Shown: positions 1 through 41,487 of the stretch, piece by piece | Layout of the letters: each line of letters begins with the position of its first letter | How positions within the stretch are numbered: position 1 is the first letter of the stretch | Source: Myxococcales bacterium | Lineage (GTDB): Bacteria > Myxococcota_A > UBA9160 > UBA4427 | Reading direction: 5' to 3' | DNA length: 41,487 bases | Assembly: GCA_012959665.1 (NCBI GenBank) | Contig: DUCT01000032.1 | Coordinates: 1 to 41,487 of the forward strand | Program-made: the position numbers and the translations under genes | The notes under the pieces: generated by a model | The model's database searches: none | Told to the model about the DNA's origin: nothing | What the model saw: only the letters and a program-made list of their open reading frames with translations

Positions 1-76
1 GATCTGTGGCTCAGGTGTTGATCGATGGCTCAGGTGTTGATCGATGGCTCAGGTGTTGATCGATGGCTCAGGTGTT
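1..76. repeat. 19-bp direct tandem repeat GATCGATGGCTCAGGTGTT, four copies (first copy slightly diverged), possibly continuing left of the window
   Basis: Read directly: copies at 1-19, 20-38, 39-57 and 58-76, followed by a partial GATCGATG at 77-84. Confidence 0.95.
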
Positions 77-193
77 GATCGATGAGGCAGCCGCGTTGGC
101 ATACAGGGCTCGGGAATGCTTTTTGGTTGCCCCTTCTAACGGCAAGTAAGCCGCCAACCCTGCGATTTCCTATCGGCCTCCCGGTGGGAAACT

Positions 194-1297
194 TTACTCC
201 GGTCCCCGACGTAACTCAAAGCGGCTGGTCCGGCCCAAGGCCAGATAAACCAGGCCCTGGACTGTCAAAGTCAGCCAGAACACGAACCAAACGACGATCC
301 CCATGGCAAGTGCAGTGGTTTTTGCCACCCCAAACGGGACGAGAACCGCCGTAAATGCCAATTGATAGGGGCCGATAAAGCCCGGAGCCGACGGAATCGC
401 CACCGCTGCCCCGAGGGCGCCCAACAAGATCCAGGCATGCACCAAGGTCTCCCACGCGCCGCCCAGATCGATTCCGAACGACTGAAACCCCAGTAGAATC
501 GGCCCGGTCCCTGTCACGAGCCAAATTAGGATGGAATGCAGTGCGATCCACAGAAGATGCGATCCGCCACGAAGAGCCCCCAGGCCGGCAATAAAGTGCC
601 GGAGTCCTGCCTCCGCTGCCGAGCGGAACCCAGTCGGCAACGGACGCATGCAAATGCTTATTCCCGAGATAACTGACTCGGGGGCCAGGCGCAGGGCCAC
701 CAACGCCAATAGGGGAGTCGCCGCCACCGGGAGCAGAAACTTCGAGCCCTCGCCCAGTACACGGGCCAGTTCCGAGGGCCCGTCTGGCCCGGTGGGGGCA
801 ATAGCCACCAGATAGGCGAGTCCTCCAAGAGCCATAGCCAGGACGGTCACCGCGTCGAGCACCCGCTCGAGGGCAATCGTGCCGACCACCGAGGCCAGGG
901 GAATGCGCGTGTCCCGGCTCAGACTCCAGGCGCGAACCAACTCCCCCACTCGCAAGGGAAGCAGATTGTTGGCCATGAAACCCAGCGCCGTGGATCGGTA
1001 GAGAACGGATCGAGGCACCTCGGCAATGGGCCTGACCAAATGGCGCCAGCGAAGGGCCCGGAAGTAAACGCTGAGCAGGTAGCAGGGCGCCGAAAGCGCG
1101 AGAAGGCTCCAGAAATTGGATTCACGAATGGCCTCGACAACTGCGGCCATGGGAATCCCGCGCACCGCGAGCCAAACACAAATGCCGGTCACCGCCAATC
1201 CAAGCCAAACCCGCCAGTCAGACAAACTCGGCGCCCACCCACCGAGCCCCGAGTCAAAGTCGATTCCTGGTGGTGGGCCTTCCGGCGGACTCACCAA
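194..1297 (-). CDS. Lysylphosphatidylglycerol synthase TM-region / flippase-like membrane protein (LPG_synthase_TM, UPF0104 type)
   Basis: Multi-TM ORF; motifs 'YFRALRWRHLVRPI', 'GFMANNLLPLRVGELVRAWSLSR' and 'AIPSAPGFIGPYQLAF' are typical of this family. Confidence 0.85.
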   Translation of the reverse strand: MVSPPEGPPPGIDFDSGLGGWAPSLSDWRVWLGLAVTGICVWLAVRGIPMAAVVEAIRESNFWSLLALSAPCYLLSVYFRALRWRHLVRPIAEVPRSVLYRSTALGFMANNLLPLRVGELVRAWSLSRDTRIPLASVVGTIALERVLDAVTVLAMALGGLAYLVAIAPTGPDGPSELARVLGEGSKFLLPVAATPLLALVALRLAPESVISGISICMRPLPTGFRSAAEAGLRHFIAGLGALRGGSHLLWIALHSILIWLVTGTGPILLGFQSFGIDLGGAWETLVHAWILLGALGAAVAIPSAPGFIGPYQLAFTAVLVPFGVAKTTALAMGIVVWFVFWLTLTVQGLVYLALGRTSRFELRRGPE

Positions 1298-2277
1298 CGG
1301 GGCTTACCGACCGCCGGCATCTTTTCCGGATTTTCCTCAAGCCAGACGCGAAGGGCTGCCACATCTCGATCAATCTGGATTTTCAAAGCATCCACCGACG
1401 GGAATTTCTGCTCGGGGCGGATAAGCGCCAAAAAGTCGAGATCGATCTTGCGGCCGTAGAGATCCCCGGAGTAGTCCAGTAGGTGCGCTTCCGCGACCAG
1501 GTCGTGCTGATCATCGAATGTCGGTCGGTAGCCCAAATTGGTCACCGCGGGCATCACGCACCCCTGCTCCGGATCGCCTCCATCCAGGAAGTGAACCGCA
1601 CAGACATAGACACCCGGACTGGGCAGGGTTTCGTTGTCCGGAGCCAGGTTGGCCGTGGGAAAGCCCATACCCCGACCACGCTTCATGCCCTCAACAACGC
1701 TTCCTCGTACGCTGAAGGGCCGCCCCAGTAATTTCCCTGCTTCGGCCACGCTTCCGTCTGCAAGCAGGGCTCGAATTCGCGTGGAGTTAACGTCCTTCTC
1801 CTCCTTGGTAATTTCGGGAATAATCGTTACGGAGAAACCGAGTCGAGGACCGGTCTCCGCCAGCAGACGCATGGAGCCTTCGCGGTCCTTTCCAAAATGG
1901 AAGTCGTACCCCACATAGACCTCAGTGGGGGCGATTCGTCGGTGAATGTATTCGTTGACGAAGACCTCCGGCGAGGTCCGAGCGAACTCAAGATCAAAGG
2001 GCTCGACAATCAGAACGTCGATTCCTGCCGCCTCCAGGAACTCCATTTTCTGTTCGAGTGTCGCCAGCAGGTTTGGCGAACGATCGGGATGGATAATTTT
2101 TCGAGGATGCGGCTCAAAAGTAAAAAGCACCGCTTCGCCCTTCAGCGACCGAGCACGCTCCACCACTGTTGCCAGAATTGCCCGATGGCCGAGATGAACA
2201 CCGTCAAAATTCCCAATGGTCAGGACCGGGCGCTCGAGCCGGCGTCCGAGAGATCCCGTCCCGTGAACCAGTTCCAA
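1291..2277 (-). CDS. ribF: Bifunctional riboflavin kinase / FAD synthetase
   Basis: 'VLTIGNFDGVHLGHRAIL', 'TFEPHPRKII', 'GYDFHFGKDREGS', 'GMGFPTANL' and 'GVYVCAV'. TTG start at 2277 preferred over the ORF-track start (2334): upstream GGAG and N-terminus LELVHG. Confidence 0.93.
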   Translation of the reverse strand: MELVHGTGSLGRRLERPVLTIGNFDGVHLGHRAILATVVERARSLKGEAVLFTFEPHPRKIIHPDRSPNLLATLEQKMEFLEAAGIDVLIVEPFDLEFARTSPEVFVNEYIHRRIAPTEVYVGYDFHFGKDREGSMRLLAETGPRLGFSVTIIPEITKEEKDVNSTRIRALLADGSVAEAGKLLGRPFSVRGSVVEGMKRGRGMGFPTANLAPDNETLPSPGVYVCAVHFLDGGDPEQGCVMPAVTNLGYRPTFDDQHDLVAEAHLLDYSGDLYGRKIDLDFLALIRPEQKFPSVDALKIQIDRDVAALRVWLEENPEKMPAVGKPRW

Positions 2278-2484
2278 GTCCCTACTCCCTCCAGCCCATG
2301 CGCCCGACCGCGCCTTCACTCCGCATTCCGGCATCCTCCCCAGCCCAGCCCCCGGAGAATCCCCGACGGAGGCGTTCCCCTCGATGCAAGCCGCTCATGG
2401 CCCGCCCCAGCGGATTTCGTACGCCTTCATCAGGAAGCGGTCACATCTTGGGAACAATACAACCTCAGCACCCCGGGGCTGACG

Positions 2485-3384
2485 TCAGGGAAGGGAACCG
2501 GAGCCGTCCGCCTTACCAATTTGCGGATCGAGATAGCGCAGAAAAGCGTGATCCGGGGAGAGAATCAGGGTCGTATTGATATTGAGGGTTTCGCGGTAAG
2601 CCTGAAGGCTGCGGATGAATGAATAGAACTCGGGATCCGCCCCATGGGCCGATGAGTAGATCTGAGCCGCCTCCGCATCGCCCTGGCCCCGAGTAATCTC
2701 GGCCTTGGAACGGGCTTCTGCGACCAGCGTCCGCGCTTCGCGATCCGCCCGTGCCTGAATTTCTCGTGCCTCTCGCTCACCACGAGCCCGATACTCCCGG
2801 GAAATCGCCCGGCGCTGCTCGCGCATCTGATCGTAAGCAGCGGTTTTCGCTTCCATGGGAAGTTCCGTCCGATTGATCCGTACGTCGATGATCTCGATTC
2901 CCTTGGAGGCCATATTTGCGCTCACCGCCTCATCGAGTTCGTCCACGAGCATTGCCCGGGCAAGCAGCTCATTCAGAGACAATCTGCCGACGGCGGCGCC
3001 CACGACCGACTTCAGCTGGCGTTGGATCACTCGCTCTGCGCCCCGAGCGCCTTGAGGAAAGCTACGCCGAAAAAGCAGGGGATCGGTCACCCGCCAGATC
3101 GCATAGTAGTCAACGGCCAGTCGCTCGTTTTCGATCTGCATCTCCACGGGTTCGGCATCGAGAAATTGCAGCCGCTTGTCGATGGTCACCATTTCCTCAA
3201 CGAGGGGGAGTCGCCAAGTCAATCCGGGCTCACTCAGACTCTCACGCCAGGGGGCCCCAAAGAGCAGCGGGATCTTGTACTCCCACTCGTTCACCACAAC
3301 AGCCGGCCCCATGCCGAACTGACCGGCCCAGATGGTGCCAGCCGCCGCTCCAACCAAGAGCAAAAGGGAAAAGATCCACTTCAT
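2485..3384 (-). CDS. hflC: HflC, SPFH/band 7 membrane protease modulator
   Basis: N-terminal TM, SPFH core ('DKRLQFLDAEPVEMQIENERLAVDYYAIWRVTDP') and 'REQRRAISREYRARGEREAREIQARADREA'. Start overlaps hflK stop. Confidence 0.92.
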   Translation of the reverse strand: MKWIFSLLLLVGAAAGTIWAGQFGMGPAVVVNEWEYKIPLLFGAPWRESLSEPGLTWRLPLVEEMVTIDKRLQFLDAEPVEMQIENERLAVDYYAIWRVTDPLLFRRSFPQGARGAERVIQRQLKSVVGAAVGRLSLNELLARAMLVDELDEAVSANMASKGIEIIDVRINRTELPMEAKTAAYDQMREQRRAISREYRARGEREAREIQARADREARTLVAEARSKAEITRGQGDAEAAQIYSSAHGADPEFYSFIRSLQAYRETLNINTTLILSPDHAFLRYLDPQIGKADGSGSLP

Positions 3385-4403
3385 CGCTTCGACTTCTCCG
3401 GCATACCCTGCCCGGCCATTCTGCGTGACCGAATTGGGATAAAGGGAAGGATCCGCGCTGCGTCACCTTCGACAACAAATTTTTCGATGCCCGGCAGAAC
3501 CTGCTCCATCGTCTCCATGTACAACCGCTGCCGCGTGACCTCGGGCGCCCGGCGGTACTCGGCGAGCAACAGCTCAAAGCGCTCGCTCTCACCTCGAGAT
3601 TCCAGCACCTTCGCTTCTTTGTACGCCTCGGAGCTCTCGCGCATTTCTGTCGCCTCGGCTCTGGATCGCTCAAGGATCTCGGCCTTCTGCCCTCTCGCCT
3701 GGTTTATGAAGCGCTCCTCGTCCTGCTGCGCCGCGGCGACTTCGCTGAACGCCGCTCTCACAGAGGCCGGCGGATTGACTTCCTGGAGGTTGATGCGCTC
3801 CACGCGAAAAGCCGGCGCATCTCCTTCCGCTTCAAAATAACCGTTGAGAGTCTCCACTAGCAACGCCTGAGAAAGTACCTCCACATCGTGCTTGCGCTTG
3901 ATCAGAACCTCGTCCACGGTCATCCCCCCCACGACCTTCCGCACCGCGGACTGAGCCGCCTGGAAGAGAATCAGGCTGGGCTCAACCATGCCGTACTCGA
4001 AGGAATACGGATCGTCCACCGTGTACTGGAGTTCGAAGCTGACGCTGACGATGTTCTTGTCCGCGGTCTGCATCAGTAGACCTTCGCGCTCGTCGTCCTC
4101 CGCTTCTCCTTGGCGAATCCCGAAGACCTCGGTCCGCTGACCTTGGGTATTGACGGCCCTGTCATACTCCAGAGGCTCGGGCCAGTGCCAGTTCCAGCCC
4201 TCTCGGCTCTCGATTCTGAGGTTCTTGCCCAAACGAAGGATCACTGCTTCCTCTCCCAGTTCAAGCTTGTAGAGACCGCTGCTGAGCCAGCCCAGAATGA
4301 CGCCTAGGGCAAGCAGCCCCAGCACGAAGTTCGTCAGAGTTTTCGCCGCACCCCGTCGAATCTTCTCTCGATTCGAGGCCTCGTTCCCACCGTTCTTGGT
4401 CAA
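3381..4403 (-). CDS. hflK: HflK, SPFH/band 7 membrane protease modulator (TTG start)
   Basis: 'GLYKLELGEEAVILRLGKNL', 'GWNWHWPEPLEYDRAVNTQGQRTEVFG', 'LMQTADKNIVSVSFELQYTVDDPYSFEY'. Directly upstream of hflC. Confidence 0.92.
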   Translation of the reverse strand: MTKNGGNEASNREKIRRGAAKTLTNFVLGLLALGVILGWLSSGLYKLELGEEAVILRLGKNLRIESREGWNWHWPEPLEYDRAVNTQGQRTEVFGIRQGEAEDDEREGLLMQTADKNIVSVSFELQYTVDDPYSFEYGMVEPSLILFQAAQSAVRKVVGGMTVDEVLIKRKHDVEVLSQALLVETLNGYFEAEGDAPAFRVERINLQEVNPPASVRAAFSEVAAAQQDEERFINQARGQKAEILERSRAEATEMRESSEAYKEAKVLESRGESERFELLLAEYRRAPEVTRQRLYMETMEQVLPGIEKFVVEGDAARILPFIPIRSRRMAGQGMPEKSKR

Positions 4404-5210
4404 CTAGCGCTCCCTCGTAGCTTCATCGTCAGTGCTGGTCGGGGTCACCAGCGGCAAAGCCGCCGCGCCCCCAAACGCTTCGCCCAGAAACGGCTTGATC
4501 AGGTCAATGGGGAGGGGGAAGATAATTGTCGAACTGTTCGGCCCGGCGATCTCGGCCAGGGTCTGCAGGTACCGGAGTTGAAGGCCCGCACTCTCGCTGG
4601 AAAGCGTTCGTGCAGCATCCGCAAGAACCTGTGCCGCGAGCAGTTCCCCGTCTGCAAGGGTGACCTTCGCGCGCTTCTCCCGTTCCGCCTCGGCCTGTTT
4701 GGCCATGACCCGCTGCATGTCCTGGGGCAGATCGATCTGCTTGACTTCGACGGCTCGCACCTTGACGCCCCAGGGCTCCGTCTGCGAGTCGATAATCTCC
4801 TGCAACTTCAGGTTGATTCGATCCCGATCGGCAAGCAGCTCGTCGAGCTCCGCTTGACCACAAACACTGCGGAGAGTGGTCTGGGCGAGCTGAGACGTTC
4901 CGTAGAGATAATTCTCCACCTGAATAATGGCTTTTTCAGGATGAATAACCCGGAAGTAGAGAACCGCGTTCACCTTGACCGACACATTGTCTCGAGTAAT
5001 GACTTCCTGGGAAGGCACATCCATAACGATCTCGCGAAGGCCAATTCTAACCATCCGGTCAACGCCCGGAATGATCCAGCGAAGGCCGGCGGCTCGGATT
5101 GCGACGAAACGCCCAAGCCGAAAAATCACGCCTCGCTCATATTCGGTAATAATCCGCACGCCCGAAAAAAGTAAAGCCGCAAGTACACCAATCAAAATCA
5201 AAAGAAACAT
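4404..5210 (-). CDS. Slipin / stomatin-like SPFH protein
   Basis: '[69 protein letters not shown]' is canonical prokaryotic stomatin. Confidence 0.93.
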
Positions 5211-5263
5211 TCTGCTCTCCCCATTGCATTCCCTTGCTTCGTTTCTCTCGCAAGGCCGCCGGC

Positions 5264-6652
5264 CTATTTTCCCGTGGCGCGCCTTACACGAAGAGAAAGA
5301 CCCTCCACCGAGATGACCTCGACGGTCTCGCCCTCATCAACAAATTCTTGAGCTTCGCCCGTCCAATACTCGCCTCGAATAAATATCTTTCCACTGGGCG
5401 AGAGCGACGTGGCCGCCTTGCCCAACATGCCAATCATCTCATCCACACCCGACTGCTGCTTAACTAGCAGACTCCGCCCAAGCGCAAAAACCATCAGTCC
5501 AGAAAATATTCCCAACCCCAACACCGCCGGGACCAGTACCGACCAGAAGGAAACCGACAAATCGCTCAGATCGGGTTGCTCGAAAACCATCGTACCCCCA
5601 AGCAGAAAACAGCCGATGCCAGCGGCAAAGAGCAGGCCGAACGAGGTCACGAATATCTCCGCAACAAGTAGACCTAGGCCCGCAAGCATGAGTATCAGTC
5701 CCACCCAGTCGAAGGGCAGAATCTGGAGCGCGATACCCGTCAAAATCAGGCAAGCCGCGCCGGCAACCCCTGGCACAATAAGGCCCGGATTATTGAACTC
5801 GATATACAGTCCCATCATTCCGCCGAGCATCAGGATGACGGCCACGTTGGGGTCCGAGAGAAAGTTAAAGATCTCCTGGAGCAGGCTCATTTCGAGGTTC
5901 TCAACCGGCACGCCCTTCAGCGCTAGGGTCACGACACCACCGGGCATCTCGAGATCTCTGCCCTCGACCAACGCCAGCAACTCACTGCGATCCGCAGCCA
6001 CAAAGTCGATCACACCCAGCTCAAGGGCTTGCTCGGCATCTACGGCGACTGAATCTCGAACCGCATCAACGACCCACTCGACATTCCTCTTCCGGTACTT
6101 CGCGATGGATTCAACGTAGGAGGCCAAGAGGTTCTCGGCTTTTTCCATCGACACATCTCGGGCAGCCCCCTCTCCGTCTTCCCCCACCGGAGCCCCGCCG
6201 CCTCCCCCGATCGAGACCGGGTGGGCGGCCCCGATGGAGCTGCCGGGGGTCATGGCGGCCAGATTCGCCGCGATGGTCAGGAACATCCCTGCCGATGCTG
6301 CCCAGGCGCCCCGCGGCGTCACATAGACAATCGTGGGGACCTCCGAGTTGAGCATCGCCTTGATGATGTCCTGGCTCGAAGAAACCAATCCACCGGGAGT
6401 ATCCAGTTCGATCAGCAGGGCAGCCGCGCCATCCGCCTCGCTGGTTCGGATCGCCTCGATCAGGTAATCCGCCGATGCCGGATTGATCGAGCCCTCGATG
6501 GTGATCACGTTGAGATGTCCGGCGGCCCCAGCCAGCCCGCAGGACAGGAACACCAGCGCGGCGCTCAACAGGCCCCTACCGAGAGCCCTCAGAGTCCTGA
6601 CCTTTTTCCCGCGCCCTTTTCTCCCTGGGTTTCGAGTGCTCGTTGCGATCAA
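5264..6652 (-). CDS. NfeD family membrane-bound serine protease (ClpP-class domain + TM + NfeD OB domain)
   Basis: '[68 protein letters not shown]' ClpP-class S-K dyad region; C-terminal OB-like domain. Confidence 0.92.
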
Positions 6653-7866
6653 CAGGGCTTCTCGTTCCTGAGCTTTTCAACTCGGTCGAGTATCTGCGCT
6701 GCAATTTCTCGTTTGCTTAGGAGCGGGATCTCTTCGACCTCACCGTCTGGGGTGACGAGGTAAACTGAATTGGTATCCACATTGAAGCCAGCATCCGCTC
6801 GCGAGATATCATTGGCAACTAGCAAGTCGCATCCCTTTTTCTTGATTTTGCGGAGTGCGGACTGGACCACATCCTCACTCTCCGCCGCAAAGCCCACCAC
6901 CAGTCGGCTCCCCTTTGAGGCCGAGATCTCCGCGAGAATGTCTGGATTTTCCACCAACCGCAAAGTAAGCCCGGCCTGCGGGTCCAGTGACTCCTTTTTG
7001 ATCTTCTTTTCCTCGCGCACCTCGGGCCTAAAATCCGCCACCGCCGCCGCCTTGATCACAATGCTGGCCGAACCGAGCTTCGCCAGAACCACATCGCGCA
7101 TTTCGAGCGCCGACTCGACATCCACGCGTTCCACGCCGGCAGGGGTAGGCAGCGCTGTCACACCGGCCACCAAGCACACCTTGGCCCCGCGACTCACCGC
7201 CGCCTCGGCCAAGGCAAAGCCCATTTTCCCTGAAGAGCGATTCGTAATGCTTCTCACCGCGTCGATGGGCTCGGAAGTTCCTCCAGCCGTGATCAAAAAG
7301 GTCTCGCCTACGAGACTCTTGGAGCCCAGCAGAACCCTCACCTGAGCGACGATCTGTTCGGGTTCGGCCATTCGGCCTTCGCCCTCCCAGCCACAAGCCA
7401 GTTCACCGACCCCCGGCCCGACAAAGTTCACCTCTCGCGCATGAAGCAGTTCGAGATTCGCCTGAGTGGCCGGGTGGTTCCACATGTTCACGTTCATCGC
7501 GGGCGCCACCAAAATCGGGGCCTGGGTGGCGAGCAGAACAGCCCCCACCAGATCCTCGGCCAAGCCGTGGCTCATGCGCCCAAGCACGTTGGCGGTGGCC
7601 GGGGCGACGATGACGAGATCGGCCCAATCCGCCAGCCGAATATGGTCGATCTCTCCCTCTTCAGACGGGTCAAACAGATCCTGCCGAACCGTGGCTCCGG
7701 TCAGTACCTGCAATGACAAGGGGGCTACGAACCGAGCCGCTGCCGAGGTGATCGCGCAGCGAACCTCGTGGCCCTCACGCTGGAGTTGGCGGACCAGCTC
7801 GGGGACTTTATAGGCCGCAATCCCTCCCGTGACGGTGAGAAGAATACGCCGAGGTTCCATGGTCAA
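6649..7866 (-). CDS. coaBC: Phosphopantothenoylcysteine decarboxylase / phosphopantothenate-cysteine ligase
   Basis: 'ILLTVTGGIAAYKVPELVRQLQREGHEV', 'APAMNVNMWNHPATQANL', 'ITAGGTSEPIDAVRSITNRSSGKMG', 'KIKKKGCDLLVANDI'. Confidence 0.96.
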   Translation of the reverse strand: MTMEPRRILLTVTGGIAAYKVPELVRQLQREGHEVRCAITSAAARFVAPLSLQVLTGATVRQDLFDPSEEGEIDHIRLADWADLVIVAPATANVLGRMSHGLAEDLVGAVLLATQAPILVAPAMNVNMWNHPATQANLELLHAREVNFVGPGVGELACGWEGEGRMAEPEQIVAQVRVLLGSKSLVGETFLITAGGTSEPIDAVRSITNRSSGKMGFALAEAAVSRGAKVCLVAGVTALPTPAGVERVDVESALEMRDVVLAKLGSASIVIKAAAVADFRPEVREEKKIKKESLDPQAGLTLRLVENPDILAEISASKGSRLVVGFAAESEDVVQSALRKIKKKGCDLLVANDISRADAGFNVDTNSVYLVTPDGEVEEIPLLSKREIAAQILDRVEKLRNEKPC

Positions 7867-8052
7867 AGGTCATCTCCTCGGGGCGGACTGTCCTGGCTCG
7901 ACCAAGCTTTCGTGCTGGGGTCATCCCCGATTTCGCCCACCCTCGCCCCAACCTCGATTATCGGTGGGCTCCCCATAGTACCGGAACCGATTGTCCTCGT
8001 CCAAAGCCGGGCCTTCACCCCTGGAACCCGTCCCATGCACAGCTCAGTGCCA

Positions 8053-8556
8053 TTAGATCTCGCTGATCTTCCGCTTCAGACAGTCCTCAACGAGGGGCGG
8101 AACAAAATCCGCCACACTGGCACCGAATCGGGCCAACTCCTTGAGCCGCGACGAACTCACGTAAATGTAGTCGAGGCTTGAAGCCAGAAAAACAATTTCC
8201 ACCGACGGTTCCAGGTGCCGATTCATCAGAGCCATCTCGAACTCATACTCGAAATCCGACATAGCGCGCAGACCGCGAAGAATCGCGCAGGCCCCCAGAT
8301 TCCGCGCGTGTTCAACGACAAGACCCTCAAAGCTGTCGATCCGAACACCTTTGGTCTCCGCGAAAATACCGCTGAGCATCTCAAGCTTCTCTTCCAGGCT
8401 GAACAAGCCCGACTTGCTGACATTGTTCGCCACCGCCACCACGACTTCGTCGAACATGCCCAGCGCGCGGTGAACCAGATCCAGGTGACCATTGGTCACT
8501 GGATCAAACGATGCCGGAAACAACGCAACCTTCGGTCGTCGCACATCTTCACCCAT
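8053..8556 (-). CDS. coaD: Pantetheine-phosphate adenylyltransferase
   Basis: 'ALFPASFDPVTNGHLDLVHRAL', 'ILRGLRAMSDFEYEFEMALMNRHL', 'YVSSSRLKELARFGASVADFVPP'. Start at 8556 preferred over 8589 (GGAAGG upstream). Confidence 0.96.
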   Translation of the reverse strand: MGEDVRRPKVALFPASFDPVTNGHLDLVHRALGMFDEVVVAVANNVSKSGLFSLEEKLEMLSGIFAETKGVRIDSFEGLVVEHARNLGACAILRGLRAMSDFEYEFEMALMNRHLEPSVEIVFLASSLDYIYVSSSRLKELARFGASVADFVPPLVEDCLKRKISEI

Positions 8557-8613
8557 AGCCTGTCCTTCCCCCATCAATCCTTGAAGCAACCCACTCGCCT
8601 TGAAGCGCTCCCA

Positions 8614-9165
8614 CTACACAGAATTTGCGTACAACCAATAGACCGCCGTGTCTCCGTAGTGACGCATTTTGTCCAGCGCCAAGCCGGGAACGCTCGGCAG
8701 AGAGTGGCGCTTCGGACCCTCGACTACCACCATCGCGCCCTCACGCAGAATATCGCAGGTCAACAGTGATTCGAGAACCTCGGAAGCTTCGTTCAGGTCT
8801 GCGTAAGGGGGATCGAGAAAAACAAGGTCAAAGGCTTTTCCCTCGGCAGCCAGTCGGCGAATGGCTCGGCCTACCTCAGCGCGCAGAACCTTGGCCAGGG
8901 AGGCCACACCCAACTGCTCGAGATTACGCTCGATCACCGCCACCGACTGATGGGAGCGATCCACCGCCACCAATGTCTTGGCCCCACGGGAAAGTGCTTC
9001 TATACCCAGGGCGCCGGTCCCGGCAAAAAGATCCAGCACCTCGAGACCGTCCAATCCACCCAGGCGGGCAAAAATCGACTCTCGCACCCGGTCCGAGGTC
9101 GGGCGAACACCCGGAGGCGGTGCGGCCAGGCTTCGGCCCCGAAGACTTCCTGCCACCACGCGCAA
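8614..9165 (-). CDS. rsmD: 16S rRNA (guanine(966)-N(2))-methyltransferase RsmD
   Basis: 'MRVVAGSLRGRSLAAPPPGVRPTSDRVRESIFARL', 'VLDLFAGTGALGIEALSRGA', 'DLVFLDPPYA'. Adjacent to coaD, a common pairing. Confidence 0.95.
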   Translation of the reverse strand: MRVVAGSLRGRSLAAPPPGVRPTSDRVRESIFARLGGLDGLEVLDLFAGTGALGIEALSRGAKTLVAVDRSHQSVAVIERNLEQLGVASLAKVLRAEVGRAIRRLAAEGKAFDLVFLDPPYADLNEASEVLESLLTCDILREGAMVVVEGPKRHSLPSVPGLALDKMRHYGDTAVYWLYANSV

Positions 9166-9476
9166 CTTGACGCCCCCTTTTAAAATCTCGCCGCAAACCT
9201 AGCAACTCATCACCAAGGTCGGTGGGCGCGGCGGGTCCTCAAGCGCCTTCGACTCTAGGCACCGGCGTGTTCAAGCTTGGGGCAACGGGAGAGGCGGATC
9301 CGATCGCTGGTCCCATCATGGGCTCGTGACAAAGCATGCTTGTCTACCTGCACAGTTTTTTTTCAGCGCCGGGGTCGTCTCGGTTGAATGTCAGGCATCC
9401 CCTGCTTAGACTGCGTGACCCTTGGAAGACCCGTATCCGCAAGGTTGACCCCAGCATCAAGCGAGGAGAGTATTTC

Positions 9477-9716
9477 GTGGCGGCAGGCTCCATCGAACGA
9501 ATCAAGAAAAAACTTCCCCAACGCATCGCCGAGATCAGGGGAAATCGGTCTCAGCGACAATTTGCTCGGGAACTCGGCGTCTTTCAACAGAATGTTCATC
9601 GCTACGAAAGCGGAACCACCCCCCATGCGGATTTCCTCATTACCTTGGCGTTGAGGGAAAACATCTCCCTCGACTGGTTGCTTCTGGGCAAGGGGAAGAT
9701 GCGCAGAACCCGCTAG
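9477..9716 (+). CDS. Small XRE-type helix-turn-helix regulator
   Basis: 'LPQRIAEIRGNRSQRQFARELGVFQQNVHRYESGTTPHADFLITLALRENISLDWLLLGKG' is a complete Cro/CI-type HTH. GTG start at 9477 preceded by GAGGAGAG; the ORF-track start (9336) is probably too long. Confidence 0.8.
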   Translation: MAAGSIERIKKKLPQRIAEIRGNRSQRQFARELGVFQQNVHRYESGTTPHADFLITLALRENISLDWLLLGKGKMRRTR

Positions 9717-9963
9717 CGGCTTGCTGCAATCCGGGCGGATGTCAGCTCGTTCCCAACCCCGCAAAAGTCTGCGCCCCCGGTAAGCTCGAAAATTCCGAAC
9801 CCGCTCGTGCCCTGGCAATAGTGGAACGTCCCTACCGCGCCCCCCGGGCCGTCGCCCTCTCCAGAACTACCGGCCGTGCGCACTTGAATCCCCAATCGTT
9901 CGCCGACTCGCGACTTTTCGGGATTGAGCCCCATGGGCATGCATATTGCTCTCTCTTGACCTC

Positions 9964-10019
9964 GGACGGCACTGAAAATCGTCCCCGCGAGAAAGCGGTC
10001 CCCACAGATAAAAGTGGGG
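9964..10019 (+). other. Three back-to-back short hairpins in the leader of the transglycosylase gene
   Basis: GGACG/CGTCC (9964-9984), CCGC/GCGG (9985-9998), CCCCAC/GTGGGG (10000-10019), paired by hand. Confidence 0.45.
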
Positions 10020-10044
10020 CCCCCGCGGCCGAGGAGAGTACGGC

Positions 10045-10800
10045 ATGAACGATCGAAGACACTTTCAATCCCGGATCACGGGAACCCAACGCACCGAAGT
10101 GGGCCACGCCAAGCGCCTGGGCATCGGTCTGGCACGGGTCGCGCTGATCTTCCTTCTGGTCGCCGAGGGGGCCGAAGTCGCGCGGTTCCTACTCGCGACT
10201 TTCGTCCCAACGCCCGCACCGACCCCGGTCTCCCAGCCCCAAGGCCAGTCCCCGATTGGCGAAACCACTCGACCGACGTCGCCTGAGCCGGCCGCTTCCC
10301 GACCCAGCCCTTCGAATTCGATGGTGCTCGCCCGGCTTCGTCGCCCGGGGAGCGGTCTCACCCCCAGCGAGGCCGAGGAACTGGCCCATGTCATTATCGA
10401 GGAATCCGCCCGGCACCAATTCGAACCCGCCCTGGTCATGGCTGTAATTCATGTGGAGAGCAGCGGACGCATACTGGCCATTTCACCCGTGGGTGCATTG
10501 GGGCTGATGCAGATCATGCCGCCCACGGGCCGAGAACTCGCCGCCCGCCACGGCATCCCGTGGAACGGCCCGGACACCCTGCTCGATCCCGTCATCAACG
10601 TAAAACTGGGCGTCGCGTACCTGCGCAGGCTCACCGATCGCTACCAGGACGTGACCGTCGCCCTTGCCGCATACAATTGGGGGCCGGGACGCATCGACAG
10701 GCGACTCCGCGCAGGGGAAAGCCTGCCCACCCTCTACCCCGACCGCGTGATGCAGGTCTACACGAGTACCAAGCACGAGACCACCGTCGGTCGCTCCTGA
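10045..10800 (+). CDS. Lytic transglycosylase (SLT domain), N-terminal membrane anchor or signal
   Basis: 'ALVMAVIHVESSGRILAISPVGALGLMQIMPPTGRELAARHGI...LGVAYLRRLTDRYQDVTVALAAYNWGPG' matches the SLT catalytic E and G-L-M-Q motif. Confidence 0.93.
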   Translation: MNDRRHFQSRITGTQRTEVGHAKRLGIGLARVALIFLLVAEGAEVARFLLATFVPTPAPTPVSQPQGQSPIGETTRPTSPEPAASRPSPSNSMVLARLRRPGSGLTPSEAEELAHVIIEESARHQFEPALVMAVIHVESSGRILAISPVGALGLMQIMPPTGRELAARHGIPWNGPDTLLDPVINVKLGVAYLRRLTDRYQDVTVALAAYNWGPGRIDRRLRAGESLPTLYPDRVMQVYTSTKHETTVGRS

Positions 10801-10811
10801 TCCGACCTGGG

Positions 10812-12281
10812 CTACTCGCTGGGCTCCACCTGTATCAACGCCTCGACCCAGGCATCCACCGCCCGCATGGCGTCGTCCGGAGCGCCCGAGTAGCCATTGA
10901 TAAGGATCGAAAAAATCACCGATTCACCGTCGGCCCGCTCGGCATAGCCCGAGAGCGCCACCACGCGCTGAGTCTTCAGCAATCCGGTTTTGGCCCGAAC
11001 CCCGTCGACGGAAGCGGCCGTGCGATGTTCAAGGGTGCCATCCCGCCCGGCGATGGGAAGCGCGGCGACGTACTCGGGACCGAAACGAAAGGAACTCGCC
11101 CCACGGTTCAGCGCCTCTACAAGCACGCGCGGGCTTACCCGGTTATCGGGCGATAGCCCCGAGCCATCCACCAGTTCCGCTCCCGGTCCAAGCACTTCGA
11201 GGGCATCGAGCCGACCCCGGACCTCGGCCAAACCCGCCGGCCAACTGCCGGGCTTCCCAGTGGCCTGGGCTCCCATCGCCTTGACCAACCCCTCTGCCAT
11301 CGCGTTGTTGCTGTACTTCAAAAAGAGCCGAACGATCTCGGCCAGGGGGCGCCCCCGGTGGCGGAGAAGTTCCACCGGCTGCTTGGCGATGCCGCGACGG
11401 ACCCGGCCCTCCACCTCGATCCCCACGGCCTCGAGTTGCATCTTGAAGAGCGCGCCGGCATAGAGGACGGGATCGCGGACGCTTCGCGCGAAATTTCGAG
11501 CCGGTTCGCCCAGTCCCAAGTCACCGCTGACCACGACGGTCTCGGCCTGGGGCGTCGCCTCTCCGCGCCCGATCGACAGACTCCCCTTGTCACCCGCATC
11601 CAACGTGCGGCCCCGGTTCTGCACTTGAAAATACGACAGGGGCGGGTCGACCTGCACCCGAACCGGGTCATCCGACCCCAAGCCCGGGCCCACCCGTACA
11701 AAAAAGGCGCCATAGTTCGCCGAAAGACCCGCCACCGGAGCGTGAAAAGCCCGAGAGGAGGGCTCGCCCCATGCCGGGTGCCAGTAGGCGGCGTCAAAAC
11801 AGGAGGGGTCCACCACCACGTCCCCCTCCACCCGGACCAGACCATTGCGGCGCAAGTCTGCCGCCAACCGCCACCAGTCCTCGGAGTTGAGCGCGGGATC
11901 GCCGCCTCCCCGAATGCCCAGTTCCCCCACCGCCCCGGTGGGTACGAGATCGCGATCCGCCACAATCACCGTCTCGAAGCGGTGGCTGGGCCCAAACGCG
12001 TCGAGGGCCGCGAGCGCTGTCAACAGCTTCATGTTGGACGCAGGGATACGCGAAACGTCAGGATCCCGGGCGTAGAGGGTCTCCCCGCCCTCCCCGATCA
12101 CCAGAGCGCCGACTTTCGCGGAGACCAGGGAATCCACTTGTAAGGTCGCATCCAAGCGAACCTCGAGGGAAGTCGGAGAATCCGCCGCCCAGCCGACCCC
12201 CACGGAAAGGACCAGTAGCGCCAGCGACGTTCCCCAAGTCACCCACGTCACCCACCCCACCGACGTCACCGAAACTCGGAC
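10812..12281 (-). CDS. dacB: D-alanyl-D-alanine carboxypeptidase/endopeptidase (PBP4, peptidase S13)
   Basis: SxxK 'RIPASNMKLLTALAAL', SxN 'LKYSNNAMAEGLVKAMG', KTG 'VRAKTGLL'. Signal peptide 'LALLVLSVGVGWAA' supports a GTG start near 12281 rather than the ORF-track 12449. Confidence 0.9.
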   Translation of the reverse strand, partial: VRVSVTSVGWVTWVTWGTSLALLVLSVGVGWAADSPTSLEVRLDATLQVDSLVSAKVGALVIGEGGETLYARDPDVSRIPASNMKLLTALAALDAFGPSHRFETVIVADRDLVPTGAVGELGIRGGGDPALNSEDWWRLAADLRRNGLVRVEGDVVVDPSCFDAAYWHPAWGEPSSRAFHAPVAGLSANYGAFFVRVGPGLGSDDPVRVQVDPPLSYFQVQNRGRTLDAGDKGSLSIGRGEATPQAETVVVSGDLGLGEPARNFARSVRDPVLYAGALFKMQLEAVGIEVEGRVRRGIAKQPVELLRHRGRPLAEIVRLFLKYSNNAMAEGLVKAMGAQATGKPGSWPAGLAEVRGRLDALEVLGPGAELVDGSGLSPDNRVSPRVLVEALNRGASSFRFGPEYVAALPIAGRDGTLEHRTAASVDGVRAKTGLLKTQRVVALSGYAERADGESVIFSILINGYSGAPDDAMRAVDAWVEALIQVEPSE

Positions 12282-12508
12282 GCCCAATGCGGCGCCGCGC
12301 GAGCACTCGTCTCTCCCTGCTCGGCTCAAGTCCTCAGCTCCCCTTTTCGATTCCTCGCGGATCGCCCCGCACCCGCCCCTGCGGGAGACCGAGCGGCCCA
12401 CCACGGGAAGCCTCACAAAGCACTCCTCAAGCACGCCTCGGAAAACCAATCCCAGCGCGGGGGGTGCGGGACCGACCGACCTGCGCGAGGGTATCCGGCA
12501 GTTTGTCA

Positions 12509-13870
12509 GTGGGCAAACGTAAGAAGAGACAGTCGGATTGGGGGATCCGCGTGCTCAACTGGATTTGGCTCGGACTGATACTGGTCTCCATTGCCTACGC
12601 GTCCTGGATTCCCGGGCGCATGGCGGAGGTGGCCATGGCTGTAATGACCGGCGCTTCGTCGGCCATTACCCTTGTGATTGGCCTGGTGGGCGCGATGGTC
12701 TTCTTCCTGGGCCTGACCCGCGTGGCCTTTGATGCAGGGCTCCGCGATTGGCTGGGTCGTCGACTGGCTGGACTGGCACGCCGACTCTTTCCCGAAGTCC
12801 CTGCCGATCACCCCGCCATGGGGGCCATGGTGATGAACATGTCCTCGAACATGATGGGGCTGGGCAACGCCGCCACGCCTTTCGGCCTGAAGGCCATGTC
12901 GGAACTGGCCCGGCTCAACACGATGCCCGGTGTGGCCACCAATGCAATGGTGCTCTTCCTGGCGATCAACACCAGCGCGATCACGATCTTCCCGCCCTTC
13001 GGCACCATCGCCGTGCGCCAGGCCGCGGGTTCCGCCGACCCGTGGGCCATTTGGGCGCCCACACTGATTGCCACCACCTGCTCGACCTTGGCCGCGGTGG
13101 CCGGCTACTTTGCACTGGGTCGACTCCCGGTCTTCCGGCGGCGGCCCGTCGACTCTCTCCCGGTGCCCCCGGTCTCCCACGAAAACCCGGACTCGCCCCC
13201 GGAGACGAATCTCCCCGCCCCGCGGGCGGCGACCGCTCCCGGCTGGGTTCGGGCCACCCTCGTGGGCGTGTTCACGCTCACCGTGGTGTCGGGGCTCGGC
13301 ATGGAATTCGGACGCCTGGTTCCGGAACTCGGCGTCGGGGGTGCCGGCAAGGCAATCATTCAGGACTGGATGCTGCCCCTGCTCGTGGCGGGCCTGCTTC
13401 TCATCGGACTGGCATCCGGCGTCCGCGCCTACGACTCGATGATCGCCGGCGCCCGGGAGGGCCTCGACGTGGCCGTTCGCATCGTCCCCTACCTCGTTGC
13501 CATCTTGGTGGCCGTGGCGATGTTTCGAGCATCCGGTGCCCTGGATCTCATCATCGGATTTCTCGATCCCTATACCCGCGCCATAGGAGTGCCCGCCGAA
13601 GTCCTCCCCATGGCGCTGCTCCGCCCCTTGTCGGGATCTGGAGCCTTCGGAGTCATGAGCGAAATCATCACCACCCACGGCCCAGACACCTTCATCGGCT
13701 ATCTCACCTGCACCCTGATGGGATCCACCGAAACCACATTCTATGTCCTGGCCCTCTACCTAGGAGCGGCGGGCGTGGTCGACGGCCGCCACGCTCTCGG
13801 CGCCTGCCTAATCGGTGATCTCGGCGGCTTCGTGGGCGCCACCGCTGCCTGCCACTGGTTCTTCGGCTAG
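12509..13870 (+). CDS. Fused SpmA-SpmB type nucleoside-recognition (Gate) domain membrane protein
   Basis: N half 'MNMSSNMMGLGNAATPFGLKAMSELARLN...ATNAMVLFLAINTSAITIFP' (SpmA-like); C half 'RPLSGSGAFGVMSEIITTHGPDTFIGYLTCTLMGSTETTFYVLALYLGAAGVVDGRHAL' (SpmB-like). GTG start at 12509. Confidence 0.9.
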   Translation: MGKRKKRQSDWGIRVLNWIWLGLILVSIAYASWIPGRMAEVAMAVMTGASSAITLVIGLVGAMVFFLGLTRVAFDAGLRDWLGRRLAGLARRLFPEVPADHPAMGAMVMNMSSNMMGLGNAATPFGLKAMSELARLNTMPGVATNAMVLFLAINTSAITIFPPFGTIAVRQAAGSADPWAIWAPTLIATTCSTLAAVAGYFALGRLPVFRRRPVDSLPVPPVSHENPDSPPETNLPAPRAATAPGWVRATLVGVFTLTVVSGLGMEFGRLVPELGVGGAGKAIIQDWMLPLLVAGLLLIGLASGVRAYDSMIAGAREGLDVAVRIVPYLVAILVAVAMFRASGALDLIIGFLDPYTRAIGVPAEVLPMALLRPLSGSGAFGVMSEIITTHGPDTFIGYLTCTLMGSTETTFYVLALYLGAAGVVDGRHALGACLIGDLGGFVGATAACHWFFG

Positions 13871-13883
13871 GCCAGGACAGGCC

Positions 13884-14936
13884 ATGGGGAGCCCCAGCGG
13901 CGTCGATCCCCACCCCGCAGAAATTGCGCGCGCGGTGGATGCTGCTCTCGGACGAGGAGTCGCGGCGGCCCTGCCCCTTCCTCCCGGCCTCGACGTCCGC
14001 CGGTTCTACAGGCTGCAACTCACGGGCGATACCGATCCGCCCCGCCTGGTGGCCCGGGTCGACCCCAATCCGGGCGCGGCATCGGATCTTGAGCCCATCC
14101 GCGGACTCCTCGCTCAACACGGCCTGCCCGTACCTGCCCGGTACGGAAGCGCCCGGGGAATCGAACTCCTGGAAGACTTGGGCGACCAAAGCCTGGAACG
14201 CCTCGCGGCCGGCAAGCCGCCCCGACAGCGCGATGCCCTCTACGCCGAAGCCTGCGAACTCGTGCCCCGGCTCCAACGCATCCCCTTGCCCTTCAACCGC
14301 GCCTTGGACGCCGAACTGATCATGAGCAAGGCCCTCAAGTGGCTTCAATGGACCTTGCCCCTTGCCCTGGGGCGCCCGGCGAGTGCCTCGGAAAGCGGTG
14401 CCGTGAACGCGGCTTTCGGGTTGATCGCGCGGACGTGCGAAGCGGCCCCCGCAAGACTGGCTCACCGGGATTTCAAAGCCGCCAACCTGATTCAGCGGCG
14501 CGCTTCCCGGAACCAGCCCGCGCACTTGTGCATGATCGATTTGCAGGACGCTTTTCTCGCGCCCCCGGAGTACGACCTGGTCTGCCTGCTTCGGGACTCC
14601 CAGGTCCAGCTCCCCGAGACCACGGTTCAAGCTTTGCTGGAACGCACCCGGCCCGAACTGCCGGCCCCCCCCGGACCCGATGAATTCGCTCGCCGCTTTG
14701 ACCTCATCGCCGTAGCTCGGATCGCCAAGGACATTTCCCATTATCTGCATGCCGCCAGCCAACGGGGGGACCGACGTTACCTCCGCTTTGTACCCACGGG
14801 CCTGTCGAACCTGCGCGCCGCCACCCTCCGCGCCCAGTCACGCGATCCCGAAATCAGCGAGTTCGCCGAAATTCTCACGGATTTGCCGGCGACCCTCGAC
14901 GTGCCGGCGGACTCTCGGGCAAGGGACAAAGCCTGA
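13884..14936 (+). CDS. AmgK-like amino-sugar kinase (aminoglycoside phosphotransferase fold)
   Basis: 'LAHRDFKAANLI' catalytic loop and 'CMIDLQDAFLAPPEYDLVCLLRD' (DxQDA...P.YDL.SLL signature of AmgK-type kinases); followed immediately by a MurU-like nucleotidyltransferase. Confidence 0.75.
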   Translation: MGSPSGVDPHPAEIARAVDAALGRGVAAALPLPPGLDVRRFYRLQLTGDTDPPRLVARVDPNPGAASDLEPIRGLLAQHGLPVPARYGSARGIELLEDLGDQSLERLAAGKPPRQRDALYAEACELVPRLQRIPLPFNRALDAELIMSKALKWLQWTLPLALGRPASASESGAVNAAFGLIARTCEAAPARLAHRDFKAANLIQRRASRNQPAHLCMIDLQDAFLAPPEYDLVCLLRDSQVQLPETTVQALLERTRPELPAPPGPDEFARRFDLIAVARIAKDISHYLHAASQRGDRRYLRFVPTGLSNLRAATLRAQSRDPEISEFAEILTDLPATLDVPADSRARDKA

Positions 14937-15931
14937 TGCGCGCGATGATCCTCGCCGCAGGGCTAGGCACGCGTATGGGCCCACTCTCAAACCTACGGGC
15001 CAAGCCCGCCCTACCCGTCCTCGGACGCCCGGTGATCGCCTGGCTATTGGAACTCCTCGCCCACCACGGCGTCGAAGAGACGGCCGTCAATCTCCACCAC
15101 TTGCCCCGGAGCATCGAGAACGCGGTGGACCGGTTCGCCCCCTCTGGACTCTCGGTGACCTACTCAAGGGAGGTCACGCCCCTGGGCACGGGCGGAGGCA
15201 TCGCTTCCCAGGCCGATTTTCTTGCCCAAAGTGAGCCGGCCCTGGTCCTGGCGGGGGACATGGTGCTCGATTGCGACCTCACGACCCTGGTCGCCCAGCA
15301 TCGCAAATCCGGCGCGGACTGCACCCTTGTGCTTCAGGCCAGGTGCAGGCATAACCAGCATTTCGGCACCCTGGGAATCGACGCCCAGGGCTCTCTCCGA
15401 CGCATCGCAGATCGCTTCGACCTCGGCGGCGAGGTTCGGTCTGGAGTCTTTGTCGGCCTTCGGATTCTATCGCCGAGCCTCTTCCGAGCGCTCCCCGACC
15501 GTGCGCCAGGGACGGCGTTCGAGGATCTCTCGGACTGGTGGGCCCCGCTCCTGGCCGCCGGAAAGGCCAAGATTCGCTGCCAATTGCTCAACCCCGAACA
15601 ACTCCAATGGCAGCCCGTGGGCACCCCAGGCGAGTACCTGACCGCAAACCTTTCGCCTCCCCATGTGACGTTCCTGGCCGAGGCCGAAAGGGCCGCACCC
15701 GGGACACTCATCCTGGGCGAGGAAAGGGATCTGGTTCTCGGTGCGGGCGCCCAACTGGGTCAGGGGAGCAGGCTTCGGCGCAGCGTCGTCTGGGAAAAAG
15801 AAACTGTACCCCCAAACTTCCACGGCCGGGGGGGGGTCTTCGCCGACGGAAACTTCTATTTTGGCGACACGGATCCCGTAGAAGGCGCCGGGCAAGCTGG
15901 CAACCCAGGGAGAAAATCAAACGATGGATGA
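14936..15931 (+). CDS. MurU-like sugar-1-phosphate nucleotidyltransferase with C-terminal extension
   Basis: 'MRAMILAAGLGTRMGPLSNLRAKPALPVLGRPVIAWLLELLAHHGVEE', 'PLGTGGGIA', 'LVLAGDMVLDCDL', 'QPVGTPGEYL'. Start overlaps the kinase stop (TGATG-type). Confidence 0.78.
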   Translation: MRAMILAAGLGTRMGPLSNLRAKPALPVLGRPVIAWLLELLAHHGVEETAVNLHHLPRSIENAVDRFAPSGLSVTYSREVTPLGTGGGIASQADFLAQSEPALVLAGDMVLDCDLTTLVAQHRKSGADCTLVLQARCRHNQHFGTLGIDAQGSLRRIADRFDLGGEVRSGVFVGLRILSPSLFRALPDRAPGTAFEDLSDWWAPLLAAGKAKIRCQLLNPEQLQWQPVGTPGEYLTANLSPPHVTFLAEAERAAPGTLILGEERDLVLGAGAQLGQGSRLRRSVVWEKETVPPNFHGRGGVFADGNFYFGDTDPVEGAGQAGNPGRKSNDG

Positions 15932-16661
15932 AGTGACCTTTGTCGGCACCAGCGATGCATTTGGAGCCGGCGGGCGACGACAATCGGCGATTCTCGTGCG
16001 CGGACCTCGGGGCACCCTCCTAATGGATTGCGGGGCCACAACCAACACTGGCCTCGTACAGTTGGGAATCGACCGGAATGAAATCGAGACAATCCTCATC
16101 TCGCACTTCCACAGCGATCACTTCGGCGGCATCCCGCTCTACCTGCTGGCGGCCCTCTACGAAGACCGCCGCCAGCAACCCCTCGCCATCGTCGGCCCAC
16201 CGGGCATCGAGGCCAAGGTCCGCGCCCTCGCCTCGGCTATGGGGCACAGCATGGACTCCCAGGAGTGGCCCTTCGCCATCACCTTTCACGAAGCCAGGGC
16301 TGGAACCGAGCAGGAATTCGGCCCTGCGCAGATCGCGGCCTTCGAAACCCAGCACCAACTCGAGGCCAATCCCCACGGCTACCGGGTCAATCTCGGCGGG
16401 GCCCGGATCGCTTACTCGGGGGACACCGGATGGTTCTCCGGGCTCCCGGCACACGTCGCCGGCGCTGATCTCTTTGCCTGCGAGTGCACCCTCTTCGATC
16501 GCCGTCTTGATTTCCATCTCAGCCTGGACGAAATCCGCGCCCATCACGCCGAACTGGATGTCGGTCGACTGGTACTCACCCACCTGGGCTCCGCAATGTC
16601 GCAAGAGCGCGAGACCATTGAGTTCGAGACCGCGGACGACGGTCTGGTGATTGGGCTCTAG
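15924..16661 (+). CDS. MBL-fold metallohydrolase (RNase Z/PQQB-like)
   Basis: 'ILISHFHSDHFGGIPLYLLAAL' metal-binding HxHxDH motif, 'YSGDTGW', 'LVLTHLGSAM'. Confidence 0.9.
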   Translation: MDEVTFVGTSDAFGAGGRRQSAILVRGPRGTLLMDCGATTNTGLVQLGIDRNEIETILISHFHSDHFGGIPLYLLAALYEDRRQQPLAIVGPPGIEAKVRALASAMGHSMDSQEWPFAITFHEARAGTEQEFGPAQIAAFETQHQLEANPHGYRVNLGGARIAYSGDTGWFSGLPAHVAGADLFACECTLFDRRLDFHLSLDEIRAHHAELDVGRLVLTHLGSAMSQERETIEFETADDGLVIGL

Positions 16662-17815
16662 CCCGGGCCGACGATGGCCCCCAGAACAGTCAGGCGCGCA
16701 GCGCCCGTGCAGTGGGGAATATGGTTGGGCAGCCCGAGCAGCGTATTGCGGCCGAGCAGCGAGAACGCCATGGCCTCGGCTGCATCCGCGGGAACCCCCC
16801 ACGCATCGAAAGCCTCCACGTCAGCACCGGGAACGGCGGCGCGTAGGCCGGCCATGATCGCTGGGTTCGCTGCCCCACCGCCGCCTACCAGGATGCGCTC
16901 TCCGTCCCCCCGCCAACCCGGAAGCCAATCCCGACAGGCCCGGGCAACGCTTTCAACCGTAAAGGCCACCACCGTCGCGATCAGGTCGTCTTCCGAGGCT
17001 CCCGGTTCGGCCCTCTGCCAGCGGGCCATGATCTCCTCCGACCGGGCCCGACCGTAACGCTCACGGCCGGTGGATTTAGGCGGCGGCTGGGCGAGGAATT
17101 CATCTTCCTGCAGAAGCTCTTGAAGAAAGCCCGGCGAAACAGTCCCGCGCAACGCCCGCGCGCCGTCCCGGTCCATCGTTTCCTCGCCCCCGGTCATTCG
17201 CTCCACCACGCCGTCCGCCAAGCTGTTGGCCGGCCCCACGTCAAACGCCACGACCTTGTCCGGATCGCCTCCGGCGGGGAGCCACGTCACATTGGCGATG
17301 CCTCCCAGATTCAGAATCAGACGACTTTCCTTCGCTTCCGAAAATGCAGCGCGATGAAAGAACGGAGCCAGAGGAGCCCCTTGGCCCCCGGCCGCCATGT
17401 CGCCGGGCCGAAAATCGCCGACCACCCGGCATCCTGTACGCTCGGCGATCAGCGCGAGAGAACCGATCTGCAGGGTCCCCCCCACTTCCGGGTGGTGGGC
17501 AATCGTCTGGCCGTGGGAGGCAATTCCATCCACGTCTTCCAGCGCGACCCCCCCCGCTTCGGCCACCGCCACCGCCGCCTCGGCGAAGCGTTCGGCAAGG
17601 ATACGATCGAGGGCAACCAATTCGCGCATGGCCTCGGCGGCGGGCACCTGACCCGCCGCCAAGGCATGCACCCGCTCCTGCTCGGATCGAGCCAGGGGCA
17701 GTTCCCGATAGGCGAGCAGGGAGAATGGCCGGGTCGCCGTCCCCCCTGGCCACTCCACCAGCGCTGCGTCCACCGCATCCGCTGACGTTCCCGACATTAA
17801 ACCAATCACGAGCAT
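16658..17815 (-). CDS. anmK: Anhydro-N-acetylmuramic acid kinase
   Basis: 'MLVIGLMSGTSADAVDAALVEW', 'DGIASHGQTIAHHPEVGGTLQIGSLALIAERTGCRVVGDFRPGDMAAGGQGAPLAPFFH', 'LNLGGIANVTWLP'. Internal ATG at 17815 is the natural start. Confidence 0.96.
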   Translation of the reverse strand: MLVIGLMSGTSADAVDAALVEWPGGTATRPFSLLAYRELPLARSEQERVHALAAGQVPAAEAMRELVALDRILAERFAEAAVAVAEAGGVALEDVDGIASHGQTIAHHPEVGGTLQIGSLALIAERTGCRVVGDFRPGDMAAGGQGAPLAPFFHRAAFSEAKESRLILNLGGIANVTWLPAGGDPDKVVAFDVGPANSLADGVVERMTGGEETMDRDGARALRGTVSPGFLQELLQEDEFLAQPPPKSTGRERYGRARSEEIMARWQRAEPGASEDDLIATVVAFTVESVARACRDWLPGWRGDGERILVGGGGAANPAIMAGLRAAVPGADVEAFDAWGVPADAAEAMAFSLLGRNTLLGLPNHIPHCTGAARLTVLGAIVGPG

Positions 17816-17951
17816 GACCGGGAGCTTAGGCCGAATTCGAGTCGACGGACTCCACACCGGGCCCAAGAACTTCAGAAACCCCCACGAGACAGGTGTTCAA
17901 GTCCTTGACATTCCTATTCAATTCTCCAACATAGGCCGCTCGATTCTTCCC

Positions 17952-17975
17952 GGCGCCCCAGACTTTGGGGCCGCC
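17952..17975. other. Strong GC hairpin in the anmK/18095 divergent intergenic region
   Basis: GGCGCCCCA-gactt-TGGGGC(c)GCC paired by hand (one bulge). Confidence 0.4.
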
Positions 17976-18094
17976 TGATTTTGGCCCTCCTCGATCCCTC
18001 CGGTCTGTACGTCCAAACCGGAGCCGGCAAGCGCTCAGGTCGGACACGCCGACGGCGCATCGAGACACCTCGAAACTCCGGAGTACAGCGACCC

Positions 18095-18370
18095 ATGAAC
18101 GAAGCTTCGCGCATTCAGGGATGGACAATCTGCGGCGCCGCAGGCGGGTTGGCCCTGCTCTTCGTCCTCGGCCTCCTCAACCACAGCTATTGGGCGATCG
18201 CCCTACCCGTGGCCGTTCTGACTCTCTTCGTGCTCGGCTTGGCGGGCTGGGTCGGCTACACGATCGCCACTATCCAGGTCGAAGCCGACCCGGTACCCGA
18301 GGTCCTTGTCTCCGAAGCCGACACCCGGGAGGCAGCCCCAGAAGCCTCCAGCCCACGCGAATCGACCTGA
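18095..18370 (+). CDS. Small uncharacterised two-TM protein
   Basis: 'GLALLFVLGLLNHSYWAIALPVAVLTLFVLGLAGWVGYTIATIQ' hydrophobic segments; immediately upstream of the glycosyltransferase. Confidence 0.55.
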   Translation: MNEASRIQGWTICGAAGGLALLFVLGLLNHSYWAIALPVAVLTLFVLGLAGWVGYTIATIQVEADPVPEVLVSEADTREAAPEASSPREST

Positions 18371-18380
18371 GTTCCCGAGT

Positions 18381-19640
18381 ATGCGAATCGCACTGCTGAC
18401 CTATCGAGGAAACATGTTCTGTGGCGGACAGGGCATCTACGCCGCCTATCTCGCCCGGGAGTGGCAGAAGGCCGGGCACGATGTTCACGTCTTCGCCGGA
18501 CCTCCGCTTCCGGAGTTGGCCTCGGGCATTCCCCTGCATGAAATTCCCAACGACAACGTCTTCGCCGGCGAGATGCAGAATTTCTTCAACCCGGCCCAAC
18601 CCCTCTCCCTACTCAAACCCCTAAGCCTCTGGGAACTGGGTGTCTCGCGATTCGGCATCTTTCCTGAGATGCAGACATTCGGCTTCCGCCTGATGCGTCG
18701 CTGGCCGACGCTCCAGGAGCGGCACAAGTTCGACATCGTCTTTGACAACCAATCCCTGTCCTGGGGTCTGCTCGGCATTCGCGCCATGGGGACACCCGTC
18801 GTATCGGTGATCCATCACCCCCTTCACATTGACCGCGAGGCCGACTACTCCATCGATCCCCGGCTGATCAAGAAGATCAAACGAACCCTCTACTTTCCGC
18901 TCTTCATGCAGCAGCAAGTCGCGCCGCGACTCGATCGCATCGTGACAGTGAGCCAGGCATCGGCCCACGAAATCGAGCGCTACTTCGGCATCCCGAGCAA
19001 GAACGTCCCCGTCATCTACAACGGCACAGATACGGAACTCTTCCGACCCATCGAAAGCGTCGAGAAGGAAACCGACATGCTTTTCGTCGGCCGCACCGAA
19101 GACCGCAAAAAGGGAATCGGCACGATGCTTGAAGCCCTCTCGCTGCTGCCCAAAGAAGTCACCCTCAAAATCGTGGATGGCCGCATACCGGAAAATGGCC
19201 TCGTCCCCCGCCTGATCCAGAAATACGGGTTGGGCGACCGGGTCAAGGTCGTCGATCGGATGCTCAGTGTGGAGGAACTCGTCGAGCAGTACTCCAGCGC
19301 GCGGGTCGCCATCGTGCCCTCTTTCTTCGAGGGGTTCGGGTTTCCCGCCAGCGAGGCCATGGCATGCGGGCTCGCGGTGATCGCCAATGCCGCCGGCGCC
19401 CTACCCGAGGTCGTGGGCACGGATGGACACGCGGGACGCCTGGTCCCCATGCGAGACTCCCGGGCCATGGCCGACGCCATGGCGGACGTCCTTTCGAATC
19501 CGGAGAAAACCGCCCGAATCGGTCGCGCCGCGCGCAAGCGGATCGAGCGAGTATTCCAATGGAGCGACGCTGCCGCTGGCCTCGTCGACGTATTCGAGGA
19601 AACCCTGCGTGCTTCTCACCGTCGATCTCGAGCGGCTTGA
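18381..19640 (+). CDS. Glycosyltransferase family 4
   Basis: 'MRIALLTYRGNMFCGGQGIYAAYLAREWQKAGHDVHVFAGPPLP' and 'VAIVPSFFEGFGFPASEAMACGLAVIANAAGALPEVVG' (GT-B, GT4). ATG at 18381. Confidence 0.92.
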   Translation: MRIALLTYRGNMFCGGQGIYAAYLAREWQKAGHDVHVFAGPPLPELASGIPLHEIPNDNVFAGEMQNFFNPAQPLSLLKPLSLWELGVSRFGIFPEMQTFGFRLMRRWPTLQERHKFDIVFDNQSLSWGLLGIRAMGTPVVSVIHHPLHIDREADYSIDPRLIKKIKRTLYFPLFMQQQVAPRLDRIVTVSQASAHEIERYFGIPSKNVPVIYNGTDTELFRPIESVEKETDMLFVGRTEDRKKGIGTMLEALSLLPKEVTLKIVDGRIPENGLVPRLIQKYGLGDRVKVVDRMLSVEELVEQYSSARVAIVPSFFEGFGFPASEAMACGLAVIANAAGALPEVVGTDGHAGRLVPMRDSRAMADAMADVLSNPEKTARIGRAARKRIERVFQWSDAAAGLVDVFEETLRASHRRSRAA

Positions 19641-20319
19641 CGTCCGAGCCGGCGACCTCGTCTTGGACGCGGGTTGCGGCGAGGGTCGTCATTGCTTCGG
19701 CTGCCTCGAACGCGGGGCACGCGTTGTCGGACTCGATCTCGACTTCGACTCCCTAAGGCTCGCCGCCCGGCGGCTGCGGGGCCGGGCCGAGGAGCTCAAA
19801 TCCGTCGGGGAGATGAACCAAGGAAACGCTTTCGCCCTCCCCTACGCGAACAACACCTTTGACCGCATCATCTGCTCCGAGGTCATGGAACACGTCCACG
19901 ACTACGTGGGCGCGGTGCGCGAACTCGCCCGGGTCACACGGCCGGGGGGCAGGCTCGCCATTACGATCCCGACGGCAACCAGCGAGCACCTGTATCTGCG
20001 CCTGGGGGATGACTACTTCGAGAGCCCGGGTGGTCATATCCGAATCTTTAAGCCAAGGAGGCTTGCCGAAGGCCTAGCCAAGGTCGGTCTCAGTACAGTC
20101 GGCGTCGGCTTTGCCCACGGTTTTCACACGCCGTACTGGGTGCTTCGTTCCATCATGAACCTGCCCTCGGCGGATGACAGCGCCCTCGTGCGGATCTACC
20201 GAAAATTCCTGATCCAGATCACGGGTTCCCCCGTCATGGATCGCATCGAGAAAAAAGTCCTGAATCGGATCTGTCCCAAGAGCTTGATCCTGTACGCCGA
20301 GAAGTCGTCCATTGCCTGA
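19609..20319 (+). CDS. Class I SAM-dependent methyltransferase (Methyltransf_11 type)
   Basis: 'DLVLDAGCGEGRHCFGCLERGARVVGLDLD', 'FDRIICSEVMEHVHDYVGAVRELARVTRPGGRLAITIP'. GTG start at 19609 overlapping the GT4 end. Confidence 0.9.
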   Translation: MLLTVDLERLDVRAGDLVLDAGCGEGRHCFGCLERGARVVGLDLDFDSLRLAARRLRGRAEELKSVGEMNQGNAFALPYANNTFDRIICSEVMEHVHDYVGAVRELARVTRPGGRLAITIPTATSEHLYLRLGDDYFESPGGHIRIFKPRRLAEGLAKVGLSTVGVGFAHGFHTPYWVLRSIMNLPSADDSALVRIYRKFLIQITGSPVMDRIEKKVLNRICPKSLILYAEKSSIA

Positions 20320-21628
20320 CCTCCAGCGGCCCCAACGGGTCTGTTTTATTGCCTATCGGGGCAGCATGACATGCGGGGGCCAGGGCATCTACCTCTACTT
20401 CCTGGCCCGGGAACTGGCACGCCTCGGAATCGAGGTCGACGTCGTGGTGGGCCCGCCCTACCCGGACCCCATGGACTTTGCCCGGAGTGTCCAGAAACTC
20501 CCCAATCGAGAACACTGGGCTCGGTGGTTTACCGGCGACTACCCGGGGATGCTCCCGGAGGGAGGAGCGATGGCGGCGCTCAACCCCCTCAACCTCTACG
20601 AGCTTGGGGCCAGTCGCCTGGGCTTCCTCCCCGAACCCATGGCGTTCAGCTTGCGCGCACTCCGCGCCCTGGCCCAACGCCTCCGCACCGGCGAACGGTG
20701 GGATCTGATCCACGATGTCCAGTGCCTCGGCTACGGGGTCCTTGGCCTCAAGGCCCTGGGGCTCCCGGTCGTCACCACCATCCACCACCCTCTGTCGGTG
20801 GACCGCCGAGCGTCCCTGATCCGAGACCAGACCCTTCGCGACCGAATCGGCTCCATGGCCTTCTACCCCGTGGACATGCAGGCCTTCGTGGCCCGGCGCG
20901 TCGACCGAGTCTTCACCTCCTCCGAAGAGAGCGCACGGGCGATCGCCACGGACTTTCGGGTCAATCCGAATCGCATCCGCAATGTCCTCAATGGCCTGGA
21001 TACCGATTTCTTTTGTCCCGACCAAGCCGTGGAGCGAAGCGAAACCGAACTGCTCTGCGTGGGACGCGCCAGTGACCCCAACAAGGGCGTCCGCAGCCTG
21101 ATCCGGGCACTGGCTCACCTGCCCGAGGCCATCACCCTCACCTTGGTGGACAACAACCACCCGGACAGCGAGGTTTTCAAGTGGGCGCGCGAGGTCGGGG
21201 TGGGCCACCGACTGAATGTCACAGGCCGGGTCGAGGCCGACGCCTTGGTGAACCTGTACCGAAGAGCCGCCGTCACCGTGGTTCCGTCGCGCTACGAGGG
21301 GTTCGGATTGCCTGCCGTGGAATCCATGGCCTGCGGCACGCCGGTGGTGGCCTGCCGTGTGGGCGCCCTTCCCGAAGTCATGGCGCTATGCGAGGGGGGA
21401 CTTCTGGTCGAAAAAGATTCATCCCCGGCCCTCGCCCAAGGAATCAAAACCCTCATGCGCTCATCCGATCAACGCCGGGAACTTGCCGAGCGTGGGCGTG
21501 GGCGTGTGGAAGCACATTTGTCCTGGCGGAGAGTCGCCAGCGCCACAGCCGACGGTTACGCCGAGTTACTGGCCGAACGGCGCGGTCGCCCCACCAGCAC
21601 GATCACGTCGGATAGACCCGGCCAATGA
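20312..21628 (+). CDS. Glycosyltransferase family 4, paralogous to 18381-19640 (TTG start)
   Basis: 'IAYRGSMTCGGQGIYLYFLARELARLGIEVDVVVGPPYP' and 'VVPSRYEGFGLPAVESMACGTPVVACRVGALPEV'. TTG at 20312 overlaps the methyltransferase stop. Confidence 0.92.
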   Translation: MPDLQRPQRVCFIAYRGSMTCGGQGIYLYFLARELARLGIEVDVVVGPPYPDPMDFARSVQKLPNREHWARWFTGDYPGMLPEGGAMAALNPLNLYELGASRLGFLPEPMAFSLRALRALAQRLRTGERWDLIHDVQCLGYGVLGLKALGLPVVTTIHHPLSVDRRASLIRDQTLRDRIGSMAFYPVDMQAFVARRVDRVFTSSEESARAIATDFRVNPNRIRNVLNGLDTDFFCPDQAVERSETELLCVGRASDPNKGVRSLIRALAHLPEAITLTLVDNNHPDSEVFKWAREVGVGHRLNVTGRVEADALVNLYRRAAVTVVPSRYEGFGLPAVESMACGTPVVACRVGALPEVMALCEGGLLVEKDSSPALAQGIKTLMRSSDQRRELAERGRGRVEAHLSWRRVASATADGYAELLAERRGRPTSTITSDRPGQ

Positions 21629-22350
21629 CGCGCCAATTGGTCCATGGACCTCACGGCCACATCCGCCACCGGCCGAGGGAACCGCGCCATCCACTTGGAC
21701 CAGCCGGGCATTCCCCAGCCCATTGAAATGCCTTCCATGCTTTCGATGATCAAGCTCTTCTCGGCCTGCTCACGAATCAGGTCTGGCTCGTACCGGGTAA
21801 AATGGTCACTGGGGGCGTCGTAGCCCCGTCGCTCCCGCAATGGACCCAGGCCCAGAACATCTTGTCGAAAATCGTCCAGAGCACGGCCGACCCGGCAGGC
21901 CAGAGACTCAAAGTTCGCGATGGCCAGCACCACCCGGCCTTCGGGTTTCGTGACCCGGGCCATCTCGGCGATCGCCCGCTCCGGGGTGTCGAAGTGATCC
22001 ATCGCCCCCTTGCAGATGCAGGCATCGAAACTCTCCGGGGAGAACGGCAGCGTGTCCGACCAACCCCGAACCCACTCGGGCATGGGACCGGGCTTGTCCG
22101 CCGCAAACATCTGGGCCATTCCCGTCATTCGCCCAGAGGGTTCCGCCCCGACGGCGCGCGCTCCGCGAGCCGCCAGCGCAATCGAGTCCTGCCCGACACC
22201 ACTCGCCACATCGAGGACCCAGGTACCCGGACCCGGTCGGGCCCGGTCCAGGGTGACTCGGGTCATCCGGTCAAATAGGAATTCGCTATCCGGCGTCAGG
22301 CCGGTGGGGATCACATCACTCATGTCTCGATCAAGATCGACCACTCTCAT
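21556..22350 (-). CDS. Class I SAM-dependent methyltransferase
   Basis: 'PGTWVLDVASGVGQDSIALAARGARAVGAEPS', 'SFDACICKGAMDHFDTPERAIAEMARVTKPEGRVVLAI'. Confidence 0.88.
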   Translation of the reverse strand: MRVVDLDRDMSDVIPTGLTPDSEFLFDRMTRVTLDRARPGPGTWVLDVASGVGQDSIALAARGARAVGAEPSGRMTGMAQMFAADKPGPMPEWVRGWSDTLPFSPESFDACICKGAMDHFDTPERAIAEMARVTKPEGRVVLAIANFESLACRVGRALDDFRQDVLGLGPLRERRGYDAPSDHFTRYEPDLIREQAEKSLIIESMEGISMGWGMPGWSKWMARFPRPVADVAVRSMDQLARHWPGLSDVIVLVGRPRRSASNSA

Positions 22351-22497
22351 AACGGGCCAAGCTAGCTTCTCTGGAGCGCCCTGTCTGGACCCAGTTAGAA
22401 ACCCAAGCCCTCGCTTCGTCCCAGCCACCCCGCCCAGTCCCGAGTCTGCGATCCCAATTTGGACCTCTCCCTCAGCACAGGTATCTTCTTCGGGAGC

Positions 22498-23778
22498 ATG
22501 GCTGACGAGACCTCTGGGTTGAATACAGACTCCGCCTCCCCGCGGAGACCCTTCCTAACCGCCGGAAGGTTCGCGAGAGATCGCATTCTCTCCTTCTGGG
22601 TCATCTACATCGCGGTATTTGTGTTCCTAATCCTCTATACGTCCACGGTTCGGGTGGCCGAGATCCGCCTGGACCAGCACTTTGCGCGCCTGGCCGTGGA
22701 AGCAACCCACGTCACCGAACTCGATACGCCTGTCGCCACCCAGATCCAGCAAGCCATGGGCGACCTCGTCGAGCGCTCACCCTGGGTCACAATCGGGGGC
22801 ATCCGGGTCACCAGCCTCGTCCTGGGCAGCGACGGAATCAGCTGGATCTATGTCCACGGCCGTATCCCCCCCCAGCAGGAAGGGCTCGCCCCCACAGATG
22901 TTCTTCGCCAGGCAGTGGAATTGCTACCGGCTTCCACCGACGTGAGCGTTTCGGTTCCCCACACATCACTGCTCGCCAACGCAATATTGCTCGGCTACGC
23001 GTCCCTGCTGCTCTGGGGACTCTATTCCTACAATCGGGCCAATCAGCGCCGGTACGCGCGCGAAACCCAGGCCGCCGTCGCCGCTCGGGACCTCGCGGCT
23101 GGACGGGCGAGCAAAATCGAAGAACAGCTCTTTGCAGCGCGCAACCGCCTTGCCACCATCGAGCCCTCCGAGAAGGCCCAGAGCACCGAAATCGCCGGGC
23201 TCCAGTCCGAGAGGCTCGAACTGCAACAGAAGATCAACGTTCTGGCCAGCCGCGAGGAAGAGCTTCGGGGATCCGCCGATCGATCTGTCGAACTCTCCCA
23301 GGAGGTCACCGCCCTGGAGGAACTACTGGAAGAAGCAGCGGACAACATTACGACCAAGGAAGAGGAACTCAAGCAACTCGAAAAGAACCTCAAGCAAGCG
23401 GCCAAGGGTGGAGGCAGTTCCCGCAGCAAGGGCGGCGAGGCTCTAGCCCGACGGCTGAGGACCCTCTACAAGACAGTCGAATTCGACGACCATGCTGTCG
23501 ACACCCTCTTTGCGCTCCGCGACGAAACCATGAAGCTCAAAGCCGAGGAAGTCATCAAGCGCCTCTCCGAAGAGTCCGACAACGTTGCCGTTCGCCGCAA
23601 GGTCGGCGGCCTCCCCAACCATCTCAATATCTACGAACTCGGATTCGCGGGTAAGGGGCGTATCTATTATTGCCGGGGCCAGTCACAACGTTTTCGCGTC
23701 CTCACTGTCGGCGCAAAAAACAGCCAGGACTCGGACATGGAATATCTCCGCCGACACGGCCGAGAGGAGGCCACCTAA
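22498..23778 (+). CDS. Uncharacterised two-TM + coiled-coil protein with C-terminal RelE/ParE-like domain
   Basis: TM1 'FWVIYIAVFVFLILYTS', TM2 'LLANAILLGYASLLLWGLY', long coiled coil, then 'YKTVEFDDHAVDTLFALRDETMKLKAEEVIKRLSEESDNVAVRRKVGGLPNHLNIYELGFAGKGRIYYCRGQSQRFRVLTVGAKNSQDSDMEYLRR', which follows a RelE-superfamily pattern. Confidence 0.75.
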   Translation: MADETSGLNTDSASPRRPFLTAGRFARDRILSFWVIYIAVFVFLILYTSTVRVAEIRLDQHFARLAVEATHVTELDTPVATQIQQAMGDLVERSPWVTIGGIRVTSLVLGSDGISWIYVHGRIPPQQEGLAPTDVLRQAVELLPASTDVSVSVPHTSLLANAILLGYASLLLWGLYSYNRANQRRYARETQAAVAARDLAAGRASKIEEQLFAARNRLATIEPSEKAQSTEIAGLQSERLELQQKINVLASREEELRGSADRSVELSQEVTALEELLEEAADNITTKEEELKQLEKNLKQAAKGGGSSRSKGGEALARRLRTLYKTVEFDDHAVDTLFALRDETMKLKAEEVIKRLSEESDNVAVRRKVGGLPNHLNIYELGFAGKGRIYYCRGQSQRFRVLTVGAKNSQDSDMEYLRRHGREEAT

Positions 23779-23798
23779 GCCCGGTCCCTGGCCAGCTC

Positions 23799-24164
23799 CT
23801 AGCCCAGGTGCTGGTGGAGAACCGCCTTCAGCTCGGCGTCGTCCCAGGGTTTTGGGATCAAGGCTTCGATGCCAATCTCCTTCAACTCCTGTTTACTCAC
23901 CGCCTCGGCCCATCCGGTGATCAACAGACGAACCGTTTCCGGGCGCCGTCGCGCGACTTCGGCCAGCAATTCCGTCCCCGTCATCCCCGGCATCTTGTGA
24001 TCCGAGAGAACCAGATCCACCGCCCCCTTGTCGACGATACGGAGCGCCTCCCGGGCCGAGTCCGCCAGCAGGATATTCCAGCCCTCACGGCGCAGCGAGC
24101 GTTTTAGAGCGGAAAGGATCCCGGCATCATCGTCGACGATCAGTAGATTCATCATCGGCCACAA
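23799..24164 (-). CDS. Stand-alone receiver-domain response regulator
   Basis: 'MNLLIVDDDAGILSALKRSLRREGWNILLADSAREALRIVDKGAVDLVLSDHKMPGMTGTELLAEV...LITGWAEAV...IPKPWD' with complete DD/D/T/K. Confidence 0.94.
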   Translation of the reverse strand: MWPMMNLLIVDDDAGILSALKRSLRREGWNILLADSAREALRIVDKGAVDLVLSDHKMPGMTGTELLAEVARRRPETVRLLITGWAEAVSKQELKEIGIEALIPKPWDDAELKAVLHQHLG

Positions 24165-24176
24165 CTCCCTTCATTT

Positions 24177-26300
24177 TCATTCGGTGATCGGCTCGTCCGA
24201 GCCGTCGATGGGTGAAGCTTCCCGGAGAGGCTCACGTTCCAGGGGTAGGAAAATCTCAAAGCGGGCACCTCCCCCCGGCTCACTGGTCGCCGTCATCTCG
24301 CCGCCGTGCTTCTTCACGATCCCGTAGGAGGTAGACAATCCCAGACCCGTCCCAGCACCAACTTCCTTTGTCGTAAAGAAAGGGTCAAAGATCCTCGGCA
24401 AGTTCTCTTCCGCAATCCCCGCACCGGTATCGCGAATGGCCACCTCGATGCCACCTCCCCGATGTCGAGTCGAAATCTCAATCACGCCCCCTTCATCGGA
24501 TCCTTCCTCGATGCTCTCCTCGATAGCCTGATAGGCGTTGACCAGCAAGTTCATGAAAACCTGCTTCAACTGCATGGGGTGGCAGCGCAACTCGGGCAGA
24601 ACTTGATAGTCCTTCTTCAGTTCCACCGAGTGCTTCATCATCGTCCAGACAATATTTGCCGTGGAGTCAACGCATTGGTTGACGTCGGCCAACGTCGTCG
24701 CCAGACCACCCTGATGGGAAAAATCGCGTAGATCGCTCACGATATGACGAATGCGCTCGGAGCCTTCGAGAGACTCGCGCAGAGCACTCGCAAAATCCTT
24801 GCGCAGATAATCGACCTCGATTCGCCCGGCGGTCTCCTCCAACGCGCTTGCCGCCTGCTGAATCTCGGGTGCAGCACCCGGTGGAATCGCGCGTTGCAGG
24901 TCACCCACTGCATCGAGATACTCCGAGAGATCGTCCAGGTACTCGCGCATCTGGGCAAGGTTGGCGTGAATGAATCCCACCGGATTGTTGATCTCGTGGG
25001 CGATTCCCGCAGCCAACTGCCCGATGGACGCCATCTTTTCCTGCTGAAGGACCTGGCGCTGCAACTCCTTGATCTCACTCAGGTCTTGAAAAATCACCAC
25101 CGCGCCCTGAACATCCCAACTCTCCTCACGCAGCGGCGAGCAAGAGATCCCGATGGGAATCACAGTGCCATCGGCCAAGGAGAGCATCATCTCCCCCCCC
25201 TTGGAGTCCGTGCCGTCCTCAAGCGCCCGGGCGAGAGGCGAAGGCAACTCGCCGGCGGAGGAAAAGTATTCCTCCACCCGTTGCCCGCGCAGACCCCCCT
25301 CGGGACAACCCAGTATCCGACCCGCCGGAGGATTTGCAAACGTGATTTTTGCCTCGCGGTCAACCACCATCAGGGCGCTGTTAATACTCCTGACCACGAA
25401 TTCGTTGAATCGTTCGAGTTCCCCCAATCGCCGGCTCAGGGATTCTGTCTGGGTAACATTGGAAAGCGCAAGCAGAATGTGACCCTCACCGTCCAGCCGT
25501 TGACTGCGCACATCAAAGACAGAACCCCGGCCTTGAGCATCCACCATGCGCGCGAGACGAGACCCCTCGGGCAAAGCCAGGCCCGGAGGCGGAAGCAACT
25601 GCAACAGGTTGCCGCTTTCGATCAAATCCTTGGGCAGGGCCGATTGGACGTGCACTCCCCGAACGTGCTCGGAGGAAAGTCCGAAAGCACGCTGAAATTC
25701 GGGGTTGACCTCCACCACGCTTCGGGCGTCGTCCAGAACGGCCAGGGCCACGGGAATTTCGCTCACAATTGCCTCGTTGAGACTCTCCAGCCAGTGAATT
25801 TTGGTCTGCGCTGCGTCTCGATCACGGATCTGCCGCCAGCGACGGATCTGCTCCATCGCGACCAGCGCGAGCACCTCGGAGTAGTCATGGCCCACGCGCA
25901 CGCAATCCGCAGCGCCGTGGCGAAACGCATCCAGAGCAGCGGACTCCGAAGCCTCTGCGGGAATGACCACAACCACCGGCGCGCCGGGCGGGACCCCGCA
26001 TTCAAAGAAAGCCGTCACGGTGGCTGGATCGCAACGATCCAGGATCACGAGGTCCATTTCGAAGCGCCCGGCCAACTCGACGCATTGCTGAACGTCACAC
26101 GCGGGAAGGATTTCCACCTGTGCGCCAATTTGGCCGAGGGCCAAAGCGGTATCCGCCCGGGTGAGGTTCGTGTGCCCCGAATCCTCGTGCCGAACGCCCT
26201 GGGCCACGGAGGAAAAAACCGGCTCGTCGGCTCCCGGGACTTGAAGAACTGTTATCCGGACAAGGGCCGGACCCGTCTCGACTGGATGTGCTCCCACCAA
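24177..26300 (-). CDS. PAS-domain sensor histidine kinase with degenerate N-terminal receiver-like region
   Basis: H-box 'LAAGIAHEINNPVGFIHANL', N-box 'QVFMNLLVNAYQAI', G-boxes 'DTGAGIAEENLPRIFDPFFTTKEVGAGTGLGLSTSYGIVKKHGG'; two PAS-like regions. Confidence 0.94.
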   Translation of the reverse strand: MVGAHPVETGPALVRITVLQVPGADEPVFSSVAQGVRHEDSGHTNLTRADTALALGQIGAQVEILPACDVQQCVELAGRFEMDLVILDRCDPATVTAFFECGVPPGAPVVVVIPAEASESAALDAFRHGAADCVRVGHDYSEVLALVAMEQIRRWRQIRDRDAAQTKIHWLESLNEAIVSEIPVALAVLDDARSVVEVNPEFQRAFGLSSEHVRGVHVQSALPKDLIESGNLLQLLPPPGLALPEGSRLARMVDAQGRGSVFDVRSQRLDGEGHILLALSNVTQTESLSRRLGELERFNEFVVRSINSALMVVDREAKITFANPPAGRILGCPEGGLRGQRVEEYFSSAGELPSPLARALEDGTDSKGGEMMLSLADGTVIPIGISCSPLREESWDVQGAVVIFQDLSEIKELQRQVLQQEKMASIGQLAAGIAHEINNPVGFIHANLAQMREYLDDLSEYLDAVGDLQRAIPPGAAPEIQQAASALEETAGRIEVDYLRKDFASALRESLEGSERIRHIVSDLRDFSHQGGLATTLADVNQCVDSTANIVWTMMKHSVELKKDYQVLPELRCHPMQLKQVFMNLLVNAYQAIEESIEEGSDEGGVIEISTRHRGGGIEVAIRDTGAGIAEENLPRIFDPFFTTKEVGAGTGLGLSTSYGIVKKHGGEMTATSEPGGGARFEIFLPLEREPLREASPIDGSDEPITE

Positions 26301-26339
26301 GTTCGAAAATCCATTCCGATGTGGGGGGACTAGAGTAGG

Positions 26340-27014
26340 CTACCCGATCGCGGGCGAGCGACCAACCCCCGGTCCGGCCCCCCAGACCCGCCCCGGCGCT
26401 TTGGTCACCCCAAGGCCGCTGGCCATGCCCAGTCGGGCGGCTTTTCGGTAAAAGGTGCTCCGGCCTATGCCGAGGCAGCGCGCAGCCCTGCGAGTATCGC
26501 CCCCACTCACCTCCAGCGCCCGCTCCAGTGCCCTGCGCTCGTACGCGTCCAGGGAGAGCGGGATCCCATCGAGCTGCTCGACCCCGGCGGATTCCGCCGC
26601 TCCTTGGGCCCCAACCGAAGGTCGGCCGAGGGCCGCCCTGACAGCGCCCACCACTCGAGGCAGATCGCGACTCGGGTCCGCGATGTAATCGAAGGCCCCC
26701 AACCGCATGGCCTCGACGGCACGGTCGATGCAACCCGCCGCATCCAGCACAACAACCGCCGCCCGGGGCCAGCGTTCAAAGATCGGCTTAAGTGTTTCTA
26801 CGGGCCCTGCCCCACCGGAGCAGAGTTCCAAGACAACAACGGAAATTTCTGCCTTGGCGGGTAGGCACTGTGTGCTGCGCGAATCATTGGCTCGAACGAT
26901 CCGAACGATCGCGGGGTCCAGTAGCCTCCGGAGGACCGTTTCGGCGGATCCAGGCTCGCACGATAGGCAAAGCAGGGACGTCGGTTCCGCCACGGTCACT
27001 GTTCCAATCCGCAT
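26340..27014 (-). CDS. Fis-type (HTH_8) DNA-binding regulator with pseudo-receiver domain, no AAA+ domain
   Basis: C-terminal 'ALERALEVSGGDTRRAARCLGIGRSTFYRKAARLGM'; the N-terminal receiver-like fold lacks the acidic pair (CEPGS) and the phospho-Asp (VVVLELC). Confidence 0.78.
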   Translation of the reverse strand: MRIGTVTVAEPTSLLCLSCEPGSAETVLRRLLDPAIVRIVRANDSRSTQCLPAKAEISVVVLELCSGGAGPVETLKPIFERWPRAAVVVLDAAGCIDRAVEAMRLGAFDYIADPSRDLPRVVGAVRAALGRPSVGAQGAAESAGVEQLDGIPLSLDAYERRALERALEVSGGDTRRAARCLGIGRSTFYRKAARLGMASGLGVTKAPGRVWGAGPGVGRSPAIG

Positions 27015-27140
27015 GCAGAGCCTATCGACCCACGCAGCCAACCCTTGAGCGACAAATGCCTCAAACCTGCGACGGGTTGAATCGCGCCCACCCGCACTCT
27101 ATCCTGTGCCCGCCCCCCCTCCGCCAAGCGGAGCAGCTTC

Positions 27141-28559
27141 GTGCCCAAAAATCACGTTCTCATCGTCGATGACGAAGATCTATACAGGCGGGCACTTGAA
27201 CGCATTCTGAGGCGCCAGGGACACACCATCTCCTCGGCATGCAACGGTGCGGACGCTCTGGAATTTGTCGCCAACCAGTCCGTCGACCTTGTCCTATGTG
27301 ACATCAAGATGCCCGGCATGAACGGCCTGGACGTCGTCAAGCGAATTCACGAGATCCGCCCGGACCTGCCCTGCATCGTAATCACGGGATTCGGCAGCTC
27401 TGAGCGCTCCCTCGAGGCCCTGGGGGCCGGTGCATTCTGGTATCTCGAAAAGCCTTTTGAGCAGGAGCGCCTCGACGTGATTCGGCGCTTGGTCGATCAG
27501 GCCATCGAACACGGCCAACTCAAGAGCGAGAACCGCCGGCTCAAGAGCGAACTCCAGTCGCGATACGGCTTCGACCGGATTGTCGGAAAGAGCGAAGCAC
27601 TCGGCCAAATGCTCTCCTTGATCGAAAAGGTGGCGGATACCGAGAGCACCGTTCTCATCACCGGCGAGAGCGGCACCGGTAAGGAACTGGTCGCCCAAGC
27701 CCTTCACTACAACAGTCGCCGGTCCGGCAAGCCCCTGGTGACAGTCAATTGTGGAGCCATTCCCGAAGAATTACTTGAGTCTGAACTCTTCGGTCATATC
27801 AAGGGCGCTTTCACCGGGGCCCACCAAACCCGCGAAGGCCGCTTTAGCCGAGCAGACGGGGGCACCCTCTTCCTCGATGAAATCGGGGATATGAGCCCAA
27901 ACCTCCAAGTCAAGCTTCTGCGGGTGCTCCAGGAGCGTTCTTTCGAGCCTGTAGGCTCATCCAAGACCCGACAGGTCGACGTTCGCATTGTCGCGGCGAC
28001 GCACCAGGATCTGCCGCGCCTGATCGAGGAAAAGCTCTTTCGCGAGGACCTCTTCTATCGCCTGAATGTCGTGCCCATCGAGGTCCCTCCCCTGCGAAGC
28101 CGCAACGGGGATGTCGCCCTCCTCGTCCAACACTTTCTGGCCCGTAGCGACGAGGATCACGGGCGGCATCGCACTTCCGTCAGCCATGAAGCCATGGATC
28201 GTCTGGCCGGGTATCCGTGGCCGGGAAACGTGCGGGAACTCGAAAACATGGTCGAACGGCTCGCCATCCTAAGCGGCGAGGGCGGCATCGAACTCGCAGA
28301 CCTTCCGGCATCCCTGGCGGAGCGTTCAAGTTCCACCGCCACCGCCCATGCAATCCCCGCCCATGAACTCCCCGCCTATGAACTCCCCGCCGAAGGCCTC
28401 TCCCTCTATCGCGCGGTGGGGGAACTCGAGAAGAGCCTGATCGGCCAAGCGCTCAGCCGTACCGGATGGAACAAGAACCAGGCCGCCCAGCTCCTCGATC
28501 TAAACCGCACCACCCTGATCGAGAAGATCAAAAAGCGCGAACTGACCCCTCCCGACTGA
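27141..28559 (+). CDS. NtrC-family sigma-54-dependent response regulator (REC-AAA+-Fis)
   Basis: 'VLIVDDEDLYRRALERIL', 'LVLCDIKMPGMNGLDVV', Walker A 'GESGTGKE', 'GAFTGA', Fis HTH 'ALSRTGWNKNQAAQLLDLNRTTLIEKIKK'. GTG start. Confidence 0.96.
   Translation: MPKNHVLIVDDEDLYRRALERILRRQGHTISSACNGADALEFVANQSVDLVLCDIKMPGMNGLDVVKRIHEIRPDLPCIVITGFGSSERSLEALGAGAFWYLEKPFEQERLDVIRRLVDQAIEHGQLKSENRRLKSELQSRYGFDRIVGKSEALGQMLSLIEKVADTESTVLITGESGTGKELVAQALHYNSRRSGKPLVTVNCGAIPEELLESELFGHIKGAFTGAHQTREGRFSRADGGTLFLDEIGDMSPNLQVKLLRVLQERSFEPVGSSKTRQVDVRIVAATHQDLPRLIEEKLFREDLFYRLNVVPIEVPPLRSRNGDVALLVQHFLARSDEDHGRHRTSVSHEAMDRLAGYPWPGNVRELENMVERLAILSGEGGIELADLPASLAERSSSTATAHAIPAHELPAYELPAEGLSLYRAVGELEKSLIGQALSRTGWNKNQAAQLLDLNRTTLIEKIKKRELTPPD
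28347..28391 (+). repeat. 15-bp in-frame tandem repeat in the AAA+/Fis linker (HAIPA-HELPA-YELPA)
   Basis: CATGCAATCCCCGCC / CATGAACTCCCCGCC / TATGAACTCCCCGCC read directly. Confidence 0.9.
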
Positions 28560-28619
28560 CCTGGGCCCTGGCTGCGGGCAAGCCGCCTGATGGCTTCGGC
28601 TCGGCTGCATCCGAACGAC

Positions 28620-28640
28620 CTCTCGGCAGCCCCCCGAGAG
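28620..28640 (+). terminator. Hairpin downstream of the NtrC-family gene (possible terminator; no clear U-tract)
   Basis: CTCTCGG-cagcccc-CCGAGAG, 7-bp perfect stem. Confidence 0.4.
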
Positions 28641-28811
28641 CCGACCGACCCGGGGGCGCACCGGGGCGTACCGAGCCGTACCTATTCGCACATTTTGGTA
28701 CGACCGACCGACGCAAAACGTCGAGATCGCGACGTTTCTCGGCACTTTGGAGCAGTCGCAACGGAACACCCACGAATTCTGTCCGCCGCAACCGCGTCGT
28801 GCCCCAATTTG

Positions 28812-28827
28812 GGTAAAATATTTTACC
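28812..28827. promoter_or_regulatory. Perfect 16-bp palindrome GGTAAAATATTTTACC in an AT-rich island upstream of the sigma factor gene
   Basis: Reverse complement is identical; sits in otherwise GC-rich DNA about 205 bp upstream of the ATG at 29032. Confidence 0.55.
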
Positions 28828-29031
28828 TATTAAAAACAGATACTTAGGATCCAAACGGCTCAACGATGACCATTCTCGACCCGTCAGGGCTCTGTTTTCC
28901 AGTGCAATTTTAATTCTTGGCACGATGCGTGCTTTACCTATGACCTGACAGCTCACCTAGATCGGATTCAGGATCCGACTAAAGCCAGCGCGCAGACAAA
29001 CCCTCAGGGGCCAAACCGGGAGATCACGACC

Positions 29032-29796
29032 ATGGAATCAGTACTCCGAGAAGCCAAACAAAAATACGACGAGATCCCATCCGCCATCAAGGATGAGGTC
29101 ATCCTCGAGCATACACCCCTGGTTCGGTACATCGTGAATCGCATCGCCGTCCGCCTTCCCTCTCATATTGACCTCGATGACCTTCAGAGCACCGGCGTGA
29201 TCGGGCTCATGGATGCAATCGACAAGTACGATCCCGAAAAGAACTGCAAATTCAAGACATACGCAGAATTTCGGATTAAGGGAGCCATCCTGGATCAACT
29301 TCGAGCACTCGATTGGGTTCCGCGAAGCGTGCGTCAGAGAAGCCGCCAGCTCGAAAGTGCCTACGGAGAGCTTGAGCAGGAATTGGGGCGCGCGGCCACG
29401 GAGAAGGAAGTCGCAGAATCCATGGGCATGGAGATGGACAAATTCCACACCCTCGTCAACCAGGTACGTGGCATATCGATGATCAACCTCGAAGAGGTCC
29501 GCGGCACGAACTCCGACGGCGAAAGTGCCGGAACGTTCTCGGATGTCATCGAGGACGCCAACTCCGAGAACCCTTTTGACTCGATCAAACTTCTCGAGAG
29601 CAAGAACCTGATCTCCGATACCATCGGTTCGATGCCCGAGAAGGAGCGCTTGGTCGTTTCGCTTTACTACTACGAAGACCTGAACATGAAGGAAATCGGC
29701 AGTATCCTCGGAATTACCGAAAGCCGGGTCTGCCAGATCCACACCAAGGCCGTAATGAGACTTCGAGGCAAGCTCAAGGGCATGGTGGACCTCTAG
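29032..29796 (+). CDS. fliA: FliA/WhiG-type RNA polymerase sigma factor
   Basis: 'LVRYIVNRIAVRLPSHIDLDDLQSTGVIGLMDAIDKYDPEKNCKFKTYAEFRIKGAILDQLRALDWVPRSVRQRSRQLE' (sigma-28 region 2) and 'YYYEDLNMKEIGSILGITESRVCQIHTKAVMRLR' (region 4). Symbol by family similarity. Confidence 0.9.
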   Translation: MESVLREAKQKYDEIPSAIKDEVILEHTPLVRYIVNRIAVRLPSHIDLDDLQSTGVIGLMDAIDKYDPEKNCKFKTYAEFRIKGAILDQLRALDWVPRSVRQRSRQLESAYGELEQELGRAATEKEVAESMGMEMDKFHTLVNQVRGISMINLEEVRGTNSDGESAGTFSDVIEDANSENPFDSIKLLESKNLISDTIGSMPEKERLVVSLYYYEDLNMKEIGSILGITESRVCQIHTKAVMRLRGKLKGMVDL

Positions 29797-29833
29797 CGGC
29801 AACGCTCCCGTCCCACCCGACGGATTAGTCCCG

Positions 29834-29953
29834 GGCTAGGATAGGCTCAAAGCAACCTCGCCCGATCCGTCCGCAGGAAACCGTCAGAGCGAAAGACGGG
29901 CAGTACCACGACCGAAGCCATGGGCTGCCCTGCGTCGGAGCGGTACCCTAGCC
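29834..29953 (+). ncRNA. Candidate structured leader RNA, riboswitch-like; class not recognised
   Basis: Closing stem GGCTAGG (29834-29840)/CCTAGCC (29947-29953); inner CCGTC/GACGG (29881-29899); nested GTACC/GGTAC, CGAC/GTCG, AGCC/GGCT (29903-29946); alternative pairing GGGCAG/CTGCCC. Confidence 0.4.
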
Positions 29954-30009
29954 AGTGACGGAACACCCCGACGCCTTGGCGTCTTTTGCGAATCTAGCTG
30001 GGAACCCCG

Positions 30010-31014
30010 ATGACCCAAACACTCTTACTTGCCGACGACAGCCACGTAATCCACGGGCTGATCGAACGGGGTCTGGCCGAGCTCAAAATCGAACTGATCG
30101 CTTCCAGCAATGGAGACGAAGCAATCGAGATGGCTCGTTCTCTTCGTCCCGACATCGTCCTCGCGGACATTTGTCTACCGGGGCAGAACGGATACCAACT
30201 CTGCCGAGCCATCAAAGAAAGCCCCGAACTCGGCCACATCCCGGTCGTTCTCCTGGCCGGCGCGTTCGAGCCATTCGACCCGGAAGAGGTCCAAGCCTCA
30301 GGCGCCGACGATATCATCACGAAGCCCTTCGAATCCGCAACACTGGTCGAACGAGTGAAAGTCCTGCTGGCACCAAGCGGCCCTCTGCCCTTGCTGGACC
30401 CCTTACTCGACTCTCCCCTGGAAACCTCCGGTGAAGCTCTCCAGGCAGCCGACACTCCCGAAAAGTCTCCCAAACCTGCCCCCTTGCCGGATGACTTCAT
30501 CGTGGCGGACGAAGTCGAGTGCCTGGGCGAAAGCGAACCCCTTGACGCGGCCCCCCTGCTTTTAGAAGAACTCATCGATGCAGAACCCCTGAGCGGGCAT
30601 CCAGACAGCGATCCATTCGCCGATGAGAACTTCGATTTTGGTGCGCCGGTGCGCCCCAATACCCCTCTGGCCCCCGATTCGCTCAGTCAAGCTCCGGATC
30701 TCCTGATACCCGACCCGCACCCGTCCGACCCAATCGCGACGAAGCCGAGCGAGCCCGAGCCCCCCGAACTGGATCTCTTGGAGACTTTTCCCATCGGCGA
30801 CGAAGAAAAGCGCCCCGGTCACCCAACCAACGTTCAGCCAGCCGTCCGAGACGCCCTGGGGCAAATTGCCGGAGAAGCCTTTTCTGAACTCCCCGAGACG
30901 GTGACGAAAGCCCTGATCGAGCGAATCGAGGCCATCGCCTGGGAGGTCATCCCCCAGATGACCGAAGTCCTGATCCGGGAAGAAATTCGGCGCATGAAGG
31001 AAGGCCAGGAATAG
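30010..31014 (+). CDS. Receiver-domain protein with acidic/proline-rich linker and conserved C-terminal helix
   Basis: 'TLLLADDSHVIHGLIERGL...DIVLADICLPGQNGYQL...DIITKPFES' REC; long D/E/P-rich linker; C-terminus 'ALIERIEAIAWEVIPQMTEVLIREEIRRMKEGQ'. Confidence 0.87.
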   Translation: MTQTLLLADDSHVIHGLIERGLAELKIELIASSNGDEAIEMARSLRPDIVLADICLPGQNGYQLCRAIKESPELGHIPVVLLAGAFEPFDPEEVQASGADDIITKPFESATLVERVKVLLAPSGPLPLLDPLLDSPLETSGEALQAADTPEKSPKPAPLPDDFIVADEVECLGESEPLDAAPLLLEELIDAEPLSGHPDSDPFADENFDFGAPVRPNTPLAPDSLSQAPDLLIPDPHPSDPIATKPSEPEPPELDLLETFPIGDEEKRPGHPTNVQPAVRDALGQIAGEAFSELPETVTKALIERIEAIAWEVIPQMTEVLIREEIRRMKEGQE

Positions 31015-31132
31015 CCCGAGGCCACCAGGGGTCACGGGCGAACTGGAATGGCGCCCGGTTGCAATGAGATAATTCTCCTGCGTTCTCCTAAACTGCGGAT
31101 CGACACCCGAACCGGGTCCAAGGGAATACGCC

Positions 31133-32011
31133 GTGCCTCTGCCTCTCACCCCGCCGCCCCTCGCGGCCTACCAAGACCTGATCGATCTTGCCCTGGCCGA
31201 GGATGTCGGCCCGGGGGATATTACATCGGATCTCGTGATTCCTGCCGCCTCCGAGGGTTCGGCGCGAATCGAAGCGCGATCCGACCTCACGGTCTCGGGC
31301 CTCTACGTCGCCGCTGACGTGATTCGCGCGGTCAACCCGGAAATCAGGCTGACCCCGGAAGCGCACGAGAGCGAGACCGTCCAGGCCGGGCGGATTCTCA
31401 TGCGGCTGAATGGGTCGATGCGAGGAATCCTCGCTGCCGAGCGAACGGCGCTGAATTTCCTGGGACGCCTGTGCGGGGTGGCCACCCTGACCCGACGCTA
31501 CGTCCAGGCCGTGGCCCATACTCGGTGCCAGATCGTGGATACCCGAAAAACACTCCCGGGCTGGCGAGCGCTGGACAAGTTTGCGGTGGCCAGTGGCGGG
31601 GGCACCAACCATCGGTTCGCCCTCTACGATGGCATCCTTCTCAAGGACAATCACGTGGCCTCCGCTGGGGGCGTCGAAGCTGCCGTGACAGCCGCGCTTC
31701 GGGGAGCCCCGTCCGGCATGCGAGTTCAGGTCGAAGTCGAATCCCTTGAAGATGCCGAGAAAGCCTGCCAGGCGGGCGCTGATTTTCTCCTGCTGGACAA
31801 CCAGACACCCGACCAAGTCAGGCGCATCACCGAGCATTTGGGTGACCGGGCGACCCTGGAAGCTTCCGGCGGAATCACCCTGGCGAATCTCAAGGAATAC
31901 GCGGAGACAGGCGTGCACCGCATCTCCCTCGGCGCTCTAACGCACTCGGCACCCGCCGCCGATGTCGCCCTTGAAATCGAGGCTTCCAACACCGAGCCCG
32001 GGACACGATGA
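31133..32011 (+). CDS. nadC: Nicotinate-nucleotide pyrophosphorylase (carboxylating), GTG start
   Basis: 'ALAEDVGPGDITSDLVIP', 'ERTALNFLGRLCGVATLTRRYV', 'DTRKTLPGWRALDKFAVASGGGTNHRFALYDGILLKDNH', 'LEASGGITLANLKEYAETGVHRISLGALTHS'. Confidence 0.97.
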   Translation: MPLPLTPPPLAAYQDLIDLALAEDVGPGDITSDLVIPAASEGSARIEARSDLTVSGLYVAADVIRAVNPEIRLTPEAHESETVQAGRILMRLNGSMRGILAAERTALNFLGRLCGVATLTRRYVQAVAHTRCQIVDTRKTLPGWRALDKFAVASGGGTNHRFALYDGILLKDNHVASAGGVEAAVTAALRGAPSGMRVQVEVESLEDAEKACQAGADFLLLDNQTPDQVRRITEHLGDRATLEASGGITLANLKEYAETGVHRISLGALTHSAPAADVALEIEASNTEPGTR

Positions 32012-33015
32012 TTGAGGGCGCCCGCAGAGTTCTGGAATCGCTCCAGACTGCTGGCCACGCCCCCCGCTCGGGGGAAGATCTCTCCTCACAACTCGGAGTC
32101 TCCAGAGCCCAGATCTGGAAGCATGTCAGCGCGCTTCGCAAACGCGGCTACTCCATCGATGGTGCGCCGGGTGATGGCTACCGACTGGTCTCCAGTCCCG
32201 ACCGCCTCTACCCCGAAGAAATTTCCCGAGGGCTGGCCACACGATGGCTGGGCCGCTCCATCGAGCATTTCGATGAAACCGATTCAACCAATCGCGTCGC
32301 CGCGGATCTCGCCCGAGCCGGCGCCCCCCATGGCACTGCGGTCATTGCCGAGGCCCAAACTGCGGGCCGAGGCCGACTTGGGCGCGGCTTCTTCTCTCCC
32401 GCCTTCTCCAATCTCTACACCTCCATCATCCTGCGCCCAGATCTCGACACGGCCTCGGCTCCCACTCTTCTTCTGGCGGCCGGAGCCGCCGTGGCGGAAA
32501 CCGTCATCGGTCTACTGGGCGAAACCACCGAGTTGGAAATCAAGTGGCCCAACGATGTGCTTCTCGCAGGACTGAAAACCTCTGGGATTCTGATGGAACT
32601 CGGCGCCGAAGAAAATCGCGTCAGCTACGCCATTCTGGGAATTGGCGTCAATCTCAACGTCGACCGCAATGAGTTTCCCGACGAATTCCGTGAGCGCGCC
32701 ACAAGCCTCAGTTCCCATTCGGGCCAACCGATCGATCGAGCCGACTTTACCCGTCGGCTCTTCGGAACCCTTGAAAACGTTCTGGACGAACACGCCCAAG
32801 GAGGTCTCCCGAAAATCTGGCCCCGCTTCGAGCAGCATTTCCACATGGCTGGACGGACCATCACCGTCGATCAAGTCAATGGTGACCCAATCGAAGGTAT
32901 CGCCGCGGGAATCGCAGCGAACGGTGCTCTGCAGATCGACTTGCCCTCCGGAGAGCGAATCGAAGTACTGGCCGGAGATGTCACGATCTGCAAGGATGAT
33001 CCAGTCAAGGAGTAA
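32008..33015 (+). CDS. birA: Biotin-[acetyl-CoA-carboxylase] ligase with N-terminal HTH (BirA)
   Basis: N-terminal wHTH 'QLGVSRAQIWKHVSALRKRGYSIDGAPGDGYRL'; 'AEAQTAGRGRLGRGFFSP', 'IKWPNDVLLAGLKTSGILMEL', 'GIGVNLN'. Confidence 0.95.
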   Translation: MIEGARRVLESLQTAGHAPRSGEDLSSQLGVSRAQIWKHVSALRKRGYSIDGAPGDGYRLVSSPDRLYPEEISRGLATRWLGRSIEHFDETDSTNRVAADLARAGAPHGTAVIAEAQTAGRGRLGRGFFSPAFSNLYTSIILRPDLDTASAPTLLLAAGAAVAETVIGLLGETTELEIKWPNDVLLAGLKTSGILMELGAEENRVSYAILGIGVNLNVDRNEFPDEFRERATSLSSHSGQPIDRADFTRRLFGTLENVLDEHAQGGLPKIWPRFEQHFHMAGRTITVDQVNGDPIEGIAAGIAANGALQIDLPSGERIEVLAGDVTICKDDPVKE

Positions 33016-33022
33016 CATTATC

Positions 33023-33811
33023 GTGCCCCAAACATCCCTGCTCGTCGTCGACATTGGAAATACCAACGTATCGCTGGGCATATTCGACTATGCCGACGAC
33101 GAAGGAAAGCTGACGCACCACTGGCGACTCTCGACCCACCGGGAGCAGACTTCGGACGAACTCGGCATCGCCCTGCATTCGCTCTTCGATCACGACGAGC
33201 GACAAGTCAGCCAAATCAGTGATGTGATCCTCTCCAGCGTAGTGCCTCCCATGGTGCCGATCTGGGAGCGGGTCGCGTTCAAACTCTTCTCCCTGCCTCC
33301 CATGGTGGTGGGCCCCGGTATGCGAACTGGAATGCCCGTCCGCTACGAAAATCCTCACGAAGTAGGCGCAGATCGCATCGTTAACTCGGTGGCCGCGTAT
33401 GACATGTACGGCGGACCGATCATCGCGGTGGATTTCGGAACGGCGACCACCTTCGACTGCATCTCCCGTGAAGGCGAGTACATGGGTGGCGTCATCACTC
33501 CAGGCATTCACATTTCCATGGAGGCACTTTTTGAACGCACGTCGAAGCTCCACAGGGTCGAAATTGCGAAGCCCCGCAGCGTCATCGGAAAGACAACCAC
33601 AAGCGCTCTACAATCCGGGTTGCTGTTCGGGTACGCGGGGATGGTGGATGCCATGGTGGAGAAAATCCTGCCAGAGCTCGGGGCGGACGCCCGGACCATC
33701 GCGACCGGCGGCTTGGCCAGAAGGATTGCCGAGGAGAGCAAGGCGATAGAGGAGGTGGTTCCCTTTCTCACCCTGGAAGGCCTGCGAATCCTCTTTGAGA
33801 AAAATCGCTAG
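33023..33811 (+). CDS. coaX: Type III pantothenate kinase (GTG start)
   Basis: 'LLVVDIGNTNVSLGIFDY', 'VGADRIVNSVAAYDMYGGPIIAVDFGTATTFDCIS', 'GGVITPGIHISMEALFERTSKLHRVEI'. Confidence 0.95.
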   Translation: MPQTSLLVVDIGNTNVSLGIFDYADDEGKLTHHWRLSTHREQTSDELGIALHSLFDHDERQVSQISDVILSSVVPPMVPIWERVAFKLFSLPPMVVGPGMRTGMPVRYENPHEVGADRIVNSVAAYDMYGGPIIAVDFGTATTFDCISREGEYMGGVITPGIHISMEALFERTSKLHRVEIAKPRSVIGKTTTSALQSGLLFGYAGMVDAMVEKILPELGADARTIATGGLARRIAEESKAIEEVVPFLTLEGLRILFEKNR

Positions 33812-33960
33812 GTGTGGCTGAGTACTTAGTTTCAGCGCAGACCGTGTTTTACCCAACTCCCATTGAAGTCTCCCGCCCCCGCACTCGGTCACCCGGTCAA
33901 CTCCGGCTCAGCAGAACCCAAGCTTCGACCTCCCACTTTCCCAGCCCAGGAGAAGTTCGA

Positions 33961-35031
33961 TTGGAATCAACCGCCGCAAAGAGCAAAATCCGGCTGGTCC
34001 TCTCCCCTGCGGCCGAAAAGTACGCGCGCCGGGATGCTCCTTTGAAGGTGCGAAAGATGGCCGCCCGTGGTGCCCTGCCTCTGGACCCCCTCGACCTTGC
34101 CACTCTGCTCTTCGCCCTGTCCCATGATCCGGAAGCGGAAGTTCAGCAAATTGCACGAGAAAGTCTGGCAACCCTACCTTCGGCAATTCTCACCCCCGTC
34201 ATTACAGGCGCCGCCCATCCCGCCCTCCTGGCTCACCTTGCCCGGCTCCACCGCCGAGACGAAGCGACTTGCGAGGTCATTGCCTTGAACCCGGCCACTT
34301 CTGACCTCACGGTTGCCTTCCTCGCCTCCCTGCCCTTGCGAAGCATCGTGGACATCGTGAGCAATAATCAGGAAAGGCTCCGACGCGAGGACAAGATCCT
34401 GGAAGCCTTGGGGGAAAATCCGCTGACGGGCCGAGCCGTGATCGAACGGATACTGGACTTTCTCGGCATCGTGGCTCACTCCGACGATGACGACTCCGTG
34501 AAACGGGAACCCACGGAAGAAGAGGCCACCCGCGCGGTCTTGGCAGTACTCGGTGATCAGTCTCTGTCCACCGCGCGACTCCTGACCTCAGAGAAAAACA
34601 GCGAAGAGGAGACAACCAACGACAACGTTTTTTCTGCGATCCAGAAAATGAGCGTGATGCAGAAAATCAAGTTGGCCCGCCTAGGGGGCAAGGAAGCCCG
34701 CTCTTTCCTCATCAAGGACAGGAACAAAGTGGTCGCCATGTCGGCGTTACAGAGCCCTAAAATGACGGAGACCGAGATCACCAGCATCGCCCAGTCCCGG
34801 TCCATTTCCGACGAAATTTTGCGTATGATTTCCAACAACAAGGAGTGGACTCGGAACTATCCGATCAAACTCGCCCTGACAACGAATCCCAAGACTCCTC
34901 TCCCCCAAGCCGTCAAATTCTTGAACTACTTGCAGGATCGCGACCTGCGGGCTCTCATGAAGAGCCGGGATGTCTCCAGCGCCATCTCCAGCCATGCCCG
35001 GCGAATCCTCGACAAAAAAGGCCTGGTCTGA
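33961..35031 (+). CDS. Uncharacterised alpha-helical HEAT/DUF2336-like repeat protein (TTG start)
   Basis: Repeating helical units 'VIALNPATSDLTVAFLASLPLRSIVDIVSNNQERLRREDKILEALGENPLTGRAVIERILDFLGI'. TTG at 33961 with GGAG about 8 nt upstream. Confidence 0.7.
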   Translation: MESTAAKSKIRLVLSPAAEKYARRDAPLKVRKMAARGALPLDPLDLATLLFALSHDPEAEVQQIARESLATLPSAILTPVITGAAHPALLAHLARLHRRDEATCEVIALNPATSDLTVAFLASLPLRSIVDIVSNNQERLRREDKILEALGENPLTGRAVIERILDFLGIVAHSDDDDSVKREPTEEEATRAVLAVLGDQSLSTARLLTSEKNSEEETTNDNVFSAIQKMSVMQKIKLARLGGKEARSFLIKDRNKVVAMSALQSPKMTETEITSIAQSRSISDEILRMISNNKEWTRNYPIKLALTTNPKTPLPQAVKFLNYLQDRDLRALMKSRDVSSAISSHARRILDKKGLV

Positions 35032-36020
35032 TGTCATCTTTTCCCGCAACAGAGTCGCAAGAATTCAGGATCGTCTACTGGGGATCCGAGAGCGTCGGAT
35101 TGACCCAAAGCCTCGACGCTATCGTGGAAACCAGCAATCCCGATGAGTGCTGCAGTCGGACTCGGTTCCCCACCAGTCTCGACCCTGCATCCTGCTACGA
35201 AAAGCTCTCGTTGCAGTTTGGTTACCCCGCCCCCGGCCGGCCGGTATTCAACCTGATCGCGGCCCCCAGCGCCCCGGAACTTGCTCCGGTCCGCGTCCAA
35301 CTTCTCGATCGCGCCGATGCCATCGTGCTTCTCGTGGAAATAACCCAGGGCAGCCAGCAACACGACGCCATCCGCCTTGCTGAATTACGCTCGGCTCTGG
35401 CCGCTTATGGCCGCCTCCTCGACGATCTCCCTCTTGCAGTGCAGTACACCGGTCCCGATTGGGTGGAACCCACCGATGTGGAGCAGCTCCTTCGCGAATT
35501 CGAAATTGCCCCAGTGGCCGTTCACCAGGCGATCCACGACACGAAGACCTCATTCCGCGAGGTCCTTCAGGGCCTCGCGCGCGTGCTCCAAGCCCCCAAC
35601 ACAACCTCTTCCACCTTTCTGGCGGGCGAAAGCGCCACGATCCAGCTTGCCGAAGAGGACGACCCGTGGCTCACTCCGCCCGACACCCATCCTTCCGAGG
35701 ACGAATCCGCCATTTCCGCAATGCTGGAAGCGTCGATTCTCGAAGAGTCCGAGGGCGGCGATGCGTTACCCATCGGGGCGGTTGGCGCATTCTTTGAAGT
35801 CAACAGAACCGAAGCCGGCGACTCTCCCGAGGAATCAACCTTTAAGTCGATCCAGGCAAGCCCCTCCAGGGATTTCGAAATCGCATCGGTGGGTATCGCC
35901 GTCCGTACCGGCAGCCGGGGGATTCGCATCCCCCTGGCCCTATCCAGCCCAGAAGGGGAATCCGTTCCCCTGACCCTCCACATCGAAGTGGAGGCACCGT
36001 CAGGGGAACGGGAACCCTAA
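35031..36020 (+). CDS. MglA-like small-GTPase-fold protein with degenerate nucleotide-binding motifs, plus acidic C-terminal extension
   Basis: 'FRIVYWGSESVGLTQSLDAIV' in the P-loop position; 'DRADAIVLLVEITQGSQQHDAIRLAELRSALAAYGRLLDDLPLAVQYTGPDWVEPTDVEQLLREF' parallels the MglA C-terminal half. Start overlaps the upstream stop (TGATG). Confidence 0.7.
   Translation: MSSFPATESQEFRIVYWGSESVGLTQSLDAIVETSNPDECCSRTRFPTSLDPASCYEKLSLQFGYPAPGRPVFNLIAAPSAPELAPVRVQLLDRADAIVLLVEITQGSQQHDAIRLAELRSALAAYGRLLDDLPLAVQYTGPDWVEPTDVEQLLREFEIAPVAVHQAIHDTKTSFREVLQGLARVLQAPNTTSSTFLAGESATIQLAEEDDPWLTPPDTHPSEDESAISAMLEASILEESEGGDALPIGAVGAFFEVNRTEAGDSPEESTFKSIQASPSRDFEIASVGIAVRTGSRGIRIPLALSSPEGESVPLTLHIEVEAPSGEREP
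35961..36012. terminator. Large hairpin at the end of the MglA-like gene, between convergent genes; candidate bidirectional terminator
   Basis: Outer stem CCGTTCCCCTGAC/GTCAGGGGAACGG (12-13 bp) and inner stem CCTCCAC/GTGGAGG with loop ATCGAA and a 4-nt bulge. Confidence 0.6.
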
Positions 36021-36027
36021 AATTCGA

Positions 36028-37293
36028 TCAGGCCTCGTAGGCTCGGATCAGGATGTCCGAAGTTTCCGGGCGCATAATCCGCTCGTCGGGGCGATCGCCC
36101 GCCTTCAGTTGCTCCCGCACCTTGGTGCCACTGATCCCGAAGGGCTTCTCATCGGGATGCCGCTCGGTCAGATCCACCCGGCCCAGGGATTCGTAGTAGG
36201 CCGCGAAGCCGATCTTGCACGGCTGAATCCGAAGGTCGCCTTCGAGTTTCTCAAAGATTTCATGAGCGTCGAAGTCTCCCCAAATGGGACTCCCGTCGGC
36301 GAAGGGAGCGTCGGCGTGTTTTCGGCCAATCACGATATCGCTGAACCCGTAGTTCTGGCGATAGATGCCGTGCATCACCGCCTCTTTGGGGCCTCCGTAG
36401 AACATCTTGATATCCAAACCAATGAGTTCGAAAATCTCGTGAAGCTCGTAGCCCGCCGACTTCCAGATCGATTCGTCCTTGTCGCCTGTACCGAGCAGTT
36501 TCTTGGAATGCAACTCACGATAACAACGCATGCGCACATTCGCGGGAACATCGTCACCCTTGAGTTCCCCTACGAGCGGGTTGAGCACGGCTCCCGTGAA
36601 ATGACCCTCGGCGGTCAACTTCTCCACACCACACACCAGCGCGTATTCGTGCGCACGATGGAGCGGATTGCGGGTCTGGAACGCGAGGGCCCGTTCCCAC
36701 TTCCGGTCACGAATCAAGGCACGAACCATTTTCGGCGAAAGCATAAACTCACCATAATCCGCACTGACGGGCTGGGGAAGTGTACGAATTCGCCCTCCCA
36801 GGAGCATTCCGCGCGGATCGCTTTCCACCATATTCCCGCCCGGATGGTCCATCCGATCGGTGCCGTAGACGCTTTCCACGTACCTTCCCTTGTCCCAGGC
36901 GAAAACCTCCGCGTCCTCTACGATGCCGATGATTTCATCCGACGCATTCACTACAGCGACGGAACCTCCGTGGGTCACCGTGCCCGCCTCCTCGTCGGTC
37001 ACTGGCAGGGAAAGGGGAATCGTCCAGGCGTAGCGTTTCCCATTGCGCACGATCACCGAGGAATCGAGCACCTGGTTGTACTCATCCTCATTCATTGGGC
37101 CTTCGAGCGGTGAGAGAGCACCGTCCGAAAACCGGTAGACGGTGGAAAGATCTGCATCGCTCACCCGAATCGAGGGCAATTTAGATGCCTCGGCAATAAA
37201 CTTCGAGCGCTGATTCAGGGGGACAATGCGATCAATCGGTTCGTCGAGTCCTCCGTGAACCGGGACAAGATCAGTCTGCGTTTCCTTTGACAT
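36028..37293 (-). CDS. sat: Sulfate adenylyltransferase (ATP sulfurylase), single-subunit type
   Basis: 'FQTRNPLHRAHEYALVCGVEKL', 'GRKHADAPF', 'ISGTKVREQLKAGDRPDERIMRPE'. Confidence 0.96.
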   Translation of the reverse strand: MSKETQTDLVPVHGGLDEPIDRIVPLNQRSKFIAEASKLPSIRVSDADLSTVYRFSDGALSPLEGPMNEDEYNQVLDSSVIVRNGKRYAWTIPLSLPVTDEEAGTVTHGGSVAVVNASDEIIGIVEDAEVFAWDKGRYVESVYGTDRMDHPGGNMVESDPRGMLLGGRIRTLPQPVSADYGEFMLSPKMVRALIRDRKWERALAFQTRNPLHRAHEYALVCGVEKLTAEGHFTGAVLNPLVGELKGDDVPANVRMRCYRELHSKKLLGTGDKDESIWKSAGYELHEIFELIGLDIKMFYGGPKEAVMHGIYRQNYGFSDIVIGRKHADAPFADGSPIWGDFDAHEIFEKLEGDLRIQPCKIGFAAYYESLGRVDLTERHPDEKPFGISGTKVREQLKAGDRPDERIMRPETSDILIRAYEA

Positions 37294-37421
37294 GGGATCC
37301 TTTACTTTTCTGTCGCGCGGGATTCCGCGCTGGGGTTGGCCCTTTCAGGCAGTTTCAATTCACTTCAGTTATCGGGCTCCCAATACGGAACCCAGGTGAT
37401 TCACGACTCCGGTGCAGGGCT

Positions 37422-38474
37422 TTACCAGACGGGGAAAGCCGCGCCTCCGTCGCTCAAGAGGATTCGGTCCCCGCTGCCATCCATCCGCCGCAGATAGAGA
37501 CGATCGATTCCGTCCTCGTTTGAGATATACGCGACGTGCTGGCCGTCCGGGGAAATCGCGGGCCAGCGCGCGCTGAGAGTGCTCTCGCCCAGGGGCTTTC
37601 GAGCTGCTCCATCGGGGCGCATTCGCTGCAAACGCCACCCATCCGGACCCTGACCGGCGAAGACGATCCAGTGGCCATCGGGCGAGAAGATCGCATCCCG
37701 GCCACGGCCGAGAGTTTGGGGTTCATCCCCAGAAGCCGAACTCCGAATGACAATCCGGGAACTGTCCCGGGAACCGCCTCGATTGTCCGCTCTCACGTAG
37801 ACAATCAGGTCCTCCCGGGGAGACCACCGGGGGCCACTTGGATAGAACCCACTGGAAATCACCTGGAGATCCACTTCCGCGGGGGACAGAATCTTCATTC
37901 CCGCGTTCTCCGCACCGGCATCCGCATCGATCCAAGTGAACAGAACTTCCCCCTCGGGTCCGTAGTCGCCCTCCAAATGATGAGCGGGCCCCCGGGTCAG
38001 CTTACGCACTTCCTGGGTATCCAGGTCGTATTCGTAGATTTGACTGCGACCCGAATCCATGTGATCGCTGTTGAAAAGCATCTTCTTGCGGTCCTTGGAC
38101 CAGGCCAGCGGGCGCGCATTGGGAGGCGCCGCGGAAAACCGGACCCGCTCGAGAGTGCGAGCGTTCAGGAGCACGATGCGCCCGGGGATCCGGGCCAATT
38201 TCTCAGCGACCACCGAGCGGGCGGTGGGTCCCACCCAGCGCGCCACTTCGTCCATGCTCGCCATTCCGGGCCGGGACTGGCCGCGGCCGTGACCCGCCAA
38301 TTCCTCCATCAACTCCATTCGCTCTCGTGCTTCGGAACCGTCCCAGTACACCAGCGCCATGGGGATATCGGTCACTTCCTCGAGAGGCACGCCCTGACCC
38401 GCACACCCGAAAAGCACGAACACGGCCAGGGTGCCCCATGCGCCAATCCAATCCCCGGGGCTCAGAATCCTCAT
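37422..38474 (-). CDS. TolB-like beta-propeller (PD40 repeat) lipoprotein
   Basis: Lipobox 'VLFGC'; PD40 repeats 'AIFSPDGHWIVFAGQGPDGWRLQRMRPDG', 'ARWPAISPDGQHVAYISNEDGIDRLYLRRMDG'. Confidence 0.87.
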   Translation of the reverse strand: MRILSPGDWIGAWGTLAVFVLFGCAGQGVPLEEVTDIPMALVYWDGSEARERMELMEELAGHGRGQSRPGMASMDEVARWVGPTARSVVAEKLARIPGRIVLLNARTLERVRFSAAPPNARPLAWSKDRKKMLFNSDHMDSGRSQIYEYDLDTQEVRKLTRGPAHHLEGDYGPEGEVLFTWIDADAGAENAGMKILSPAEVDLQVISSGFYPSGPRWSPREDLIVYVRADNRGGSRDSSRIVIRSSASGDEPQTLGRGRDAIFSPDGHWIVFAGQGPDGWRLQRMRPDGAARKPLGESTLSARWPAISPDGQHVAYISNEDGIDRLYLRRMDGSGDRILLSDGGAAFPVW

Positions 38475-39019
38475 CGTTCGGTGGCCTGGAGTAACCGGCC
38501 TCGCTCAGTTGTGAAAGCCCCGACAACGGGATCCAATTCGAAGACAGCTGAATCCTTGACCCGGTCGCCGACAACGCTCAAGACGATTTGGAACGCCCCG
38601 GGAAAAGGGAAAAGCGGACTTTCGGCAAAAACACGATCTTCCGGGGAAAGATACGCATCGACATCGACGTGGGAGTGATACACGGCGGTCACCCGTTCAC
38701 CTCGGCCTTCGGCCGCCTGCTGTGCGCTCAGATACTCGGTCTCCGCCATGTAGTACCCCGTCCGGGCATCCCTCGGAAAGGACACCTCGTCCGCCACATG
38801 CATTCGGGTCATGACGTTCGTGATTCTGCTCACTGACTTGAAAACCTCGTCGTCGGTTCCAGAAATGAGACCGCAACACTCTTCGGGAATCGCGTCCAAG
38901 GCGTGGCGACAGAGTTCGTTCAGAACCGTCGCAGAAATCGAGACGGGCGGCAGACTCCGATTCAGTTCGACGCGATCTCGCACCGCCACCCGATCTTTGC
39001 TTGAGCTCATCCCGTTCAT
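38471..39019 (-). CDS. JAMM/MPN+ (Mov34/RPN11-like) metalloprotease
   Basis: 'PEECCGLISG' and 'VYHSHVDVDAYLSPEDRVFA' (HxH-x7-S-x2-D). ATG at 39019 or 39010; the ORF-track start at 39331 is too long. Confidence 0.9.
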   Translation of the reverse strand: MNGMSSSKDRVAVRDRVELNRSLPPVSISATVLNELCRHALDAIPEECCGLISGTDDEVFKSVSRITNVMTRMHVADEVSFPRDARTGYYMAETEYLSAQQAAEGRGERVTAVYHSHVDVDAYLSPEDRVFAESPLFPFPGAFQIVLSVVGDRVKDSAVFELDPVVGAFTTERGRLLQATER

Positions 39020-39337
39020 GATATTCCCGGAAGCAAACCCGCCGGAAAACCCATCGTGTTGGGTGCCCAGTGCGCTTCGCCCCGCCCTCTTCAACAACCC
39101 ATTGGCGAAGATTTTGCCAATCCTCCCCGGCTTTCCGTCAGACAGACAGGAACACCCGGGACTCAAACAAGACAGGGGCAGGACCCGAGCTACAACCAAT
39201 CCACTCAGGGGACCCAGAGCCATCGGCGGGGTACCTCCGGACTCGCTCTCCCGAAGTCCTCCGCCCTGGGAAAATTTCGCACGCAGTGTACGCGAGAAAC
39301 GCAGCATCCGCGAGTCGGTCACCGGGGTCAATCCCGG

Positions 39338-39802
39338 CTAGATTTGGTAGTCCTGGGCCCCGGAATCCGCCCGGGGGACGCCTTGCGTCGCCGCTAGGCG
39401 ACATACTTCGGCGACACTGAAAGTATTGAGTACCTCTCCGATCCGTTCGGCCAGCAGGGGCCAGACAAAGTCAGGCTGCCCGGGAGAGTCCCTCTCCTCT
39501 TCGCCGCCTGCCCCATCGGACAGACCAAGACCAGATCCTCCGATAGGCCCCTCGACGGCTTCGATAATTTGGCCCAGGGTAATTTCGGAGGGGTCGCGGG
39601 TCAGCAGATATCCCCCTCCGGGCCCTCGCTTCCCGGTCACGATATGAGCTCTTCGCAATCGCTGAAAAATCTGCTCCAGGTAACGAGTGGGAATCGACTG
39701 ACGCTCGCTGATCACGCGGACTTGCACGGACTCGCCCTGGCCGTTGTAGGCGAGATCGAACACTCCATAGATGGCATAGTGAACCTGGCGAGAAAATCGC
39801 AT
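39338..39802 (-). CDS. Rrf2-family transcriptional regulator
   Basis: 'MRFSRQVHYAIYGVFDLAYN...IPTRYLEQIFQRLRRAHIVTGKRGPGGGYLLTRDPSEITLGQIIEAVEGP'. Confidence 0.92.
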   Translation of the reverse strand: MRFSRQVHYAIYGVFDLAYNGQGESVQVRVISERQSIPTRYLEQIFQRLRRAHIVTGKRGPGGGYLLTRDPSEITLGQIIEAVEGPIGGSGLGLSDGAGGEEERDSPGQPDFVWPLLAERIGEVLNTFSVAEVCRLAATQGVPRADSGAQDYQI

Positions 39803-39920
39803 GACGAATCCAAGAATGCGCGATACACCCCTGGGACGCCAGCAAGCGCCTAACGGGATCGTGTTCTTTCCGGGCCCCTAGACTCAACGTGCGAGGCCCT
39901 TGGTCAAGGAGGTCCCAAAG

Positions 39921-40316
39921 ATGCCGCGCCAACCCGAAGTCCCCGACGCCGCACGGGGCTTGCAAATTACCCACCGGGGTGTTCTCATCCTGCTGGTTCT
40001 GACGGGCTCGGGCCTCCTGCTCGGCGACTTTGATGCCCCGCCCCCTGCCCCCGACCCCGGGGCGACCACCGCGGGCATCGGCCTCGCGTTGGCCGCTATC
40101 GCCCTGCGGCGCTTCGCCTCCGCTCCCACCCTGGCGCCGACCATGGCCGTATTCCTCTCCCTTGGAGCCCTGGTCTCGGCGGCGGGCCTCGGTCTCCTAG
40201 GCGTCTTGATCGCCCTTCAGACCGATTCGCGTGAAAGCGGCCTGTTCTTCACCTTGGCGGGGCTAATTTTCGCCCTGCGCCGTCCCGGCGGCGCGACGCC
40301 GCCCATCCCTCGCTGA
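39921..40316 (+). CDS. Small uncharacterised multi-TM protein
   Basis: Hydrophobic segments 'GVLILLVLTGSGLLLG', 'AGIGLALAAIALR', 'FLSLGALVSAAGLGLLGVLIAL'. Confidence 0.5.
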   Translation: MPRQPEVPDAARGLQITHRGVLILLVLTGSGLLLGDFDAPPPAPDPGATTAGIGLALAAIALRRFASAPTLAPTMAVFLSLGALVSAAGLGLLGVLIALQTDSRESGLFFTLAGLIFALRRPGGATPPIPR

Positions 40317-40346
40317 CCCACCACGCCGCCAAGCGGCGCAAAACCT

Positions 40347-41487
40347 TCAGCGTCGGCGCCCTTTCTTTCTGCGATTCCGCCCGGGCGGGCCCCCGGAGCC
40401 ACGCTCAGGCGAGCCCTTCACCCCGGGTGACCGGGGCTTGGCGCCTGTTGGCTTAGCTCTTGTGGAGTGGCCGCTTGTGGACTTGGCGCCTGTGGACTGA
40501 GCGCCTGTGGACTGAGCGCCTGTGGACTGAGCGCCCGGGATCTTCGACTTGGCTCCGCTTTCGGACACTGGCTCGAGATCGATCCAGCCGCGCTGAGCAT
40601 TCACCGAGACCACCTCCACCTTTAGCCTGTCTCCAATTCGATATTGGAACTGGGAACTCCGGGCAACCAGGCGATGCCTCAGCGGGTCGTAGTCGAGAAA
40701 ACCCGACAGCCGGGAGATGCGCACCATGCCCTCGACAAAGGGCGCATCCAAGGTGACGTAGAGACCGTGATCCGAAACTCCGGTAATCGTTCCCTCGAAC
40801 CGATCGCCCACACGCTCGCTCATCACCACGCAGCGGGCGAGTTGCATCCGTTCGCGTTCGGCCGTGACGGCGACCCGTTCCCGGGCCGAGGTGCGGACGG
40901 CCACTCGCTCGACCCAGCCGTTGCTCTCCGGGGAAGCCGGCTTCCCCCTGAGCATTCGGCGAACGGTCCGGTGAACCACCAGATCCGCGTACCGACGAAT
41001 CGGTGACGTAAAGTGAAGATAGGCATCAAAACCAAGCGCAAAGTGACCGCTGCAAGTAGAGGCATAGCGGGCCTGTTTCATAGCCCGCAGAGTGGAGTAA
41101 TGGATCACCGCCTCATCGGGCCGGGCCCGGGACTCGCGCAGGGCTCGGGCCATTCCGGCCCGAGCCAGGACACCCCCCCGCCCCCCGGTCCGCAAACCCA
41201 GCGCGGAATAGAATTCGGCAAGCCCCTGGAGGTCATCGGCACCGGGGGGTTCATGAATTCGGAAGACCGTCGCTTCTCCGTATTCGATCAATGCCTGGGC
41301 CACCGCTTGGTTGGCCGCCAACATGGCCTCCTCCACCGCCCGGTGAGCCGGCCCGCGGGCCGCCCGGCCAATATCCCGCGGCCTCCCCGCCGCGTCGAGA
41401 ATCACTTCGGGGGTAGGGAGATCGAAATCCAAGGACAGGGCAGCCTCACGCCGGCTTCCCAACCAACCCGTCACCTGGCCGAAAGCG
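40347..41487 (-). CDS. rnr: Ribonuclease R, C-terminal part (RNB end + S1 + basic tail); continues beyond the right edge
   Basis: 'HFALGFDAYLHFTSPIRRYADLVVHRTVRRML' (RNB motif), S1 domain 'GDRFEGTITGVSDHGLYVTLDAPFVEGMVRIS'; frame remains open to the window edge. Confidence 0.92.
   Translation of the reverse strand, partial: AFGQVTGWLGSRREAALSLDFDLPTPEVILDAAGRPRDIGRAARGPAHRAVEEAMLAANQAVAQALIEYGEATVFRIHEPPGADDLQGLAEFYSALGLRTGGRGGVLARAGMARALRESRARPDEAVIHYSTLRAMKQARYASTCSGHFALGFDAYLHFTSPIRRYADLVVHRTVRRMLRGKPASPESNGWVERVAVRTSARERVAVTAERERMQLARCVVMSERVGDRFEGTITGVSDHGLYVTLDAPFVEGMVRISRLSGFLDYDPLRHRLVARSSQFQYRIGDRLKVEVVSVNAQRGWIDLEPVSESGAKSKIPGAQSTGAQSTGAQSTGAKSTSGHSTRAKPTGAKPRSPGVKGSPERGSGGPPGRNRRKKGRRR
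40486..40530 (-). repeat. 15-bp tandem repeat encoding GAQST in the RNase R basic tail
   Basis: GCGCCTGTGGACTGA x3 exact at 40486-40500, 40501-40515, 40516-40530, with diverged copies alongside. Confidence 0.95.

Follow-up and report, generated by a model that had tools for sequence, protein, structure and literature searches.

The window, i.e. the whole stretch of 41,487 nucleotides analysed here (contig DUCT01000032.1 of the Myxococcales bacterium assembly GCA_012959665.1), carries a gene for a HEAT/ARM-like helical repeat protein that is followed directly by the gene for a candidate pseudo-GTPase. We named the latter pMglA after MglA, the bacterial relative of the Ras switch protein, and its start codon overlaps the stop codon of the HEAT gene by 1 nt (TGATG). 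Upstream of the pair lie a gene for a RomR-like response regulator and three genes that we take to be nadC, birA and a coaX-type pantothenate kinase gene (Table 1); the name nadC also rests on the translation. Further upstream, two similar-looking glycosyltransferase-like ORFs (18306-19640 and 20312-21628) flank a methyltransferase-like ORF, as judged from their translations.

Table 1. Features of the RomR-like/HEAT/pMglA region, in positions of the window; residue numbers are those of pMglA.
Feature	Position	Strand	Basis or remark
RomR-like response regulator	30010..31014	+	receiver domain, Pro/acidic linker, RomR-C-type tail
Presumed nadC	31133..32011	+	conserved in cluster
Presumed birA	32008..33015	+	conserved in cluster
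Presumed coaX-type pantothenate kinase gene	32996 or 33023..33811	+
HEAT/ARM-like helical repeat protein, co-encoded with pMglA	33814..35031	+	true start probably TTG 33961
pMglA, MglA-derived pseudo-GTPase (candidate)	35031..36020	+	ORF, 329 aa; PDB matches; profile; fold; orthologs
Ras-like domain, residues 11-187	35061..35591	+	AlphaFold2 model, MglA alignment
Degraded G1/P-loop GSESVGLTQ, residues 18-26	35082..35108	+	alignment to MglA
Degraded G2 SLDPASC, residues 49-55	35175..35195	+	MglA Arg finger now Pro
Degraded G3 IAAPSAPE, residues 76-83	35256..35279	+	Gln82 absent
Alpha-3 and following turn, residues 108-128	35352..35414	+	best-retained element; proposed protein-binding face
Degraded G4 TGPD, residues 140-143	35448..35459	+	alignment to MglA
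Acidic, mostly disordered linker, residues 188-281	35592..35873	+	helix at 224-238
C-terminal beta mini-domain, residues 282-320	35874..35990	+	common to orthologs and L071-type MglA

A scan of pMglA against Pfam and NCBIfam returned no family, only sub-threshold noise (SIP, LemA). In a single-sequence phmmer search of the PDB, residues 9-186 matched the MglA proteins of T. thermophilus (E = 2.6e-5) and M. xanthus (E = 4.5e-5), with no other credible match, and a canonical-MglA profile built from 19 sequences scored 44.4 bits (E = 8.6e-11 at Z = 1e5), while none of 200 shuffled versions of pMglA was reported by the same profile. Together, these results indicate that the resemblance to MglA is not due to chance. 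The AlphaFold2 model of the Ras-like domain has pLDDT values mostly above 90 and its best 14 matches in a fold search of the PDB were all MglA, followed by Ras; the folding alignment included true MglAs, and the model supports the fold but is no independent proof of it. Thus, the MglA/Ras-like fold put forward in the original prediction is borne out by phmmer, profile, AlphaFold2 and PDB fold matches, and sequence and model together identify the domain as a descendant of MglA. The prediction of an acidic tail and a small beta-rich C-terminus was about right as well: the linker contains 20 D/E but only 3 K/R, and the residues beyond it form a confident three-stranded beta element in the AlphaFold2 model.

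Numbering motif positions after M. xanthus MglA, we found G1 changed from GPGLCGKTT to GSESVGLTQ (K25 to L, T26 retained), G2 from TDRT to LDPA (the Arg finger R53 to P, T54 to A), G3 from TVPGQ to AAPSA (Q82 to A) and G4 from NKRD to TGPD, with the Asp alone kept. T26 of the GKT core and the G4 Asp are the sole remnants at these sites, in agreement with the losses that had previously been read by eye as GLT, APSAPE and YTGPD.

Orthologs of pMglA, defined by a score far above that of the ordinary MglA of the same genome, were present in 55 of 61 related genomes, a set that reaches from members of the window's genus out to members of its order. The named relatives carrying them are metagenome-assembled genomes (MAGs), almost every one under a Myxococcota/Myxococcales or Delta-/Proteobacteria title; L032, the closest of them, is a ‘Myxococcales bacterium’ MAG. 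One relative with the same gene order, L038 (NZGT01000022.1), is titled ‘Spirochaeta sp.’; it seems identical to contig G016, from the window's family, so that this label is probably wrong. Among the 55 family members used for motif counts (the mis-framed row L036, which duplicates L015, was excluded here and from the tree), 38 keep the P-loop Lys and 44 keep NKxD, while the Arg finger is lost in all but one member and Gln82 is likewise kept in one. Orthologs from sister genera mostly retain GK[ST] and NKxD, but in the window's genus an intact ORF is combined with a broken nucleotide site in all five species sampled. Both G1 and G4 are gone in four of these, L005 and L006 having lost even the G1 glycines, and the fifth, L004, keeps G1 only (GTGKTT). 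The recurrence of the altered site in five species rules out a sequencing error or chimera as its source, and the extension of the loss through the genus rules out a local mutation. By the original prediction, orthologs with retained GKT and NKxD would have spoken for a local mutation, and here the answer is mixed: the sister genera mostly retain these motifs, so that full motif loss marks this genus and, outside it, a single unrelated lineage. In that lineage, the Myxococcota genome of L169, the HEAT-linked protein (also numbered L204) has lost both P-loop and G4 in an independent event, and its C-terminus is a similar stretch of beta type.

The family tree unites the five species of the genus in a single clade (100/99), set on a long branch inside the family, with L004 branching off first; some end branches are long and placements within the genus are therefore unsure. 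Parsimony on this tree requires six changes at K25, five at NKxD, one at R53 and two at Q82. Together with the spread of the motifs, these counts suggest that the hydrolysis residues were lost early, that the binding residues followed later and repeatedly, and that everything was lost in the window's branch. As far as can be read from the sequences, decay in the family is thus stepwise, hydrolysis residues first and then binding residues. A divergent member, L054 (JALSIO010000090.1), keeps the Arg-finger Arg (PGDRS) and GKT without Gln82, and is a possible intermediate, situated on a long branch.

The HEAT protein is predicted to be all-helical, and its fold matches generic ARM/HEAT repeats with low TM-scores. 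Within the order its orthologs share 51-79% identity with it, and it is better conserved than pMglA; its gene lies directly upstream of nearly every pMglA ortholog, mostly with an overlap of 1-4 nt. Of 189 genomes sampled from the phylum, 165 have the HEAT gene. Beyond the window's order, 50 of its loci were examined, and 44 of these have no neighbouring MglA-like domain; therefore, the HEAT protein does not depend on an adjacent MglA-like gene everywhere. Further pairs of HEAT and MglA-like genes occur in L150-L153, from another family of the same class, and in L155 and L169. In L154, of the same class, the HEAT gene is directly followed by a GAF-type gene, with the MglA-like gene missing between the two and probably lost.

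A distant lineage (L071 and L072, the relatives L212-L217, and also L220) carries the same HEAT gene followed by an MglA with an intact motif set, i.e. GK[T], [DE]RT, TVPGQ and NKxD. Most MglAs of this lineage have a C-terminal element that aligns to that of pMglA (L213 runs off its contig), and in a tree with the root placed on ordinary MglAs, L071 groups with the pMglA family, apart from the ordinary MglAs (94/89, not starred). The L071 genome encodes a second, ordinary MglA, and upstream of its HEAT gene are birA, coaX and an EF-G-like gene. A motif-intact, HEAT-linked MglA is therefore the likely ancestral state, as the gene context and the tree suggest. Shorter HEAT-like paralogs (L223-L229, frames of ~252 aa) were observed elsewhere in genomes of the L071 lineage. 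The original prediction included neither the HEAT partner nor the motif-intact pairs, nor the family-wide loss of Arg finger and Gln82 or the RomR-like gene. Our search of a literature collection with few subscription journals returned no MglA-family pseudoGTPase and no HEAT-MglA pair, and the HEAT-pMglA pair appears to be a previously undescribed one that spans the order and the class and recurs in a distant lineage. The conserved adjacency makes it quite probable that the HEAT protein is a stable partner of pMglA.

Relatives usually have the genes in the order sigma factor, RomR-like regulator, nadC, birA, coaX, EF-G-like gene, HEAT, pMglA and GAF-GGDEF, with the placement of coaX checked by an L071 CoaX query for part of the loci. 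Many relatives, which belong to two distant lineages and number many Myxococcota among them, have the EF-G-like gene between coaX and HEAT (L071:5130-7214, with PF00009 and EF-G domains; L041:6767-8752; L048:6796-8829). The window lacks it, as do L032, L037, L038, L040, L050 and L053. An association of this neighbour with an intact P-loop Lys seemed possible, but there are exceptions in both directions. A GAF-GAF-GGDEF gene follows pMglA in many relatives (L037:10936-13227, with PF01590 and PF00990; L053:11014-13293) and is absent from the window's cluster and from L032.

The RomR-like protein has an N-terminal receiver domain (PF00072, E=5.6e-20), and its tail was judged against published descriptions of RomR-C (PMC3441718, PMC12719032). 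Its C-terminal helix (IEAIAWEVIPQMTEVLIREE; IEAIAWEVIPQMTEVLIREEIRRMK) shows the arrangement of Trp, Pro and Glu known from the RomR-C helix, in which a Glu is conserved and a Trp and a Pro are invariant (PMC3441718). It also keeps the E390/W394/E402 spacing of the M. xanthus RomR helix that reportedly binds MglC (PMC12719032), with Ala at K391. A PDB sequence search with the tail gave no match; it is the only clear tail of this kind in the assembly, which is 80% complete. On these features we regard the gene as RomR-like.

The reading that we favour on balance is that pMglA is a nucleotide-independent, HEAT-bound adaptor that arose from a Group-1-type MglA paralog co-encoded with the HEAT gene. 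The ancestor would have been a GTP-dependent partner of the HEAT protein. Once the HEAT protein fixed the G domain in a single conformation, hydrolysis and, after it, the binding of nucleotide would no longer have been needed. What persisted would be the surface for interaction, made up of alpha-3, the end of alpha-2, the linker helix and the beta mini-domain. Judging from the order of the losses, the switch would have been locked before it was emptied, giving up hydrolysis first and binding only later. Today pMglA would serve as an adaptor that is constitutively on, perhaps within a RomR-MglA network of surface signalling or polarity. We propose such a role because the cluster carries a RomR-like gene; a function in polarity is possible though doubtful, and both the HEAT-pMglA partnership and the link to polarity are inferred from gene order and sequence. 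Whether the HEAT-MglA pair constitutes a two-protein module in which the GTPase was repeatedly and independently turned into a nucleotide-free structural subunit, with catalytic, binding-only and pseudo-GTPase stages all living, is in our judgement evenly balanced.

Selection in the genus bears directly on whether pMglA is instead decaying there, with its ORF kept open mainly through the overlap with the HEAT gene. Such decay would fit the long branches of the genus, the EF-G-like and GAF-GGDEF neighbours already lost in the window and the absence of the MglA-like gene beside HEAT in L154, and pMglA also evolves faster than HEAT: dN/dS is 0.25 for pMglA and 0.18 for HEAT in the close pair L005/L006, and 0.34-0.43 against 0.12-0.13 in two more distant pairs with large dS (0.43 against 0.12 in one of them), a difference that could reflect relaxed constraint. 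However, the ORFs are intact in five species, and even in the C-terminal region, where no overlap reaches, dN/dS stays far below 1, which shows pMglA in the genus to be under purifying selection. Furthermore, alpha-3 residues and the beta element are retained: the genus keeps 90% of the family-conserved residues in alpha-3 and 66% in alpha-2, compared with 30% in G1 and 13% in G4, counts that come from few, related sequences and are descriptive only. This pattern fits the loss of a pocket with a protein-binding face kept, and we consider decay unlikely.

We also find it quite unlikely that pMglA still binds nucleotide in an unorthodox way, with other residues standing in for G4 and the P-loop Lys, as happens in GTPases whose motifs deviate. 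T26 does persist, as does the Asp of G4, L004 of the same genus keeps its P-loop, and MglA groups 2 and 3 also deviate in G4, with a group 2 member still hydrolysing GTP (PMC4316618). In pMglA, however, G1, G3 and G4 are degraded together, and L005 and L006 are without even the G1 glycines; the motif losses argue that pMglA very probably does not bind GTP. That pMglA is a decoy or regulator titrating the true MglA by binding MglB, RomR or MglA partners is very unlikely: a canonical mglB-mglA pair does lie on another contig of the same genome (G000:C108), as the original prediction of a true MglA encoded elsewhere had it, and the cluster itself contains a RomR-like gene, but the gene paired with pMglA is HEAT and not mglB, canonical mglA adjoins the single roadblock (MglB) gene found in the 80%-complete assembly, and throughout the family the MglA residues of G3 and the switch have changed. 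Of the two roles originally suggested, a scaffold fits the evidence, while a regulator of a true MglA remains conjecture.

If the adaptor reading is true, the pMglA family would provide a step-by-step record of the conversion of a Ras-like switch into a scaffold, as one gene in one context displays all stages between a complete set of GTPase motifs and no motif at all, the P-loop having been lost repeatedly and the partner conserved. This makes it testable what allows a GTPase to lose its nucleotide and yet stay useful. It would also add two candidate parts, the HEAT protein and its MglA-like partner, near a RomR-like gene in Myxococcota.

Compared with MglA Group 1 of Myxococcus and Thermus, as defined by Wuichet and Sogaard-Andersen 2014 (PMC4316618), the pMglA domain is homologous, has the same predicted fold and finds its best PDB matches there by both sequence and structure. 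It lacks, however, the P-loop GxxxxGK[ST] (GSESVGLT in pMglA), the Arg finger beside the G2 Thr, TVPGQ with its Gln, and [NT]KxD, adds an acidic linker and a C-terminal beta element, and has HEAT rather than MglB as its partner. MglA groups 2-3 (conservon CvnD and relatives) share a deviating G4 with pMglA, but their remaining G motifs are in place, including GTPGQ, they have MglB as a partner, and GTP is hydrolysed by CvnD9; the sections considered of that survey sort MglAs by G motifs and describe variants of G4 but no loss of the whole set (PMC4316618). PseudoGTPases are known, and mostly recognised, in eukaryotes, where class (i) members such as p190RhoGAP pG1/pG2, CENP-M and fungal dynein LIC combine a Ras-like fold with degraded G motifs and, like pMglA, a proposed structural or adaptor role (PMC5593906). 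With its modelled Ras-like fold and a motif degradation shared by related species, pMglA would belong to class (i) as a bacterial case from the MglA family, and, unlike the eukaryotic members, it is MglA-descended and has living motif-intact orthologs in the same gene context. Indeed, the HEAT-linked MglAs of L071, L072 and their relatives share the upstream HEAT gene, the domain order and a similar C-terminal beta element with pMglA but, unlike it, keep all catalytic motifs.
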